Shown here in pieces: positions 1-64,000 of a stretch of DNA of 64,000 bases. Source of the stretch: Polynucleobacter sp. AP-Capit-er-40B-B4 (GTDB lineage: Bacteria; Pseudomonadota; Gammaproteobacteria; Burkholderiales; Burkholderiaceae); the NCBI RefSeq assembly GCF_018882245.1, contig NZ_JACVOV010000003.1, positions 42,607 through 106,606 of the forward strand, in the 5' to 3' direction. The notes beneath the pieces are model-generated. The model did no database searches, had not been told where the DNA came from, and was given only the letters and a program-made list of their open reading frames with translations. Positions within the stretch are counted from its first letter, which is position 1, and the number at the start of each line of letters is the position of its first letter. The translations under genes and the position numbers were made by a program.

Positions 1-405
1 GTGACTGGTAACGTGACTGGCGTCTTTGCCAACGCCAACGTAGGTAATGGCCTTGCCGTCACTACCAACGTCAGTGGCCTCACACTCTCGAATCCAAACT
101 ACTACGTAGCGGGTGTAACCACAGCATTAACTGCCAACATCACACCAGCCCCAGTAACCATCACTGGCCTGTCAGCTGCGAATAAGGTATATGACGCCAC
201 AACAACGGCAACCATTAACGGCATCCTGAATATTGCAGGCCTACTCTCAACAGATGCCTCAACAGTGACTGGTAACGTGACTGGCGTCTTTGCCAACGCC
301 AACGTAGGTAATGGCCTTGCCGTCACTACCAACGTCAGTGGCCTCACACTCTCGAATCCAAACTACTACGTAGCGGGTGTAACCACAGCATTGACTGCCA
401 ACATT
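1..405 (+). repeat. 264-bp tandem coding repeat in the adhesin
   Basis: Bases 1-128 recur without a difference at 265-392, giving a 264-bp (88-codon) period in frame. The match then fades over the next few codons, with the first mismatch at 129 against 393. Each copy encodes one YDG-linked unit (VTGNVTGVFANANVG onward). The array clearly continues left of the window. Perfect DNA identity points to recent duplication or ongoing homogenisation, so copy number probably varies between strains. Confidence 0.9.
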
Positions 406-3400
406 ACGGCTGCGCCTTTGACTATTGCTGTAAATAATGATTCCAAGATTTACGGAAGCACAAGCACGAATGCGAATATTAGTTATACCAATGGCAGTAC
501 AACGGGCGCTTCTGGTTACACCGTCAGTGGCTTGCAGGGTAGTGATGCTATTAGTTCTGTTGTACTAACGAGCCAGGGCGCACTAGCGACTGCTGGAGTG
601 CTTGGCTCGCCTTACGCAATTAATGCAAGCCTGGCTGTTGGCACAAATAACCTATCCAATTATGTTGTTACCTATATTCCTGGTGCTCTTGTTGTAACAC
701 CAAAAACATTAGCGGTAACGGTTGATAGCAAGTCAATGAACTACGGCGATGCTCTCATGCCAACCTTGACTTATTCTGTAGCCGGTTTAGTCAATGGTGA
801 CACCAGTACTATCAGCTTAGCTACAACTGCGAGCGCCTATACAGGCGCCGCTGGATCTGCATCAAATGTTGGTTCTTATCCAATCACTGCAACTGCAAGT
901 AGTAATAGAAACTATCTAGTGAGTTCAAGTGATGGTGTATTGACTGTGAATACAGTGGCCCTCACTATTCAGGCAAATACCCAATCTACGACCTATGGTT
1001 CGCCTTTAGTTCTCTCTCAATCAGCGCTTACTGCCACTGGATTGCTCAATGGAGACTCTGTATCCGGTGCAAGCATCTTGACTGATGTCGCTCAGACTGG
1101 GCAAGCAGGGGTAAATAGTCAGACTGTGTCCGGTTTGACAAATGCTGGTACGTACAGCAGAAATTTATCCATTAGCAATGCCACTGGTGTCAGACTGTCG
1201 AATTACGCCATTAGCTATCAAGCAGGAAATCTCATTGTTGATAAGGCGGTATTAACAGTAACATCTGTAAATGATGCCAAATTTATTGGCCAAACTGATG
1301 CGGCTGGTTATGCGAATTCTTGCGGTACAGCCACGGCCTGTGCCGGTGGATACGCAGGTGTAATGTACTCTGGGTTTAAGAATGCCGATTCAGTAAGTTC
1401 ATTAAATGCGAGTGGCTTAGTAGTTGCTCGTCAAAATGTAAGTAATGTGAATAGCAATCTCTCAGGAGAGCCTCATGCACCAGATACTTACCTTGGAGCC
1501 TTACAGGCTAGCGGTTTAACGGCGGCTAACTATAGCTTTAATTACGTACCGGGTAACTACACCATTGTTCCCGCATCCCAATTGCTGATTAAGGTTGGCG
1601 CTGTCAATACCATCTATGGCACTGCGCCGAATTACAGCAACATTACCGCCCAATATCTATATGGAAATAACATTGCTCCGACCACCTTATCGGTAAGCAA
1701 TATTGGGGCAACAGTATCTGTTTCCGATGGTTCAGGCGGCACTGCACAATTTAATTTGATTCCGGTAAGTCCGCAATTTAGTGGCTCCAATAATCTGAGT
1801 GTTGGTAGCTATGGCTTGCAGATTAATACTGCGCCAGGGCAATTGCTCGTATCGGGAACCCATTTCGGAAATCAGTTAGTGATTTCTGGTGGATTGACGG
1901 TTACTCCTTTGGCACTGACTTTCAATCAGTTAAACATCTCCGGTTTAAATAAGGTGTACGACGGTTCTGCTTACATGACCAATTTATCAGTCAATGCTGC
2001 TGCAAATGCATTTATCGCAGGTGACAATTTATCAGTCTTGGCAACAGGAACATTTGCCTCCAAGAATGTTCAGAATAATTTGGCATATACCGTTGGCGTT
2101 CTCTTTGATGGACCGGATGCTGCCAATTATGTTGTTGGAAATGGTTCAAGCTATGCAGGGACTAACGGCTCAATAACGCAGCTTAATTCCGTTACCTATA
2201 CTGGTTCGAATACAGGTGGCGCCTGGTCTAACCCTGCGAACTGGACAACTACAGGCACAACTGCTGTGGGCGCTATTCCAGATTTGGCAAACGTGGCGAA
2301 TGTCATTATTCCAGTTGGTTCGACAGTGGTTTATGACGGGACTGTGGCAGGACCCGTTGACACGAATGTTGCAAACAGCGGCAATTTGCAGATCAATCTC
2401 AGTTCAGCAGCTTCGATGCCAATGAACATTAGCGGTACCGGTGTAGTGACCATTTCTGGGGCTGGTGCGGTAACCCTGACTGGTAATAGTAGCTATACCG
2501 GTAGCAATATTCTGAATGCTGGCGCTACGCTGATAGCGGGCTCGAATAATGCAATCGGGACTGGCAATATTCAATCTCATGACGGCTCATTCGGCACCTT
2601 AACTGGTGTGACATTGCCGGCAATCAATGCAACTGGCTCCATGACCTTACTGAGCAGCATTGATTCAACTGGCGTTCAATCCTACGGGAACTTAACATTG
2701 GCAACGACAGCTAGTGGTTTGAATACCTCTAGCTTTGGTGCAACAACCATTAGTTTGGCCTCCCAGAATGCCAATATCAGTCTACTCGGAACGGTTGATG
2801 GTGTCACGGCTAAAACCCAGTCTTTGAGTGTCAATGCAGGCACCGGTGTTGTGACGATAGGTGATAGCGTCAGCTCAGTAACGCGCCTGAATTCTCTTGA
2901 TGTAACGGGCGCCACTATATATATCTTGGCCGATGTATTAACTTCCGCAACTCAAGCTTATCGTGGAAGCGTCTTGATTGGCGACGCTTCCTATTTGAAT
3001 AAGCCGAGGGTGGTTGGTTTCTTGCTGGCCGGCTATCGCGGCTATTTTGATTACCAGCGTGGTGGGTTGGTGAGTAGGGTGGATTACCTCAATTCCAATC
3101 CAGTCTATATCCGCACCTTGATATCTGAGGACCCATCGGTCACATTTACGGGTACCGTGAATGACGTAGTACCAAATACGCATACCTTATTAGTTGCAGC
3201 TATAGCGCCAAGCTTGGCCTCAGCTCTGATTGACAGTCCGGCAATTATGTATGAGCAAGCGGTTGGTTCAATTGCTCCGCTATACAGCCTTAACAGCCAG
3301 ACAACGATCTCGCAAAGCGTAGTGCCTGCAACGAGTTCTGATGCCTATGCTGGAGCGATTCAATCGACGAATGTCAGCACGTACTCTAGTCAAACGTACA

Positions 3401-3918
3401 GCACCCAGTCTATGACGGCTTCAGCTTCGACTGTTGGCGGAACTGTTACTTTCTCTATCTGGGATCCGACTGCTGCTGTGAATTTTATGTTGCCAACGCA
3501 CGTTACCAATGGCGTGACCCAGCTCAACCTCTTTAACGGCAACTCGGCATTCCTAGCAATTAATGGGTCCACAAATTACAGCGGTGCCGCCAACACGGGC
3601 GTATCGTCTAATCAGTGGGCTGAGCCAATCCTCAATCAGGCTTTAGGTTATGTAGCACCACCTCCTGAGGCTCCGGTAAACATGGCACCGACTCAGGTTG
3701 CCCCAATTCCTGGTGATGGCGCCGTTCTTCAAGGTGTTTTGGGTAATCACATATCCAATATGACTTCTACTCTGCTTGCAGGAGCCGGCTCGGTATCCGT
3801 TAGCTCTCCAGATGAAGTTACACTTGTAGAAGGAAAGTCTAAATCCGGTCAAGCTAAGTCTGAAGGCGGATGTTCATCTGATCTAGACGGAAATGAATCT
3901 AGCTGTGCTGAAGATTAA
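1..3918 (+). CDS. MBG/YDG-repeat giant surface adhesin, 3' part
   Basis: The frame is open at the left edge, so this is the C-terminal 1305 residues of a longer secreted protein. It is rich in Thr, Ser, Asn, Gly and Ala and almost free of Cys until the end. YDG-type units (NKVYDATTTATINGI near residue 62, NKVYDGSAYMTNLSV near 650) alternate with MBG-type units (YGSTS, NYGDALMPTLTYSVAGLVNGD, TYGSPL, IYGTAPNY). A beta-helix-like stretch of Gly/Asn repeats follows at about 790-980. A non-repetitive tail ends in a charged segment with two Cys (GGCSSDLDGNESSCAED). Known proteins with this layout are FHA-like adhesins exported by two-partner secretion; their N-terminal TPS domain and TpsB partner would lie upstream, outside the window. 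Export route and binding target are inferred. Confidence 0.85.
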   Translation: MTGNVTGVFANANVGNGLAVTTNVSGLTLSNPNYYVAGVTTALTANITPAPVTITGLSAANKVYDATTTATINGILNIAGLLSTDASTVTGNVTGVFANANVGNGLAVTTNVSGLTLSNPNYYVAGVTTALTANITAAPLTIAVNNDSKIYGSTSTNANISYTNGSTTGASGYTVSGLQGSDAISSVVLTSQGALATAGVLGSPYAINASLAVGTNNLSNYVVTYIPGALVVTPKTLAVTVDSKSMNYGDALMPTLTYSVAGLVNGDTSTISLATTASAYTGAAGSASNVGSYPITATASSNRNYLVSSSDGVLTVNTVALTIQANTQSTTYGSPLVLSQSALTATGLLNGDSVSGASILTDVAQTGQAGVNSQTVSGLTNAGTYSRNLSISNATGVRLSNYAISYQAGNLIVDKAVLTVTSVNDAKFIGQTDAAGYANSCGTATACAGGYAGVMYSGFKNADSVSSLNASGLVVARQNVSNVNSNLSGEPHAPDTYLGALQASGLTAANYSFNYVPGNYTIVPASQLLIKVGAVNTIYGTAPNYSNITAQYLYGNNIAPTTLSVSNIGATVSVSDGSGGTAQFNLIPVSPQFSGSNNLSVGSYGLQINTAPGQLLVSGTHFGNQLVISGGLTVTPLALTFNQLNISGLNKVYDGSAYMTNLSVNAAANAFIAGDNLSVLATGTFASKNVQNNLAYTVGVLFDGPDAANYVVGNGSSYAGTNGSITQLNSVTYTGSNTGGAWSNPANWTTTGTTAVGAIPDLANVANVIIPVGSTVVYDGTVAGPVDTNVANSGNLQINLSSAASMPMNISGTGVVTISGAGAVTLTGNSSYTGSNILNAGATLIAGSNNAIGTGNIQSHDGSFGTLTGVTLPAINATGSMTLLSSIDSTGVQSYGNLTLATTASGLNTSSFGATTISLASQNANISLLGTVDGVTAKTQSLSVNAGTGVVTIGDSVSSVTRLNSLDVTGATIYILADVLTSATQAYRGSVLIGDASYLNKPRVVGFLLAGYRGYFDYQRGGLVSRVDYLNSNPVYIRTLISEDPSVTFTGTVNDVVPNTHTLLVAAIAPSLASALIDSPAIMYEQAVGSIAPLYSLNSQTTISQSVVPATSSDAYAGAIQSTNVSTYSSQTYSTQSMTASASTVGGTVTFSIWDPTAAVNFMLPTHVTNGVTQLNLFNGNSAFLAINGSTNYSGAANTGVSSNQWAEPILNQALGYVAPPPEAPVNMAPTQVAPIPGDGAVLQGVLGNHISNMTSTLLAGAGSVSVSSPDEVTLVEGKSKSGQAKSEGGCSSDLDGNESSCAED

Positions 3919-3934
3919 GTGCGTACCCATAAGA

Positions 3935-4768
3935 ATGATCAAACTCCATACCCAATTTAATAAACCTCTATTTGTCATTTTGTTGATGGCAATGCCATTG
4001 ATCACTTTAGCGCAAACCCAAAAATCTCCTGCTGACTATGAATTCGTAGCCTCCGTGAACGGTTCCCCGATCTCAAAAGGTTTGCTGGAGTTCAATCTGA
4101 AGGGTGCGATTTCTCAGGGACAAAAAGATAGCCCCCAATTACGTCAGGCCGTTAAAGAAGAATTAATTAACCGTGAGTTAATCGCTCAAGCCGCTATTAA
4201 GGAGGGCTTAGAGAAAAACATTGATCTAACAGATCAAGTGGTTCAGCTGAAACAAACCTTGCTATTGCAGGCTTATCTTGAAGATCATTTCAAGAAAGAG
4301 CCCATTACTGATGCCAAACTTCGTGAAGAATATGAGAAGCAGAAGAAGCTCATGGGTGATAACTCCACGGCAGTTCAGTACAAGGTAAGTCAAATTATCC
4401 TGCCTTCCGAGTCTGAGGCTTTAGGGGTCATTGTGCGACTTCAAAAGGGCGAGTCCTTCTCAAAGCTGGCTAAAGAAACCTCTATTGATAACGCATCTAA
4501 AGAGCAGGGCGGCTCTGTTGGTTGGATATTGCCCCAACAGATTCTGCGGCCAATTGCTGATGTCATGGTGAACCTGCCTAAAGGTAGCATTTCGAATTCA
4601 CCTATTCAGGTACAAGGTGGCTGGGTCATTATTAAGCTTGAAGACAAGCGCACCATGAAAGTCCCGACGTTTGAGGAGGCAAAGAATCAGCTTCGTCAGG
4701 CAGTGGTACAGCAGTATTTGGCAGAGTCTATCAAACGACTACGCGAGAGCGCAAAAATTGTTCAATAA
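3935..4768 (+). CDS. Exported parvulin-type peptidyl-prolyl cis-trans isomerase
   Basis: About 277 residues with the SurA/PpiC layout. A signal peptide (hydrophobic FVILLMAMPLITLAQ) leads into a helical N-terminal chaperone region at about 30-120. A parvulin domain follows at about 135-250, with the typical QGGSVGWILPQQILRP and QGGWVIIKLEDKR stretches, and a short helical tail ends the protein. It should act in the periplasm on exported polypeptides. I chose the Met that directly precedes the signal sequence; an in-frame ATG 42 bases earlier overlaps the adhesin end and would extend the n-region by 14 residues. The position 16 bp after the adhesin stop suggests a dedicated chaperone for it, which is inference. 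Confidence 0.85.
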   Translation: MIKLHTQFNKPLFVILLMAMPLITLAQTQKSPADYEFVASVNGSPISKGLLEFNLKGAISQGQKDSPQLRQAVKEELINRELIAQAAIKEGLEKNIDLTDQVVQLKQTLLLQAYLEDHFKKEPITDAKLREEYEKQKKLMGDNSTAVQYKVSQIILPSESEALGVIVRLQKGESFSKLAKETSIDNASKEQGGSVGWILPQQILRPIADVMVNLPKGSISNSPIQVQGGWVIIKLEDKRTMKVPTFEEAKNQLRQAVVQQYLAESIKRLRESAKIVQ

Positions 4769-4772
4769 GGCC

Positions 4773-5303
4773 ATGCTGAAAAGCATCATTCATGCGATAG
4801 CCTTATCCGGCGCCTTGTTATTGGCGTTTGAGGTGAGCGCTAACGATAGAGTTGCCTATCAAAATTGGATTGTAGATACAGGCCCAGAAACCACTGAGGC
4901 TTACACAGCCAATGATTCCAACTCTTCATTGGGTCTTTTTTGTGGTGGACCTACTTGCGTGTTTTATCTCAACCCCAATCTCAATTGCCAACCCAATGCA
5001 AAAAATGCTGTTCTGATGAATAGCTCAAGTCAGTCTGCCGCCATCACTATGCAATGCACTTTGGTGGGAAAGCATTATTTTCAGATTCTGGATCCATTTG
5101 ATCAGGTCTTAAATGCTGTTAAATCGGGTGGCAATATTGGCTCTGCTGTTGCCCTTCAGGGTGGAGCATTTTCGGTTTATCGATTTAGCCTAAATGGGGC
5201 GGTGCCAGCTTTGCAAAGAGCCTTGGATGAGTCGGCTAAAAAGCGTTTAGTGAAGCCAGTGCAGCCAAGTGGGCAACCCGGCTTTAAAGACATTACGTTA
5301 TGA
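4773..5303 (+). CDS. Exported hypothetical protein
   Basis: About 176 residues, no family recognised. A signal peptide (MLKSIIHAIALSGALLLAFEVSA) is followed by a mature part with four Cys clustered near residues 55-95 (LFCGGPTCVFYL, LNCQPN, MQCTLVG), suitable for disulfides in the periplasm. The start is set by AATAAGG five bases upstream; longer in-frame starts lie inside the isomerase gene and lack a signal sequence. It follows the isomerase by 4 bp and overlaps the next gene by 4 bp (ATGA), so the three are probably co-transcribed with the adhesin. A role in adhesin export or anchoring is a guess from position. Confidence 0.75.
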   Translation: MLKSIIHAIALSGALLLAFEVSANDRVAYQNWIVDTGPETTEAYTANDSNSSLGLFCGGPTCVFYLNPNLNCQPNAKNAVLMNSSSQSAAITMQCTLVGKHYFQILDPFDQVLNAVKSGGNIGSAVALQGGAFSVYRFSLNGAVPALQRALDESAKKRLVKPVQPSGQPGFKDITL

Positions 5304-5848
5304 GCATTAAGCAATTTAACGCTACCTATCTGGCGCCAGATGATCGGCTGCTATTTCGTTTTAATACCACCGAAGATACGGAGTTTCGCTTTTGGTTTAC
5401 GCGCCGGATAACGCTGTTTATCTTGGCGGCAACTCAGCATCTGACTGTTAAAAGCCTTGAGCAGACTCATGCTCCCGAGATCGCCAAGGCAATAGCGGAC
5501 TTTGACAAAGAAGTCATGCAGAGCAACCCGGAGTCACAGGGTGTCTCGAAGGCGGAGGCGTATCAGCCCGCCGCAAACTATCCTCTTGGTGCAGACCCCT
5601 TGTTGGTAATGGATGCTAAATGCACGCCTGAGAAGCAGGGCTCAGAAGACGGGGTGTCACTAGATCTAGTCTTGCCAGGTGGCGCCAATATCAACGTCAA
5701 GATGGCGGGCCCAACCTTACAGGCTTTGTGCGCCTTATTGAATCAGTTGCGCGAGCATGCCAAGTGGGGTGATATTCCTTTGGTGGCGCAGTCCGCTACC
5801 GGAGTTGAGATTCTTGCGGAAGAGGGTAAGAAGCCCTCCGTTCATTAA
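5300..5848 (+). CDS. Cytoplasmic hypothetical protein
   Basis: 182 residues with no signal peptide or membrane segment. The N-terminal part (TYLAPDDRLLFRFNTTEDTEFRFWFTRRIT) looks like a small beta domain followed by a long helix; the middle is acidic and probably disordered. No known family is recognised. Start and stop are coupled to the upstream exported-protein gene through an ATGA overlap. Being cytoplasmic and last in the adhesin operon, it may be a regulator or accessory factor, but nothing in the sequence decides this. Confidence 0.7.
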   Translation: MSIKQFNATYLAPDDRLLFRFNTTEDTEFRFWFTRRITLFILAATQHLTVKSLEQTHAPEIAKAIADFDKEVMQSNPESQGVSKAEAYQPAANYPLGADPLLVMDAKCTPEKQGSEDGVSLDLVLPGGANINVKMAGPTLQALCALLNQLREHAKWGDIPLVAQSATGVEILAEEGKKPSVH

Positions 5849-5860
5849 GAGTCTTAAATG

Positions 5861-6040
5861 TTAAAAAGTCTTCCATTTTTCCAATGGAGGACCTTCTACT
5901 TCAATGATTTCGTTATATTCCTTTACAAAACTTTCAGTTATCAAGCCTTGACATTCTTTTCCAAGCATTAAGTTTGATAAGGCATCATGCTTTATTTGAC
6001 TTGCTGTGACGATAATTTTTATCATAGTACCAGTCGACAT
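5861..6040 (-). CDS. Small hypothetical ORF, 59 aa, downstream of the sugar mutase
   Basis: An open frame of 59 codons, starting MSTGTMIKIIVTASQIKHDA and ending PPLEKWKTF. It begins 15 bases past the stop of the phosphomannomutase gene on the same strand and fills most of the gap before the convergent gene. The composition is protein-like: hydrophobic strand IKIIV, amphipathic middle, acidic segment EYNEIIEVEG. A second Met at codon 6 is an equally good start. No strong ribosome binding site is visible at either, which lowers confidence. No family recognised; it could be a real small protein or the remnant of a longer gene. Confidence 0.4.
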   Translation of the reverse strand: MSTGTMIKIIVTASQIKHDALSNLMLGKECQGLITESFVKEYNEIIEVEGPPLEKWKTF

Positions 6041-6055
6041 TTGAGTTTTTCAAAC

Positions 6056-7441
6056 TTAAAAAGGCAACTTTGCTTCAGGCTTAGCAGCCAATAAAACAGT
6101 CTTAAACTCCGCCTGAATACGTTTAATTGCTTCTTCACTATCAGCCTCAAAACGCATCACCACCACTGGAGTGGTATTGGATGGTCTAGCCAAGCCAAAG
6201 CCATCGGCATACTCTACGCGCACCCCATCAATGGTGTTGATGGATTCAGAAGTAGGGAACTTCGCATTGGCCTTGATAGTTTCCAGCAAGGCAAAAGGCT
6301 CACCCTCGGCACAAGCAAGTTGCAGTTCTGGTGTGCAGATTGCATTTGGTAGGTTGTTGAGGGTGTCGCTCGGGTTTTTCTCTTTGCTTAGGATTTCTAG
6401 CAAACGAGCTCCCGTGTAAAGACCGTCATCAAAACCAAACCAACGATCCTTGAAGAAGATATGGCCACTCATCTCACCGGCGAGTGGAGCGCCAGTTTCT
6501 TTGAGCTTAGCCTTGACTAGCGAGTGACCGGTTTTCCACATGATGGGCTCGCCTCCATGTTCTTTTACGTAGGTCGCTAAATTGCGAGTGCACTTCACAT
6601 CGTAAATAATTTGCCCGCCCGGATTGCGAGATAGAACGTCTTTTGCAAAGAGCATCATTTGACGGTCCGGGAAAATCACTTGACCATCTTTAGTCACGAC
6701 ACCTAAGCGATCAGCATCGCCATCAAAAGCGAGGCCTAATTCATTATCGGTAGTCTGGAGGTTCTTGATGAGATCTTGTAGATTCTCAATATGGGCTGGA
6801 TCGGGGTGGTGATTTGGAAAATGACCATCTACTTCACAAAAGAGTTCTTGCACTTCACAGCCAAGAGCTCTAAATAACTTGCCGGCAAATGCACCGCCAA
6901 CGCCATTACCGCAATCGACGGCAATCTTCATGGGGCGAGTAATCTTGATATCGCCCACAATGTAATTAAGATACATCGGGAAAATATCAAAGGTGCTTCT
7001 ACTGCCTTGGCCGGTAGCAAATTGCTTGGCTTCAATGCGCTTACGCAATTCCTGAATCTGCTCACCATAAATAGCCGATGTACCCAAGACCATTTTGAAG
7101 CCGTTGTAGTTCGGAGGATTGTGACTTCCCGTAATCATGATGCCGGACTTTGGTGTCTTGCTATTGATAGTGTGATTAGCGGCAAAGTACACCATGGGTG
7201 TTGCAACCATGCCTAAATCAATCACATTGATGCCGGTAGAGAGCAGGCCTTCTGTTAATGCCTCAATCAAGCTAGGGCCAGATAGACGACCATCGCGGCC
7301 GATGACGATATCGGTCTCGCCAAGCTCACGCATTTCAGTGCCAAAGGCTTGGCCAATCAATTTGGCGATAGAGGGATCTAGGGTCTCATCAATAATGCCG
7401 CGGATGTCATATGCTTTAAAAATGGACGGAGACAATTGCAT
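6056..7441 (-). CDS. Phosphomannomutase/phosphoglucomutase
   Basis: 461 residues, the usual length of the bacterial PMM/PGM (AlgC/ManB type) alpha-D-phosphohexomutases, interconverting mannose- or glucose-6-phosphate and the 1-phosphates. The phosphoserine loop TGSHNPP is at residues 104-110 with active Ser106. The Mg-binding loop DGDADR is at 240-245, and the sugar-specificity loop GEMSGH near 320. The enzyme is cytoplasmic and feeds nucleotide-sugar and exopolysaccharide synthesis. It lies 45 bp downstream of pgi on the same strand, a sensible metabolic pair acting on glucose-6-phosphate. Function is secure; whether mannose or glucose is preferred cannot be read from the sequence. Confidence 0.95.
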   Translation of the reverse strand: MQLSPSIFKAYDIRGIIDETLDPSIAKLIGQAFGTEMRELGETDIVIGRDGRLSGPSLIEALTEGLLSTGINVIDLGMVATPMVYFAANHTINSKTPKSGIMITGSHNPPNYNGFKMVLGTSAIYGEQIQELRKRIEAKQFATGQGSRSTFDIFPMYLNYIVGDIKITRPMKIAVDCGNGVGGAFAGKLFRALGCEVQELFCEVDGHFPNHHPDPAHIENLQDLIKNLQTTDNELGLAFDGDADRLGVVTKDGQVIFPDRQMMLFAKDVLSRNPGGQIIYDVKCTRNLATYVKEHGGEPIMWKTGHSLVKAKLKETGAPLAGEMSGHIFFKDRWFGFDDGLYTGARLLEILSKEKNPSDTLNNLPNAICTPELQLACAEGEPFALLETIKANAKFPTSESINTIDGVRVEYADGFGLARPSNTTPVVVMRFEADSEEAIKRIQAEFKTVLLAAKPEAKLPF

Positions 7442-7486
7442 TGCAGATCCTTCAGTAAAAACACCCAGGCATGGCTTGGGTGATAA

Positions 7487-8983
7487 CTAGTTATTTGAAT
7501 TTAATAAATTAATACGAGCTGCAGTAACGGCATCGATATCTGCGCTTGCTTGAATATCACTCTGATGGCTTGCAAGAGCCTTCTCAATCGGCTTGGCTAG
7601 TACTTTGCCGTATTCCACGCCAGGCTGATCAAAGCTATTGATATTCCATAGGGCGCCTAATGTCGCAGTGCGATTCTCATAGAGGGCGAGTAGGCCGCCA
7701 AGATAAAAAGGATTGAGCTTAGGTAGTAGCAAAAGATTGCTTGGGCGTTTACCGGGATAGACGTCATTTGGGTTGCTAGCAGTTTTGCCATTGGCGAGTG
7801 CTTGCGCTTGTGCCAAGCAGTTGGACAACAGAATACGATGATGGGCCACAGCCTCTGGTCTATCGCTCATTGGCTCGCGTACTGCAATGAAATCAATCGG
7901 AATGATCTCGGTGCCTTGATGAAAGAGTTGGAAGTAAGAGTGCTGCGCATTGCTGCCGGCGCTACCAAATACCACTGGGGAAGAATGTTTGACGGGTTTG
8001 CCGTCACGATCAACACTCTTGCCATTGCTTTCCATATCGAGCTGCTGTAGCCATTTCGGAAACCAATCCAAAGCATCTGCATACGGAATGGCAGCATACG
8101 CTTTGATGTTGTGCTTCTCTTGTTGATGGAGGAGAGTAAGTGCCATGATGACAGGCAAATTTTCTTCCAGGGGCGCATTCTTAAAATGCAAATCCACTGC
8201 TTCTGCGCCAGCCAAAAACTGTTTGAATGTTTCAAAGCCGTATTGCAGGGCAATTGGCAAGCCAACAGCTGACCAAACGGAGTAGCGTCCACCCACCCAA
8301 TCCCAGAAGGGGTAGATATTGTCTTCCTCAACGCCAAATGCTTTAGCGGCAGGAATATTGGCTGTTACTGCATACAAAGCATGCGCGATTTGACTCTTGG
8401 TGCATCCACTGTCTTTTAGCCAAGCAACTACTGCTTTGGCATTCATCGAGGTTTCAAGAGTGGTGAACGACTTGGAGACCACAATCACGCGGGTGCTGTG
8501 TGGCTGAGCTCGTGCCAGAATGCGCGCTAACTCGGCGGTATCAATGTTAGCCAAGAAATGCATGCGCATGCCACGGCTTTCAATGCCGGGAACATGAGCT
8601 AAGGCTTCGATGGCGAGTCGCGGACCAAAGTCAGAGCCACCAATGCCAATATGAATGACATCGGTCACGCCAACCCATTTATTGCAGAGCGCTTCAATGC
8701 GATGCCAAACCTCAGAAACTGCTGGCATGACATCAGTACCATTAATCAATACAGGAGTTTTGCTCAGATTGCGCAGCGCAGAATGTAGGGCGGGGCGATC
8801 TTCGCTATTGTTAATGTGCTTGCCAGCAAACATATCCACAATGAATTGCTCGAGATGGCTTTGACGGGCAGAAGCAAAGAGCTTTTTCCAGTTGGCGGCA
8901 TCAATCCCCTGATAGGCGGTATCTAGGACCATATCGAGGGCTGAATGACTATTTTGGGTAGCTAGTTGGCTTTGCGCAGACAT
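7487..8983 (-). CDS. pgi: Glucose-6-phosphate isomerase
   Basis: 498 residues, somewhat shorter than the roughly 550 of E. coli Pgi but covering both SIS domains. Diagnostic stretches are IGIGGSDFGPRLA near residue 110 (sugar-phosphate binding), the signature DWVGGRYSVWSAVG near 227, and VFGSAGSNAQHSYFQLFHQGT near 335. It catalyses glucose-6-phosphate to fructose-6-phosphate in the cytoplasm. It is first of a minus-strand unit with the phosphohexomutase and is divergent from the FAD oxidoreductase across 140 bp, where both promoters should lie. Confidence 0.96.
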   Translation of the reverse strand: MSAQSQLATQNSHSALDMVLDTAYQGIDAANWKKLFASARQSHLEQFIVDMFAGKHINNSEDRPALHSALRNLSKTPVLINGTDVMPAVSEVWHRIEALCNKWVGVTDVIHIGIGGSDFGPRLAIEALAHVPGIESRGMRMHFLANIDTAELARILARAQPHSTRVIVVSKSFTTLETSMNAKAVVAWLKDSGCTKSQIAHALYAVTANIPAAKAFGVEEDNIYPFWDWVGGRYSVWSAVGLPIALQYGFETFKQFLAGAEAVDLHFKNAPLEENLPVIMALTLLHQQEKHNIKAYAAIPYADALDWFPKWLQQLDMESNGKSVDRDGKPVKHSSPVVFGSAGSNAQHSYFQLFHQGTEIIPIDFIAVREPMSDRPEAVAHHRILLSNCLAQAQALANGKTASNPNDVYPGKRPSNLLLLPKLNPFYLGGLLALYENRTATLGALWNINSFDQPGVEYGKVLAKPIEKALASHQSDIQASADIDAVTAARINLLNSNN

Positions 8984-9123
8984 TACTAGATTTTATCAAC
9001 AAGGGCATCAAAATCCCTTTAAAACACTGAAAATGTTACGATTTGAGCTATATAAAGCCTTTAGTAAAGGCAAAAGTCATTACAAAATTGAGATATATCT
9101 GAAATCAGGTCAGGAAAAGCCGA

Positions 9124-10260
9124 ATGGAGCAGGTTGATTGCGTAGTAGTGGGCGCTGGAGTGGTAGGCTTGGCAGTTGCTCGTGAGATGGCATTGCAAGG
9201 TCGAGAAACTATTTTGCTCGAGCGAGAGGACTCCTTCGGCACCATTAGCAGTGCGCGCAATAGCGAGGTCATTCACGCGGGGATTTATTACCCAAAAGAC
9301 TCACTCAAAGCCAAGCTTTGCGTAGAAGGTAACCGCCTTTTATATGAATACTGCCGCAGCCATCAGGTTGGCACTCAAGCCTATGGCAAGCTCATTGTGG
9401 CCGCCAATGCGAGTCAGTTGGATGATCTTCAAGCTATTTTGTATAAAGCCCAAAATAATCAAGTACCCGATATCAAGATGATTTCTGGGGCGCAGGCCAA
9501 AGCGCTAGAGCCACAACTACAGTGTGAAGCGGCGGTACTCTCGAGCTCAACAGGCGTAGTAGATAGCCACGGCCTTATGCTTTCTTTGTTGGGTGGTTTT
9601 GAGGGCGCTGGCGGTATGGTTGCCTATCAATCCCCATTGCTTAGTGCTAGACCGATTGGTAGTAATGCAGAAGGCGGCTTTGAGTTAGATATTGGCGGTG
9701 CCGATGGCATGAAAATTCAAGCCAAGCTTCTAATTAATTGCGCGGGTATGAGTGCGCCAGCCCTAGCCCAAAAAATTGAAGGTCTAGCAAAAGACCGAAT
9801 ACCCAAGGCATATTTTGCAAAAGGGAATTACTTCTCGCTTTCAGGTAAATCTCCATTCAGTCATTTGATTTACCCCATCCCTGAGCCGGGCGGTCTTGGA
9901 GTACATCTCACCCTCGATATGGGTGGGCAGGCAAAGTTTGGTCCAGATGTGGAATGGCTCGATATTGACGAGGAAAGTCAGATTAGCTACACGGTTGATC
10001 CTCAGCGAGGGGAGGGCTTTTATGCGGCGGTCAGGCAGTACTGGCCAGACCTAAAAGATGGCGCTTTGCAGCCAGATTATTCTGGCGTTAGAGCCAAAAT
10101 CGTCCCCCCAAATGCCCCTGCAGGAGACTTTTATTTTGAAGGCCCCCAGCAACACCAGCTACAAGGACTATTTAATCTATATGGCTTTGAGTCCCCTGGG
10201 CTAACCTCTTGTTTAGCAATTGCCCAGCATTTGGAAGTGCAAATCAAAAGTTCTCTATAA
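9124..10260 (+). CDS. LhgO-like FAD-dependent 2-hydroxyacid oxidoreductase
   Basis: 378 residues of the DAO/GlpD-like FAD oxidoreductase fold. The N-terminal dinucleotide loop VVGAGVVGLAVAREMALQG is followed by the ERE ribose-binding acid. The segment SSARNSEVIHAGIYYPKDSLKA is characteristic of L-2-hydroxyglutarate dehydrogenases/oxidases. The C-terminal NLYGFESPGLTSCLAIA stretch closes the FAD site. It probably oxidises L-2-hydroxyglutarate or a similar hydroxyacid, passing electrons to oxygen or the quinone pool. The ATG is preceded by an AGGAAA site. It ends 20 bp before tRNA-Ser. Substrate is inferred from family resemblance only. Confidence 0.85.
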   Translation: MEQVDCVVVGAGVVGLAVAREMALQGRETILLEREDSFGTISSARNSEVIHAGIYYPKDSLKAKLCVEGNRLLYEYCRSHQVGTQAYGKLIVAANASQLDDLQAILYKAQNNQVPDIKMISGAQAKALEPQLQCEAAVLSSSTGVVDSHGLMLSLLGGFEGAGGMVAYQSPLLSARPIGSNAEGGFELDIGGADGMKIQAKLLINCAGMSAPALAQKIEGLAKDRIPKAYFAKGNYFSLSGKSPFSHLIYPIPEPGGLGVHLTLDMGGQAKFGPDVEWLDIDEESQISYTVDPQRGEGFYAAVRQYWPDLKDGALQPDYSGVRAKIVPPNAPAGDFYFEGPQQHQLQGLFNLYGFESPGLTSCLAIAQHLEVQIKSSL

Positions 10261-10280
10261 TCTAGGACTTAAATCGCAAA

Positions 10281-10370
10281 GGAAGAGTGGCAGAGCGGTT
10301 GAATGCACCAGTCTTGAAAACTGGCGAGGATGAAAGTCCTCCGTGAGTTCGAATCTCACCTCTTCCGCCA
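10281..10370 (+). tRNA. tRNA-Ser(UGA)
   Basis: A 90-nt class II tRNA with encoded CCA. The acceptor arms GGAAGAG and CTCTTCC pair perfectly. The anticodon loop CTTGAAA carries TGA, reading UCA serine codons. A long variable arm (GGCGAGGATGAAAGTCCTCC region) is present, and the T-loop is GTTCGAATC. Its 3' end is the insertion site of the adjacent integrative element, and the gene remains intact after integration. Confidence 0.97.
10357..10370 (+). other. attL core of the tRNA-Ser element
   Basis: CACCTCTTCCGCCA, the last 14 bases of tRNA-Ser including CCA. The same 14 bases recur at 17835-17848, and the flanking bases differ on both sides, so this is the full extent of the exact repeat. This is the arrangement expected from tyrosine-recombinase integration in a tRNA 3' end. 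Confidence 0.85.
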
Positions 10371-10440
10371 CTTGTCAAGTGGGTATATAGGTTCAAGACC
10401 TTACCCCTCTAAATTCACCCCAAAATTCCCCACACGGGGG

Positions 10441-10713
10441 TTATTCCTCGAAGCGCGCTCTCGTTAATGGCAGGTTTCTTAACTTATCTGGCTGCGCTGG
10501 GGTTGCTGTTGTTCTATGGCGCTGCTCATCCTCTGCAGCCATCTCAAAGTCTCTGGCGCGCTTCAATTCCAACTCTTTAGCCTTAGCTAAATTAGAGGCA
10601 GGCATTACCCTACCTTCTTTTATGAGACGCTCCAACTGAAACTGTTTGAAGGTCTGGGTTTTTATCTTGCCCGCGAAGTGTGCGTTGCTGTTATCTGAGC
10701 TATCGAAGTCCAT
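10441..10713 (-). CDS. Hypothetical protein, island
   Basis: 90 residues, very polar and probably mostly helical. The N-terminal half is basic (GKIKTQTFKQFQLERLIKEG), the middle is a charged helix (AKAKELELKRARDFEMAAEDEQRHR), and the tail is Arg/Pro-rich. There is no signal peptide or known domain. It is the outermost gene beside attL, reads toward the tRNA, and ends inside a CCCC-ACAC-GGGG hairpin. No strong ribosome binding site precedes the ATG. Function unknown. Confidence 0.55.
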   Translation of the reverse strand: MDFDSSDNSNAHFAGKIKTQTFKQFQLERLIKEGRVMPASNLAKAKELELKRARDFEMAAEDEQRHRTTATPAQPDKLRNLPLTRARFEE

Positions 10714-10846
10714 AAGGACACTCTATCAAAGTCTGGGGGGTACCCCTTTATAAAATCTCAAATTTATGACCCCACTGTACCCCCATCCCCTTTTTCAGCC
10801 CCTTGCCCGCATACAGGGTAAGCATAGTATTTTGCTCGGTTGATTT

Positions 10847-10860
10847 AAGTAAACTTACTT
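10847..10860. promoter_or_regulatory. Inverted repeat, possible operator
   Basis: AAGTAA-AC-TTACTT is a perfect 6-bp inverted repeat ending one base before the ATG of the following gene. It could bind the XRE regulator encoded just downstream, or it could be an RNA hairpin covering the ribosome binding site. No Shine-Dalgarno sequence other than this region is visible for that gene. Confidence 0.35.
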
Positions 10861-10861
10861 T

Positions 10862-11263
10862 ATGGGAAAGATAAATATCAAATTTGGCTATCCAACTTCC
10901 CAAAAGGAGTTTGAGCAACTCTCAGAGCGAGCCATCTTTCATGATGAATCCATCGAGAGCGCACTTTGCTATGAGTTTGAAAAAACTCTCAATTCACTTA
11001 TTAAAGGACAGGATTCTGAGAATTTCTTTGACCTAGTTTTTTTTGTAGTGTCGGGTCAAAAAGTAACCGCGCCAAAAGTTAGATTTTCCTCGTACGTGGA
11101 GAATGGCCATAGACTCCCGATGATAGAGTTCAGGGATGATTATTTGATGTCGATTGGCGCCAATCGGATTAATCTCTCTGATGAATTGGTTGATGGCTTG
11201 GGGGAGCTATACCAAACAGAGTTTAATTACGAGTATGCGGGCTTTGAGAGGGTGGGGGCTTAA
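10862..11263 (+). CDS. Hypothetical protein, island
   Basis: 133 residues, acidic, soluble, no signal peptide. No family recognised. It mixes short helices ([30 protein letters not shown]) and hydrophobic strands ([14 protein letters not shown]). It converges on the XRE gene with a 4-base overlap of their 3' ends. Such pairs are sometimes toxin and antitoxin, but convergent order is atypical for that and no toxin motif is seen. Confidence 0.6.
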
Positions 11264-11490
11264 AACTTATCTACAAACTTTTTAAGCCATTTAACTGGAT
11301 CCACCCCCATCGCGCTACAGTAGGCAATAAACTCTATTACGTCGAGTCCGCGCTCACCCGACTCAATTTTCGAAATATAGCTTTGAGGCCTCTTTAAGAC
11401 CTTTGCTATATCGGCTTGATGCAGCCCAGCACCTATCCTTGCTTTTTTAAGCTCAGATCTTAGACATTCGTATTTTTGGCGCTCAAGCAT
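11260..11490 (-). CDS. XRE-family helix-turn-helix regulator
   Basis: 76 residues, essentially one HTH_3 (Cro/C1-like) domain. [38 protein letters not shown] is helices 1-4 at about residues 11-48, with recognition helix [11 protein letters not shown]. The tail [11 protein letters not shown] is common in small XRE proteins. It probably represses island promoters. It is divergent from the 65-aa membrane protein gene, and an inverted repeat lies in the shared upstream region. Confidence 0.85.
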
Positions 11491-11516
11491 AGATTCATGC
11501 TAGATTCCAATATAGA

Positions 11517-11535
11517 ATATCCCATTTCAGGATAT
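11517..11535. promoter_or_regulatory. Inverted repeat between XRE gene and cargo
   Basis: ATATCC-7 bases-GGATAT, a perfect 6-bp inverted repeat of operator size, lies 27 bases upstream of the XRE start codon in the divergent region. The AT-rich TATAGAATAT beside it could be a -10 box. It is a candidate operator for XRE autoregulation and for control of the rightward cargo. This is positional inference only. Confidence 0.35.
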
Positions 11536-11596
11536 ATTTGACTAGTTAACTTACCTCAAACAATCACCACGGTTTAGGCTGAAGGCTCTAATATTT

Positions 11597-11794
11597 ATGA
11601 CGAAAAAAGGAATGCTTGCTGCAGTGGCTAGTTGGGTTGGTCTAATGATATTTGGACTCTCAAATAGCTCTTGCGCCAAAAGAAGCTTTTGTGACGGTGG
11701 CGACCTACTTCTCTTTGGAGTTATGGCTATTGGCGCCTTGGTGCCAGCCTATTTTATTGGTGTGATTTTCTTTGGAGAACCTGAACGTGATTGA
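11597..11794 (+). CDS. Small membrane protein, island
   Basis: 65 residues with two hydrophobic segments, GMLAAVASWVGLMIFGLSN at about 5-23 and LLLFGVMAIGALVPAYFIGVIFF at about 37-59. They are separated by a short loop with two Cys (SSCAKRSFCDGG) and followed by an acidic tail. It is probably an inner-membrane hairpin protein. First gene rightward from the XRE regulatory region. No known family; small size and location fit either an accessory to the exported cargo or an immunity-type protein. Confidence 0.55.
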   Translation: MTKKGMLAAVASWVGLMIFGLSNSSCAKRSFCDGGDLLLFGVMAIGALVPAYFIGVIFFGEPERD

Positions 11795-11845
11795 TAAAGA
11801 CCCATCGAAAATCATCTTGTATGTAATGTATTCGAGGGTTTGTAA

Positions 11846-11902
11846 ATGAGCAGGCACGGTTTAGGGGAATTTATCTCTAAACAGATGGGTGAAAAGATTT
11901 GA
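11846..11902 (+). CDS. Possible 18-codon upstream ORF
   Basis: ATG, then MSRHGLGEFISKQMGEKI and a stop. GAGGG lies about eight bases before the ATG, a better site than that of the next gene. Its TGA overlaps the TTG start of the NlpD-like gene (TTGA), so it could couple translation of a gene that has a weak start codon. The 11-bp string CACGGTTTAGG at 11855-11865, inside this ORF, also occurs at 11568-11578 upstream of the preceding gene. Too short to be sure it is translated. Confidence 0.3.
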   Translation: MSRHGLGEFISKQMGEKI

Positions 11903-12708
11903 AATTGATATCTAAAAATGAAAATTTTGGAGTTCTGACTTCAACTTCGAAGTTACTCTTTTCTTGTGTTTTTTTATTGAGCTCAGTTAATGTAATTGGA
12001 CAGCAACCCCAAAGTACTTACCAGGTAAAGCCTGGGGATACCATGGCGCGTATAGCTCTTGATCACGGGATTGCCCCAAGAGATTTAGTGGCATGGAATG
12101 CTGTTGATCCAAATCAGCTTGTTGTTGGTCAAATACTTTCCTTAACTCCCCCAAGCGGTTTTGTTGCGCAAAATTCCACTGCAAATCCATCAACTTCCGC
12201 CCCAATCTCACTACCCCCATCATTTATATGGCCAATAAATGGAAGAGTACTGACGGGCTATACAGAGGCAAGTAGGGGTATTGACATTGAAGGGGGTCGG
12301 GATGAACCAGTTCAAGCCTCTGCTAACGGAGTAGTGGTTTATTCAGGAAATTCATTAAAAGGGTATGGAAACTTAATCATCATCAAACATGACAATACAT
12401 ACCTAACGGCTTACGCAAACAACAGCAAGCTCTTAGTAAAAGAAGGCGATAAGGTCTCCAAAGGCCAAAAAATATCTGAAATTGGCAGTGGTGAGCCTAA
12501 TACTCAGAATTTACATTTTGAGATTCGGGTTAACGGAAAGCCAGTAGATCCATTGCCATACCTTAATGGCACTGTTACAGCTATTAAAGCCTCAACAGCC
12601 CCCAAAGTAGCAACTTCTATGGAAGATTACAAAAACAAATGCAAAGAGCTTGGCTTTAAATCTGGAACTGAGGACTTTGGAAAATGCGTGTTACAACTAT
12701 CAAAATAA
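11899..12708 (+). CDS. NlpD-like LysM/LytM protein with degenerate zinc site
   Basis: 269 residues. A signal peptide (about 1-35, no convincing lipobox) is followed by LysM at about 40-84 (YQVKPGDTMARIALDHGIAPRDL) and a LytM/M23 domain at about 109-222. The domain closely follows E. coli NlpD (GYGNLIIIKHDN, LHFEIR). Active M23 ligands are lost: His of HxGID is Ser125 (Asp129 kept), YAHL is YANN, and the first His of HxH is Asn204. It should therefore activate a cell-wall amidase, as NlpD and EnvC do, and not cut peptidoglycan itself. A C-terminal extension carries the two-Cys motif CKELGFKSGTEDFGKCVLQL. The start is TTG, since no ATG is in frame. The next gene overlaps by 25 bases. Confidence 0.85.
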   Translation: MKLISKNENFGVLTSTSKLLFSCVFLLSSVNVIGQQPQSTYQVKPGDTMARIALDHGIAPRDLVAWNAVDPNQLVVGQILSLTPPSGFVAQNSTANPSTSAPISLPPSFIWPINGRVLTGYTEASRGIDIEGGRDEPVQASANGVVVYSGNSLKGYGNLIIIKHDNTYLTAYANNSKLLVKEGDKVSKGQKISEIGSGEPNTQNLHFEIRVNGKPVDPLPYLNGTVTAIKASTAPKVATSMEDYKNKCKELGFKSGTEDFGKCVLQLSK

Positions 12709-13349
12709 TTTTCTCATCTGCTTTTTTGCTGCTTCTCAATAGTGCAAACCTATCAGCTGCACCTACAAGATTTGATTGTCTTGTGAAGCTGGGCAATAAC
12801 GCATCCAAAGAAGATATTGACTCATGTGTAAAGGGCAATAATTCAATGGCGAATAATTCTAGCCAGGATAGCTCAATTGATACCAGCACCGAAGAGGCAG
12901 CATGCCTTGATTTGGGCTTTAAGAAAAAAACTCCCTCATTCGCTAATTGCGTTTTAGAGCTATTAGAGCGTAAGGAAAATTCAACGGCTAGTACGGATCC
13001 AGATGATGCAACATGTCGAAAGTATGGGTTCAAAAGAAAAACAAATGAATACGCAACATGTAGGCAACAAATAGAGCAGGCAAAAATGCAGGCTGCGCAA
13101 CAGCAGGCGCAATATCAACAGCAGCAAAGGCAGTATCAGGCGCAGCTTGATGAGCAAAGGCGACAAAGAAGCGTAGCTGCAGGTTTAGCTCTCATGCAAT
13201 TGGGCACAGGCATGACCTCAGGAGCATATAACGCTAACAATGGATATGGAACACTTCCAACCCCACCCAATCCCAATCGAACATATATTCTGCCGGGCGG
13301 TAAAACAATGAATTGCACAACAACTGGTACGGTTACGAATTGCTTTTAA
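12684..13349 (+). CDS. Exported coiled-coil protein with repeated two-Cys motifs
   Basis: 221 residues. Signal peptide (IIFSSAFLLLLNSANLSAA) is followed by a short Cys pair (FDCLVKLGNNASKEDIDSCV). Two copies of the island motif come next: CLDLGFKKKTPSFANCVLEL at about 73-92 and CRKYGFKRKTNEYATCRQQI at about 112-131. A Gln-rich helix (AAQQQAQYQQQQRQYQAQLDEQ) is probably a coiled coil, and a Gly/Asn/Pro tail ends in two Cys (MNCTTTGTVTNCF). It should be periplasmic and disulfide-rich. Its ATG lies inside the end of the NlpD-like gene, implying translational coupling. No named family recognised. Confidence 0.75.
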   Translation: MRVTTIKIIFSSAFLLLLNSANLSAAPTRFDCLVKLGNNASKEDIDSCVKGNNSMANNSSQDSSIDTSTEEAACLDLGFKKKTPSFANCVLELLERKENSTASTDPDDATCRKYGFKRKTNEYATCRQQIEQAKMQAAQQQAQYQQQQRQYQAQLDEQRRQRSVAAGLALMQLGTGMTSGAYNANNGYGTLPTPPNPNRTYILPGGKTMNCTTTGTVTNCF

Positions 13350-13366
13350 ATTCCAGGTAACCCACT

Positions 13367-13801
13367 ATGAAAAATATATTACTGTTAGCTCTTTTGTTAT
13401 TGGCAGGATGCGCGCCTGGAGTTATGTATAAGTCCGATCCACCTGGTGCCGTTATTTCAGGCGATGCACATGGGGGAGGATCATTTGCATACAACACACC
13501 CATGAGAATGATCTATCCAGGATTAAAAGATGGCTTTAGGGGCGGTGTCTGCCCAGAAATTATTAGCCCAACCGCGCGCTGGCCCGATGGAACGACTCTG
13601 CCCCCACAGAATCTCCGCATATGTCACAGGGAGTCGGAGTGGACTTTTGTAAAACCTGCGCCAATATACCAGGCTCCTGTGAGCCAGCAAAACCAGTCTA
13701 AAACAGTGGGAATGGATGAGGCCAAGAAAAAATGCATTGATCTTGGTTTTAAATCTGGAACCAACGAGTTTGGTAAATGCGTTTTACAGCTAACAAAATA
13801 A
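13367..13801 (+). CDS. Lipoprotein with the same two-Cys C-terminal motif
   Basis: 144 residues. A lipoprotein signal (MKNILLLALLLLAGC, lipobox LAGC) puts the mature N-terminus at Cys15. The residue after it is Ala, not Asp, so outer-membrane sorting is expected. The mature part begins SDPPGAVISG, like PEGA-type surface domains. The tail CIDLGFKSGTNEFGKCVLQL is nearly identical to that of the NlpD-like protein, at the DNA level too. It lies 17 bp after the coiled-coil gene and completes a three-gene exported set. Confidence 0.78.
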   Translation: MKNILLLALLLLAGCAPGVMYKSDPPGAVISGDAHGGGSFAYNTPMRMIYPGLKDGFRGGVCPEIISPTARWPDGTTLPPQNLRICHRESEWTFVKPAPIYQAPVSQQNQSKTVGMDEAKKKCIDLGFKSGTNEFGKCVLQLTK

Positions 13802-13904
13802 TAGGCTATATGAAAATGATTTCTCTGGGCGGGAATTAAATTGACATTCATGTCATGATGGAGTGGAATGCAGTGTATGCATCAACCATCTTCGGAAGAT
13901 AAAT

Positions 13905-14003
13905 GTGAAAAGAACATACCTAACGCGTAAACAGATAAAACAACGCATACAACTGCTGGCAAAAGCTAATAATTTAGCGCCTCAATATGCAGTGCGGAGC
14001 TAA
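13905..14003 (+). CDS. Possible small basic ORF, island
   Basis: A GTG-start frame of 32 codons (MKRTYLTRKQIKQRIQLLAK at its start) with GGAAG about eight bases upstream. It is strongly basic and helical, as small DNA-binding or toxin peptides can be. It overlaps the start of the HGG-motif gene by 17 bases in another frame. Translation is unproven. Confidence 0.22.
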   Translation: MKRTYLTRKQIKQRIQLLAKANNLAPQYAVRS

Positions 14004-14205
14004 AACACGCTCTGGTGGCCAATGCCAAAAGCATGGAATGTTAAATGGCCGCTGCAGGCTTCACGGAGGTCTTTCTCCCAAAGGGCGCGATCACTGGAAT
14101 TTCTTGCATGGCAAGTGCACCAAGGAACGTCGCGCACGCAACATACAGACAACCCAAGAGCTGAGAATGCTTGCTTGGTTGGTAAAAGAGTTAAATATGC
14201 TTTAG
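13987..14205 (+). CDS. HGG-motif protein of phages and islands
   Basis: 72 residues. The N-terminal half, CGAKTRSGGQCQKHGMLNGR then CRLHGGLSPKG, follows the pattern of small proteins common in prophages and plasmids (CGAxTRxGxPC-NGRCRxHGGxS-G). Cys and His spacing suggests a zinc site. The C-terminal half is a charged helix (KCTKERRARNIQTTQELRMLAWLVKELNML). The family's biochemical role is not established. It is the last rightward gene, converging on the replication-like genes. Confidence 0.7.
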   Translation: MQCGAKTRSGGQCQKHGMLNGRCRLHGGLSPKGRDHWNFLHGKCTKERRARNIQTTQELRMLAWLVKELNML

Positions 14206-14254
14206 GGGGTCTTTGGGTTAGGGAGGTAGCAAATATTCCGCTACCCCACGAAAG

Positions 14255-14788
14255 TTAACCTTTAGATGCTGCGCGATAGGCTTTAGCCACTGCATCAAAT
14301 TCTTTGTTATCTCTAGTTCTTTGATCTCCAGGATTATCACTACATGGCTGAAGTTGACTTGAGCTGATTTGACTTGAATTAACTTGAATTGAAGAACCTT
14401 CAGGTTGACCTAAAGGTTGACCTTGCATATTTAGATCTTCCTGTTTTCTCTTCTTTCTCCTGGCGCCTTCCTTTCCGCCTTCAGACTGCAACCTCCTCTT
14501 TTCTGCGTATCCTTTTTTTTGGGCATCTAGCTCTGGCGATGAGATTTCATTAAATTCTTCTGTAAAAAATTTCATGTAACGATCTTTTGGAATCGCCTTA
14601 ATTTCTTGGGGGTTGAATCCAAGGCACTTCGCCAGGTCTTCGGGATCGGCTGGTACGGAGTCATTTGGCCAGCATTCAAGAAGAATGGAGATCCAAAGGC
14701 CTCGCTCCATTAAGGACATCAGCTTATATTCTCTTTTAGCAAGGATGTTTTCTGCATAACATGGGAAGTAGGGGACATCTCTAGGCAT
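14255..14788 (-). CDS. DUF1376/YdaU-like putative replication protein
   Basis: About 177 residues. The start RDVPYFPCYAENILAKREYK, then LMERGLWISILLECWPNDSV and LAKCLGF, is like phage YdaU/DUF1376 proteins (N-terminal winged-helix-like domain of replication proteins). The middle is a very basic linker (KGYAEKRRLQSEGGKEGARR) and the tail is Ser/Gln-rich. I chose the second of two adjacent ATGs because AAGGAAG is then well spaced. It overlaps the stop of the upstream DUF3102-like gene, so translation is coupled. A role in element replication is inferred from family and context. Confidence 0.65.
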   Translation of the reverse strand: MPRDVPYFPCYAENILAKREYKLMSLMERGLWISILLECWPNDSVPADPEDLAKCLGFNPQEIKAIPKDRYMKFFTEEFNEISSPELDAQKKGYAEKRRLQSEGGKEGARRKKRKQEDLNMQGQPLGQPEGSSIQVNSSQISSSQLQPCSDNPGDQRTRDNKEFDAVAKAYRAASKG

Positions 14789-15440
14789 CATTACTTCCTT
14801 TAGTGAGAGCAGAGGAGTCTGCGTCACTGTCAAATTGTCCAAAAGGTAAAGATTGACCTGGAGCCTTTTTGATATTCCAAATTACATCCCTAGGGTTCAT
14901 CAATCCATAGAAAACAAGAGTGCATTCAACTTTATCGGCATCTACCGAATGTTTTGTACAGCTGTACAAGAGATCCCATTCTATATCTGTGCGGCTTGTG
15001 TCAATCCCTGGGGGCGCGGAAAATTTACTTATGTGAAATGCATTGGTAAATTTGGAATCTGGAACTATCCAAAATCCACCAGTATCTAGACCCGCGCAAT
15101 ACCAAGTATCTTCTTCTGGTATCCATTGTGGGTTATGAAGCCTTTCATGGAAATACTCTTTTTCAAAATCCGACATGACGTCGCTTTTGGGTAGGGTGTT
15201 GATTTCGGGTTTTTTGGCCTTGTAGGCTGCTATATATCTTTGTGCCTGTCTTTGAGTAACAGCTAGGTTTTCTTTTACCCAGCTACCGAATTGTCCATGA
15301 GTAAGGGATTTCTTTACGGTCGATAAATGCATGCCTGCTTCTTTTGCATAGCCTATTGCGTCCTCAGCTGATCTGGTTGCCTTTTCATGGAGTTGGTTGA
15401 TTTGTGTTGCTGCAATTGAAAAATCCAATAGATCGCTCAT
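14781..15440 (-). CDS. DUF3102-like protein
   Basis: 219 residues. The N-terminal 75 residues (ATQINQLHEKATRSAEDAIGYAKEAG, LTHGQFGSWVKENLAVTQRQAQRYIAAYKAKK) match the plan of DUF3102 proteins. These phage and plasmid proteins have a long helix, then a GxFxxWxxE..S.RTAQRYM-like segment resembling a DNA-binding motif. The C-terminal 120 residues (PQWIPEEDTWYCAGLDTGGFWIVPDS) are not recognised. It overlaps the AlpA-like gene upstream by 4 bases (ATGA) and the DUF1376-like gene downstream, so the three form one operon. Confidence 0.65.
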   Translation of the reverse strand: MSDLLDFSIAATQINQLHEKATRSAEDAIGYAKEAGMHLSTVKKSLTHGQFGSWVKENLAVTQRQAQRYIAAYKAKKPEINTLPKSDVMSDFEKEYFHERLHNPQWIPEEDTWYCAGLDTGGFWIVPDSKFTNAFHISKFSAPPGIDTSRTDIEWDLLYSCTKHSVDADKVECTLVFYGLMNPRDVIWNIKKAPGQSLPFGQFDSDADSSALTKGSNDA

Positions 15441-15694
15441 TTCACTGAATCCCCATGTTTGGCGCTGATCCAGTCATTCACATCTATTAAGCGCCAGGCA
15501 TTAATTGTTGGTGAGAGACGTAGCGGGGCGGGAAACTTTGACTGGGCCACCCAAAGTCTGATTGTCGGTTTAGCAAGAGAAGTTAAGGAGCTAACCTCAT
15601 CAATTCTTAGCAGCCGATTTTGAATATCTTTAACTTCTTCCGCGTTGCTAAGGCTATGTTTATATTCCGTATGTGTTACGTCTAAATGATTCAT
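15437..15694 (-). CDS. AlpA-family regulator/excisionase-like protein
   Basis: 85 residues. The core LLRIDEVSSLTSLAKPTIRLWVAQSKFPAPLRLSPTINAWRLIDVNDWI is the AlpA/MerR-like winged HTH pattern (LRxxEVxxxxGxSxxTIxxxxxxGxFPxPxxLxxxxxxWxxxEVxxW). Such proteins activate integrase genes or act as excisionases in P4-like elements. It heads the leftward operon. A GGAG-containing site (TCCTTTAAGAAG on the plus strand) precedes the ATG. Confidence 0.85.
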   Translation of the reverse strand: MNHLDVTHTEYKHSLSNAEEVKDIQNRLLRIDEVSSLTSLAKPTIRLWVAQSKFPAPLRLSPTINAWRLIDVNDWISAKHGDSVK

Positions 15695-15797
15695 TTTTAA
15701 TTCTCCTTTAAGAAGAATTAATTGTTATCAATTAGCACTAATAAAGAAACGCAATAAATTATTATTGCGCGTTGGTACGTTTTTGGATGACCTCGGC

Positions 15798-16310
15798 CTA
15801 AGTGAAGGTTTTATCCCTCATCTTTTTTATCCAATCTTGACCTGTTCTTGTGCTGATATTCATGGGGCATGGCTCTCCGCGCAATGCCATTTCATTGATA
15901 CGTGCATTCACCTCATCAGCGAGATATTTACCAGTAGGTAATGCATCCTTATCTTGATTTAATTGCCTAAATTCATCCACTACATCGGAAGCGATCTTCA
16001 TGGCTTCAGTAGTTTTATTTCGGCCCACTGTTTTACCTGACTTAGTTGTAGTTAGGACTCCATCGAAGTACATTAAAAAATGATCAACCTCGCTTCTCAG
16101 CCCCCAAAAAATATCTAAGAATTCACGCGGAATTGATTTCTTATCAAAATTTAAGAACTCCTTTTCATAGTGTTCATTTGCACTCTGAAGATTTCCCAGT
16201 AGGTGATTGATAATGTCTTTTCTTGATGGTTCTTCTGGATATGGCTCGCGCTCTTCGATTGGAATAATTTTCCCATCAACTTGCCGTATACCTTTTGCTG
16301 TCTTTTTCAT
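15798..16310 (-). CDS. Hypothetical protein, island
   Basis: About 170 residues, soluble, no recognised family. Start chosen at MKKTAKGIRQVDGK because an AGAGG site lies just upstream; an in-frame ATG 60 bases earlier lacks one. A Pro/Glu-rich N-terminus is followed by long helices (IINHLLGNLQSANEHYEKEFL, EVDHFLMYFDGVL) and a basic end (TGQDWIKKMRDKTF). It lies between integrase and AlpA, where directionality or replication-control genes often sit, but nothing specific is visible. Confidence 0.6.
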   Translation of the reverse strand: MKKTAKGIRQVDGKIIPIEEREPYPEEPSRKDIINHLLGNLQSANEHYEKEFLNFDKKSIPREFLDIFWGLRSEVDHFLMYFDGVLTTTKSGKTVGRNKTTEAMKIASDVVDEFRQLNQDKDALPTGKYLADEVNARINEMALRGEPCPMNISTRTGQDWIKKMRDKTFT

Positions 16311-16401
16311 TGGCGCCTCTGCACGCATGCCTGCATGGGAAGCTGCGCCAAGGAGAGCAGGGACCTCCAATTCGCTCCGTCGAGCTAGGCGCAGCTATAG
16401 T

Positions 16402-17619
16402 TTAAGCAGCTTTTTGCCATTCCAGGGTTAAGGTATTCCCCCAGCAGCCAGTTTGGCAATATGACTCCCAGTCTGTTAGAAGCCTTCTTCTTGGTTCTAT
16501 TAGGTCACCTCTCCTATAAGCAGACTCTGTCTTATTTTGGATGGTGTGTGCCAGCACTTTTTCGGCAACTTCTGGAGAGTGTTGAGTTTCTTCGGCCACC
16601 CAGTCGCGAAAAGTCGAACGAAATCCATGGACCGTAAAATCTTTCCCCATTCTGCGCAACATAACTGTTAATGCCATATTGCTAAGATGTTTTCCATTCC
16701 TTGAGAAAAGATATGGGCTATCTCTATCTGAGTGCCACGCAATTGACAGTATCTCTAGAGATCGTTTGCAAAGTGGAACACGATGCTCCTTCTTTGACTT
16801 CATTCGCGTTGCTGGTATTGTCCAAATATCGCCTTGAATTTCTTCTCGGAGCCCATACAGCACTTCCCCCGTCCTATTGGCATTAAGTATCAAAAATTCA
16901 AGCGCAAGGCTTGACAGGCAATCTATAGCCTTGATTTCATTTATGAATGAGGGAAGTTCTTTGTAGGGTAGGGCTTTATGGTGTTCAATCGGAGCCACCT
17001 TGGAAGGTTTTGGCAGGATTGTGTCTAAATGACCTCGCCATTGAGCAGGGTTCATGCCAACGCGAAGCCCTCTGGATGTTGCGGAAGCTAGTATCCATTC
17101 AATTCTGCCTCGTAAACGAGATGCGGTATTCGTCTTTGTTTGCCAAATAGGATTTAATATTTTTAGGATGTCTTCGGTATTTAGCGCGTTTATTGGTAGG
17201 TGGCCAATATGAACAAATGCATAGTCACGAAGAGTATTCCTCCATTGCTCAGCATGTTTCGCATTGCTCCACTCAGATCGTTTGCTTTCTATACACTCAA
17301 GCGCATAATCTTTAAAAGTCACGATTTTTTCTGATTCCCGATTGCATGCCCTGGCGACCTTTCTCTCATCAGCTGGATTCAGCCCCTGATTTACTTGGTT
17401 TCGCGCAGCTACGGCTCTTTTACGTGCCTCCTTCAAGGGAATGGCTGGGTACGAGCCTAAGCTGTAGTCATAACGCTTGTTTTTATAAGAGTACCTAAAT
17501 ACCCAATATTTTTGATGGTTGGCCTTTACTTGGAGGTTGAGGCCTCTAACTTCGCCGTCTGTATATCTCCCAGGGTTTATGAGGTTTTTGATGAATAAAT
17601 CAGTAAAGCAGGTTGCCAT
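16402..17619 (-). CDS. Tyrosine-type site-specific integrase (P4/DUF4102 family)
   Basis: 405 residues, standard length. The N-terminal arm-binding DUF4102 domain (INPGRYTDGEVRGLNLQVK, YSLGSYPAIPLKEARKRA) covers about 1-90 and a SAM-like core-binding domain about 100-200. The catalytic domain has Arg249 (NANRTGE), a Lys near 274-277, His331-x-x-Arg334 (HGFRSTFRDW), His358 and nucleophile Tyr368 (SAYRRGD). All catalytic residues are present, so it should be active. It integrates the element into the tRNA-Ser 3' end. Its start faces attR across about 215 bp that should hold the promoter and arm sites. Confidence 0.95.
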   Translation of the reverse strand: MATCFTDLFIKNLINPGRYTDGEVRGLNLQVKANHQKYWVFRYSYKNKRYDYSLGSYPAIPLKEARKRAVAARNQVNQGLNPADERKVARACNRESEKIVTFKDYALECIESKRSEWSNAKHAEQWRNTLRDYAFVHIGHLPINALNTEDILKILNPIWQTKTNTASRLRGRIEWILASATSRGLRVGMNPAQWRGHLDTILPKPSKVAPIEHHKALPYKELPSFINEIKAIDCLSSLALEFLILNANRTGEVLYGLREEIQGDIWTIPATRMKSKKEHRVPLCKRSLEILSIAWHSDRDSPYLFSRNGKHLSNMALTVMLRRMGKDFTVHGFRSTFRDWVAEETQHSPEVAEKVLAHTIQNKTESAYRRGDLIEPRRRLLTDWESYCQTGCWGNTLTLEWQKAA

Positions 17620-17834
17620 GAAGATTTCCTTTAACTATCCCCACATATTTCCCCACAGGCTCCCCATGGCTGGCTATGTGATGTCTTGGTAAGTAAAGTA
17701 AAGTCTTGTTTGAAAATTAACTACGCAAAAACTATTTATTGCGCAGCTAACCCTTAGGGCATTGGAATTTATAGGGTTTTAGGCTTACTAACGCTTGCTA
17801 GGGTCAAACAAGGCTTTACATGGAGGGATCCTGA

Positions 17835-17848
17835 CACCTCTTCCGCCA
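17835..17848 (+). other. attR core of the tRNA-Ser element
   Basis: CACCTCTTCCGCCA, identical to the tRNA-Ser 3' end at 10357-10370. It is a displaced duplicate of the tRNA end left by integration and marks the right boundary of the island. Confidence 0.85.
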
Positions 17849-17859
17849 AGTTAAATGTA

Positions 17860-17889
17860 AAAAGCCCAGCAACTACTTGCTGGGCTTTT
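17860..17889 (+). terminator. Rho-independent terminator beyond attR
   Basis: A 13-bp perfect stem AAAAGCCCAGCAA / TTGCTGGGCTTTT with loop CTAC, with A and T runs on both sides so it can work in both directions. Before integration it would have lain about 12 bases past tRNA-Ser and was probably its terminator. Now it also ends leftward transcription from the gene at 17951. Confidence 0.85.
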
Positions 17890-17950
17890 ATCTTTTCAGC
17901 TACTGAAAAGAATGACTGTGCTTCTTGGCTACTTCTTGATTGCTTCTTGA

Positions 17951-18532
17951 TTACTTCTTGGCAGCTGGTGCGCTTACTACTGCAGCGATTGCTTCTGTGT
18001 AAACCACTTTTACTTGATCATTTACAGCAATATCTTTCATCAACTCAGGGTTCTGAACCTTAACCTTGATGATATTTCCTTGTGGGCCTTTTAAAGAAAC
18101 AACATTTTTAGCTGTATCAATTGCCTCAACATTAGCGGTTGCAGTAACGGTATTAGTAGTGATCATGCCCGGCTTATCACCTTGTGGAGCAGTAGTAGTG
18201 CTGGTGCTAACTTGCTCACTAGTAGTGCCTGGATTTTTAACCTTAACCAGCTCAATCGCTACAGCGAGTTCATAAACAACATCAAAACGGTCACCCACTT
18301 TAATTTCAGCAAAGTTCTTCACTTCAGGGCCGGCAACAATAGAAGTTTCGCCATCATTGTTTTTGAGAGTCACTGTACGAGTTGCTGCATCAATTTTGGT
18401 TACTTCACCATCATAGATGAGTGCGGCTTCTTGAGCGGCTACGCCAGCAATAGGCACTTTTGGTTTGGTTAGGAAAACGTAAGCGCCAACTGCGATTGCA
18501 GCAATGACGATAGCAATGATAATTTTTTTCAT
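17951..18532 (-). CDS. Membrane-anchored periplasmic protein with two small beta domains
   Basis: 193 residues. An uncleaved N-terminal anchor or signal (IIIAIVIAAIAVGAYVFL) leads to two related domains. The first is DGEVTKIDAATRTVTLKNNDGETSIVAGPEVKNFAEIKVGDRFDVVY, written in part here; the second is ATANVEAIDTAKNVVSLKGP with VKVQNPELMKDIAVNDQVKVVY. They are separated by a Thr/Ser linker. The I-D/K-x-R/N-x-V-x-L-K pattern is that of small OB-like domains in exported proteins of environmental betaproteobacteria. No enzymatic motif. Function unknown. Confidence 0.7.
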   Translation of the reverse strand: MKKIIIAIVIAAIAVGAYVFLTKPKVPIAGVAAQEAALIYDGEVTKIDAATRTVTLKNNDGETSIVAGPEVKNFAEIKVGDRFDVVYELAVAIELVKVKNPGTTSEQVSTSTTTAPQGDKPGMITTNTVTATANVEAIDTAKNVVSLKGPQGNIIKVKVQNPELMKDIAVNDQVKVVYTEAIAAVVSAPAAKK

Positions 18533-18561
18533 AATGGTTTAATCCTTTGGGTGGTTAAAGA

Positions 18562-18584
18562 GCATCACCCTTGGGTGGTGATGC
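18562..18584 (-). terminator. Hairpin after the beta-barrel gene
   Basis: An 8-bp stem GCATCACC / GGTGATGC with a 7-base loop lies between the two minus-strand envelope genes. No strong T run follows on the minus strand, so it may be a weak terminator or an mRNA-stabilising hairpin. Confidence 0.4.
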
Positions 18585-18631
18585 GGAAATGTCTAAATAC
18601 TGGTGATTTAGTACTTGCGTCCATTGTATTG

Positions 18632-19585
18632 CTAGAAGCTAGCTGCAAGGCCAATAGAGGTGCCATGTACGTTTTGGCCAAACTGATAGCGAAATACGAC
18701 CCTAACCCGAGTAAAAATAGGGTCAGATGCACTGCGATCCAATTCAATACCGGTGCCAACGGAGGATAGGGAGTTAAAACCCAGCGCTCCACGTAAGTCA
18801 CCCAAGAATTCGGTATGCGCCACTTCAAACACGGCTCTTAAGGGTCTATCCAGAAGTGTGATCGGTGTCGGAATACGACTTCTGGCCCAAAGTGCCAGAC
18901 TTTGTGAATCTGCTGATCCTTGTACTGCGGTAGAGCTGGCAAATGTTTGGACCGGAATATTGGTGTAACGCAACTCCACATCAATCTCTTGATCGGGCTT
19001 GTAATTTTCATAATCAAGCATGACGGAGCCACCCAGGCCATAGGAGTTCATGCGACCTCCGTTCAGGAATTGCAAATCAATCCCCTTTTGATTCTGAAGC
19101 ACTCTAGAGGCAATCGACAGGTCACTCTCGAGATGCCCCAACATTACATTAGCAATAGGGCGAAAGCGCAACTCATTGGTAATCGGGAAATCCCAACCGA
19201 TACCGCCTGTTCCAGTAATGCTATTCCAGTGCACGGGCACGGTAACAGAGCTGTTTCCAATCCCGTCTGTAAAAGTAGGGTTGTAGCGATTGACTGCTAG
19301 GGTGCCTTCTAAATAGAGTGGAAAATTTGCACTAATACGATCACCACCGCCAAGTGAGATCATTTGTAGATCAGAGTTCTCTCCACCATTGTTGCGAATT
19401 GATAGGGAGCCTGTAGTGACATCCGGCGTTAGTGAATACCCCGTAATTGTCATGAAGGCATCGGCACGCTTTTTGAGGTAATTGTTAGCGGCGTTGTAGA
19501 AGGCAGATTGGGCCTGTGCAAAGTCAATCCCAATGATGGATAGGGTGATAAAGAAAAGGAGCTGGATTCTACTTAAAAGCCGCAT
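18632..19585 (-). CDS. Outer-membrane beta-barrel protein (solitary autotransporter-like)
   Basis: About 317 residues. A signal peptide (LLFFITLSIIGIDFAQAQS) is followed by alternating amphipathic strands and a C-terminal Phe (GTSIGLAASF), the usual outer-membrane insertion signal. The segment GTGGIGWDFPITNELRFRPIANVMLG resembles solitary autotransporter-type barrel domains. It should form a barrel in the outer membrane without a passenger. I chose the second Met. Its start is only 46 bp from the divergent histidine kinase start, so the promoters must overlap. Substrate unknown. Confidence 0.75.
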   Translation of the reverse strand: MRLLSRIQLLFFITLSIIGIDFAQAQSAFYNAANNYLKKRADAFMTITGYSLTPDVTTGSLSIRNNGGENSDLQMISLGGGDRISANFPLYLEGTLAVNRYNPTFTDGIGNSSVTVPVHWNSITGTGGIGWDFPITNELRFRPIANVMLGHLESDLSIASRVLQNQKGIDLQFLNGGRMNSYGLGGSVMLDYENYKPDQEIDVELRYTNIPVQTFASSTAVQGSADSQSLALWARSRIPTPITLLDRPLRAVFEVAHTEFLGDLRGALGFNSLSSVGTGIELDRSASDPIFTRVRVVFRYQFGQNVHGTSIGLAASF

Positions 19586-19631
19586 GACAGGCATTTTAGC
19601 GAATCAATTCTCTGGATGTACTATAGCGAAC

Positions 19632-21080
19632 ATGAAGCTGCTCATTTCTATTTACTTCTTTATTCTGGCCATTATTCAGATGGGCCTGTTTTTCGGTATT
19701 TATCATTATTACCGCTCCCAAAATTTGCTTAAGCCAAGTCTGTACTGGATGTCCTCGCTATTAGTGAGTGTGGTGGGTCTATTTGTTTTTGGGGCGGGAG
19801 TCATCACCATTCAAAATATTGCGAACCCTGAATTTAATTTCACGGTTGCCAACAGCTTCTTTTATGTCGCTGCGCTATTGCAAGCCCTTTTTTGCCAGTC
19901 ACTCAATCGAGAAGTTTCCAGGCGAGCAAAGATATTTGCCTCAGCTTCAGTTCTCCTCTTTATTCCTGCTTTCGAATACATGCGCCTGTATGGGACTTTT
20001 GAGATTCGAACTGCTGCAATGGCTGCTATTGCCAGTATTTTTTATTGCTGGCAAATCTATGAGTTAGCCATCAAAAGAAAAGCATCACCATCAAAGCAAT
20101 TGTTCTATATGCAATGCGCCAGTTTTGCTGAAATATTTTTTGCAATAGGTCGTTTTTTTATATTAGTTGCCTCAGCTTTTACTATTACGCATGTTGAGCA
20201 AATTCCTCAAATATTGATTCTCTTTACCATCTCTCAATTGGTGATGAATACGCTCTCCTATATAGCTATTGGCAGTTATTGGGCTGAGCAAATTGCAAAA
20301 GCAAATGCACAGTCTACTCATGAGAACCAAGAGATTAAGTCACTCCTGAAAGAGCGGGATATCCTAATTGGCACGCTACTCAAGGCAAATAAGACTGCCG
20401 GCACTGGAGCTTTATCTGCCTCAATCGCTCATGAGCTCAATCAGCCGCTTGGTGCCTCTAGTCTGAATATTCAATTTCTGCAAAAAAAGTTATCCGAGGG
20501 CAGCTTAAGTCCTGAATTGCAAAAAGAAATTCTAGACTCTTTGCTCGTCGATAATCAGCGAGCGGCAGGCATCATTCGCTCCCTCAGATCCGTCTTTGCT
20601 GATGAAAAATTGGCCTCAACAAAAATAGATATTGCTGAATTAATAGACTTAGTGCTCACCATCGCAAGTCCTGAAATTGCTAAGCAGAATATTCAAATGG
20701 TATTGAAACTGGAGCAGAATTTATTTGTAACCGCAAATAAGGGGGAGCTACAACAAGTACTTTTAAATTTAGTGAATAACGCAATTGATGCCTTAAAGAA
20801 TTTGGACAAAGCGGATAAAAAAATTACGATTTTGGGTCGGCACGTTGGCTCTGATATTCAAATATCAGTTGCAGATAGTGGCTTGGGAATTGATCTAGAG
20901 GTTCAGTCCCATATGTTTGAGCTGCTTTCAACTACCAAAAGTTCCGGCATGGGAATTGGCCTCTGGTTATGCAAACATATTGTGATGAGACATGGTGGCT
21001 CAATCTGGTTTGAGTCATCCCCAGAGAAGGGGGCCACTTTCTTTGTGAGCTTGCCTCTGGTTGCGGTCTATGTAATCTAA
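19632..21080 (+). CDS. Orphan membrane sensor histidine kinase
   Basis: 482 residues. Six or seven membrane segments fill the first 220 residues (LLISIYFFILAIIQMGLFFGIY onward), then a coiled linker. The dimerisation helix has H-box SIAHELNQPLGASSLNIQF, and the GHKL ATPase has N-box NLVNNAIDAL, G1 ADSGLGID and G2 GMGIGLWLCKHIV. The H-box ELNQPL type is common in kinases paired with FixJ/NarL-like regulators, but no response regulator gene is near. Start at the Met before the first membrane helix; the longer frame overlaps the divergent gene. Signal unknown. Confidence 0.88.
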   Translation: MKLLISIYFFILAIIQMGLFFGIYHYYRSQNLLKPSLYWMSSLLVSVVGLFVFGAGVITIQNIANPEFNFTVANSFFYVAALLQALFCQSLNREVSRRAKIFASASVLLFIPAFEYMRLYGTFEIRTAAMAAIASIFYCWQIYELAIKRKASPSKQLFYMQCASFAEIFFAIGRFFILVASAFTITHVEQIPQILILFTISQLVMNTLSYIAIGSYWAEQIAKANAQSTHENQEIKSLLKERDILIGTLLKANKTAGTGALSASIAHELNQPLGASSLNIQFLQKKLSEGSLSPELQKEILDSLLVDNQRAAGIIRSLRSVFADEKLASTKIDIAELIDLVLTIASPEIAKQNIQMVLKLEQNLFVTANKGELQQVLLNLVNNAIDALKNLDKADKKITILGRHVGSDIQISVADSGLGIDLEVQSHMFELLSTTKSSGMGIGLWLCKHIVMRHGGSIWFESSPEKGATFFVSLPLVAVYVI

Positions 21081-21179
21081 TTTCCTCATTCAACTTAACT
21101 ATTAGCTTTAGGGCTAATTGCCATTGGTTAGCTCAAACATATCATTGAAGTAATCAAAGCATTTTTACTTTAGGCTCTT

Positions 21180-23279
21180 ATGAAAATCAAACTTACTCAA
21201 ATTTCAATTACAGTTACCTTGTTGTCCTCTGGATTGGCTTTAGCTGCGGGCGGCGGCGGTGTTGTAGTTGATCCTGGCGCCATGCAAGGCAAACACTTTG
21301 ATGTGAAAGGTAAGTCGCCATCGAGCTATACGGTCGAATTACAAAACGGGTTACGTAAGACGCTGCCTTTTGAGGATAAAAGGGATTTTGAAGAGTCAAA
21401 GAGGGGTTTTATTGCTGCGCCTCCTTATAAGGCCATCATGGCTGATGCAGGAAATGTTGCCTGGGATATGGGGAGCTATGAATTTCTATTGCAGGGTAAA
21501 GACTTTGACAGCGTGCATCCATCTTTGCAGCGTCAGGCGATTCTCAATATGGGTTATGGCTTGTACGAAGTCGTGCCAGACAAGATTTACCAGGTTCGCG
21601 GCTTTGACTTATCCAATATTAGTTTTGTTAAAACAAATACAGGATGGATTGTCTTTGACCCATTGACCTCAAAAGAGACCGCTAGAGCAGCTCTGGAATT
21701 GGTGAATGAGAAACTAGGTAAGCGTCCAGTAGTTGCGGTGGTGTATTCACATTCGCATGCCGATCACTTTGGTGGTGTTCGTGGCGTGGTAGAGGAGTCT
21801 GATGTGAAGAGTGGCAAGGTAAAAATTATTGCACCTGCTGGCTTTATGGATCATGCCGTTGCAGAGAACGTATATGCCGGCAATGCCATGACACGTCGTT
21901 TGTATTTCCAGTATGGCGTCTTATTGCCCCGCAGCCCATTTGGACACGTTGACCAATCGATTGGTAAAAATACCGCAGCAGGAAATCTTGGTTTGATTGA
22001 GCCAACCATTCTCATTAATGAGCCATTTGAAAAGATGACGGTTGATGGTGTGGAAATGGAGTTTCAAAATACTCCGGGAACCGAGGCGCCTGCCGAGATG
22101 AATACCTATTTCCCGCAATTCAAAGCATTCTGGGCTGCTGAAAATATTACTGGCACCATCCATAATATCTATACCTTACGTGGCGCTTTAGTTCGCGATG
22201 CTTTGGCATGGTCTAAGAACATTAATAATGCTTTGTATCGTTATGGCAATGAGGCTCAAGTAATGTTTGCTTCACATTCTTGGCCGCGTTGGGGTAATGA
22301 GCGTGTTCAAGAGGTGATGCGCACTCAGCGTGATAGCTATGCGCACTTAAATAACGAGGTGCTTCATTTGGCGAACAATGGCGTCACGATTAATGAAGTG
22401 CATAACGTCTACAAACAACCTGAGAGTTTGAAAAAGCAGTGGGCAGCGCATAGCTACCACGGTTCAGAAGAGCACAACAGTCGTGCTGTGATCAATCGCT
22501 ACTTGGGTTACTGGGATGCTAATCCTGCTACCTTGATTCCTCTGTCACCAAAAGATTCTGCGCCGCTGTATGTTGAGATGATGGGCGGTTCTGCCAAGAT
22601 TATGGCAAAGGGCAAGCAGCTCTATCAGCAGGGCAAATATCGTGAGGCGATGGAGATTGTCAATAAGCTGGTTTATGCGCAACCGAACAATACTGCCGCC
22701 AAAGATCTGCTAGCCGATATTTTTGAACAAATTGGCTATCAAAAAGAAAGTCCTAGCGTGCGTAATAGCTTCCTAGGTGCTGCATACGAATTGCGTCATG
22801 GTATGCCTTCTGGTGCATCACCAAAGACTAATGGCCCTGACATGATCAGAGCCATGACTACAGAGCTTTGGCTTAATGCATTGGCAATCAGCATGGATAG
22901 CAAAAAAGCTGCCGGCATGAAGTTCACCATCAATCTGAGCACTCCAGATAATGGTGAAAAGTTTGTTGTGGAGATGAGTAATTCTGCGCTGACCAATATC
23001 AAGGGTTATCAGGATAAAAATCCAAACCTCACTATTACTGTGAATCGTAGTGACCTAGAGAAAGTCATGGGCGGACAAACTACTTTTGAAAAACTTCAGG
23101 CCGAAGGTAAAGCCAGGTTTGAAGGTGATCGCAAAGTCTTTGATCAACTGCGTAGCACCATGATCACCTTTACTCCAGACTTTGAATTAATGCCTGGCAC
23201 CAAGGCTAAGGCACCACCAGCCAAACCTAGCAAGGATCCGTTTGAAGCTCCTCCAATTGCTAATTCTGATGGTGCCTAA
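21180..23279 (+). CDS. Alkyl/aryl-sulfatase, metallo-beta-lactamase fold
   Basis: 699 residues, the size of SdsA1/YjcS-type alkyl sulfatases. Signal peptide (ITVTLLSSGLALAAGGGG) indicates a periplasmic enzyme. The zinc motif HSHADH is at residues 191-196 inside VVAVVYSHSHADHFGGVRG. Further metal-site stretches (ENVYAGNAMTRR, EAPAEMNTYF) follow. An alkyl-sulfatase dimerisation region spans about 450-560 and an SCP2-like hydrophobic-binding domain (FVVEMSNSALTNIKGY) the last 130 residues. It should cleave alkyl sulfate esters such as SDS, releasing sulfate and alcohol. Single gene with its own terminator. Confidence 0.92.
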   Translation: MKIKLTQISITVTLLSSGLALAAGGGGVVVDPGAMQGKHFDVKGKSPSSYTVELQNGLRKTLPFEDKRDFEESKRGFIAAPPYKAIMADAGNVAWDMGSYEFLLQGKDFDSVHPSLQRQAILNMGYGLYEVVPDKIYQVRGFDLSNISFVKTNTGWIVFDPLTSKETARAALELVNEKLGKRPVVAVVYSHSHADHFGGVRGVVEESDVKSGKVKIIAPAGFMDHAVAENVYAGNAMTRRLYFQYGVLLPRSPFGHVDQSIGKNTAAGNLGLIEPTILINEPFEKMTVDGVEMEFQNTPGTEAPAEMNTYFPQFKAFWAAENITGTIHNIYTLRGALVRDALAWSKNINNALYRYGNEAQVMFASHSWPRWGNERVQEVMRTQRDSYAHLNNEVLHLANNGVTINEVHNVYKQPESLKKQWAAHSYHGSEEHNSRAVINRYLGYWDANPATLIPLSPKDSAPLYVEMMGGSAKIMAKGKQLYQQGKYREAMEIVNKLVYAQPNNTAAKDLLADIFEQIGYQKESPSVRNSFLGAAYELRHGMPSGASPKTNGPDMIRAMTTELWLNALAISMDSKKAAGMKFTINLSTPDNGEKFVVEMSNSALTNIKGYQDKNPNLTITVNRSDLEKVMGGQTTFEKLQAEGKARFEGDRKVFDQLRSTMITFTPDFELMPGTKAKAPPAKPSKDPFEAPPIANSDGA

Positions 23280-23300
23280 GCTAATCAATGGGTAGGTAAT

Positions 23301-23330
23301 AAGAAATGGGCTCCTAGGAGCCCATTTCTT
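23301..23330. terminator. Bidirectional terminator, perfect 30-bp palindrome
   Basis: The 15 bases AAGAAATGGGCTCCT are followed directly by their exact reverse complement, forming a long GC-centred hairpin with A and T ends. It lies between the sulfatase and the convergent CoA-transferase gene and serves both. Confidence 0.88.
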
Positions 23331-23352
23331 TTATCCAAAACAGAAGAATTTC

Positions 23353-24603
23353 TCAGGCTGTAAAAGCGCCGCCAGCTTCCAGTGACTTCAGTTCTTCCCC
23401 AGCAATGCCTAATTCTGCAAGAAGCTCACTGGTGTGTTCACCCAGCAAAGGAGGGTGGCGATAAACCTGCTGAGGAGTGCCATTCATCTTGACGGCAAAG
23501 CCAATATTGGGAACTTTGCCTTCAATAGGGTGATCGATTTCCATGCGCATTTTGCGATGACGTCCATGTTCGCTATCGAATGCTTCTGGATATGTATTGA
23601 TGGGGCCGGCTGGTATTCCGGCGGCAAGCAATGCATCAACCCATTCATTGCTGGTTTTTTGGGCGAATGATCTTTCTAATTCAGCAGCGAGCTCCAGTCG
23701 ATTGGCTAAGCGTAGAGGATTGGTTTTAAAGCGTGCGTCTTCAAATAATTCTGGTCGATCAATTTTGTCGCAGAGAAGTTTCCAGAGCTTTTGATTCGTA
23801 GCGCCCATCACAAAATAACCATCAGAGGCCTTCATAGCTTGATAAGGTGCACTCATGTGATTGGCTGTGCCGAGTTTGTAGGGCTCAACTCCAGTACCCC
23901 AATACTGCGCGGTATCCCAGATGGAGAAGGCTAAGGCTGAATCAAACAGTGAGGCATCAATAAATTGACCTTCACCGGTTTTGCTTTTACCAATATAAGC
24001 AGACAAAATTCCGTACACAGCGAATAGGGCGCAGCCAATATCAGCAACCGGGACGCCAGCCTTTACCGGTGGACCGTCTGGATATCCTGTAACACTCATC
24101 ACGCCAGACATGGCTTGCGCCATTAAATCAAATCCGGGGCGATCTGCCCACGGACCCGTTTGGCCAAATCCGGAGATGCTGGCATAGACCAAGCCTGGAT
24201 TAATTGCTTGCAAAGAGGGGTAATCAATACCCAGTTTTTTCATTACGCCCGGGCGATAATTTTCAACCAAGATATCGGCTGTTTTGACCAGCTCAAAAAA
24301 TACCTTTTTACCAGCTTCTGTTTTGAGATTAAGAGTGAGGCTGCGTTTATTGCGATTCATATTCAGAAAACCCATGCTGTCTGAACCCTTCATCTTGAAT
24401 CCCATAGCGCCACGAGTTTGGTCACCAGTTCCAGGCGGCTCTATTTTGATGACATCGGCACCGAGGTCAGCCAAGAGCATGCAGCAGTAGGGACCTGCCA
24501 TAACTTGACTGACGTCAAGAACACGTACTCCTGAAAGGGGTAATGGCTTGGAAGATCCGTGATGTGCGCCATCTGAAGCGCCATTTATAGGTGTTTTCGT
24601 CAT
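23353..24603 (-). CDS. Class III CoA-transferase (CaiB/BaiF)
   Basis: 416 residues, typical family length. The N-terminal PLPLSGVRVLDVSQVMAGPYC and LADLGADVIKIEPPGTGDQTR are the CoA-binding signature. The catalytic Asp lies in GEGQFIDASLFDSAL near residue 185. These enzymes move CoA between a thioester and a carboxylic acid (formyl-, carnitinyl-, succinyl-type substrates); the substrate here is unknown. Start at MTKTPING; a longer frame begins 54 bases upstream without a clear site. Divergent from the Bug/crotonase pair, with which it probably forms a small carboxylic-acid utilisation cluster. Confidence 0.88.
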   Translation of the reverse strand: MTKTPINGASDGAHHGSSKPLPLSGVRVLDVSQVMAGPYCCMLLADLGADVIKIEPPGTGDQTRGAMGFKMKGSDSMGFLNMNRNKRSLTLNLKTEAGKKVFFELVKTADILVENYRPGVMKKLGIDYPSLQAINPGLVYASISGFGQTGPWADRPGFDLMAQAMSGVMSVTGYPDGPPVKAGVPVADIGCALFAVYGILSAYIGKSKTGEGQFIDASLFDSALAFSIWDTAQYWGTGVEPYKLGTANHMSAPYQAMKASDGYFVMGATNQKLWKLLCDKIDRPELFEDARFKTNPLRLANRLELAAELERSFAQKTSNEWVDALLAAGIPAGPINTYPEAFDSEHGRHRKMRMEIDHPIEGKVPNIGFAVKMNGTPQQVYRHPPLLGEHTSELLAELGIAGEELKSLEAGGAFTA

Positions 24604-24679
24604 TGTCTCAATTGTTTTTATATGTTTAGAATTACCCTGTAATAGTAACAAACACAATTAAAACAATTTTGGAGACTTT

Positions 24680-25669
24680 ATGTTGGTTAAAACGCCTAAA
24701 TGGGCTATGCGTAGCTTGCTCGCAATCTCGCTGGCCACAAGTTCATTTTTTGCAATGGGGCAGCAAGCCTACCCTGCAAAACCAATTCGTTTGATTGTTG
24801 GTTTCGCGCCTGGTGGCGGCACCGACATTGTTGCGCGTGCAATTGCACCCAAGATGAGTGAAATCTTGGGTCAGAGCGTGATTATTGAGAATAAGTCAGG
24901 TGCTGCTGGCACTATTGGAGCTGATCAGGTTGCTAAATCTAATCCGGATGGATACGCCTTGCTCGTAGGGCATTCAAACTCCAATGCGATTGCACCATTT
25001 GTATTAACAAATGTTCCTTACAATCCAGCAACGGATTTCACACCAATTACCTATTTAGGATACGTGCCGAACGTATTGGTTGTGAAGTCTTCATTGCCTG
25101 TAAATTCAGTAGCCCAGTTAATTTCTTTGGCCAAAGCAAATCCTGGCCAGATGACTTATGGATCTTCAGGCATTGGCAGCACGCAGCATTTAGCTGGTGC
25201 TTTGTTCTCCAAGATTGCCGGCATTCAGTTAAACCATGTACCTTATAAAGGTAGTGGTCAGGCGATTATTGATTTGCTTGGCGGACAAATTACGATGAAC
25301 TTCGATACTTTGCCTCCAAACTTGCAGCAGATTAAAGATGGTGGCTTAAAAGCATTGGCGATCTCAACTCCAAAACGTTTATCGATTCTTCCAAATGTGC
25401 CAACATTTGCTGAGGTGGGCATTGTTGGATTCGATGTCACCAATTGGTATTCCGTAATGGGTCCAAAAGGAATGGATCCAGCTGTTGTGAACAAGATTGA
25501 TCAGGCTGTTAAGGCTGCAATGGCAGATCCACAAATTAAAAAGACATTGGATTCTCAGGGTTTGCAACCTGAAGGCCCAGCAACACCGGCTGCCTTTAGT
25601 TTGTTCTTATCAGCTGAGTTAGCAAAGTATCAGCGTCTCGTAAAGAGCCTGAACATCAAAGCTGAATAA
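24680..25669 (+). CDS. Bug-family (tripartite tricarboxylate transporter) binding protein
   Basis: 329 residues, standard size. Signal peptide ending at FFAMGQQ is followed by the hallmark [27 protein letters not shown]. Later landmarks are GKSAAG-like [15 protein letters not shown], the beta-hairpin [15 protein letters not shown], and [18 protein letters not shown]. Periplasmic receptor for a carboxylate. No TctA/TctB membrane genes lie nearby, usual for the expanded Bug family in Burkholderiales. The adjacent CoA-transferase and crotonase suggest its ligand enters a CoA-dependent route. Confidence 0.92.
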
Positions 25670-25674
25670 ATTGC

Positions 25675-26472
25675 ATGCTTGAGCACGGTAAAGAGGGTAA
25701 TGTTGCGCAGGTTACATTAGAGATACGCGACAACATTGCCCACATTACCTTTGATCATGTGGCTGCTCGCAATGCGATGACCGTCAGCATGTATCAATCA
25801 CTTAAATCCATTTGTGAAGACCTAGCCACAAATCCAAAGATACGAGTAGCTATCTTTCGGGGTGCTGGCGGCAAGTCATTTGTGTCGGGTAGTGATATCG
25901 CCCAATTTGCTAGCTTCAAAAGCGGTGAAGATGGGGTACGTTACGAAGAGGGTATTGATAGTTATCTTGCCCCGCTTGCCACTTTACCAATCCCAACCAT
26001 CGCCGTGATTGACGGTATGGCGGTAGGGGGTGGTTTAGCAATTGCTAGCTGCTGCGATTTTCGACTTTCTTCACCTGGAGCCAAATTTGGCGTACCCATA
26101 GCTAAAACCCTTGGCAATTGTTTATCAGCGGGCAATGTCGCTTGGCTCGTAGCACATCTAGGTATCAATATTGTGAAACGGATGTTGCTCTTAGCAGAAA
26201 TGATTTCTGCAGAAGAGTTGGCAAAGCAAGGATATGTATTTGCTATCCATAATCAAGATCAATTAAGTCAAGAGGCTGAAAACTTAGCTGAGCGCCTCAG
26301 TAAATTAGCGCCCATTACTCAAAAATCGACCAAGCTCGTTCTTGCAAGACTAATTAAAAATAATCTGCCCGATTGCAGAGATCTCATTAGTGAAACTTAT
26401 GGCAGTGCAGACTTTAAGAATGGTGTCGCTGCATTTTTAAATGGCGAGCCACCAGTTTGGATCGGTAAGTAG
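25675..26472 (+). CDS. Crotonase-superfamily protein (enoyl-CoA hydratase/isomerase-like)
   Basis: 265 residues. The crotonase fold is shown by NIAHITFDHVAARNAMTVSM, oxyanion-hole FVSGSDIAQFASF, and IDGMAVGGGLAIASCCDFRL. Both catalytic Glu of true enoyl-CoA hydratases seem replaced: FGxPE is FGVPI, and the second Glu position aligns with Arg in VKRMLLLAEMIS. It may thus be an isomerase, hydrolase, decarboxylase-like or other crotonase activity. It starts 5 bp after the Bug gene, so the two are co-transcribed. Assignment to superfamily is firm; reaction unknown. Confidence 0.85.
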   Translation: MLEHGKEGNVAQVTLEIRDNIAHITFDHVAARNAMTVSMYQSLKSICEDLATNPKIRVAIFRGAGGKSFVSGSDIAQFASFKSGEDGVRYEEGIDSYLAPLATLPIPTIAVIDGMAVGGGLAIASCCDFRLSSPGAKFGVPIAKTLGNCLSAGNVAWLVAHLGINIVKRMLLLAEMISAEELAKQGYVFAIHNQDQLSQEAENLAERLSKLAPITQKSTKLVLARLIKNNLPDCRDLISETYGSADFKNGVAAFLNGEPPVWIGK

Positions 26473-26490
26473 TAATCTGAAGCTACCGAT

Positions 26491-27672
26491 CTAATCTAAA
26501 AACATCTCTTGCAGGTTATTGAGATAGCGAATTCCCATTTCGGTGGCTTTTAGTCTGCTAGGATTTTCATCTAACAATCCTTTTTTACTTGCCTCATCTA
26601 AGCCTTTGCTAATCACGCTTAAAGGCAAGCCAGTGCGCTCACTAAAGGTGCTGGTGTCTACGCCATCAGTTAACCTTAAGGTGTTGAGCATAAATTCAAA
26701 AGGAAGATCCTTGGCTGCTATCTCACGGTTTTCAATGAGCGCATTACCTTTGGATTCCATAGCGCTCATATAGGCTTCTGGTTGGCGCTCTCGGACTTGC
26801 CGTGTGATTCGATCTGGATATGAAACCTTGCCGTGCGCCCCTGCGCCAATGCCGATGTAATCACCAAAACGCCAGTAGTTCAGATTATGTTTGCACTCTT
26901 GATTTTTTTGGGCATATGCAGAAACTTCGTAGCGTTGATAGCCTGCCTTAGTGAGTAAATCTAAATTCTGCTCATAGATCGCATCAATTTCATCTTCGCT
27001 AGGAAGGTTGGGTGGAAAACTAGCAAAGTAGGTATTTGGTTCCAAGGTGAGGTTATAGAAAGACAAGTGGGGAGTCTTAAATGACAGAGCAGTTTCTATA
27101 TCCGCCTTTGCTGCTTCAAGAGTTTGCTTGGGTAAGCCGTACATTAAATCTAGATTCACGGATTTAAAGTGTTTTAAAGCGATCTCAATTGCTCGCTTCG
27201 CTTCTTCACCATTGTGAATGCGTCCCAAGGCTTTAAGCTGCTCATCCTGAAAGCTTTGTATGCCCAAAGAAACGCGGTTGACTCCCGCCTTAGCAAAGCC
27301 TGCTAATTTCTCAGTCTCGACTGATCCAGGATTTGCCTCCATCGTGATCTCGGCATCCGGCTCTAGATTTACTCTGGCACGTATTGCGCAAAGCAATTGA
27401 TCCATTCCTTCAGCGGAAAGTAGGCTGGGCGTTCCGCCACCAATAAAAATACTGTGAACTTGACGTCCCCAAGTATTAGGCAATTCCGTTTCTAGATCAG
27501 CAATCAGCGCCTTGATATAACGAGCCTCATCAAAGCCCGCTTTACCTTCTTTAATTTGATGCGAATTAAAGTCGCAATAAGGGCACTTCTTTTCGCACCA
27601 AGGAAAGTGAATATATAAAGCCAAAGGTGGCAATGCACTGAGGCTGACTTTGTTAGGATTGGAATTAAGCAC
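26491..27672 (-). CDS. hemW: HemW, radical-SAM heme chaperone
   Basis: 393 residues. The radical-SAM cluster motif CxxxCxxC is at IHFPWCEKKCPYCDFN near residue 26, with a further FIGGGTPSLL (SAM binding) and EANPGSVE. The HemN C-terminal domain is at about 300-380. HemW-type proteins resemble oxygen-independent coproporphyrinogen III oxidase HemN but handle heme delivery; its four-residue Cys spacing and length fit HemW. It overlaps rdgB by 8 bases and shares the operon rph-rdgB-hemW, a conserved betaproteobacterial order. Confidence 0.9.
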   Translation of the reverse strand: MLNSNPNKVSLSALPPLALYIHFPWCEKKCPYCDFNSHQIKEGKAGFDEARYIKALIADLETELPNTWGRQVHSIFIGGGTPSLLSAEGMDQLLCAIRARVNLEPDAEITMEANPGSVETEKLAGFAKAGVNRVSLGIQSFQDEQLKALGRIHNGEEAKRAIEIALKHFKSVNLDLMYGLPKQTLEAAKADIETALSFKTPHLSFYNLTLEPNTYFASFPPNLPSEDEIDAIYEQNLDLLTKAGYQRYEVSAYAQKNQECKHNLNYWRFGDYIGIGAGAHGKVSYPDRITRQVRERQPEAYMSAMESKGNALIENREIAAKDLPFEFMLNTLRLTDGVDTSTFSERTGLPLSVISKGLDEASKKGLLDENPSRLKATEMGIRYLNNLQEMFLD

Positions 27673-28255
27673 GAGCTTTAAGTTGCGTAATTAGTTCGCG
27701 CAAGGCTTGACCACGATGGCTTATTAAATTCTTTTGGGTGGGCTCTAGCTCTGCAGCAGTGCAGTTTTGATCCTCTAAAAAGAAATGAGGGTCATACCCA
27801 AACCCATTGCTGCCTGATGCTTTATCAACAATTTGCCCATACCAGCGGGTCTGAACAATCAACGGCTCTGGATCATCTGCACTATTGACTAGTACAAGAG
27901 CGCAAACATAATGCGCACCCCGATCAGTGTGAGCCTTTAATTCTTGAATGAGTTTTTCATTGTTCGCTGCATCATCGCCTTGCTCTCCTGCAAAGCGGGC
28001 TGACAAAACACCAGGTTTGCCATCCAAGGCGTGTGCGCAAATTCCAGAATCATCGGCTAAAGCCGGAAGACCAGACGCCGCGCTGGCGTGACGTGCTTTG
28101 GCTAGTGCGTTTTCTACAAAAGTGCAGTGAGGCTCTTCTGCGGACGGAATGCCTAATTCACCTTGAGGAATGACCTGAAAATTCAGAGGAGCTAAAAGCG
28201 CCTGAAATTCCTTTACCTTGCCAGCGTTATTGGAAGCGAGAACCAGCTTTTGCAT
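27665..28255 (-). CDS. rdgB: dITP/XTP pyrophosphatase
   Basis: 196 residues, HAM1/RdgB family. It opens QKLVLASNNAGKVKEFQALL (substrate loop SNNxxK), with ALADDSGICAHALDG and GVLSARFAGEQG following and FGYDPHFF near the end. It hydrolyses deaminated purine triphosphates to monophosphates, keeping them out of DNA. It begins 8 bp after rph. Confidence 0.95.
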   Translation of the reverse strand: MQKLVLASNNAGKVKEFQALLAPLNFQVIPQGELGIPSAEEPHCTFVENALAKARHASAASGLPALADDSGICAHALDGKPGVLSARFAGEQGDDAANNEKLIQELKAHTDRGAHYVCALVLVNSADDPEPLIVQTRWYGQIVDKASGSNGFGYDPHFFLEDQNCTAAELEPTQKNLISHRGQALRELITQLKARA

Positions 28256-28263
28256 TGCGACCT

Positions 28264-29004
28264 TTATTTCAATGCATCGATTTGCATTTGAGTAAGCTCA
28301 CGAATACCTTGTTCAGCAAGATCCAGGAGTGCATTGAGTTCATTTCTAGAAAAAGCAGCGCCCTCAGCGGTACCTTGTACTTCAATCATGCCACCTTTAC
28401 CTGTCATGACGACATTCATGTCGGTATCGCAAGAAGAGTCTTCTGGGTAATCCAAGTCAAGCACTGGCGTGCCTTGATAAATACCGACAGAGATGGCGGC
28501 TACGCTATCAATAATCGGGTCCTTGGTGAGTACACCACTTTTTAGAAGTTGGTTAACTGCATCTCTTGCGGCAACATAGGCGCCAGTAATCGATGCAGTG
28601 CGTGTACCACCGTCAGCTTGCAATACATCGCAATCCAGATGAATGGTTCTTTCTCCCAAGACTTTTAAATCAAAGACACTGCGCATAGCGCGACCAATCA
28701 GGCGCTGAATTTCTTGGGTACGGCCTGATTGTTTGCCGCGAGCTGCTTCACGATCGCTACGGGTGTGGGTAGAGCGGGGGAGCATGCCGTATTCGGCAGT
28801 TACCCAGCCTTCGCCAGAACCCTTTTTATGGGGTGGCACCTTTTCTAGGATGCTGGCGGTGCAAAGAACCTTGGTGTCCCCAAAGGCAATCAATACCGAA
28901 CCTTCGGCATGCTTGGTAAAGGCTCTAGAAATGGTTACGGGGCGCAAATCTTTTGGCTGACGGCCGCTCGGGCGGGTAATATTGGCTGAATTGGCGGTGC
29001 TCAT
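28264..29004 (-). CDS. rph: Ribonuclease PH
   Basis: 246 residues, full length. Landmarks: [35 protein letters not shown], the [15 protein letters not shown] phosphate-binding stretch, [21 protein letters not shown], and the C-terminal [11 protein letters not shown] 3'-to-5' phosphorolytic exonuclease that trims tRNA 3' ends. First gene of rph-rdgB-hemW, divergent from yicC across 68 bp. Confidence 0.96.
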
Positions 29005-29072
29005 GGAAATGGGGTCCTGTGGGGTTAGGGTATGTATCGGGTCTGGTTCAATAATGAATCTACAATGTCCAT

Positions 29073-30002
29073 ATGATATCGAGCATGACTGGTTATGGCA
29101 GCGCTTCTCGCCAAGTCTCCCTGGGAGCTGGTGTAGTTGCTGATCTGCAGGTGGAATGTCGGGCTGTTAATAGCCGCTTTCTGGATTTGGGATTTCGTCT
29201 TCCGGACGAGTGCCGTGGGGCTGAACCCGCCTTACGAGAAATGGCTACTCAAAGCCTCTCTCGTGGCAAGGTAGAGTTCCGGGCTGCTTGGCGAGTCAAT
29301 GCAGGGGCGGCTAATTCAGCCAAATCTAACCCACATGCACTGGGTGCTATTAATAAAGACCGCCTAGACGCTCTATATACCTTGCAAGAAAGGGCCCAAG
29401 ACGCTTTTCCAAAAGCGCAAGAACTGAGTATTGCTGAAGTATTACGTTGGCCTGGCGTTGTTTCTGAGCCGCGCGGTGAAGAAGATAGTTGGGTCACAGC
29501 CGCCGTTGAAGCTGGGCGAGCTGCTCTAGCAGCCCTTATGGAAAGTCGTCATGCGGAAGGCAAAGCCTTAGTTGGCGTTCTTACTAGCATTACCGGCAAG
29601 ATGCGTGACATCGTTAAGGTGATTGAGCCCAAGGTTCCTGAATACGTCGCGCAATACCAAGAGAAGTTAACTGAGCGATTATCAGAAGCCTTAGCTGCGC
29701 AAGAGCAGGCTAAAGCAGGGGCAGAGCTCATGGAGCGTATTCGCCAAGAGGTTGTTCTATATGCTGTGCGGATCGATGTTGCCGAAGAGTTTGCGCGTTT
29801 AAAAACCCATCTTCAGGCTGTAGATACAGCGCTTACAGGCAAGGGCCCAGTAGGCAAACGTTTAGATTTTCTGATGCAAGAACTCAATCGCGAAGCCAAT
29901 ACCTTAAGCTCTAAGTCTGTTTCAGAAGAATGTACGCAAGCAGCGCTAGAGCTCAAATTGTTTATTGAGCAAATGCGTGAGCAAGTTCAAAATCTTGAGT
30001 AA
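29073..30002 (+). CDS. YicC-family endoribonuclease-like protein
   Basis: 309 residues with the YicC N-terminal domain ([32 protein letters not shown]) and the DUF1732 C-terminal domain ([22 protein letters not shown]). YicC proteins have been linked to RNA cleavage and sRNA turnover. It is followed 22 bp later by gmk, the same linkage seen in many proteobacteria. Confidence 0.92.
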
Positions 30003-30024
30003 TCCTTGAGTAATTAAACAATTC

Positions 30025-30663
30025 ATGACTAACGCTAATTCAACTCCATCCTATCAAGGCAGCATGTTGATGATAGTGGCACCATCCGGTGCCGGTAAAT
30101 CATCTTTGGTGAATGCTTTATTAAAAGATGACCAGGGATTGAAGTTATCTTTATCCACTACCACTCGCGCTCCAAGACCTGGTGAGATAGATGGTAAAGA
30201 CTATCGTTTTTTGACCAAAGACAATTTTCTGCAAGAGCGTGACCAAGGTCATTTTTTAGAGTGGGCAGAAGTGCATGGTCATTTTTACGGCACATCTAAG
30301 CCGTGGATTGAGTCTCAAATGCAAGCTGGCAGTGATGTCATGCTGGAGATCGATTGGCAGGGTGCCCAACAGATCCGTAAATTAATTCCATCAGTGCAGT
30401 GGATCTTCATTTTTCCACCGTCCATTGAAGCCCTAGAAGAGCGTTTGCGTAAGCGTGGCCAAGATGATGAAGCCACTATTGAGCGCCGCTTAGCGGCTGC
30501 CCATATTGAGCTCACGCATGCCCATGAGGCTGATTACATCGTTGTGAATGATTCGTTTGATCAGGCTTTGGTGGATTTAAAGCATATTTTGGCTTCCAGC
30601 CGCCTGCGCTCAGGACCCAGTATGGCCCGAAATCCAGCTCTTTTGAAGCGTCTCGGGGTCTAA
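30025..30663 (+). CDS. gmk: Guanylate kinase
   Basis: 212 residues. P-loop [10 protein letters not shown] at about 20-29, GMP-binding [20 protein letters not shown], and [15 protein letters not shown]. It phosphorylates GMP to GDP and sits in the conserved gmk-rpoZ-spoT order, so guanine nucleotide supply and (p)ppGpp control are neighbours. Confidence 0.97.
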
Positions 30664-30707
30664 TCAGTTATCCTATAGGTATTGAAGCTAAATTAAGTGA
30701 GTTCAGC

Positions 30708-30911
30708 ATGGCCCGAATTACTGTAGAAGATTGCCTTAAAACGATTCCAAACCGATTTGAATTGGTTTTGGCTGCCACTTATCGTGCGCGCCAATTGGTG
30801 CAAGGTCACTCCCCACGTGTTGAGTCCAGAGATAAAGCTACTGTAGTTGCATTGCGCGAAGTAGCTGCTGGTGTAACCGACCGTGACATGTTGACCAAAG
30901 TACCTCTGTAA
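30708..30911 (+). CDS. rpoZ: RNA polymerase omega subunit
   Basis: 67 residues. [20 protein letters not shown] then [13 protein letters not shown] is the standard omega sequence. It stabilises beta-prime in the core enzyme. It lies 15 bp before spoT, which has a GTG start and a clear AAGGAG. Confidence 0.97.
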
Positions 30912-30926
30912 TTAAGGAGTTCCGGT

Positions 30927-33314
30927 GTGGAGCTCCCTATTGGACAAGTCAAAACATCGGAAAAAGTAGGAAGCATCTTGCCTAAAGATGCTTCGCTTGA
31001 CTCAGCTCAAGCGCAATTGTTGGATATCGATTCCAATACATCTCAAAGCGGTAAAAAATCAATCATTGCGAGTTTGTTAGCGCAATCGAGTCGTCATTTG
31101 TTTGGGCCCACCTCAGCGCCCAATCTTCCTCTCAAGCATCAGGTAGTTTCGATTGAGGGATTGCTGTCAAAGCTTACCTATCTCAAGCCAGAAGAAATTG
31201 CGCAAATTAAAAAGGCTTTTCAGTTTTCTGATGCTGCGCATTTAGGTCAATATCGCCATAGTGGTGAACCTTACATCACACACCCAGTTGCTGTTGCTGA
31301 GCTCTGCGCTACCTGGCGCTTAGATGCGCCTTCCATCATGGCGGCCTTAATGCATGATGTGATTGAAGATACCGGCTGCACAAAGGCAGATTTAGTTGAA
31401 AAGTTTGGCAACAAAGTAGCTGAGCTAGTTGAAGGTCTAACCAAACTCGATAAATTAGAGTTTCAGAGTCATGCAGAGGCGCAAGCAGAAAGCTTTCGCA
31501 AAATGTTTATGGCAATGGCACGCGATGTTCGTGTCATCTTAGTCAAGCTGGCTGACCGCACCCACAATATGCGCACTCTCGATGCGGTGCCGATGGAGAA
31601 GCGTCGTCGTGTAGCAGCTGAAACCATTGAAATCTACGCGCCTATTGCTCACCGCCTCGGCTTGAACGTCATTTACCGCGATCTACAGGATTTGAGCTTC
31701 CGTTATTCCATGCCGATGCGTTTTAGGGTGATTGAAGGAGCGGTCAAGCGGGCGCGTGGTAATCGCAAGGAAATGGTCGAGAAGATTTTGCAGGCTTCTC
31801 GCATGGCGTTCGCTAAAGCCAACTTAGAAGTAGATCTTCGTGGTCGTGAAAAGACGCTCTTTAGCATTTATAACAAGATGCGCTCTAAGCATTTAAGTTT
31901 TTCTCAAGTACTAGATGTCTATGCCTTCCGCGTAACCGTTCATTCGATTGACGAATGCTATCGCGCTCTAGGGATCTTACATTCTTTGTATAAGCCAATG
32001 CCTGGCAAGTTTAAGGATTACATTGCCATTCCTAAGTTGAATGGCTACCAATCCTTGCACACTACCTTGTTGGGTCCATCAGGTGTGCCAGTAGAGTTTC
32101 AGATTCGTACTACTGATATGCATGCAGTGGCTGAAGCGGGTGTGGCAGCGCATTGGGCTTATAAAGACGGTTCACCTGATATGAGTGAAGTACAAAACCG
32201 CGCCCATCAATGGTTGCAATCGTTAATTGATATTCAAGATAGTAGCGGCGACTCACAAGAATTTTTAGAGCACGTCAAAATCGATTTGTTCCCAGATGCG
32301 GTATATGTTTTTACGCCTACCGGACAAATTAGGGCTTTACCAAGAGGCGCCACTGCACTTGATTTTGCCTATTCGATCCATAGCGACCTTGGCAATACTT
32401 GTGTAGCCGTCAAGATTAATGGCCTGCAATTACCACTACGCAGTGAGTTAAAAAATAGTGACATTGTTGAAGTCATTACTTCTGCAAGCTCGCAGCCTAA
32501 TCCTGGTTGGCTCGCTTTTGTGCGCACCGGAAAAGCCCGTGCCTCTATTCGCCATTCCTTAAAGACTAAGCATTATTCCGAATCCTTGCAGCTTGGCGAA
32601 CGCCTTTTAGCAAATTCATTGCGTCAGCAAGGCGTTGATGCAGCATTGCTGAGCCCAGAGATTTGGGAAAAACTTACTCACTGGACTGGTGATAAAACCA
32701 GAGAAGAAGCTTGCGTCAACATTGCCTTAGGTAGAAGATCCCCTCAAGAGTTAGCAATTCGTCTGAAGATTTTGATTGATGACGAAGGTGGTTCAGAGCA
32801 GATGCGCTTGGGCGCCTCCGATTGGGTTGCACCAAATCAAGAAATTAATCATCATCAACGCCAGGCTATTTTGGTGGATGGTCGTGAGGGCAATTCCATT
32901 CACTTCCAGGGTTGTTGCCACCCGATTCCAGGCGATAACATCATTGGCTACCTAGGTAAAGGCGAAGGCCTGCAAGTGCATACCAACGATTGTCCGGTTG
33001 CTTTACGCATGCTCTCAAAAGACAGCGATAAGTGGGTAGAGGTGGAGTGGGGTAAAGAGCTCAATCGTGAGTTTGAGTTGGATCTAGCAATTGATACGCG
33101 CCAAGGTAAAGGTGTTTTGGCTAGAGTTGCAAGTAGTGTGACTGCGGCTGACTCAAACATCATGAATGTTTCAATGGAGGATCGCTTCAAGGAAGATTCT
33201 GTGACAATCCGCTTTACGATCCAGGTTTACGATCGTCTGCATCTCTCTAAGGTGATGCGTAGCTTACGTGCTAATCCAGACGTTATGCGTGTCACTCGTA
33301 CCCGCGCTATGTAG
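30927..33314 (+). CDS. spoT: Bifunctional (p)ppGpp synthase/hydrolase
   Basis: 795 residues. A variable N-terminal extension of about 65 residues precedes the HD hydrolase domain (HDVIEDTG, His143-Asp144 intact, and LVKLADRTHNMRTL). The synthetase domain follows (GYQSLHTTLLGPSGVPVEFQ, then IRTTDMHAVAEAG), with TGS at about 460-525 (YVFTPTGQIRALPRGATALDFAYSIH split over this stretch) and C-terminal ACT. Catalytic residues for both activities look intact, so it can make and destroy the stringent-response alarmone. GTG start with AAGGAG seven bases upstream. Confidence 0.96.
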   Translation: MELPIGQVKTSEKVGSILPKDASLDSAQAQLLDIDSNTSQSGKKSIIASLLAQSSRHLFGPTSAPNLPLKHQVVSIEGLLSKLTYLKPEEIAQIKKAFQFSDAAHLGQYRHSGEPYITHPVAVAELCATWRLDAPSIMAALMHDVIEDTGCTKADLVEKFGNKVAELVEGLTKLDKLEFQSHAEAQAESFRKMFMAMARDVRVILVKLADRTHNMRTLDAVPMEKRRRVAAETIEIYAPIAHRLGLNVIYRDLQDLSFRYSMPMRFRVIEGAVKRARGNRKEMVEKILQASRMAFAKANLEVDLRGREKTLFSIYNKMRSKHLSFSQVLDVYAFRVTVHSIDECYRALGILHSLYKPMPGKFKDYIAIPKLNGYQSLHTTLLGPSGVPVEFQIRTTDMHAVAEAGVAAHWAYKDGSPDMSEVQNRAHQWLQSLIDIQDSSGDSQEFLEHVKIDLFPDAVYVFTPTGQIRALPRGATALDFAYSIHSDLGNTCVAVKINGLQLPLRSELKNSDIVEVITSASSQPNPGWLAFVRTGKARASIRHSLKTKHYSESLQLGERLLANSLRQQGVDAALLSPEIWEKLTHWTGDKTREEACVNIALGRRSPQELAIRLKILIDDEGGSEQMRLGASDWVAPNQEINHHQRQAILVDGREGNSIHFQGCCHPIPGDNIIGYLGKGEGLQVHTNDCPVALRMLSKDSDKWVEVEWGKELNREFELDLAIDTRQGKGVLARVASSVTAADSNIMNVSMEDRFKEDSVTIRFTIQVYDRLHLSKVMRSLRANPDVMRVTRTRAM

Positions 33315-33316
33315 TT

Positions 33317-33817
33317 TTAAAGATACTGAACATCTAGGATTTCAATTTCAGCTGGTCCAGTTGGCGTTTGAATAAAAACGCAGTCTCCGATTCGAGACTT
33401 AATGAGTGCTTTAGCTATAGGTGATACCCAGCTCACATGGCCTTTATCTAGATCAACCTCATCTACCCCAACAATGGTAATAACGGTCTCTTTGCCTTCT
33501 TGAGGTCCTTCAAGGGCGGAGTAGGTTACGGTAGCCCCAAAGAAGACCTGATCGGCGTCATTTTCGCCAGATTTTCGGGTGGAATTGTCTACAACTACGG
33601 CAAATTCAAGGCGTTTATTAAGGAATCGAATCCGTCTATCGATCTCCCTGAGGCGCTTTTTTCCATAGATGTAGTCCCCATTTTCAGACCGGTCGCCGTT
33701 GCTGGCAGCCCAGTGGACAACCTTGACAACCTCCGGTCTATCAAGGTTTAAGAGCTTTAGGAGCTCGGTCTTGATACGCTCGTGACCAGCTGGGGTGATG
33801 TAGTTCTTCTCTTCCAT
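33317..33817 (-). CDS. greB: Transcription elongation factor GreB
   Basis: About 166 residues. N-terminal coiled coil (ERIKTELLKLLNLDRPEVVK, NGDRSENGDYIYGKKRLREI) with acidic tip Asp/Glu residues. The FKBP-like C-terminal domain has VSWVSPIAKALIKSRIGD. It rescues backtracked RNA polymerase by stimulating transcript cleavage. The start is the Met in MEEKNYITP; the longer open frame runs backwards through tRNA-Arg. It converges with spoT at 2 bp distance. Confidence 0.95.
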   Translation of the reverse strand: MEEKNYITPAGHERIKTELLKLLNLDRPEVVKVVHWAASNGDRSENGDYIYGKKRLREIDRRIRFLNKRLEFAVVVDNSTRKSGENDADQVFFGATVTYSALEGPQEGKETVITIVGVDEVDLDKGHVSWVSPIAKALIKSRIGDCVFIQTPTGPAEIEILDVQYL

Positions 33818-33835
33818 GGCATAATTATGGCTGTT

Positions 33836-33912
33836 GCGGCTGTAGCTCAGCTGGATAGAGTACTTGGCTACGAACCAAGGGGTCGTGGGTTCAATTCCTG
33901 CCAGCCGCACCA
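33836..33912 (+). tRNA. tRNA-Arg(ACG)
   Basis: 77 nt with encoded CCA. Acceptor GCGGCTG pairs with CAGCCGC. The anticodon stem CTTGG/CCAAG encloses loop CTACGAA with anticodon ACG (inosine at the wobble position reads CGU, CGC and CGA). T-arm GTGGGTTCAATTCCTGC is normal. Only 18 bp separate it from the divergent greB start. Confidence 0.97.
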
Positions 33913-33921
33913 ACTTATATG

Positions 33922-33950
33922 AGGGCCTAGTTGCAAAACTGGGCCCTTTT
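33922..33950 (+). terminator. Terminator after tRNA-Arg
   Basis: Stem AGGGCCTAGTT / AACTGGGCCCT (11 bp with one G-T) capped by a GCAA loop and followed by TTTT. It is placed 10 bases past the tRNA and insulates it from the lipid-transport operon. Confidence 0.85.
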
Positions 33951-34001
33951 CATTTTTAAGCGTTTTATAAAACTTAAACCTGTATCCCTTATAGTTGGGT
34001 T

Positions 34002-35174
34002 ATGAGCATTTCTGACACCATTTCTGCCGTTTCTGAGGCCCCAGTTGCTGTTTGGTCGCAAGTAGATGCCAATTCTGCAAAGGTGTCTCTCAGTGGCATT
34101 GTGAACGTCTATTCCTTGGGTGGAGTTTGGACCCAAATTCGTGATTCTCAAGATGCCTGGCTAAAGCAGGGCGATAGCAAAGCAAAAACCCTCAGTGTTG
34201 ATTCATCGGCAGTTGCTTCTCTAGATGGCGCTGGTATTGCCTTTCTGATAGCCATACAAGAGGCGCAGACAATTGCCGGCGCTAAATATCTCTTATCTGG
34301 CTTGGATGCTCGTTATCAACCTCTACTAAAAGAGTTTGATCCAATCAATAATTTATTTCCTGCGCCATCTGTAAAACCCAAAAGAAGTTTTGTGGTCAGC
34401 CTGGGGATGGCAGTTCAAAACATCATTGATGACACTGCAGGTTTAATTGAATTCACGGGTCATTTATTTTCTGATTTAGTTTGGTCAGTTAGAAATCCAA
34501 AGCAAGTGAGGTGGGGCGACTTTATTAATGCTGCGGTTGAGGCGGGCATTGCGGCATTACCAATCGTTGGTTTGGTTGCCTTCTTAATCGGTGTGATCTT
34601 ATCTTTCCAAGCTGCAATTGGTATGAAACAGTTTGGCGCGGTATCTTTTGTTGGCCCCTTGGCTGCCCTGGGGATTGTTAGAGAAATGGGGCCGTTAATT
34701 ACCGCTATTTTGTTGGCCGGCCGTTCCTCCGCTGCCTTTGCTGCTGAGATCGGTACGATGACAGTCAACAGCGAAGTGGATGCTTTAGTTTCAGGCGGCT
34801 TAAGCCCAATTCGCTTTTTGGTAGTGCCGCGAGTCTTAGCTGGCATTCTCGTTGCCCCAATTTTGACTTTGTTCGCAGATATCGTCAGTATTTTTTCTTC
34901 GATGTTGACGATGTTGATCTATGGCATTCCATTTGTAAATTTTTATAATGGCATGCTATCTGCTGTCGATGTGGAAGACATTCTTTCTGGCTTATTGAAG
35001 GCAACCCTATTTGGTGTAGTTGTCTCAGCTATGGGTTGTTTGCGCGGCATGCAAACGGGTACTGGTGCGGCTGCTGTAGGTATCTCAGCTACACGTGCAG
35101 TAGTTAGCAGCATTGTCATGATTGTCATCGTTGACGGTATTTTCGCCTTCATCTCCTATAAAACAGGCTTCTGA
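34002..35174 (+). CDS. MlaE-type permease with fused STAS domain
   Basis: 390 residues. The first 110 residues form a STAS domain like MlaB (SLSGIVNVYSLGGVWTQI, VDSSAVASLDGAGIAFLIAI). The MlaE permease follows, with membrane segments (ALPIVGLVAFLIGVILSF) and the conserved VREMGPLITAILLAGRSSAAFAAEIGTM region (shown in the sequence at about 225-250). MlaB is normally a separate protein; the fusion is a known arrangement in non-Mla MCE systems. It heads a four-gene operon for lipid movement between the membranes. Confidence 0.92.
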   Translation: MSISDTISAVSEAPVAVWSQVDANSAKVSLSGIVNVYSLGGVWTQIRDSQDAWLKQGDSKAKTLSVDSSAVASLDGAGIAFLIAIQEAQTIAGAKYLLSGLDARYQPLLKEFDPINNLFPAPSVKPKRSFVVSLGMAVQNIIDDTAGLIEFTGHLFSDLVWSVRNPKQVRWGDFINAAVEAGIAALPIVGLVAFLIGVILSFQAAIGMKQFGAVSFVGPLAALGIVREMGPLITAILLAGRSSAAFAAEIGTMTVNSEVDALVSGGLSPIRFLVVPRVLAGILVAPILTLFADIVSIFSSMLTMLIYGIPFVNFYNGMLSAVDVEDILSGLLKATLFGVVVSAMGCLRGMQTGTGAAAVGISATRAVVSSIVMIVIVDGIFAFISYKTGF

Positions 35175-35959
35175 TGGACGCGCCAATTACTCCGAATAAT
35201 TCTCCTTACGCTATTGATGTCCAGAACCTCACGGTTGGTTATGGATCTAAGGTGCTCATGCAGAACTTAAATTTCACTGTTAGTAACGGTGAGATTTTTG
35301 TGATTCTCGGTGGTTCGGGTTGCGGTAAATCCAGTCTTCTGAAAAATTTGTTCGGTTTGTATCAACCATTAGCTGGTAATGTCCTAATCGAAGGTCAAAA
35401 TATCACCACTGCAACTGGTGCCGAACGTCAAAAGATCATGACGAGCTTTGGGGTGATGTATCAGCAAGGCGCGTTATTTGGATCAATGAATCTATTGGAT
35501 AACGTCACTTTGTTTATGCAGGAATACACTCAGCTGACACAGGCGCAAATGAATCTTCTAGCGCGCTGTAAGCTAGATTTGGTCGGTCTCTTGCCATATG
35601 AGTCCTATATGCCTAGTGAAATCAGTGGTGGCATGCAAAAACGTGCAGCGATTGCAAGGGCGATGGCACTAGACCCTAAAATCTTATTTTTGGATGAGCC
35701 TTCAGCGGGTCTTGATCCAATCACCTCAGCGGATCTCGATAGCACCATCCAAGATTTATCAAAAAACTTGGGCATTACCTTTGTGATTGTTTCTCATGAG
35801 TTGGCCAGCATTTATGCCATTGCTGATAAGGTCATCATGTTGGATAAGGATGCTAAAGGCATCATTGCGGAGGGAGATCCGAAAGTGTTAAGAGATACCA
35901 GTAAGGACCCTAGAGTGCATCAATTCTTTAATCGCATTATGAGCAAGGACGCAGCATGA
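35174..35959 (+). CDS. MlaF-type ABC ATPase of the MCE transporter
   Basis: 261 residues. Walker A GGSGCGKSS near residue 50, Q-loop MYQQGALFG, signature ISGGMQKRAAIARA, Walker B ILFLDEP and switch His in VIVSHELAS. It overlaps the permease stop by one base and the MCE gene by four bases. It energises lipid transport with the STAS-permease. Confidence 0.95.
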   Translation: MDAPITPNNSPYAIDVQNLTVGYGSKVLMQNLNFTVSNGEIFVILGGSGCGKSSLLKNLFGLYQPLAGNVLIEGQNITTATGAERQKIMTSFGVMYQQGALFGSMNLLDNVTLFMQEYTQLTQAQMNLLARCKLDLVGLLPYESYMPSEISGGMQKRAAIARAMALDPKILFLDEPSAGLDPITSADLDSTIQDLSKNLGITFVIVSHELASIYAIADKVIMLDKDAKGIIAEGDPKVLRDTSKDPRVHQFFNRIMSKDAA

Positions 35960-36885
35960 GCAATAACTCAAATCCGAATTATTTCCGCCTAGGCGTTTTC
36001 GTTCTGGCCGCAATAGGGGTGCTATTGGCTGTGATTTTGATCTTTGGATCTGGACAGATTTTTAAAAAATCTTTCTATATTGAAACCTATATTAAGCAAT
36101 CCGTTACTGGATTAGACACTGGTGCTGCAGTGCGCTTCAGGGGTGTGAAGGTGGGTCAGGTCACCATGATTGGTCTAACCGGGGATATTTACGAAAAAGA
36201 CATTCCCTTTAAAAAGCGTCGACAGTATGTGATCGTTCGCATGCAAATTTTTGGCGAGCAAGTGGACATGGATCACCTTAATATTTTTGTAAAAAATAAT
36301 TTACGTGCGCGCGTTAAGTCCATGGGTATAACCGGCGTGAACTATGTGGAGTTTGATTTTGTTGGCGAAGCCAATCGGACTGAAGAGCTGCCGTATGATT
36401 GGAAGCCTGACTACCCGGTCATTCCCTCTTTACCAAATCAGGCTGATGAAATCATTTCTGGCATTCAAAAGCTGATTGGCGCACTCAATGATATGAATAT
36501 TGACGGCACACAGAAGAAGTTGGATGCGTTATTTACCAATTTGAATGTCATGATGGCTGGTGATGGCAAAGGCAATGAGGGCGTCATTGAATCTGTTAAA
36601 CAACTCAATGTGATCATGGCTCGTATTAATAAGGTAACCGATAAAGACGAGCTCAGTATTTTGATGCGAGAGCTTGTTGGCACGATGGTTGCATTACGTC
36701 AAACCGTTACCAGCATTCAGGGTGACACTAGTGCCACGATTGAGAACCTGAAGCAGACTAGCGAGAATCTCAATGAATTTAGTCGCATTGCAAGTCAATC
36801 ACCATCTAGCTTGATATGGGGTGAGCCGCCAGCGAAAATTACACCACCGCTAAAAGGTTCAAGCGGTTCTGGAGCGCAAAAATGA
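35956..36885 (+). CDS. MCE (MlaD-domain) substrate-binding protein
   Basis: 309 residues. A single N-terminal membrane anchor (LGVFVLAAIGVLLAVILIFG) precedes one MCE domain (YIKQSVTGLDTGAAVRFRGV, VGQVTMIGL), then a long helical C-terminal region (about 150-290) of the kind that forms periplasmic needles or rings. It binds lipid in the periplasm and connects the permease with the outer partner. Sits between ATPase and lipoprotein genes with 4-base overlaps at both ends. Confidence 0.92.
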   Translation: MSNNSNPNYFRLGVFVLAAIGVLLAVILIFGSGQIFKKSFYIETYIKQSVTGLDTGAAVRFRGVKVGQVTMIGLTGDIYEKDIPFKKRRQYVIVRMQIFGEQVDMDHLNIFVKNNLRARVKSMGITGVNYVEFDFVGEANRTEELPYDWKPDYPVIPSLPNQADEIISGIQKLIGALNDMNIDGTQKKLDALFTNLNVMMAGDGKGNEGVIESVKQLNVIMARINKVTDKDELSILMRELVGTMVALRQTVTSIQGDTSATIENLKQTSENLNEFSRIASQSPSSLIWGEPPAKITPPLKGSSGSGAQK

Positions 36886-37508
36886 TTAAACGAATTCTCT
36901 TTTTAATAGCAATCTTGGGTTTAGTTTCATGCTCACTTCCGACTCGAGCACCGGTTTCTCCTACGAGCTGGATGGTTGCGCCTGAACGAACTGCCGCGCC
37001 CCTTAAAACTCGCTCTGACCTATGGTTAAAGATCGGCTCAGTATCTGTAGCGCCACCATTTGATGCAAAGTCTTTGGTCTACCGCTTGAGTGATCAACGT
37101 TATGAAAAAGATTTTTATAACGTGTATACCGTTATCCCATCGGAGATGATTGCAAATGCAGAGCGTAAGTGGTTTAACCAGGCAAATATCTTTGCCGCAA
37201 CCGTTGGTCAGGGCAACAGCTTTTTCCCTTTCTATACTCTGCAGTTAACAATTAATGAGTTTTACGGTGACTACCGCATCAAGCCAGAGGCGGTAGTGAG
37301 CGTTGAATTCTTCTTAACTGCGACTAATGCAGGCAAGAGCAATCCCTTGATTGGTGCAAATCGATATACAAAACGAGTAGCGCTTAAAGACAATACTCCA
37401 GAGGCGCTAGTTTTGGGTCAGCAGCAAGCCTTGGCTGAAATCTTCCAGGACTATGAAGGTCAACTTTCTAAATATGCCTCTAATTTACCTAAACCTATAG
37501 GTCAGTAA
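36882..37508 (+). CDS. ABC-transport auxiliary lipoprotein (PqiC-like)
   Basis: 208 residues. Lipobox LVSC with mature N-terminal Cys at about residue 17, then an ABC_trans_aux/PqiC fold (DLWLKIGSVSVAPPFDAKSLVYRLSDQRYEKDFYN, cited in part). It should be anchored in the outer membrane and form the outer end of the MCE pathway. No MlaC-like shuttle is encoded, so this operon resembles Pqi-type tunnels more than MlaFEDBC. Confidence 0.88.
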   Translation: MIKRILFLIAILGLVSCSLPTRAPVSPTSWMVAPERTAAPLKTRSDLWLKIGSVSVAPPFDAKSLVYRLSDQRYEKDFYNVYTVIPSEMIANAERKWFNQANIFAATVGQGNSFFPFYTLQLTINEFYGDYRIKPEAVVSVEFFLTATNAGKSNPLIGANRYTKRVALKDNTPEALVLGQQQALAEIFQDYEGQLSKYASNLPKPIGQ

Positions 37509-37512
37509 ACTT

Positions 37513-38499
37513 ATGAAATTCACCACAGTAAAGCTTATTAAATTTATTAGCGCGACCGCTCTTGTAGCGGTTGGCTCTGTTGCTGTCGCTCAGGCGCAAA
37601 ATTTCCCCGTTAAGCCAATTCGCTTGGTAGTGCCATTCGCGCCAGGCGGCAGTACTGACATCATCGCTCGTGCAGTGGGTGATGCCCTGGGCCGTCAGCT
37701 TGGCCAGCCTGTCATTGTGGAAAACAAGGCGGGTGGTGGTGGCTCTATTGGTGCATTGGAGGTAATGCGTGCGCCTAAAGATGGTTACACCATCGGTATG
37801 GCAACTGTATCTACAACGGCTGCTAATCCGGCTATTAACCCGAAGGTTGGTTACGATCCAATCACTGATTTCACGGCCATTAGCAATATTGCAGCAACAC
37901 CAAACATCATCGCAGTCAATCCAGCATTCCCAGCCAAAGACTTCAAAACTTTTATGGAGGTATTGAAGGCGAATCCTGGTAAGTACTCCTATTCAAGCTC
38001 TGGCACAGGAGGCATTGGACATCTGCAAACCGAATTATTTAAAAGTTTGACAGGCGTATTTATCGTGCATATTCCTTATCGTGGTGCTGGTCCAGCATTG
38101 GCAGATACAGTTGGCGGACAAGTGTCGATGATTTTTGATAACTTGCCATCATCTTTGCCGTTCATTAAAGATGGCAAGCTTGTTCCGATCGTGATTGCCG
38201 CCCCTAAGCGTTTGGCTCAATTACCTAATGTCCCAACCTTTGCTGAAGTTGGTTTGGCGCCAGTCAATCGTATGGCTTACTACGGTTTATTAGGCCCAGC
38301 TGGTATTCCAAAAGAGGTGGTAGATAAATACAACGCAGCACTACAAAAAGTGGTTGCCGATCCAGCGGTAAAAAAGCGAATTGAAGACACAGGTTCGATC
38401 ATTAATGTGAACGGCTCCGAAGCCTTTGCAAAAGAGATTAAGGCTGAGTACACCGTTTATAAAGAGGTTGTTGCTAAACAAAAATTGCAGTTAGACTAA
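37513..38499 (+). CDS. Bug-family (tripartite tricarboxylate transporter) binding protein
   Basis: 328 residues. Signal peptide ends VAVAQAQ, then FPVKPIRLVVPFAPGGSTDIIARAVG. Later landmarks are VIVENKAGGGGSIGALEVM, GYDPITDFTAISNIA and IPYRGAGPALADTVGGQ. A second Bug receptor in this window, clearly a paralogue of the one at 24.7 kb but divergent in sequence. It follows the MCE lipoprotein closely and precedes an SDR gene; ligand unknown. Confidence 0.92.
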   Translation: MKFTTVKLIKFISATALVAVGSVAVAQAQNFPVKPIRLVVPFAPGGSTDIIARAVGDALGRQLGQPVIVENKAGGGGSIGALEVMRAPKDGYTIGMATVSTTAANPAINPKVGYDPITDFTAISNIAATPNIIAVNPAFPAKDFKTFMEVLKANPGKYSYSSSGTGGIGHLQTELFKSLTGVFIVHIPYRGAGPALADTVGGQVSMIFDNLPSSLPFIKDGKLVPIVIAAPKRLAQLPNVPTFAEVGLAPVNRMAYYGLLGPAGIPKEVVDKYNAALQKVVADPAVKKRIEDTGSIINVNGSEAFAKEIKAEYTVYKEVVAKQKLQLD

Positions 38500-38528
38500 A
38501 AATATAAAAATTAGCTTTTGGAGACAAA

Positions 38529-39314
38529 ATGGATTTAGGAATTCAGGGTAAGGTTGCTTTAGTGATGGCTTCTAGTCGTGGCTTAGGTCAAGCGATGGCA
38601 GTCTCGTTAGCGCGCGAAGGCGTTAAAGTTGCTGTCACTGGGCGTAACGCAGAAGGTTTGAAGGAGTCCGTCAAATTAATTGAGGCGGCCGGTGGAAAGG
38701 CTTTGGCATTGAATTGGGATTTATCGGATCCGTCAGTGATTGATGGCTTAATCCTAAAAGTGGAAAAAGAGCTAGGCCCAATCGACATCTTGATAAATAA
38801 CACTGGCGGTCCACCACCAACACCTGCTGCTGGTCAAGACCCGGCACTATGGCAAAAAAGTTTTAACGATATGGTGCTATCGCTTATCGCTATTACGGAT
38901 CGTGTATTGCCAGGAATGCGTCAACGCAAATGGGGCCGCATTATTACTAGCACGACATCAGGCGCGATTGCACCCATTAAAAATTTAGCTATTTCCAATA
39001 CATTGCGCGCAGCACTGCTAGCTTGGTCAAAAACTTTGGCGTCAGAGGTAGCTGCTGATGGTGTCACCGTGAATATCATCATGCCGGGCAGAGTGGCAAC
39101 AGATCGCTTGCGTCAGCTTGATGAGGCCCGCGCGAATCGCGAAGGCAAAAGCTACGAAGATGTTGTTAAGCTAAGCTTGGGACAAATTCCGATGGGGCGA
39201 TATGGGGACCCTAGAGAATATGGTGATACAGCTGCATTCTTAGCCAGTCAAAATGCCTCCTTTATTACGGGTACCGTTATGCGCGTTGATGGCGGTCAAA
39301 TTCAGGCCATTTGA
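38529..39314 (+). CDS. SDR-family protein lacking the canonical Tyr-Lys pair
   Basis: 261 residues. The Rossmann start KVALVMASSRGLGQAMAVSLARE replaces TGxxxGIG with ASSRGLG, and NNTGG replaces NNAG. The catalytic Ser region (ITSTTSG, 140-145) is present. The YxxxK positions align with Ser156 and Arg160 in NLAISNTLRAALLAWSKTLA. Related SDRs with SNxLRxA are widespread in Burkholderiales, often mislabelled as 3-oxoacyl-ACP reductases. The family fold is sure; a normal dehydrogenase mechanism is doubtful. Confidence 0.85.
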   Translation: MDLGIQGKVALVMASSRGLGQAMAVSLAREGVKVAVTGRNAEGLKESVKLIEAAGGKALALNWDLSDPSVIDGLILKVEKELGPIDILINNTGGPPPTPAAGQDPALWQKSFNDMVLSLIAITDRVLPGMRQRKWGRIITSTTSGAIAPIKNLAISNTLRAALLAWSKTLASEVAADGVTVNIIMPGRVATDRLRQLDEARANREGKSYEDVVKLSLGQIPMGRYGDPREYGDTAAFLASQNASFITGTVMRVDGGQIQAI

Positions 39315-41797
39315 GACAATTGATTCTTCGCTTCCTGGGTGGTCTGAAGCGCGATTTTCGCTCTGCTGAATTAGCTTGGCTTTTTGTTGCGCTAACACTT
39401 TCTGTAACGGCGCTTTCCAGCGTGAGTTTTTTGGCGGACCGAATGCAAAGGGCATTTGCATTTGATGCTAGGAAGCTCTTAGCTTCGGACTTGCTCATTA
39501 TTTCTGATCAGCCATTACCAAGCATATTTTTGAATGAAGCACAAAACAAAGAATTAAAAATAGCGCAAACAGTAGTATTTCCAAGCATGGCCACTGTTGG
39601 CCCAAACAGCAAGCTTGCATCCCTTAAAGCAGTAAGCGCTCAATATCCTTTGCGCGGTTCATTACGCGTTCAGACAGGCTCAGAAGATAAAACGCTAAGT
39701 GCCGGACCTATGCAGGGCTCTGTTTGGGTCGATCCGGCGATGTTGGCGAGTTTGTCTGCTAAAGAAGGTGACTCCATCAGGCTAGGCGATAAGACCTTTC
39801 TGATTGCTGGCGTTCTTGAGCGCGAACTGGATCGCGGCGCAGGCTTTATGAATTTTGCACCTCGAGTCATGATGTCCTTGGCTGATTTAAGTTCAACAGG
39901 ACTGATTGGGCTAGGTAGTCGAGTGACTTATCGTTTGTTGCTTGCGGGTACAGACCAGCAAATTTCTGCCTATGGCGCATGGGCAAATCTATATATTGAA
40001 AAAGAAGGGCTCAAGGGTGTACGTATCGAAACCCTGGAGAATGCTCAGCCTATGATGCGCAAAACGCTTGAGCGCGCAGATCGTTTTCTGTCTTTAATTG
40101 CATTGTTGACTGCAATGGTTGCTGCAGTTGCAATTGCTTTGTCTGCGCATCGTTACACGCGCAAGCAGGCAGATGCATGTGCAGTTCTTAAGTGCTTGGG
40201 AGCTAAATCCAATGTAATTCTGATCCGTCAAGCTCACACCTTATTAATGCTTGGTCTGATAGCAGCATTTCTGGGTTCTCTATTGGGTTATCTTGGGCAG
40301 CATATATTGACGCTTTTATTGGGTAATCTTGTGATGTCAGACCTGCCACAGGTATCCATATGGCCTGTGCTTTGGAGTGTTTTAGTTTCCTGGAGTTTGC
40401 TGTTTGGGTTTGCTGGCCCAGCCATCTTCAAGCTAGTAAAGGTCTCGCCAATTCGTTTGATCCGTAAAGAATTTGATGGCGTAGATGTATCGACATTTTG
40501 GACCATTATTTTTGGCTTAGCGACGGCACTGGCGTTAATCATGATTGCTGCACGCGATTGGAAATTAGCCTTATGGACTAGCCTTAGTTTTGCTGCTGCA
40601 ATTGCCATCTTTGCTTTTGTCTCTTGGGGACTTTTAAGGCTCGTTTGTTCAATGCCAACCAGGCGATTCGCACTTGGATTCGTGATCCTTGCGCAAGGCC
40701 GAAGAACAAGTCTCGCTGTTGTCCAAATTACCGCTTTAGGTATTGCGCTAATGGCTTTACTGTTAGTTCTTTTATTGCGTGCGGACTTTTTAAGTGCGTG
40801 GCAGGGCAATATACCCACCGATGCCCCTAATCGCTTCATGATCAATGTACAAGAAGATCAAAAGCAGGGGCTTACGCAATCTTTACAAAACGCAGGCGTA
40901 CCTGCCCCACAGTTTTATCCGATGATCAGAGGTCGTTTAATTGAAATTAACGGCAAAGATATAGCGCCAAATAATTATGCTGAAGAGAATGCCCGGCGCC
41001 TTGTAGATCGTGAGTTTAATTTATCTTATACAGAGCAATTGCCATTAGGTAATCAATTGTTGGCAGGCAAGTGGATCGAGGGTGATGCGCCGCAGATATC
41101 CATGGAAACAGGTATAGCCAAAACCCTGAAGTTAAAGATGGGCGATCAACTGACATTTGAGGTGGCAGGTGAAAAAATTACTGCTCCGATCACCTCGTTG
41201 CGCAAATTAGATTGGGGTTCAATGCGGGTGAACTTCTTTGTGATCATGCCCGCGGCCCAGTTGCAGCCACTGCCGCAATCTTGGATTACTTCTTACTATC
41301 AATCGCCTAAACAGGAATCCTTGGATTTTCAGCTGAGTCAAACTTATCCCAACTTAACGATTGTGGATGTATCAGCCTCATTGCAACAAATTCAGGAAGT
41401 TCTGAATAAGCTTTCATCGGTTTTGGGCTTGCTGCTCGCATTTACCATTGTGGCTGCCATTTTGGTTTTAATGTCTGCTATCGCGGCTACACAAGACGAG
41501 CGTTATAAAAACGCTGCCCTCCTAAAGGCATTAGGCGCTTCTCGAAATACTTTAGCGAACATTGCTAACATTGAGCTGCTAATGATTGGTTTAGTGTCGG
41601 GTGTATTGGCGGGTCTTGCCTCCGGCGTTGCTGCCTGGGCTTTGGGTCGTTACGTAATGGAAATACAATTCAACGCTTTTGGTGAAGCGCTTTTGATGGG
41701 AGCTAGCTTTGGAGTGGTTGCTTGTTTAGCTTCGGGTTACCGCTTCCAAAGAAGGATACAGAAGGCTACGGCGATTGAGTGTCTGCGTGAGGCCTGA
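39311..41797 (+). CDS. FtsX-like ABC transporter permease (YbbP type)
   Basis: 828 residues. It has two FtsX domains with MacB-like extracytoplasmic regions. Membrane segments lie near the N-terminus (LAWLFVALTLSVTALSSVSFL), around 255-460 and at the C-terminus (VLGLLLAFTIVAAILVLMSAI). The cytoplasmic coupling stretches YKNAALLKALGASRNTL and DACAVLKCLGAKSNVIL are typical. TTG start inside the SDR stop (TTGA), so translation is coupled. YbbP-like permeases normally work with a YbbA-type ATPase, which is not encoded next to it. Confidence 0.9.
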   Translation: MRQLILRFLGGLKRDFRSAELAWLFVALTLSVTALSSVSFLADRMQRAFAFDARKLLASDLLIISDQPLPSIFLNEAQNKELKIAQTVVFPSMATVGPNSKLASLKAVSAQYPLRGSLRVQTGSEDKTLSAGPMQGSVWVDPAMLASLSAKEGDSIRLGDKTFLIAGVLERELDRGAGFMNFAPRVMMSLADLSSTGLIGLGSRVTYRLLLAGTDQQISAYGAWANLYIEKEGLKGVRIETLENAQPMMRKTLERADRFLSLIALLTAMVAAVAIALSAHRYTRKQADACAVLKCLGAKSNVILIRQAHTLLMLGLIAAFLGSLLGYLGQHILTLLLGNLVMSDLPQVSIWPVLWSVLVSWSLLFGFAGPAIFKLVKVSPIRLIRKEFDGVDVSTFWTIIFGLATALALIMIAARDWKLALWTSLSFAAAIAIFAFVSWGLLRLVCSMPTRRFALGFVILAQGRRTSLAVVQITALGIALMALLLVLLLRADFLSAWQGNIPTDAPNRFMINVQEDQKQGLTQSLQNAGVPAPQFYPMIRGRLIEINGKDIAPNNYAEENARRLVDREFNLSYTEQLPLGNQLLAGKWIEGDAPQISMETGIAKTLKLKMGDQLTFEVAGEKITAPITSLRKLDWGSMRVNFFVIMPAAQLQPLPQSWITSYYQSPKQESLDFQLSQTYPNLTIVDVSASLQQIQEVLNKLSSVLGLLLAFTIVAAILVLMSAIAATQDERYKNAALLKALGASRNTLANIANIELLMIGLVSGVLAGLASGVAAWALGRYVMEIQFNAFGEALLMGASFGVVACLASGYRFQRRIQKATAIECLREA

Positions 41798-41807
41798 GGC
41801 AACGCTA

Positions 41808-42344
41808 TCAAGTCAGAGTGACGAGATTTTTAGGGAGCTCGACCAAACGGGTTCCGGCTAACCGATCTGGCAGGCTTTGTCGATGCAAGTAGCTGCGACG
41901 GTCTAGGTAAATACTGAGTGGCCAAATAAACAAAGCTACCTCAAAAAGCATTTCAATGATTTGCCACTTTTCTAAATGAAAAGCCCATTGCAATAAGACG
42001 CACGGTATAAGCCACAGGGACCCATAGACATAGCGCCAAAAGGCCTGTCGCTTAGTAAGGGTGTGCCCACCTTTGCCGATGATGCGAACGCGCCATGTTT
42101 GCATGGCAAGTGTCTGACCAGATTTGGTCCAGTACCACACGAAATAAATTCCTAAAACAGCGTAGAGGTACAAAAAAGTAAGCCAACTTGGCAACGAGAT
42201 ACCAAATAGAATTCCTAATCCAAGATTTGGAACCAAAAAAGTAAATGCTATTACCCCTAGCAATACAAGTTGCTCATAGAGGCAGCATGAAACGCGACGC
42301 CAAAATTGAGGGGAGGGTAATACGTCTAGTTCAGCAGGCGTCAT
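41808..42344 (-). CDS. RDD-family membrane protein
   Basis: 178 residues with three to four membrane segments (LVLLGVIAFTFLVPNLGLGI, LTFLYLYAVLGIYFVWYW, FEVALFIWPLSIYL). The family core SGQTLAMQTWRVRIIGKGG is present. The N-terminal motif is RRVSCCLYEQL, with the usual RDD acids altered. Function of the family is unclear (some are ion antiporters). Last gene of the sigma-factor unit, 7 bp after the DUF3106 gene. Confidence 0.82.
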   Translation of the reverse strand: MTPAELDVLPSPQFWRRVSCCLYEQLVLLGVIAFTFLVPNLGLGILFGISLPSWLTFLYLYAVLGIYFVWYWTKSGQTLAMQTWRVRIIGKGGHTLTKRQAFWRYVYGSLWLIPCVLLQWAFHLEKWQIIEMLFEVALFIWPLSIYLDRRSYLHRQSLPDRLAGTRLVELPKNLVTLT

Positions 42345-42351
42345 AGACTGC

Positions 42352-42981
42352 TTAATTGTTTGTTGGGCTGCTAGATGCGCTACCAGGTGAGCTGCTCTCT
42401 GTTGCAGATCCTGAGTTTTCTGATGGCGCTATGACAGCTGGAGGAAGGGCTGCCTTTGGGGATATGGGATGCTGTTGCAGTGTTGGCGCGTTAGCAGCAG
42501 TGGGTTTTTTCTTTGCTTCGGATTCTGCCAACTTCTTTTTTTGTTCATCGCTTAGTTTTTGGTAGGCAGTCCATGCCTCTGCCTTTTTCTCAGCAGGGAA
42601 TTTGAGGCTGGCGAGATAATTTTCACGGGCAATGCGACGCTCTTTTTGGGAGAGGTTGGACCAACCGGTCATCCGCGATTGAAGTCGCTCTTGATCCTGA
42701 ACGCTCATCTTCGGATAGATGTTGGCAACTTGAATCCACTTCTTACGACTATCGGGCAGCATGTAGTCCCAATCGCTTTCAAGCGGCGCAAGTATTTTCT
42801 GTTGAGCTGGCTTTAAGCCTTCCCATGTCCCGTCAGGCTTTTTCTCGGGAATGGCCGTTGCTTTCCCATTTGAAGTGTTTGGCAGTAACTGTGCGAATGC
42901 TGGGCTAACTAAAAACGCGCACAAAAAAGCACAGAGCGCTAGCCCACAAGTCTTTTGCGTTCTAGTAGTTAATGACATCAA
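42352..42981 (-). CDS. DUF3106 exported protein
   Basis: 209 residues. Signal peptide (LALCAFLCAFLVSPAFAQ) leads to a helical DUF3106 domain (WEGLKPAQQKILAPLESDWD, QDQERLQSRMTGWSNLSQKERRIARENY in part) and a low-complexity Pro/Ser/Ala tail. The repeated W-x-L-x-x-x-Q pattern resembles periplasmic stress-sensing helical proteins, so a link with the sigma factor encoded upstream is plausible but unproven. Confidence 0.85.
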   Translation of the reverse strand: MMSLTTRTQKTCGLALCAFLCAFLVSPAFAQLLPNTSNGKATAIPEKKPDGTWEGLKPAQQKILAPLESDWDYMLPDSRKKWIQVANIYPKMSVQDQERLQSRMTGWSNLSQKERRIARENYLASLKFPAEKKAEAWTAYQKLSDEQKKKLAESEAKKKPTAANAPTLQQHPISPKAALPPAVIAPSENSGSATESSSPGSASSSPTNN

Positions 42982-42992
42982 TTGAGTCGGAA

Positions 42993-43451
42993 CTATTTGC
43001 TTTGAATAGAGTCTGATGAGCTATCTGACTCAGAGAGAGGACCATTTTTAAGAAAGGCCATAAATCCGCTATCAGCATAAGCATCTGGCGGCACATCATC
43101 AGACAATAAAGCCGCATCTACTTCAGCAATGTCATTAATGCGAGAATCATCTTGCCATTGGGCAATACCGATCAAGCCAAATACCAAGACTACCAATGGA
43201 GCAATCCAGCCCAAGGTATCCCAAGTGCTGCTAGATCCGGATGTCCAGTTACGGCCAGAGCCTGCCAAAACTTGCTTTTGAATACGTACTTTTTCTGGCT
43301 TCTTAACAGACAGCGCCTTCATACGTGCTGAATACAGGCGATCTTTAATGTTTTGAGGAATGGTTTGGGCACCTTGACGGAGCAGGGCAGCGCTAGCCTG
43401 ACCAAATTGGTCGGCTTGAGTCTGGGATAGTTGGTCATCAAAGTGTTTCAC
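42993..43451 (-). CDS. DUF3619 single-pass membrane protein
   Basis: 152 residues. A soluble N-terminal part (DQLSQTQADQFGQASAALLR) is followed by one membrane segment (TLGWIAPLVVLVFGLIGIAQW) and an acidic C-terminus. It overlaps the sigma factor gene by 4 bases. Cytoplasmic N-terminus, one membrane span and coupling to an ECF sigma gene are features of anti-sigma factors; no classical ZAS motif is seen, so this is a hypothesis. Confidence 0.82.
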   Translation of the reverse strand: MKHFDDQLSQTQADQFGQASAALLRQGAQTIPQNIKDRLYSARMKALSVKKPEKVRIQKQVLAGSGRNWTSGSSSTWDTLGWIAPLVVLVFGLIGIAQWQDDSRINDIAEVDAALLSDDVPPDAYADSGFMAFLKNGPLSESDSSSDSIQSK

Positions 43452-44017
43452 AGCGTAATTCCTTTTAATTTCAATGCTTTAGCTAATGTTTGGGTGGCCC
43501 TAGAACAGTGGGTTTTAACACTTCCTTCGCTACAACTCATTGCCTGTGCCGTCTCAGTAATACTTAGCTCATCCCAATAACGCATCAGGAAGGCTTCTCG
43601 TTGACGTACAGGCAATTTAGATATTTCTGACTCCAAAGCCTGTAAAAGCTGACTTTTTTCAAGCTTTTGCGCCCCATCCTGGTGAATTTCACTGTCATCT
43701 GGAGCTGAAAGGGACTCTAAAGGGTCAAAATCATCGTTTTCATCCACTTTTTTACCCATATTGGAAAAAAGGGTGACCCAGGTATTTCTAACCTTTTGCC
43801 TTCTAAACCAGTCATGAATACAGTTCTGCAAAATTCTGGTGAAAACTAAGGGCAGTTCAGCTGCCGGTCTATCACCATATTTTTCGGCCAGTTTGATCAT
43901 GGCATCTTGAACGATATCTAATGCAGCATCGTCGTCACGCACGGCGTATACCGCCTGCTTAAAGGCGCGTTGCTCAACACTGCTGAGAAAGTCAGATAGT
44001 TCTTGGGCTGATGCCAT
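43448..44017 (-). CDS. ECF-type RNA polymerase sigma factor
   Basis: 189 residues. Region 2 at about 20-85 (DDDAALDIVQDAMIKLAEKY, then NCIHDWFRRQKVRNTW) and region 4 at about 130-185 (LPVRQREAFLMRYWDELSIT, AMSCSEGSVKTHCSRA). First gene of a four-gene unit with DUF3619, DUF3106 and RDD proteins, an order conserved next to ilv genes in Burkholderiales. The promoter lies in the 193-bp gap shared with ilvI. The stress it answers is unknown. Confidence 0.92.
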   Translation of the reverse strand: MASAQELSDFLSSVEQRAFKQAVYAVRDDDAALDIVQDAMIKLAEKYGDRPAAELPLVFTRILQNCIHDWFRRQKVRNTWVTLFSNMGKKVDENDDFDPLESLSAPDDSEIHQDGAQKLEKSQLLQALESEISKLPVRQREAFLMRYWDELSITETAQAMSCSEGSVKTHCSRATQTLAKALKLKGITL

Positions 44018-44210
44018 GCAATGGATTAGACCTGAATCGGTAAGAATTCAGCCATTTTAGGGGATTGCTATAGAATATAGGGCTTACTACCTAGAATCTC
44101 ATTCAAGAAGTGGTTTTTTCCGGTAGCAGCGCCGTTCGAACTCAGGCCATAAGCAGGAGATAGAACAGACCAATCAATTTTTTGCCGAAAATTGCAAAGG
44201 ACGAAAGAAA

Positions 44211-45998
44211 ATGAATACAAGCAGCGCCGAATTTTTAGCTAGCAAAGCTAACAAAGACACAACAAATACAAACAATGATGCAGCGCCTCCAGAAATGATT
44301 GGCGCAGAGATGCTCGTTCATGCATTGCACAAAGAGGGTGTTGAATTTGTCTGGGGTTACCCAGGTGGATCAGTTCTCTTTATCTATGACGAAATTTTTA
44401 AGCAAGACAAGTTTGAGCACATTCTTGTTCGCCATGAGCAAGGGGCTGTTCATGCGGCTGATGGCTATGCGCGCGCAACCGGTAAGGTCGGCGTAGCACT
44501 AGTTACCTCAGGCCCAGGTGTGACTAATGCAGTGACTGGTATTGCTACTGCTTACACTGACTCGATCCCCATGGTGATCATCAGCGGTAACGTGCCAACA
44601 TACGCTATTGGTGAAGACGCTTTCCAAGAGGCAGATACCGTTGGTATCACGCGCCCAGTTGTAAAACACAACTTCTTGGTCAAGGATGTTAAAGATCTTC
44701 CAATGGTGTTGAAGAAGGCCTTCCACATTGCGCAGACAGGTCGTCCTGGCCCCGTGTTGATTGACATACCAAAAGATGTCTCTGCGGCTAAGGGACCATT
44801 TGTATATCCTGATAGCCTGGAAATGCGTTCTTACAACCCTGTTGTTAAGGGTCATAGCGGACAAATTCGTAAGGCAGTAGCCCTATTGCAAGAAGCTGAG
44901 CGCCCATACATCTACACCGGCGGTGGCGTGATTTTGTCAGATGCTGCTCCCGAGTTAAAGGAGTTTGCTGATCTTTTGGGTTATCCAGTTACCAATACCC
45001 TGATGGGCTTGGGTGGATTCCCCGGAACGAGTCCACAGTTCGTGGGCATGCTCGGCATGCATGGAACATACGAAGCCAATATGGCTATGCAACACAGCGA
45101 TGTATTGATTGCCATTGGCGCGCGTTTTGATGACCGTGTGATTGGTAACACTGCTCACTTTGCAAGTCATCCACGCAAAATCATTCACATTGACATCGAT
45201 CCTTCCGTGATTTCTAAGCGCGTGAAGGTAGATGTTCCTATCGTTGGCAACCTCAAAGAAGTTCTGGTTGAGATGACCGCTCAAATCAAGGCAGCTGGCC
45301 CACGTAAGAATGGCGATAAAGTTGCTGCATGGTGGGATCAGATTAATGAGTGGCGCAAAAAAGATTGCTTGAAGTACGACGAAGCTTCTCAAATTGTGAA
45401 GCCGCAGTACGTTGTTCAAAAGTTATGGGAACTCACAGGTGGTGATGCATTTATTTGCTCCGACGTAGGTCAGCATCAAATGTGGGCTGCTCAGTTCTAT
45501 AAGTTTGATAAGCCACGTCGTTGGATTAATTCTGGTGGTCTTGGCACTATGGGAGTTGGTTTGCCATACGCTATGGGCATCAAGAAAGCATTCCCAGATA
45601 AAGATGTATTCACCATTACCGGTGAAGGCTCTATCCAGATGTGTATTCAAGAGTTGTCGACATGCAAGCAGTACGACACTCCTGTGAAGATCGTGTCTTT
45701 GAATAACCGTTACCTAGGTATGGTTCGCCAGTGGCAGGAGCTTACTTATAACAAGCGCTACTCCAGCTCATACATGGACTCCTTGCCTGACTTTGTAAAG
45801 TTGGCTGAAGCTTATGGTCACGTTGGTATGCGTATTGAAAAGAAATCCGATGTTGAGGGCGCTCTTAAAGAAGCGATTCATTTAAAAGATCGCACCGTAT
45901 TCATGGACTTCCAGACTGACCCAGAAGAAAACGTTTGGCCTATGGTTCAAGCGGGTAAGGGTATTACTGAAATGCTTTTGGGTAGTGAGGATCTCTAA
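44211..45998 (+). CDS. ilvI: Acetolactate synthase, large subunit
   Basis: 595 residues, biosynthetic AHAS. The ThDP activation site is GYPGGSVLFIYDEI with HILVRHEQGAVHAADGYARA. The FAD-binding middle domain includes GMLGMHGTYEANMAM, and the ThDP-binding motif is GEGSIQMCIQELSTC. It joins two pyruvates, or pyruvate and 2-oxobutyrate, in the first common step of Val, Leu and Ile synthesis. AAGGA precedes the ATG. It overlaps ilvH by one base. Confidence 0.96.
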   Translation: MNTSSAEFLASKANKDTTNTNNDAAPPEMIGAEMLVHALHKEGVEFVWGYPGGSVLFIYDEIFKQDKFEHILVRHEQGAVHAADGYARATGKVGVALVTSGPGVTNAVTGIATAYTDSIPMVIISGNVPTYAIGEDAFQEADTVGITRPVVKHNFLVKDVKDLPMVLKKAFHIAQTGRPGPVLIDIPKDVSAAKGPFVYPDSLEMRSYNPVVKGHSGQIRKAVALLQEAERPYIYTGGGVILSDAAPELKEFADLLGYPVTNTLMGLGGFPGTSPQFVGMLGMHGTYEANMAMQHSDVLIAIGARFDDRVIGNTAHFASHPRKIIHIDIDPSVISKRVKVDVPIVGNLKEVLVEMTAQIKAAGPRKNGDKVAAWWDQINEWRKKDCLKYDEASQIVKPQYVVQKLWELTGGDAFICSDVGQHQMWAAQFYKFDKPRRWINSGGLGTMGVGLPYAMGIKKAFPDKDVFTITGEGSIQMCIQELSTCKQYDTPVKIVSLNNRYLGMVRQWQELTYNKRYSSSYMDSLPDFVKLAEAYGHVGMRIEKKSDVEGALKEAIHLKDRTVFMDFQTDPEENVWPMVQAGKGITEMLLGSEDL

Positions 45999-46489
45999 TG
46001 CGTCATATTATTTCTGTACTGATTGAGAACGAACCAGGCGCATTGTCACGTGTAGTAGGCCTATTTTCTGCTCGCGGCTACAACATTGACACTTTAAGTG
46101 TTGCACCTACTGAAGACCCATCTTTGTCTCGCATGACAATCGTTACCTTTGGTTCCGATGATGTCATTGAGCAAATCACTAAACACTTAAACCGTTTGGT
46201 TGAAGTTGTTAAGGTATTTGATTTGAGTGAAGGTCCTCATATTGAGCGTGAGCTCATGATGATTAAGGTTCGTGCTGTAGGAAAAGAGCGTGAAGAGCTC
46301 AAGCGCACTACCGATATCTTCCGCGGTCGCATCATTGATGTGACTGATAAGAGTTACACCATTGAGTTGACTGGCGATGGTGCCAAGCTGGATGCCTTTA
46401 TTGATTCGATCGATCGCGCATCGATTTTGGAAACTGTTCGCTCGGGCGGTTCCGGAATTGGTCGTGGAGAACGCATCCTCAAGGTTTAA
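45998..46489 (+). CDS. ilvH: Acetolactate synthase, regulatory subunit
   Basis: 163 residues. ACT domain at the start (IISVLIENEPGALSRVVGLF, SARGYNIDTLSV) binds valine for feedback inhibition; the C-terminal ALS_ss domain includes ELTGDGAKLDAFIDSI. Length and sequence fit IlvH. One-base overlap with ilvI gives equal expression of the two subunits. Confidence 0.96.
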   Translation: MRHIISVLIENEPGALSRVVGLFSARGYNIDTLSVAPTEDPSLSRMTIVTFGSDDVIEQITKHLNRLVEVVKVFDLSEGPHIERELMMIKVRAVGKEREELKRTTDIFRGRIIDVTDKSYTIELTGDGAKLDAFIDSIDRASILETVRSGGSGIGRGERILKV

Positions 46490-46497
46490 TTTTTTAA

Positions 46498-47556
<1,059 letters not shown>

Positions 47557-47598
47557 GCAACTAACCAATAGAAGTAAATAAAAAGGCTCAGAACAAAG

Positions 47599-48246
47599 AT
47601 GATGTATCCACACCCCATTATTGCGAAAGAAGGATGGCCGTATTTGGCGTTAGTGGGGGCGGTGACTTTACTTGTCCACTATCTCGGTGGGATTGCCTGG
47701 TCATGGCCTCTTTGGATCATCTTTATCTTTGTTCTGCAGTTCTTCCGTGATCCGCAGCGTATACCTGCAATGGGTCGCGATCTAGTTTTATCTCCAGCTG
47801 ATGGTCGCATTGTGGTTGTTGAAAAAACTAATGATCCTTATGCTGGTCGTGAGGCGCTCAAAATTAGCGTATTCATGAATGTATTCAATGTTCACTCTAA
47901 CCGTAGCGCAGTAAATGGCTTGGTGAAAGAGATCCAGTATTTCCCTGGTAAGTTTGTAAACGCAGATTTAGATAAAGCATCAACAGAGAATGAGCGCAAT
48001 GCTGTTGTGATTGATGCCAATGGTCAAATCGTTACCTTAGTTCAGGTTGCTGGTTTGATTGCGCGCCGCATCCTCTGCTATATCCATGTTGGTGATCGTC
48101 TCAAAGCAGGCGAGCGTTATGGATTTATTCGCTTTGGTTCGCGTGTGGATGTGTATTTGCCACTAACCGCCGAACCATTGGTGAGTGTTGGTGATAAAGT
48201 GTTTGCAACAAATACAGCTTTGGCACGTTTGCCTGGCTTAGATTGA
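47599..48246 (+). CDS. psd: Phosphatidylserine decarboxylase, short form
   Basis: 215 residues. Membrane segments lie at the N-terminus ([20 protein letters not shown]). The catalytic core includes [28 protein letters not shown] and the self-cleavage site RFGS in [12 protein letters not shown]. Cleavage before that Ser makes the pyruvoyl cofactor. It produces phosphatidylethanolamine and directly precedes pssA, the enzyme that makes its substrate. Confidence 0.94.
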
Positions 48247-48274
48247 TTCGAAATATTATTCACTAGGATATTTT

Positions 48275-49138
48275 TTGACTACATTTCGCCGTCGTGGTCG
48301 CATAGACCGAAGCCGCCTGTCCCACAAGCATACTGCCACCTCTGATCACCAGTGGGCTGATGAGTTGGGCGATGGGATAGATTACGAAGTAGAAGAGTTG
48401 CATCCTCAAAAGCCCCGCTTACGTAGCAAGGGCATTTATCTCTTACCAAATGCATTTACTACTGCCGCTTTGTTTTGCGGCTTCTTTGCTATTGTGAATG
48501 CGATGAACCATCAGTTTGAGATGGCAGCCATTGCGATCTTTGCATCTCTAGTCTTGGATGGAATGGATGGTCGGGTGGCGCGCATGACTAACACTCAGAG
48601 TGCGTTTGGTGAGCAATATGATTCACTTGCCGATATGGTCTCCTTTGGTGTTGCGCCTGCATTGGTCGCATACGAATGGGCCCTAAAAGATTTGGGTAAA
48701 TGGGGTTGGTTAGCTGCATTTACTTACTGCGCTGGTGCTGCTTTGCGTTTGGCGCGCTTCAACGTCAACACAGGCGTAGTGGACAAGAAGTTTTTCCAGG
48801 GCTTGCCAAGCCCAGCAGCTGGCGCCTTAATGGCCGGCTTCATTTGGTTAGCTGATGACAACAAGATTCCGGTGCGAGATACTGCGATTCCCTGGGTTAC
48901 TTTCTTTATTGCAGTCTATGCTGGTTTAACGATGGTTTCTAATGCCCGTTTTTACAGTGGCAAAGCCTTAGATGTACGCTACCGTGTGCCTTTTGGCGTC
49001 ATGGTTCTGATGATCCTCACGTTTGTTTTGATCTCATCAAATCCGCCGTTGACTCTATTCGGCTTGTTTGTGGTCTATTCCATATCCGGCTACGTCATTT
49101 GGGCATGGGAACGACTCAGTGGAAAGCGTTTTAGCTAA
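48275..49138 (+). CDS. pssA: CDP-diacylglycerol-serine O-phosphatidyltransferase
   Basis: 287 residues. CDP-alcohol phosphotransferase motif DGMDGRVARMTNTQSAFGEQYDS in its usual DGxxARxxxxxSxxGxxxDSxxD form (about residues 90-115), with multiple membrane segments. It makes phosphatidylserine for Psd. A soluble basic N-terminal 60 residues precede the membrane part. TTG start; AGGA lies about seven bases upstream. Confidence 0.93.
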   Translation: MTTFRRRGRIDRSRLSHKHTATSDHQWADELGDGIDYEVEELHPQKPRLRSKGIYLLPNAFTTAALFCGFFAIVNAMNHQFEMAAIAIFASLVLDGMDGRVARMTNTQSAFGEQYDSLADMVSFGVAPALVAYEWALKDLGKWGWLAAFTYCAGAALRLARFNVNTGVVDKKFFQGLPSPAAGALMAGFIWLADDNKIPVRDTAIPWVTFFIAVYAGLTMVSNARFYSGKALDVRYRVPFGVMVLMILTFVLISSNPPLTLFGLFVVYSISGYVIWAWERLSGKRFS

Positions 49139-49154
49139 TTCCACAATTTTGGGG

Positions 49155-49160
49155 TATAGT
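49155..49160 (+). promoter_or_regulatory. Candidate -10 box of the leuA leader
   Basis: TATAGT with a poor -35 region upstream. Transcription would begin about seven bases on, at or next to the leader peptide ATG, so the leader mRNA may have almost no 5' untranslated region. Confidence 0.35.
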
Positions 49161-49166
49161 AATTCT

Positions 49167-49244
49167 ATGACTATGAATTTCTCACTTTTATCTAGCCTTC
49201 TTCTGCTAGCACTAAGCCTAAAGCTTGGGGCGGGTAAGGCCTGA
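49167..49244 (+). CDS. Leucine-rich leader peptide of leuA
   Basis: A 25-residue frame starting MTMNFSLLSSLLLLALSLKL and ending GAGKA. Nine of 25 residues are leucine, including four consecutive Leu codons (CTT CTT CTG CTA, codons 11-14) and rare-type CTA codons. It lies 119 bp upstream of leuA and ends 41 bases before a terminator. This is the arrangement of ribosome-mediated attenuation: when charged leucyl-tRNA is scarce the ribosome stalls on the Leu codons and an antiterminator forms. Either of two Met codons could start it. No good ribosome binding site is visible. Confidence 0.82.
   Translation: MTMNFSLLSSLLLLALSLKLGAGKA
49223..49231 (+). promoter_or_regulatory. Antiterminator strand of the leuA attenuator
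   Basis: GCTTGGGGC can pair with GCCCCAGC at 49285-49292, with one bulged base. That uses the 5' half of the terminator stem, so the two structures exclude each other. It overlaps Leu codon 20 and its neighbours, just downstream of the Leu-codon run, where a stalled ribosome would leave it free to pair. Confidence 0.6.
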
Positions 49245-49285
49245 GTTAATGAGATAAAAGATATTCATTAGCCACCACATACCAG

Positions 49286-49309
49286 CCCCAGCAAATTGCT
49301 GGGGTTTTT
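49286..49309 (+). terminator. leuA attenuator terminator
   Basis: Stem CCCCAGC / GCTGGGG with loop AAATT (the AA and TT could extend it) and a following TTTTT. It stands 54 bp before leuA and downstream of pssA, so it may also end read-through from pssA. With the leader peptide and antiterminator it makes a complete attenuator. Confidence 0.85.
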
Positions 49310-49363
49310 GTTTTATAAGATTGTATTAATGAGTTCAGCAGCATTTAAAACCGGAGAGTAGTA

Positions 49364-50911
49364 ATGAGCGACAAAGTAATCATTTTTGATACCACCTTAC
49401 GTGATGGCGAGCAGTCACCAGGCGCATCAATGACTAAAGACGAAAAAGTGCGAATTGCGCGCCAGTTAGAGCGTCTTAAAGTTGATGTGATCGAGGCTGG
49501 TTTTGCAGCAAGCTCTGAAGGTGACTTCCAGGCTATTTCTGCTGTGGCGGCTGCTGTCAAAGATTCGATTGTTTGCTCACTCGCCAGAGCCAATGACAAA
49601 GACATTACCCGTGCTGCTGATGCGTTGCAAGCGGCTAATGCAAAGCGTATTCATGCATTCTTGGCCACAAGTCCATTGCATATGGCTGTGAAGTTGCGTA
49701 TGTCTCCAGAAGAGGTTTTGGAGCAAGCTAAACGCTCTATTCGTTTTGCGCGTAACTTGGCTGCTGATATTGAATTCTCTGCTGAGGATGGTTATCGATC
49801 TGAGATGGATTTCTTGTGCAGAGTCGTTGAGGCCGTAATTAAGGAAGGTGCATCCACCATTAATATTCCAGATACGGTTGGTTACGCAACCCCTGAGTTG
49901 TATGGTGAGTTTATTAAGACTTTGCGCACACGAGTGCCTAATTCAGATAAAGCAGTGTGGTCAGTGCATTGCCATAATGACTTGGGTATGGCTGTTGCGA
50001 ACTCTTTGGCTGGCGTCAAGATCGGCGGAGCTCGTCAAATCGAGTGCACGATTAATGGCTTGGGCGAACGTGCAGGTAATACTGCATTAGAAGAAATCGT
50101 GATGTCATTGCGTACCCGCAAGGATTACTTTGATATGGTTTGCGGCATTGATGCTACCCAAATCGTGCCAGCCTCAAAGTTGGTTTCCCAGATAACTGGT
50201 TTTGTTGTGCAGCCTAATAAGGCGGTGGTTGGCGCTAATGCCTTTGCGCACACATCAGGTATTCACCAAGACGGCATATTGAAAAACCGTGACACCTATG
50301 AAATCATGCGCGCAGAAGATGTGGGTTGGTCAGCAAACAAAATTGTTTTGGGTAAGTTATCAGGTCGCAATGCTTTCAAACAACGCTTGCAAGAATTGGG
50401 TATTACGGTTGAAGCTGAGGCTGATTTGAATGAAGCGTTTACTCGTTTTAAGGCCTTGGCAGATCAGAAGTCTGAGATTTTTGATGAAGATATTATTGCC
50501 ATCATGTCTGATTCAGCTGCAGCAGAAGAGGGCGAGCATTACAAATTTATCTCCTTAAGCCAGCATTCTGAAACTGGTGAACGCCCTAAGTCACGTGTGA
50601 CTTTCCGCATGGGTGACAAAGAGATTAGTTCAGAAGCAGAAGGCAACGGACCGGTTGATGCTAGCTTGAATGCGATTGAGGGCATTGCTAAAAGCGGGGC
50701 AGAGCAGTTGCTTTATTCAGTGAATGCAATTACCTCTGGCACACAATCCCAGGGTGAAGTGACTGTTCGTTTGGCTAAAGGCGGTCGTATTGTGAATGGT
50801 GTGGGCACTGATCCCGACATCATTGCAGCCTCTGCGAAGGCCTACTTGTCAGCCTTAAACAAGTTACATGACCCGAGTCAGGCTAAGTTAAACGCTCAAA
50901 TGACCCCTTAA
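49364..50911 (+). CDS. leuA: 2-Isopropylmalate synthase
   Basis: 515 residues. Catalytic TIM barrel with [17 protein letters not shown] near the N-terminus and metal ligands in [34 protein letters not shown] follows, and the C-terminal allosteric leucine-binding domain covers about 390-510. It condenses acetyl-CoA and 2-oxoisovalerate, the first leucine-specific step, using the product of ilvIHC nearby. Feedback inhibition by leucine is expected, in addition to attenuation. Confidence 0.96.
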
Positions 50912-50948
50912 AATCCATAAGTCATTGTTTTATATATGTATTTTTATT

Positions 50949-50973
50949 AAACCGCCTCTTTGGCGGTTTTTTC
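50949..50973 (+). terminator. Terminator after leuA
   Basis: Stem AAACCGCC / GGCGGTTT with loop TCTTT and a T run, 37 bp past the leuA stop. Confidence 0.88.
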
Positions 50974-51111
50974 TTACTCGGACTTCAGTCTTGATTCATC
51001 TGCTACAATTCGAGGGCTTTGATTTATAAAGCTTTTTTGTATTATTTTGTTAATCACGCACGACACTTATTGGGTGAAAGCTCAGGTGTTCGCAAGTTAG
51101 GAGTATTAAAA

Positions 51112-51381
51112 ATGGCAGTTGCTGATATTAAAACGGCGGAAATCGTCAAAGAAAACGCGCGCAGCGCAAACGATACGGGTAGCCCTGAAGTTCAAGTTTC
51201 ATTGCTCACAGCCCGCATCAATGAATTAACCCCCCATTTCAAGGCTAACGCTAAAGATCATCACAGCCGTCGTGGTTTGTTGAAGATGGTTTCACGTCGC
51301 CGTCGTCTCTTGGATTACCTCAAAGGCAAAGATTTGGATCGCTATCGCGCATTGATTGAGAAATTAGGTCTCCGTAAGTAA
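51112..51381 (+). CDS. rpsO: 30S ribosomal protein S15
   Basis: 89 residues, full length. It starts [20 protein letters not shown] after a TAGGAG site; the longer frame upstream is not S15-like. [20 protein letters not shown] and [20 protein letters not shown] are the conserved rRNA-binding helices. In E. coli S15 represses its own mRNA; the roughly 100-base leader here could do the same, but I did not find a clear pseudoknot. Upstream of pnp, the usual order. Confidence 0.96.
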
Positions 51382-51397
51382 TTCTTATCGGTATGCA

Positions 51398-51457
51398 ATG
51401 CCATCTATCTTAGGGTTGTTTCTTCACAGAATCAGTCTTAAGCAGATGGCATGTTTT
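51398..51457 (+). terminator. Terminator-like inverted repeat after rpsO
   Basis: ATGCCATCT at the left and AGATGGCAT at the right, 37 bases apart, the right arm followed by GTTTTTT. The loop is large for a simple terminator and could hold inner structure. It would give partial termination between rpsO and pnp. Confidence 0.45.
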
Positions 51458-51570
51458 TTGGGCGTTTCAAGATTATTTGTGTAGGGGATTGTGTCATTCC
51501 AATGAGCTTCTGATGTTTGTTCAGAGCCTCCCTGGAATGGCATCCCTTGTGATCTTAAATCGCTCCAGTG

Positions 51571-51600
51571 TTGTCGTGACACTGCTTTATCCCACGACAA
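51571..51600 (+). promoter_or_regulatory. Hairpin in the pnp leader
   Basis: TTGTCGTG and CACGACAA form a perfect 8-bp stem with a 14-base loop, 48 bases before the pnp start. A second short repeat (CGCAA/TTGCG at 51602-51625) follows. In E. coli the rpsO-pnp spacer carries an RNase III hairpin through which PNPase represses itself. Equivalent function here is inferred from position. Confidence 0.5.
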
Positions 51601-51648
51601 GCGCAATGCTCATGTGAGTCTTGCGTGAACAATTTGGAGAAGATCAGA

Positions 51649-53814
51649 ATGACTATGTTTAAAAAAGCAGTAAAAAGTTTTCAATGGGGCAATCATCAAG
51701 TAACAATGGAGACAGGCGAGATTGCTCGTCAAGCTGGTGGTGCCGTTATCGTTAACGTAGATGACACAGTAGTAATGGGTACAGTCGTAGCCTCTAAGTC
51801 TGCAAAGCCAGGCCAATCATTTTTCCCATTGACTGTTGATTACTTAGAAAAAACTTACGCAGCAGGCAAGATCCCTGGTGGCTTCTTCCGTCGTGAAGGT
51901 CGTCCATCTGAAGGTGAGACATTGATCTCCCGTTTGATTGACCGTCCATTGCGTCCATTGTTCCCAGAAGGTTTCTTGAACGAAGTTCAGGTTGTGGTGC
52001 ACGTTTTGTCCATCAACCCAGACGTACCTGCTGATATTCCTGCTTTGATCGCTGCTTCTGCAGCCTTAGCTGTTTCAGGCATCCCATTTGCTGGACCAGT
52101 TGGTGCCGCACGTGTTGGTTATGCAAATGGTCAGTACCTTTTGAATCCAACCCGTACAGAACAGGCTACTAGCGAACTCGATTTGATCGTTGCAGGTACA
52201 CAAGCAGCTGTATTGATGGTTGAGTCTGAAGCAAATCAATTATCTGAAGATGTAATGTTGGGTGCAGTTGTATATGGTCATGACCAAATGCAAACAGCCA
52301 TCAATGCTATTAACGATTTAGTTCGTGAAGCTGGCAAACCTGAGTGGGATTGGACTGCGGCTCCTAAAGATGAGCCATTTATCGCTAAGGTAACTGCATT
52401 GGCTGAAGCACCATTGCGTGAGGCTTATCAGATTCGTCAAAAGGGTGCTCGTTCAGACAAGCTCAAAGAAATTTCTAAAGAAGTAATGGCTAAGTTATCC
52501 GAAGAGGGTGATGTTGATGCTGTTGCTGTGAGTGACATCATGTTTGAAATCGAAGCGAAGATTGTGCGTAGCCAGATTTTGAATGGTGAGCCACGTATTG
52601 ATGGTCGCGATACACGTACAGTTCGTCCAATCGAAATTCGTAACGGCGTATTGCCACGTACACACGGCTCTGCTTTGTTTACTCGTGGCGAAACGCAAGC
52701 TCTCGTAGTGGCTACTTTAGGTACTGCACGTGACGAGCAAATTATTGATGCGCTCGAGGGTGAATACCGCGATCGTTTCATGTTCCACTACAACATGCCT
52801 CCGTTTGCTACTGGCGAAACAGGTCGGGTAGGTAGCCCTAAGCGTCGTGAAATTGGTCATGGTCGTTTGGCTAAACGTGCATTAATTCCAGTATTGCCAA
52901 GTGCAGAAGATTTTGCATACAGCATTCGTGTGGTTTCAGAGATTACTGAGTCCAATGGCTCGTCATCAATGGCTTCTGTTTGCGGCGGCTGTTTGGCTAT
53001 GATGGACGCTGGTGTTCCAGTTAAAGCGCACGTTGCTGGCGTAGCTATGGGTTTGATCCTTGATGGCAATCGTTTTGCTGTGTTGACAGACATCTTGGGT
53101 GATGAAGATCACTTAGGTGATATGGACTTTAAAGTTGCTGGTACAGCGAACGGTATTACTGCTTTGCAGATGGATATCAAAGTTCAAGGTATCACTAAAG
53201 AAATTATGCAAGTAGCTTTGGCGCAAGCTAAAGAAGGTCGCTTGCACATCTTGAGCAAAATGCAAGAAGCGATGGGTTCAGTTCGTACAGAATTGTCAGC
53301 ACACGCTCCACGCATGGTTTCTTTCAAGATTCATCCAGACAAGATTCGTGAAGTAATCGGTAAAGGCGGCGCAACAATTCAAGCGTTGACCAAAGAAACT
53401 GGTTGCAGCATCGATATTAAAGATGACGGTACTGTAACGATTGCCTCTACATCTGCTGAAGGCATGGCAGAAGCAAAAGCACGCATTGAAGGCATTACTG
53501 CTGAAGCTGAAGTAGGTAAGATCTATGAAGGCCCAGTAGTTAAGTTGCTCGAATTCGGTGCTTTGGTAAACATTCTTCCAGGTAAAGATGGTCTCTTGCA
53601 TATTTCCGAGATTTCCAATGAGCGCGTAAAAGAAGTTAAAGACTATTTGGCAGAAGGCCAAGTAGTGCGCGTGAAATTGTTGGCTGCTGATGAGCGTGGT
53701 CGTTTGCGTTTGTCACTGAAAGCTGCGATGGCTGATGAGGGCGGCACGATTGCTCCTTTGGCTGGCGCGGCTGAAGTGGCTGCTGAGGCTCCGGCATCTG
53801 GCGAATCTGCTTAA
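51649..53814 (+). CDS. pnp: Polynucleotide phosphorylase
   Basis: 721 residues. Two RNase PH domains ([20 protein letters not shown] in the first; [20 protein letters not shown] and [18 protein letters not shown] in the second). Then come KH ([20 protein letters not shown]) and S1 ([32 protein letters not shown]). It degrades mRNA 3' to 5' by phosphorolysis in the degradosome. Start chosen at the ATG nine bases after GGAG; a GTG 24 bases earlier is also in frame. Confidence 0.96.
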
Positions 53815-53838
53815 TTACATAAGCCGGTAGGAATATCT

Positions 53839-54837
53839 ATGCGCGTAATTGAAATCAAAGAATTTGGCGCCCCAGAAATGTTGGTGCCAACCACTCGCCC
53901 TGATCCAGTAGCTCCGGCTGCTGGCACTGGTGAAATTTTGATCAAAGTTTTTGCAGCTGGAATCAATCGTCCTGACGTTTTGCAACGCAAAGGGCATTAC
54001 CCAGTTCCTGCGGGCGCATCCGATATTCCTGGTCTTGAAGTGGCTGGCGAGATTGTTGGCGGTGATTTATCTCACTCTGATAATGTATTTGGATTGAAGC
54101 TTGGCGATAAGGTTTGCGCATTGGTTCAAGGTGGTGGCTATGCAGAATTATGTACCGCACCTGTTGCTCAGTGCCTTCCATACCCTAAAGGATTTAGCGA
54201 CCAAGAGGCCGCCGCTTTGCCGGAAACTTTTTACACTGTTTGGAGCAATGTCTTCATGCGTGGTGAACTGACTGAAGGCGAGACCTTATTGGTTCAAGGT
54301 GGTTCCAGTGGAATTGGAGTTACTGCCATCTTGATTGCAAAAGCCTTGGGTCACAAAGTTTTTGTTACTGCTGGTACCGATGAAAAGTGTGCTGCTTGCG
54401 TGGCCTTAGGTGCTGATCTTGCTATCAATTACAAGACACAAGATTTTGTTGAGGAAGTCAAAAAAGCTACAGATGGCAAGGGTGTCAATGTCATTTTGGA
54501 CATGGTTACCGGCGCTTATGTGCAAAAGGAAATTGATTGCTTGGCTGATGATGGCCGCATCGTGATCATTGCTATCCAGGGTGGGTCTAAAGCTGAAGTA
54601 AGTACCAATCAGATTTTGCGTCGACGCTTGACTATTACCGGTTCAACATTGCGTCCACGCCCAGTTTCTTTTAAGAAGCAAATCACTAAACAGTTGTTTG
54701 AAAATGTTTGGCCTTTGCTTAATGCTGGCAAGCTCAAACCAGTTATCTATAAAACATTTACGCTAGATCAGGCCGCTGATGCTCATGCATTAATGGAGTC
54801 ATCTGAACACGTTGGCAAAATCGTTTTAACTGTTTAG
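53839..54837 (+). CDS. NAD(P)H:quinone oxidoreductase, PIG3-like
   Basis: 332 residues, zinc-free MDR superfamily. The GroES-like N-terminal domain has GINRPDVLQRKGHYPVPAGA and GLEVAGEIVG. The nucleotide-binding loop is VQGGSSGIGVTAILIAKALG, and IAIQGGSKAEV with RRRLTITGSTLRPR is typical of the PIG3/zeta-crystallin branch. It probably reduces quinones with NADPH. It lies between pnp and tpiA, a conserved betaproteobacterial neighbourhood. Confidence 0.9.
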   Translation: MRVIEIKEFGAPEMLVPTTRPDPVAPAAGTGEILIKVFAAGINRPDVLQRKGHYPVPAGASDIPGLEVAGEIVGGDLSHSDNVFGLKLGDKVCALVQGGGYAELCTAPVAQCLPYPKGFSDQEAAALPETFYTVWSNVFMRGELTEGETLLVQGGSSGIGVTAILIAKALGHKVFVTAGTDEKCAACVALGADLAINYKTQDFVEEVKKATDGKGVNVILDMVTGAYVQKEIDCLADDGRIVIIAIQGGSKAEVSTNQILRRRLTITGSTLRPRPVSFKKQITKQLFENVWPLLNAGKLKPVIYKTFTLDQAADAHALMESSEHVGKIVLTV

Positions 54838-54853
54838 ATAATTCAACACCCCT

Positions 54854-55612
54854 ATGCGACCACTCATCGTTATCGGCAATTGGAAAATGAATGGCAGTCT
54901 TGCAAGTAATCAAGACTGGATCAAGACCGTTGCTCGTGGCATGGAGAGTGGAATGCCATCAGGTCGTAGATATGCTGTATGTCCACCATTTCCCTATTTG
55001 CCTCAGTGTGCCGAATTAATCAAGGCGCATTCAATGGCCTTTTTAAGTCTAGGTGCTCAAGATGCCTCAGCTTATGGATCTGGCGCCTATACGGGCGAAG
55101 TTGCAGCTTCAATGCTCAAAGAAATGGGCTGTATTTATGTCATTGTTGGCCACTCAGAACGTCGTCAAATGCATCATGAAGTGGATGAGGTTGTAGCAGC
55201 AAAAGCCCTTCAGGTTTTAGATAATGGCATGACGCCAGTTATTTGCGTTGGTGAGACTGCGGATGAGAGAAATTCTGGTAGAGCAGAAGAGATTGTTTGC
55301 TCACAGGTTGCTAAACAGGTTAGTGTTCTGCAGGATCGCTTGGCAGACTGTCTGATTGCCTATGAGCCTGTTTGGGCTATTGGCACTGGCAAAGTTGCAA
55401 GTGCTCAGGTGGCTCAAGACATGCATCGAGCTATTCGCTTGCAATTAGCCGAATTTAACGAAGATGTAGCGTCTCACGTTGGAATTTTGTATGGCGGCAG
55501 TGTCAAGCCTGACAATGCTGTTGAATTGTTTGCCATGCCGGATATTGATGGTGGATTGGTTGGGGGTGCTTCATTGAATCCCCAGGACTTTCTTGCTATC
55601 TGCCAGGCATAG
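54854..55612 (+). CDS. tpiA: Triosephosphate isomerase
   Basis: 252 residues. Catalytic Lys in GNWKMNG, His in VGHSERR, and Glu in YEPVWAIGTGK; phosphate-binding loop GILYGGSVKPDNA. It interconverts dihydroxyacetone phosphate and glyceraldehyde-3-phosphate. Followed by secG 22 bp later. Confidence 0.97.
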   Translation: MRPLIVIGNWKMNGSLASNQDWIKTVARGMESGMPSGRRYAVCPPFPYLPQCAELIKAHSMAFLSLGAQDASAYGSGAYTGEVAASMLKEMGCIYVIVGHSERRQMHHEVDEVVAAKALQVLDNGMTPVICVGETADERNSGRAEEIVCSQVAKQVSVLQDRLADCLIAYEPVWAIGTGKVASAQVAQDMHRAIRLQLAEFNEDVASHVGILYGGSVKPDNAVELFAMPDIDGGLVGGASLNPQDFLAICQA

Positions 55613-55634
55613 ATTTTTTATTTGGAGATAAGCT

Positions 55635-55979
55635 GTGGAATGGTTTAAGACTTTATTAATCGTATTGCAGGTAATTTCAGCCTTGGCTGTGATTCTCTTG
55701 GTTCTATTGCAGCAGGGTAAGGGTGCCGATATGGGTGCAGCCTTTGGTTCAGGCTCCTCTGGAAGCCTTTTTGGCGCCAGTGGCTCTGCCAACTTCCTAT
55801 CCCATGCAACTGCTATTTTTGCTGCTGTTTTCTTTATCAGCACTTTGGGTATTACCTGGATTGGTAACAAGAAAGAAGTGAGCCCAGGTGTTCTTTCTGG
55901 AACGGTAGCCCCAGCAGTGGCACCAACAGTCCCTGTTGCTCCAGTTCAAGACCCAACTAAGCCAGCAGTTCCTAAGTAA
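55635..55979 (+). CDS. secG: Preprotein translocase subunit SecG
   Basis: 114 residues. Two membrane segments, LIVLQVISALAVILLVLLQQG and LSHATAIFAAVFFISTLGITW, with the conserved LLQQGKGADMGAAFGSGSSG between them. The Pro/Val/Ala-rich tail is variable in the family. GTG start after TTTGGAGATAAGCT. Part of SecYEG; the order tpiA-secG-tRNA-Leu-nuoA is widespread. Confidence 0.95.
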   Translation: MEWFKTLLIVLQVISALAVILLVLLQQGKGADMGAAFGSGSSGSLFGASGSANFLSHATAIFAAVFFISTLGITWIGNKKEVSPGVLSGTVAPAVAPTVPVAPVQDPTKPAVPK

Positions 55980-56065
55980 AAAAGTAGGTTTTTACGTATT
56001 TAAATGCCTCAAAAATGGGGTAGTGAAGTGGTGCAATGCAGTAGAATTAATGGGTTTTGCAAGAT

Positions 56066-56150
56066 GCCGACGTGGTGAAATTGGTAGACACGCTATCTTG
56101 AGGGGGTAGTGGCTTAGGCTGTGCGAGTTCGAGTCTCGCCGTCGGCACCA
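56066..56150 (+). tRNA. tRNA-Leu(GAG)
   Basis: 85-nt class II tRNA with encoded CCA. Acceptor GCCGACG pairs with CGTCGGC. The anticodon stem CTATC/GGTAG encloses loop TTGAGGG with anticodon GAG (CUC/CUU codons). A long variable arm and T-loop GAGTTCGAGTCTC are present. Confidence 0.96.
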
Positions 56151-56258
56151 AAAACGAGTATTGATAAGGGTTTTTGCCCTAAATCAATGCTTTATGTAGT
56201 GGAATAATTAATAATTTGCTGCTTTTAGGATTTACCAGACAAACGAATCAGGGCTATT

Positions 56259-56618
56259 TTGAATCTCGCTAATTACTTTCCTGTTCTGCTTTTTATCCTC
56301 GTAGGCATTGGGGTGGGATTAGTCCCCATGTTCCTCGGAAAAATACTGGCTCCTTCGAAGCCTGATGCTGAAAAACTCTCTCCGTATGAGTGCGGTTTTG
56401 AAGCTTTCGAAGATGCGCGTATGAAGTTTGACGTGCGCTACTACTTAATTGCCATTCTCTTCATCCTGTTTGACTTAGAAACTGCATTCCTATTCCCATG
56501 GGGTGTAGCGCTACGTGATATTGGATGGCTTGGCTACGCCTCTATGGTGATCTTCCTCTTGGAATTCATTGTGGGATTTGTATATATCTGGAAAAAGGGC
56601 GCTCTCGACTGGGAGTGA
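56259..56618 (+). CDS. nuoA: NADH-quinone oxidoreductase subunit A
   Basis: 119 residues, three membrane helices. [21 protein letters not shown] and [14 protein letters not shown] are the invariant NuoA stretches. Membrane subunit at the quinone-site end of complex I. TTG start; no ATG in frame covers the first helix. Confidence 0.95.
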
Positions 56619-56623
56619 TAGAT

Positions 56624-57106
56624 ATGGCATTAGAAGGCGTTCTCAAAGAAGGTTTTGTTACCACTACAGCTGACCAGTTGATTAACTGGACTCGTAATGG
56701 TTCTTTATGGCCTATGACCTTCGGTCTGGCCTGCTGCGCGGTAGAGATGATGCATGCTGGCGCATCCCGTTATGACTTAGACCGTTTTGGCGTGGTATTC
56801 CGCCCATCTCCACGTCAATCAGACTTGATGATTGTGGCTGGTACTTTATGTAACAAGATGGCTCCAGCTTTGCGTAAGGTTTATGACCAAATGCCTGAAC
56901 CACGTTGGGTGATCTCAATGGGTTCTTGCGCAAATGGCGGTGGCTACTACCATAACTCGTATTCAGTTGTTCGCGGTTGTGACCGCATCGTGCCAGTGGA
57001 TATTTATGTTCCTGGTTGCCCTCCAACTGCGGAAGCGTTGATCTACGGAATTATCCAGTTGCAATCCAAGATCGCACGTACCAGCACGATTGCGCGGAAG
57101 GCTTAA
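56624..57106 (+). CDS. nuoB: NADH-quinone oxidoreductase subunit B
   Basis: 160 residues. Carries cluster N2, the last electron carrier before quinone, with ligands in [25 protein letters not shown] and [11 protein letters not shown]. Start set by GGGAG eight bases before the ATG; the longer frame overlaps nuoA. Confidence 0.97.
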
Positions 57107-57109
57107 ATC

Positions 57110-57709
57110 ATGTCAGATCGTTTAAATCAATTAGCCGCCAATTTAGAAAAAGTTTTAGGTAAGCGTGTTCAATCAATTGAGATTGCATTGGGTGAAGTTA
57201 CTGTAGTCGTTAACCCAGATACCTATTTAGAATCCGCCCTGTTGTTGCGTGATGATCCATCTCTTGCCTTTGAGCAATTGATTGATTTGTGTGGCGTGGA
57301 TTATCAAGACTTCCGTGATGGCGCGTGGGGTGGTCAGCGCTTTGGTGTTGTGAGTCATTTGCTTTCTATAGAACATAACTGGCGCTTGCGTGTTCGTGTG
57401 TTTGCACCTGACGATAGCTATCCATTGGTTGCCTCAATTACTCCGGTGTGGAATTCCGCTAACTGGTTTGAACGTGAAGCGTTTGACCTCTACGGTATTT
57501 TGTTTGAAGGTCATGACGACTTACGTCGCATCTTGACCGACTATGGCTTTATTGGTCATCCATTTAGAAAAGATTTCCCAATCAGTGGCAATGTGGAAAT
57601 GCGTTATGACCCAGAGTTGAAGCGTGTTGTCTATCAGCCGGTCACGATTGAGGCTCGCGAAATTACTCCACGCATTGTTCGTGAAGAGCAGTACGGAGGT
57701 CCGGTTTAA
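57110..57709 (+). CDS. nuoC: NADH-quinone oxidoreductase subunit C
   Basis: 199 residues. 30-kDa subunit signature [20 protein letters not shown] then [19 protein letters not shown]. Peripheral-arm scaffold next to NuoD. Spaced 3 bp from nuoB and nuoD; separate from nuoD, unlike the fused NuoCD of E. coli. Confidence 0.97.
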
Positions 57710-57712
57710 GTC

Positions 57713-58966
57713 ATGGCACAAATTAAGAACTACACCCTCAATTTTGGCCCTCAGCATCCTGCTGCCCACGGCGTATTGCGTTTAGTGCTTGAGCTCGACG
57801 GTGAGGTGATCCAACGCGCCGATCCGCATATTGGTTTGTTGCACCGCGCTACAGAAAAATTAGCTGAAACTCGTACATGGATTCAAAACGTTCCATACAT
57901 GGATCGCTTGGATTATGTTTCGATGATGTCCAATGAGCATGCCTATGTCATGGCCATTGAAAAGTTATTGCAAGTAGATGTTCCTTTGCGTGCTCAGTAC
58001 ATACGTGTGATGTATGACGAGTTAACTCGCTTATTGAACCACTTACTTTGGATTGGTTGTCACGGTCTTGACGTTGGTGCGATGGCGGTGTTCCTTTATG
58101 CCTTCCGCGATCGTGAAGATATCTTTGATATGTATGAAGCAGTATCTGGCGCACGTATGCATGCTGCTTACTATCGTCCAGGTGGTGTATATCGTGATTT
58201 GCCAGATCAAATGGCTCAGTACGATAAATCTAAGATTCGCAGCGCTTCTGCAGTAAAGCGTTTGAATGAAAACCGTAGCGGCACCTTGTTGGATTTCATT
58301 GAACAATTTACGAATGGCTTTGATGCCAATGTTGACGAGTATTGCAATCTTTTAACGGATAACCGTATTTGGAAGCAGCGCTTAGTCAATATTGGTATTG
58401 TGACTCCTGAGCGTGCATTGCAACTGGGTTTCACTGGTCCAATGTTGCGCGGTTCTGGCATCGAATGGGATTTGCGTAAGAAGCAGCCATACGAAGTGTA
58501 TGACCGTCTCGACTTTGATATTCCGGTTGGCGTGAATGGCGACTCTTATGATCGTTATTTAGTGCGTATGGAAGAAATGCGTCAATCAAACCGCATTATC
58601 AAGCAGTGCGTAGCTTGGTTGAAAGCAAATCCAGGTCCTGTCATGAGCGATAACCATAAGGTTTCTCCACCGAAGCGTGTGGATATGAAAACCAATATGG
58701 AAGAATTGATTCACCATTTCAAACTCTTTACCGAGGGTATTCACGTTCCTGATGGCGAGGCCTACTCTGCTGTTGAGCATCCTAAAGGTGAGTTTGGTAT
58801 TTACTTGATTTCAGATGGTGCCAATAAACCCTATCGCATGAAGATACGTGCACCAGGTTTCGTGCATTTATCTGCAATGGATGAGATGTCACGTGGCCAT
58901 ATGTTGGCTGATGCGGTAACCATCATCGGTACCCAAGATATCGTGTTCGGGGAGATTGACCGCTAA
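57713..58966 (+). CDS. nuoD: NADH-quinone oxidoreductase subunit D
   Basis: 417 residues, 49-kDa subunit. [38 protein letters not shown], and the C-terminal DIVFGEIDR. It forms the quinone-binding pocket with NuoB. Confidence 0.97.
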
Positions 58967-58988
58967 TTAGCGTGCCAAGGATTATTTA

Positions 58989-59495
58989 ATGACTACAACT
59001 CTTCAACTATCCGATAAAACAATGGCTGATATTCATCGCAATATCGCCAAGTACCCACCAGAGCACAAGCAATCTGCGGTAATGGCTTGCTTAATTGCCG
59101 CTCAAACAGAGGTGGGCTGGGTTTCTCCTGAAGTGATCGAAACTATTGCTCAGATCTTAGAAATGCCAAGCATTGCAGTGGATGAAGTGGCTACTTTCTA
59201 CAATATGTACAACACCAAAAAAATTGGTAAGTACAAATTGGTAATTTGCACAAACTTGCCATGCCAGTTAACGCATGGTGAAACTGCTGCTACTTACCTC
59301 AAAGAAACACTTGGCATTGGCTATAACGAAACAACTCCATGTGGTACGTTTACTCTCAAAGAGGGTGAGTGCATGGGTGCATGTGGTGATTCACCAGTAA
59401 TGCTTGTGAATGACAAGCGTATGTGCAGCTTCATGAGCAAAGAAAAGATTGATGCATTGTTAAATGAATTACGTGCAGAAGGGAAAGCAGCATGA
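58989..59495 (+). CDS. nuoE: NADH-quinone oxidoreductase subunit E
   Basis: 168 residues, thioredoxin-like [2Fe-2S] subunit (cluster N1a). Cys ligands in CTNLPCQL and [10 protein letters not shown]. Overlaps nuoF by 4 bases. Confidence 0.96.
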
Positions 59496-60790
59496 CCAGC
59501 TTGCACGATCGTCATATCAAGCCTTTGATCCTCGCGGGATTAAATGGTGATAACTGGCGTCTAAAAGATTACGAAAGCCGTGGTGGTTATCAGCAACTAC
59601 GTCGTTTGATTAACGACAAAGTTGCGCCAGATGCCATCATTGCAGAATTGAAGGCTTCATCACTGCGTGGACGTGGTGGTGCGGGCTTCCCGACTGGTTT
59701 GAAGTGGAGCTTTATGCCGCGTCAATTCCCGGGGCAAAAATATTTAGTTTGTAATAGTGACGAAGGTGAGCCGGGTACTTTTAAAGACCGCGACATCATG
59801 CGCTACAACCCGCATGCTTTGATTGAAGGCATGATTATTGGTGCGTACACCATGGGTATTACAACTGGCTACAACTATATCCATGGCGAAATCTGGGAAG
59901 TGTATTCACGCTTTGAAGAGGCCTTGGAAGAAGCGCGTGCTGCAGGTTATTTGGGCGACAAAATTTTAGGTAGCGATTTTTCATTCCAATTGCATGCATC
60001 TCCAGGTTGGGGTGCTTACATTTGCGGCGAAGAAACTGCATTGTTGGAGTCCTTGGAGGGCAAGAAGGGTCAACCACGCTTTAAGCCTCCTTTCCCAGCA
60101 AGCTTTGGTTTATATGGCAAGCCAACAACGATTAACAACACCGAAACATTCGCTGCTGTGCCATTCATTTTGGCAATTGGTGGTCAGGCTTACTTAGATC
60201 TTGGTAAGCCCAATAACGGCGGAACAAAAATCTTCTCTATCTCTGGTGACGTGGTTCATCCAGGTAACTATGAGATTCCATTGGGCACACCTTTTGCAGA
60301 GCTATTGAAGCTTGCTGGTGGTATGCGTGATGGCAAGGCATTAAAAGCTGTTATTCCTGGTGGTTCATCTTCTCCAGTTGTGCCTGGCGCACAAATGATG
60401 GAACTCACAATGGATTACGACAGCATTGCTAAAGCTGGTTCGATGCTGGGTTCTGGTGCCGTCATTGTGATGAATGAAACGCGTTGCATGGTTCGTGCAT
60501 TAGAGCGCTTGTCTTACTTCTATCACGAGGAATCATGTGGTCAGTGCACTCCTTGTCGTGAAGGTACTGGTTGGTTATGGCGCATTGTTCACCGTATTGA
60601 GCATGGAGAAGGGCGTCCAGAGGATTTGGATTTGCTTAATGACGTAGCAGCCAATATTCAGGGTCGTACGATTTGCGCTTTAGGTGATGCAGCGGCGATG
60701 CCAGTACGTGGCATGTTGAAGCATTACATGGATGAATTTGCGTATCACGTAGAACATAAGCGATGCTTAGATTCTGCAAAACCTTTATAA
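59492..60790 (+). CDS. nuoF: NADH-quinone oxidoreductase subunit F
   Basis: 432 residues. NADH loop [18 protein letters not shown] region [17 protein letters not shown] and [13 protein letters not shown], and N3 [4Fe-4S] ligands [12 protein letters not shown]. This subunit oxidises NADH. Confidence 0.97.
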
Positions 60791-60816
60791 AGATTTAGAG
60801 CACGGGATATCTAAAA

Positions 60817-63138
60817 GTGAGCATGGTAGAAATCGAATTAGATGGTAAGGCTGTAGAAGTTCCGCAAGGTTCGATGGTGATGCACGCCGCGAATAAGCTC
60901 GGCACCTACGTACCTCACTTCTGCTATCACAAGAAATTATCAATCGCTGCCAACTGCCGTATGTGCTTGGTGGAGGTTGAAAAAGCCCCCAAACCTTTGC
61001 CTGCATGTGCAACACCAGTTACTCAAGGTATGAAGGTGTTTACGCATTCAGCTAAAGCAGTTGAAGCGCAGCGTTCTGTAATGGAATTCTTGCTCATTAA
61101 CCACCCATTAGATTGCCCAATTTGCGATCAAGGCGGTGAGTGCCAGTTACAAGATTTAGCGGTAGGTTACGGCAAATCCAATTCTCGCTACGACGAGGAA
61201 AAGCGCGTTGTATTCCATAAGAATGTTGGACCATTAATCTCCATGCAGGAGATGACTCGTTGCATTCACTGCACACGTTGCGTTCGCTTCGGCCAAGAAG
61301 TTGCTGGTGTGATGGAACTAGGAATGGTCAACCGTGGTGAGCATTCAGAAATTACTACTTTCGTAGGTCAGACAGTGGATTCAGAGCTTTCTGGAAACAT
61401 GATTGACTTATGCCCAGTAGGCGCGTTAACCAGCAAGCCATTCCGCTACGCTGCGCGTACCTGGGAATTAGGTCGCAAGCGTTCTGTAAGTCCGCATGAC
61501 AGCTTAGGCGCAAACACTACAGTTCAAACTAAAGCCAATAAAGTGATGCGCGTTGTTGCTTTAGAAAATGAAGCTATTAATGAATGCTGGATTAGCGATC
61601 GCGATCGCTTCTCTTATGAAGGATTAAATAGCTCTGATCGTGTCACAACACCAATGGTGAAGCAGGGCGGCCAATGGCTAGAAACAGATTGGCAATCAGC
61701 GCTTGATTATGTTGCACATTCATTAAAGACTATTTCAGCGGAAAGCGGTCCTGAAGCAATCGGTGCTTTAGCTCACCCAATTTCTAGCGCAGAAGAATTA
61801 CATCTCTTACAAAAGATGATTCGCAGTTTAGGCTCTAAGCAAGTGGAGACTCGTTTGCGTCAAACTGATGTGAAGTCTTCAGCAGCTGCACCATGGCTCG
61901 GTATGCCTATTACTAAGGTCGGTGAATTAGATCGCGTTTTAGTTATTGGCAGCTTCTTGCGTAAGGACCAGCCAGTATTGGCGGCCCGTATTCGTACTGC
62001 TAGCAAGCGTGGTTTACAAGTTGCTCGTATTGATGCGGGTGGCGATGATTGGTTAATTCCAAGTAGTGGCATTGCTGCGGCTCCAAGCGCTTGGTTAAGC
62101 GCATTAAGTGAAGTGGCTCAGGCAGTCGCTAAAGCCAAATCAGTTACTGCACCAGCTGGCACTGCTAACTTAGTAGCCTCACCTGCAGCCCAAAAAATTG
62201 CAGATAGTCTCATTTCTGGTGAATCAGCAGCGGTACTCTTGGGCTCTGCTGCTATTGCCCATCAACATGCATCTGATTTGCATGTGCTGGCCCAATTTAT
62301 TGCTGACCAAACTGGCGCAACTTTAGGTTTCTTGCCAGAGGGCGGAAATGCAGTAGGCGCTTCCTTGGTTAACGCTAACGGCGTTGGTGTGGAATCTGTC
62401 CTATCCGGCGATCGTCGTGCTGTGATCTTGATGAATATCGAACCTGATGCAGATTTACCAAATCCTGCTGCCGCACGCGCTGCTTTGGCCAGGGCAAACA
62501 CAGTCATCGCATTGAGTGCTTATAAGAGTGCCGATTTGCTTGAAGTGGCTGATGTCATTCTGCCAATTTCAACATTCTCTGAAACAGTTTCTACATTTGT
62601 AAACCTAGAGGGTAGAGCTCAAACTGTTCAACCTTCAGTAAAACCATTAGGCGATTCACGTCCGGCATGGAAAGTTATTCGTGTGCTCGGCGGTCTTTTG
62701 GGGCTTGATGGTTTCTTATTTAATCTTCCTGAAGAAGTCTTGGGTGAAGCGTTACCTGAAAACTATTGCACTCGTCTGAGCAATAAAACTTCAGCCACTT
62801 CCATTTCCAATGGAAGTGCGTCTTCAGTGAATGGTCTTGAGCGCTTGGCTGATGTCAATATTTATGCTGGCGACCCAATTGTTCGTCGTTCATCAGCGCT
62901 GCAACTTACACGTGATGCAAAACGTGGCAATCAAGCTGGCTTAAATCAAAAGGCATTCTCTGAATTAGGCTTGAAAGAGGGTGATGCTGTACGTGTAACT
63001 CAAGGTAGCCAGTCAGTAGATATGCCGGCAACATTAGAAGTAAATCTAGCGCCAGGCGCTGTCAGGATTTCTGCTGGCACTATGGCTAGTGCGAAATTGG
63101 GTGCTATGTTTGGCCCTGTAACTGTTAGTAAGGCATAA
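60817..63138 (+). CDS. nuoG: NADH-quinone oxidoreductase subunit G
   Basis: 773 residues. [2Fe-2S] ligands in [20 protein letters not shown], the His-containing [4Fe-4S] site in [20 protein letters not shown], and a further [4Fe-4S] site in [16 protein letters not shown] and [11 protein letters not shown]. The rest is a molybdopterin-oxidoreductase-like domain without metal cofactor. GTG start preceded by CACGGGATAT, a weak site. Confidence 0.96.
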
Positions 63139-63146
63139 GGTCAGAG

Positions 63147-64000
63147 ATGGATAATTTCTTGAACCTCGTTACCACCCAAGGTGAAGCCTTTTTTGGTTCT
63201 TTATGGCCATTGGTTTGGGCTTTGGTGCGCATCGTCATTATCGTATTGCCAATGTTTGGTTGCGTAGCTTACTTAACCCTCTGGGAAAGAAAGCTGATTG
63301 GTTGGATGCATATTCGTCTTGGACCAAACCGTGTTGGTCCATTAGGTTTATTGCAACCAATTGCAGATGCGTTGAAGCTTTTGATGAAGGAGATTATTGC
63401 TCCTGCACAAGCAAGCAAAGTTCTTTATTTCATAGCGCCAATCATGGTGATCATGCCTGCGTTTGCAGCATGGGCAGTCATTCCATTTCAAGCCAAGATG
63501 GTTTTGGCTGATGTTAATGCTGGCTTGCTTTACATCATGGCTATTTCATCGATTGGTGTTTATGGTGTGATTTTGGCTGGTTGGTCATCTAACTCCAAGT
63601 ATCCGTTCCTTGGCGCCATGCGCGCATCAGCCCAAATGATTTCTTATGAAATTGCGATGGGCTTTGCATTGGTAACTGTGCTATTGACTTCTGGTTCTCT
63701 AAACTTAAGCGCAATCGTTGCATCCCAAGAGCAGGGTGTGTTTGCAGACATGGGTCTAAATTTCCTTTCTTGGAATTGGCTCCCATTGCTTCCGATGTTC
63801 TTGATTTACTTTATTTCCGGCGTTGCTGAAACTAACCGTCATCCATTTGACGTGGTTGAGGGTGAGTCTGAGATTGTTGCTGGACACATGGTTGAGTACT
63901 CAGGCATGTCTTTTGCGATGTTCTTCTTGGCTGAATACGCCAACATGATTTTGATTGCTGCTGTTGCTTCAATCATGTTCCTAGGCGGTTGGTTACCGAT
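63147..64000 (+). CDS. nuoH: NADH-quinone oxidoreductase subunit H, cut by window end
   Basis: Begins [20 protein letters not shown] eight bases after the nuoG stop and stays open to the right edge, giving about 284 residues of an expected 350. Membrane helices start at [20 protein letters not shown], and the conserved [19 protein letters not shown] loop forms part of the quinone chamber. [20 protein letters not shown] is the other family signature. Complete apart from the missing 3' end. Confidence 0.95.

Follow-up and report, generated by a model that had tools for sequence, protein, structure and literature searches.

A predicted leucine attenuator with a probably leaderless leader frame upstream of leuA in Polynucleobacter

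A leucine-rich leader frame between pssA and leuA

The window, i.e. the whole stretch of 64,000 nucleotides that was analysed, belongs to the 2.04 Mb genome of a freshwater-type bacterium. Identity of its LeuA with Polynucleobacter LeuA reaches 97%. The gene order around the leader is ilvB-ilvH-ilvC-psd-pssA-leader-leuA, followed by ORFs that we take to be rpsO and pnp. The interval between the end of pssA (49138) and the start of leuA (49364) holds a leader ORF and a terminator, which places the leader directly 5' of a gene of leucine synthesis (Table 1). A tRNA-Leu with the anticodon GAG lies in the same window (56066-56150); by standard pairing this anticodon reads CTC and CTT, both of which are used in the Leu run.

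Table 1 Features of the leuA leader region, in positions of the window
Feature	Position	Strand	Sequence or description	Basis
-10-like box	49155..49160	+	TATAGT	followed after 6 nt by the leader ATG
Leader ORF	49167..49244	+	25 codons and stop, MTMNFSLLSSLLLLALSLKLGAGKA	ATG 49167-49169, TGA 49242-49244
Control codons 11-14	49197..49208	+	CTT CTT CTG CTA, four Leu in a row	kept as Leu in the genus
Pause hairpin 1:2	49212..49228	+	CTAAGC-CTAAA-GCTTGG	91.5% of cells paired
Region 2, antiterminator partner of region 3	49225..49236	+	TTGGGGC-G-GGTA	anchored comparison, MAFFT alignment
Spacer hairpin between regions 2 and 3	49247..49270	+	TAATGA with TCATTA	88.1% of cells paired; fold
Region 3, pairs with region 2 or region 4	49280..49291	+	TACC-A-GCCCCAG	anchored comparison, fold
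Intrinsic terminator 3:4	49284..49306	+	AGCCCCAGCA-AAT-TGCTGGGGTT, then T-rich tail TTTGTTTT	sequence, genus comparison
leuA	49364..50911	+	2-isopropylmalate synthase; GGAGA 5' of the ATG	NF002087 and TIGR00973 above NCBIfam cut-offs

Leucine makes up nine of the 25 residues of the leader peptide, and the short frame carries tandem codons for the very amino acid that the downstream pathway produces. A 25-codon ORF with nine Leu codons, four of them consecutive, had been described in the original prediction, and our reading of the sequence agrees. The starting position given there, 49155, however, marks the onset of the -10-like box and not of the ORF; the feature itself is confirmed. When the segment 49139-49363 was shuffled with its dinucleotides preserved, a short ORF with at least nine Leu and an LLLL run appeared in 9 of 10000 shuffles. 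Thirteen short ORFs lie 5-9 nt behind a -10-like box on the two strands of the whole window, and the leader ORF is the only one with a Leu run of at least three.

The distance between box and ATG is narrowly distributed. Of 95 leaders of the genus, 82 have a spacing of 6 nt and 10 a spacing of 7 nt (3-10 nt permitted); outside the genus it is 6-7 nt in 52 of 60 events (0-15 nt permitted). No Shine-Dalgarno string was found in the sequence 5' of the leader ATG of the window; such a string precedes the leader ATG in 3/95 genus leaders, in contrast to 91/91 for leuA (the latter count leaves aside four rows in which the start of leuA is not anchored). A -10 box 6-7 nt before the ATG together with an absent Shine-Dalgarno string is the arrangement of trpL-type leaderless leaders. 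The transcript thus probably begins with the leader ATG or immediately beside it, and because the box lies 6 nt before an ATG without a Shine-Dalgarno string, the leader ORF is probably leaderless.

Conservation of the leader in the genus

Upstream regions of leuA were collected from 15 LeuA-match records, 10 of them Polynucleobacter, and from 90 of 101 genomes of the genus, giving 105 loci of which 96 are distinct; among the 11 genomes left out, three were left over and eight had a leuA that was cut or not found whole. A terminator 5' of leuA is present in all 96 distinct upstreams. A combined test for a -10 box, a Leu-rich ORF, a GGGG segment and a CCCCAG..CTGGGG terminator was passed by 95 of them, the single failure being L122, whose terminator is present but ends in CTGGGGCT, outside the search pattern. 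In the 95 frames Leu occurs 6-11 times, and its longest run spans 2 to 6 codons (two in 5 and three in 14 frames).

Columns were counted in the 80 of the 95 leaders that share one spacing between region 2 and the stop codon, and the alignment comprises 43 of 63 picked leaders. In the 80 anchored leaders the four columns of the Leu run encode Leu in 69, 78, 76 and 79 cases, and each column uses three to five different Leu codons, a synonymous turnover. Leu is also found two codons past the run in 80/80. Downstream residues behave differently: the codon before the last Leu may be Lys, Gln, Arg, Glu, Ala and others, and codon 19 encodes varying residues while its third base, which pairs in the pause hairpin, is G in 80/80. 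Since the Leu run changes synonymously, and the following residues vary around a fixed pairing base, the run appears to be kept for translation and the part behind it for RNA pairing. The share of CTA among Leu codons is 34% in the 95 leaders versus 3% in five genes of the window; it is 10% in 39 window ORFs of at least 200 aa, which are not validated as genes. The excess of CTA is safe in its direction only.

The same residues bear on a possible additional function in trans, exerted by the leader peptide or by the short RNA that termination would yield; such a function is described for peTrpL and rnTrpL of Sinorhizobium meliloti in the available text of PMC7298713 and PMC10117765. The two systems would be alike in form, each with a leaderless ORF and a short RNA product of termination, but the residues behind the Leu run follow the RNA pairing, and in L101 the frame is shifted behind the run and yields another C-terminus with the RNA segments retained. 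We therefore regard such an additional trans role as unlikely.

A covariance model was built from 43 leaders of the genus. At E<=0.01 it matched once per genome in 61 genus genomes, each time less than 100 nt before leuA; most of these genomes or their close kin had fed the model, and the informative part is the single copy and its position. Two genomes with no leader in the model, G003 and G043, were matched at 9e-11 and 1.5e-14. With strict filters, none of 55 genomes of the same family outside the genus was matched.

A second match of the model in the window's own genome, at 17693-17893 of the window (E 0.0155 / 0.00049), was rejected; it has a CCCAGC terminator and no such Leu-run frame. 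This segment is intergenic and adjoins a phage-type-integrase-like gene (16402-17619, minus strand), and an int-alpA RNA is located at 16329-16395.

Predicted mutually exclusive pairings in the leader RNA

Between the leader ORF and leuA the sequence predicts an intrinsic terminator, a stem followed by a T-rich tail. Its two arms are paired in 97.2% of alignment cells, six of which are doubly changed. The pause hairpin gave 46.9 and 64.3% paired cells when slid by one column, versus 91.5% in register, and includes nine doubly changed cells. The spacer hairpin would stack inside the antiterminator. Slid versions of it are paired in 16-54% of cells; its covariation is weak, with three doubly changed cells, a number equalled by 121/500 shuffles.

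The segment GCTTGGGGC occupies 49223-49231, near the end of the leader ORF. Its pairing with the left arm of the terminator extends to a 2:3 duplex of 11 pairs with one mismatch. In the genus leaders r2+4 pairs with r3-1 in 93 of 95 (82 G-C, 11 A-U) and is broken in L143 and L168. Among 62 distinct, anchored region 2/3 sequences, the +4 position is paired in 60 (C-G 50, U-A 10) and the +9 position in 57 (A-U 46, G-C 9, G-U 2). The GGGG/CCCC core is invariant in all 62, and as it never varies, its pairs are uninformative by themselves. Changed 2:3 pairs are confined to one clade (L016, L158-L167) and L171, which perhaps reflects two events.

On the MAFFT alignment 87.3% of the 2:3 cells are paired, versus 22.6-52.7% in slid versions. 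Covariation of 2:3 is weak there: three cells are doubly changed, three of six slid versions outscore the structure, and the register of one clade is off by a column. Exchanging regions between groups gave a mixed result, clear one way and weak in the other directions. Region 2 of the P group pairs with its own region 3 at an average of -19.7 kcal/mol versus -11.5 with that of B, whereas region 2 of B or C favours its own region 3 over that of P by a small margin only (-18.1 vs -17.0; -16.0 vs -15.8).

Folding was carried out with an assumed ribosome footprint that extends 13 nt beyond the first base in the A site. With the ribosome at codon 11, 12, 13 or 14, the antiterminator forms at -27.3 kcal/mol before region 4 exists; with the ribosome at the stop codon the terminator forms, at -17.2 kcal/mol for the segment. 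The pause, antiterminator and terminator hairpins are thus predicted to be mutually exclusive. In silico the antiterminator excludes the terminator and is freed by a stall at the control codons, and its covariation is thin.

These results bear on several earlier claims. The terminator placed between ORF and leuA by the original prediction is found there, the proposed pairing of GCTTGGGGC with its left arm is present as part of the longer duplex, and exclusive structures are borne out by predicted pairings and folds alike, with a separate pause hairpin in addition. A comparison with relatives had been proposed as a check; close relatives retain both the Leu-rich frame and the exclusive stems, but on the MAFFT alignment the covariation of the antiterminator is thin.

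The hairpin lies directly behind pssA and would also stop read-through from this gene, as expected if it were a mere end-of-operon terminator of ilvBHC-psd-pssA beside an ORF that is Leu-rich by chance. We consider this very unlikely: such an ORF is rare among the shuffles, the frame stays Leu in the genus through synonymous change, and region 2 within the frame remains complementary to the left arm of the terminator. Ending upstream transcripts may instead be a second role of the terminator in an attenuator.

A riboswitch or T-box, sensing a metabolite or tRNA, would likewise present a structured 5' leader and a terminator before a biosynthesis gene. Searches with Rfam, however, returned nothing over threshold in the leader of the window or in 20 related loci (lowest E 1.6 in a permissive scan), and the Leu run is conserved as codons and not as an aptamer. 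Over-threshold matches in the window are three tRNAs and int-alpA only; none is to a T-box, for which Rfam contains a model. A sensor of this kind is extremely unlikely here, and we retain a leader that is sensed by the ribosome.

Proposed control of leuA

Taken together, the leader is with high probability a leucine-responsive, ribosome-mediated transcription attenuator of leuA, as judged from its sequence. Ribosome-mediated attenuation was also the mechanism originally predicted, and the conservation of frame, pairing and terminator in the genus supports it. The frame, its conservation, the pairing potential and the folds of the RNA that a ribosome at each position leaves free were computed; start site, stalling, termination and leucine response we infer.

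RNA polymerase would start at or next to the leader ATG, and a ribosome would translate the leader as a leaderless message. When Leu-tRNA is ample, the ribosome would reach the stop codon and cover region 2, leaving the 3:4 terminator to form. When Leu-tRNA is scarce, it would stall in the Leu run and cover region 1; pairing of 2:3 would then precede the synthesis of region 4, and leuA would be transcribed. If translation is absent, the 1:2 hairpin would sequester region 2 and the terminator would form. Textbook leu and trp attenuation follows the same scheme.

Leaders outside the genus

Additional loci were drawn from an order and a class sample, in which 126/150 and 70/96 genomes were matched; 60 loci were taken, mostly one to three per family. 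Three loci were too short to count, L186 in the order/class sample and L028 and L052 in the LeuA-match set. A strict rule (a listed -10 box, 5-9 nt, ATG, and an ORF of 8-50 codons with LLL) found leaders 5' of leuA in 99/105 genus loci, 32/63 usable loci of L017-L081 and 26/59 usable order/class loci, with shuffle means of 0.27, 0.0 and 0.02, respectively. About half of the non-genus loci fail this rule; some are Leu-rich without LLL, and in others leuA lies directly behind another gene.

An intrinsic terminator was detected by script in 29/32 leaders of L017-L081 versus 2/26 of the order/class sample. Leaders of a Comamonadaceae type follow the same plan as Polynucleobacter, with ACGGGC in the end of the ORF and GGCCCGT in the left arm of the terminator, as seen without a shuffle control. 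In 16 hand-picked leaders of the terminator-less type, which serve as illustration, a small hairpin such as ...CGC NNN GCG CGC-stop closes the ORF, and its loop codon is free.

As the genus model matched none of the 55 same-family genomes outside the genus under strict filters, kinship with these other leaders rests on position, leaderless start and Leu run. We tentatively suggest, at slightly less than an even chance, that one old leaderless leucine leader before leuA is shared by much of the Burkholderiales as GTDB defines them, and that its leaderless start was kept while its read-out changed. It would use an intrinsic terminator in Polynucleobacter and in the Comamonadaceae type; in many other families the Leu-run frame would end in ...GLLLRPAR or a similar sequence, a hairpin would lie at the stop codon without any U-tailed terminator, and the leader would work by Rho or translation. 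If this order-wide terminator-less form is true, the sensor of a single leader may have been retained and its off-switch replaced.

Three further patterns were seen at these loci. The string CAATTNG, a possible Rho or regulatory site, occurs after the leader stop, often behind a C-rich stretch, in 7/26 leaders of the mostly terminator-less set (e.g. L175, L223, L227). By eye, a small frame with ..AIYKWRERG.. or close, possibly a DNA-binding protein, lies before leuA in L177, L189, L203, L206, L214 and L222, all of which failed the strict rule. In L061, L062, L066, L072, L073, L076, L077 and L078, leuA lies behind a frame that ends in ..LFGVGxDxNI.. and is LeuA-like by eye; these eight are perhaps tandem leuA-like genes without a leader.

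Comparison with known systems

No family was found in Pfam or NCBIfam with three leader peptides, and blastn against E. coli genomes gave no match. BLASTP (E up to 100) did not align the leader peptide with E. coli LeuL either, in line with the earlier statement that the two cannot be aligned beyond the Leu run. None of 60 genomes of the order, including that of the window, has a match to RF00512 (Leu_leader) over the gathering cut-off. Weaker matches occur in 45/60, and among the matches listed for the window's genome none is at leuA; E. coli leuL, as a positive control, scored 145.8 bits.

Literature titles and the beginnings of abstracts named no betaproteobacterial attenuator of leuA. Vitreschak 2004 (FEMS Microbiol Lett), which the available text of PMC6123439 cites for such leaders in various Gram-negatives, lies outside this comparison, and an earlier prediction of a beta-proteobacterial leu leader is possible. 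A survey that describes uORFC-8-2, an attenuator candidate of cysS, also covered P. necessarius, and the term leuA is absent from the available main text (PMC8632094). In that text the candidate resembles our leader in being a short ORF that has tandem codons of the sensed amino acid and is followed by a U-tailed hairpin, and differs in concerning Cys, cysS and Rhodobacterales (PMC8632094).

The kind of switch is already known. The leader shares with enterobacterial leuL a leader peptide with a Leu run before leuA and a terminator in between, and the leuL attenuator also has alternative pairing; E. coli leuL, however, has GGAG before the leader ATG, in contrast to the leader of the window. The leader provides leuA with a predicted leucine sensor, and for this bacterial group our searches turned up no Rfam family and no paper. 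In the available text of PMC7298713 and PMC10117765, trpL of S. meliloti differs in concerning tryptophan, trpE(G) and Alphaproteobacteria, and is alike in a leader RNA that begins at the ATG of a leaderless ORF, reported there and inferred here. The leuA leader of Polynucleobacter is an example, easy to test, of an ORF that seemingly lacks a 5' UTR.
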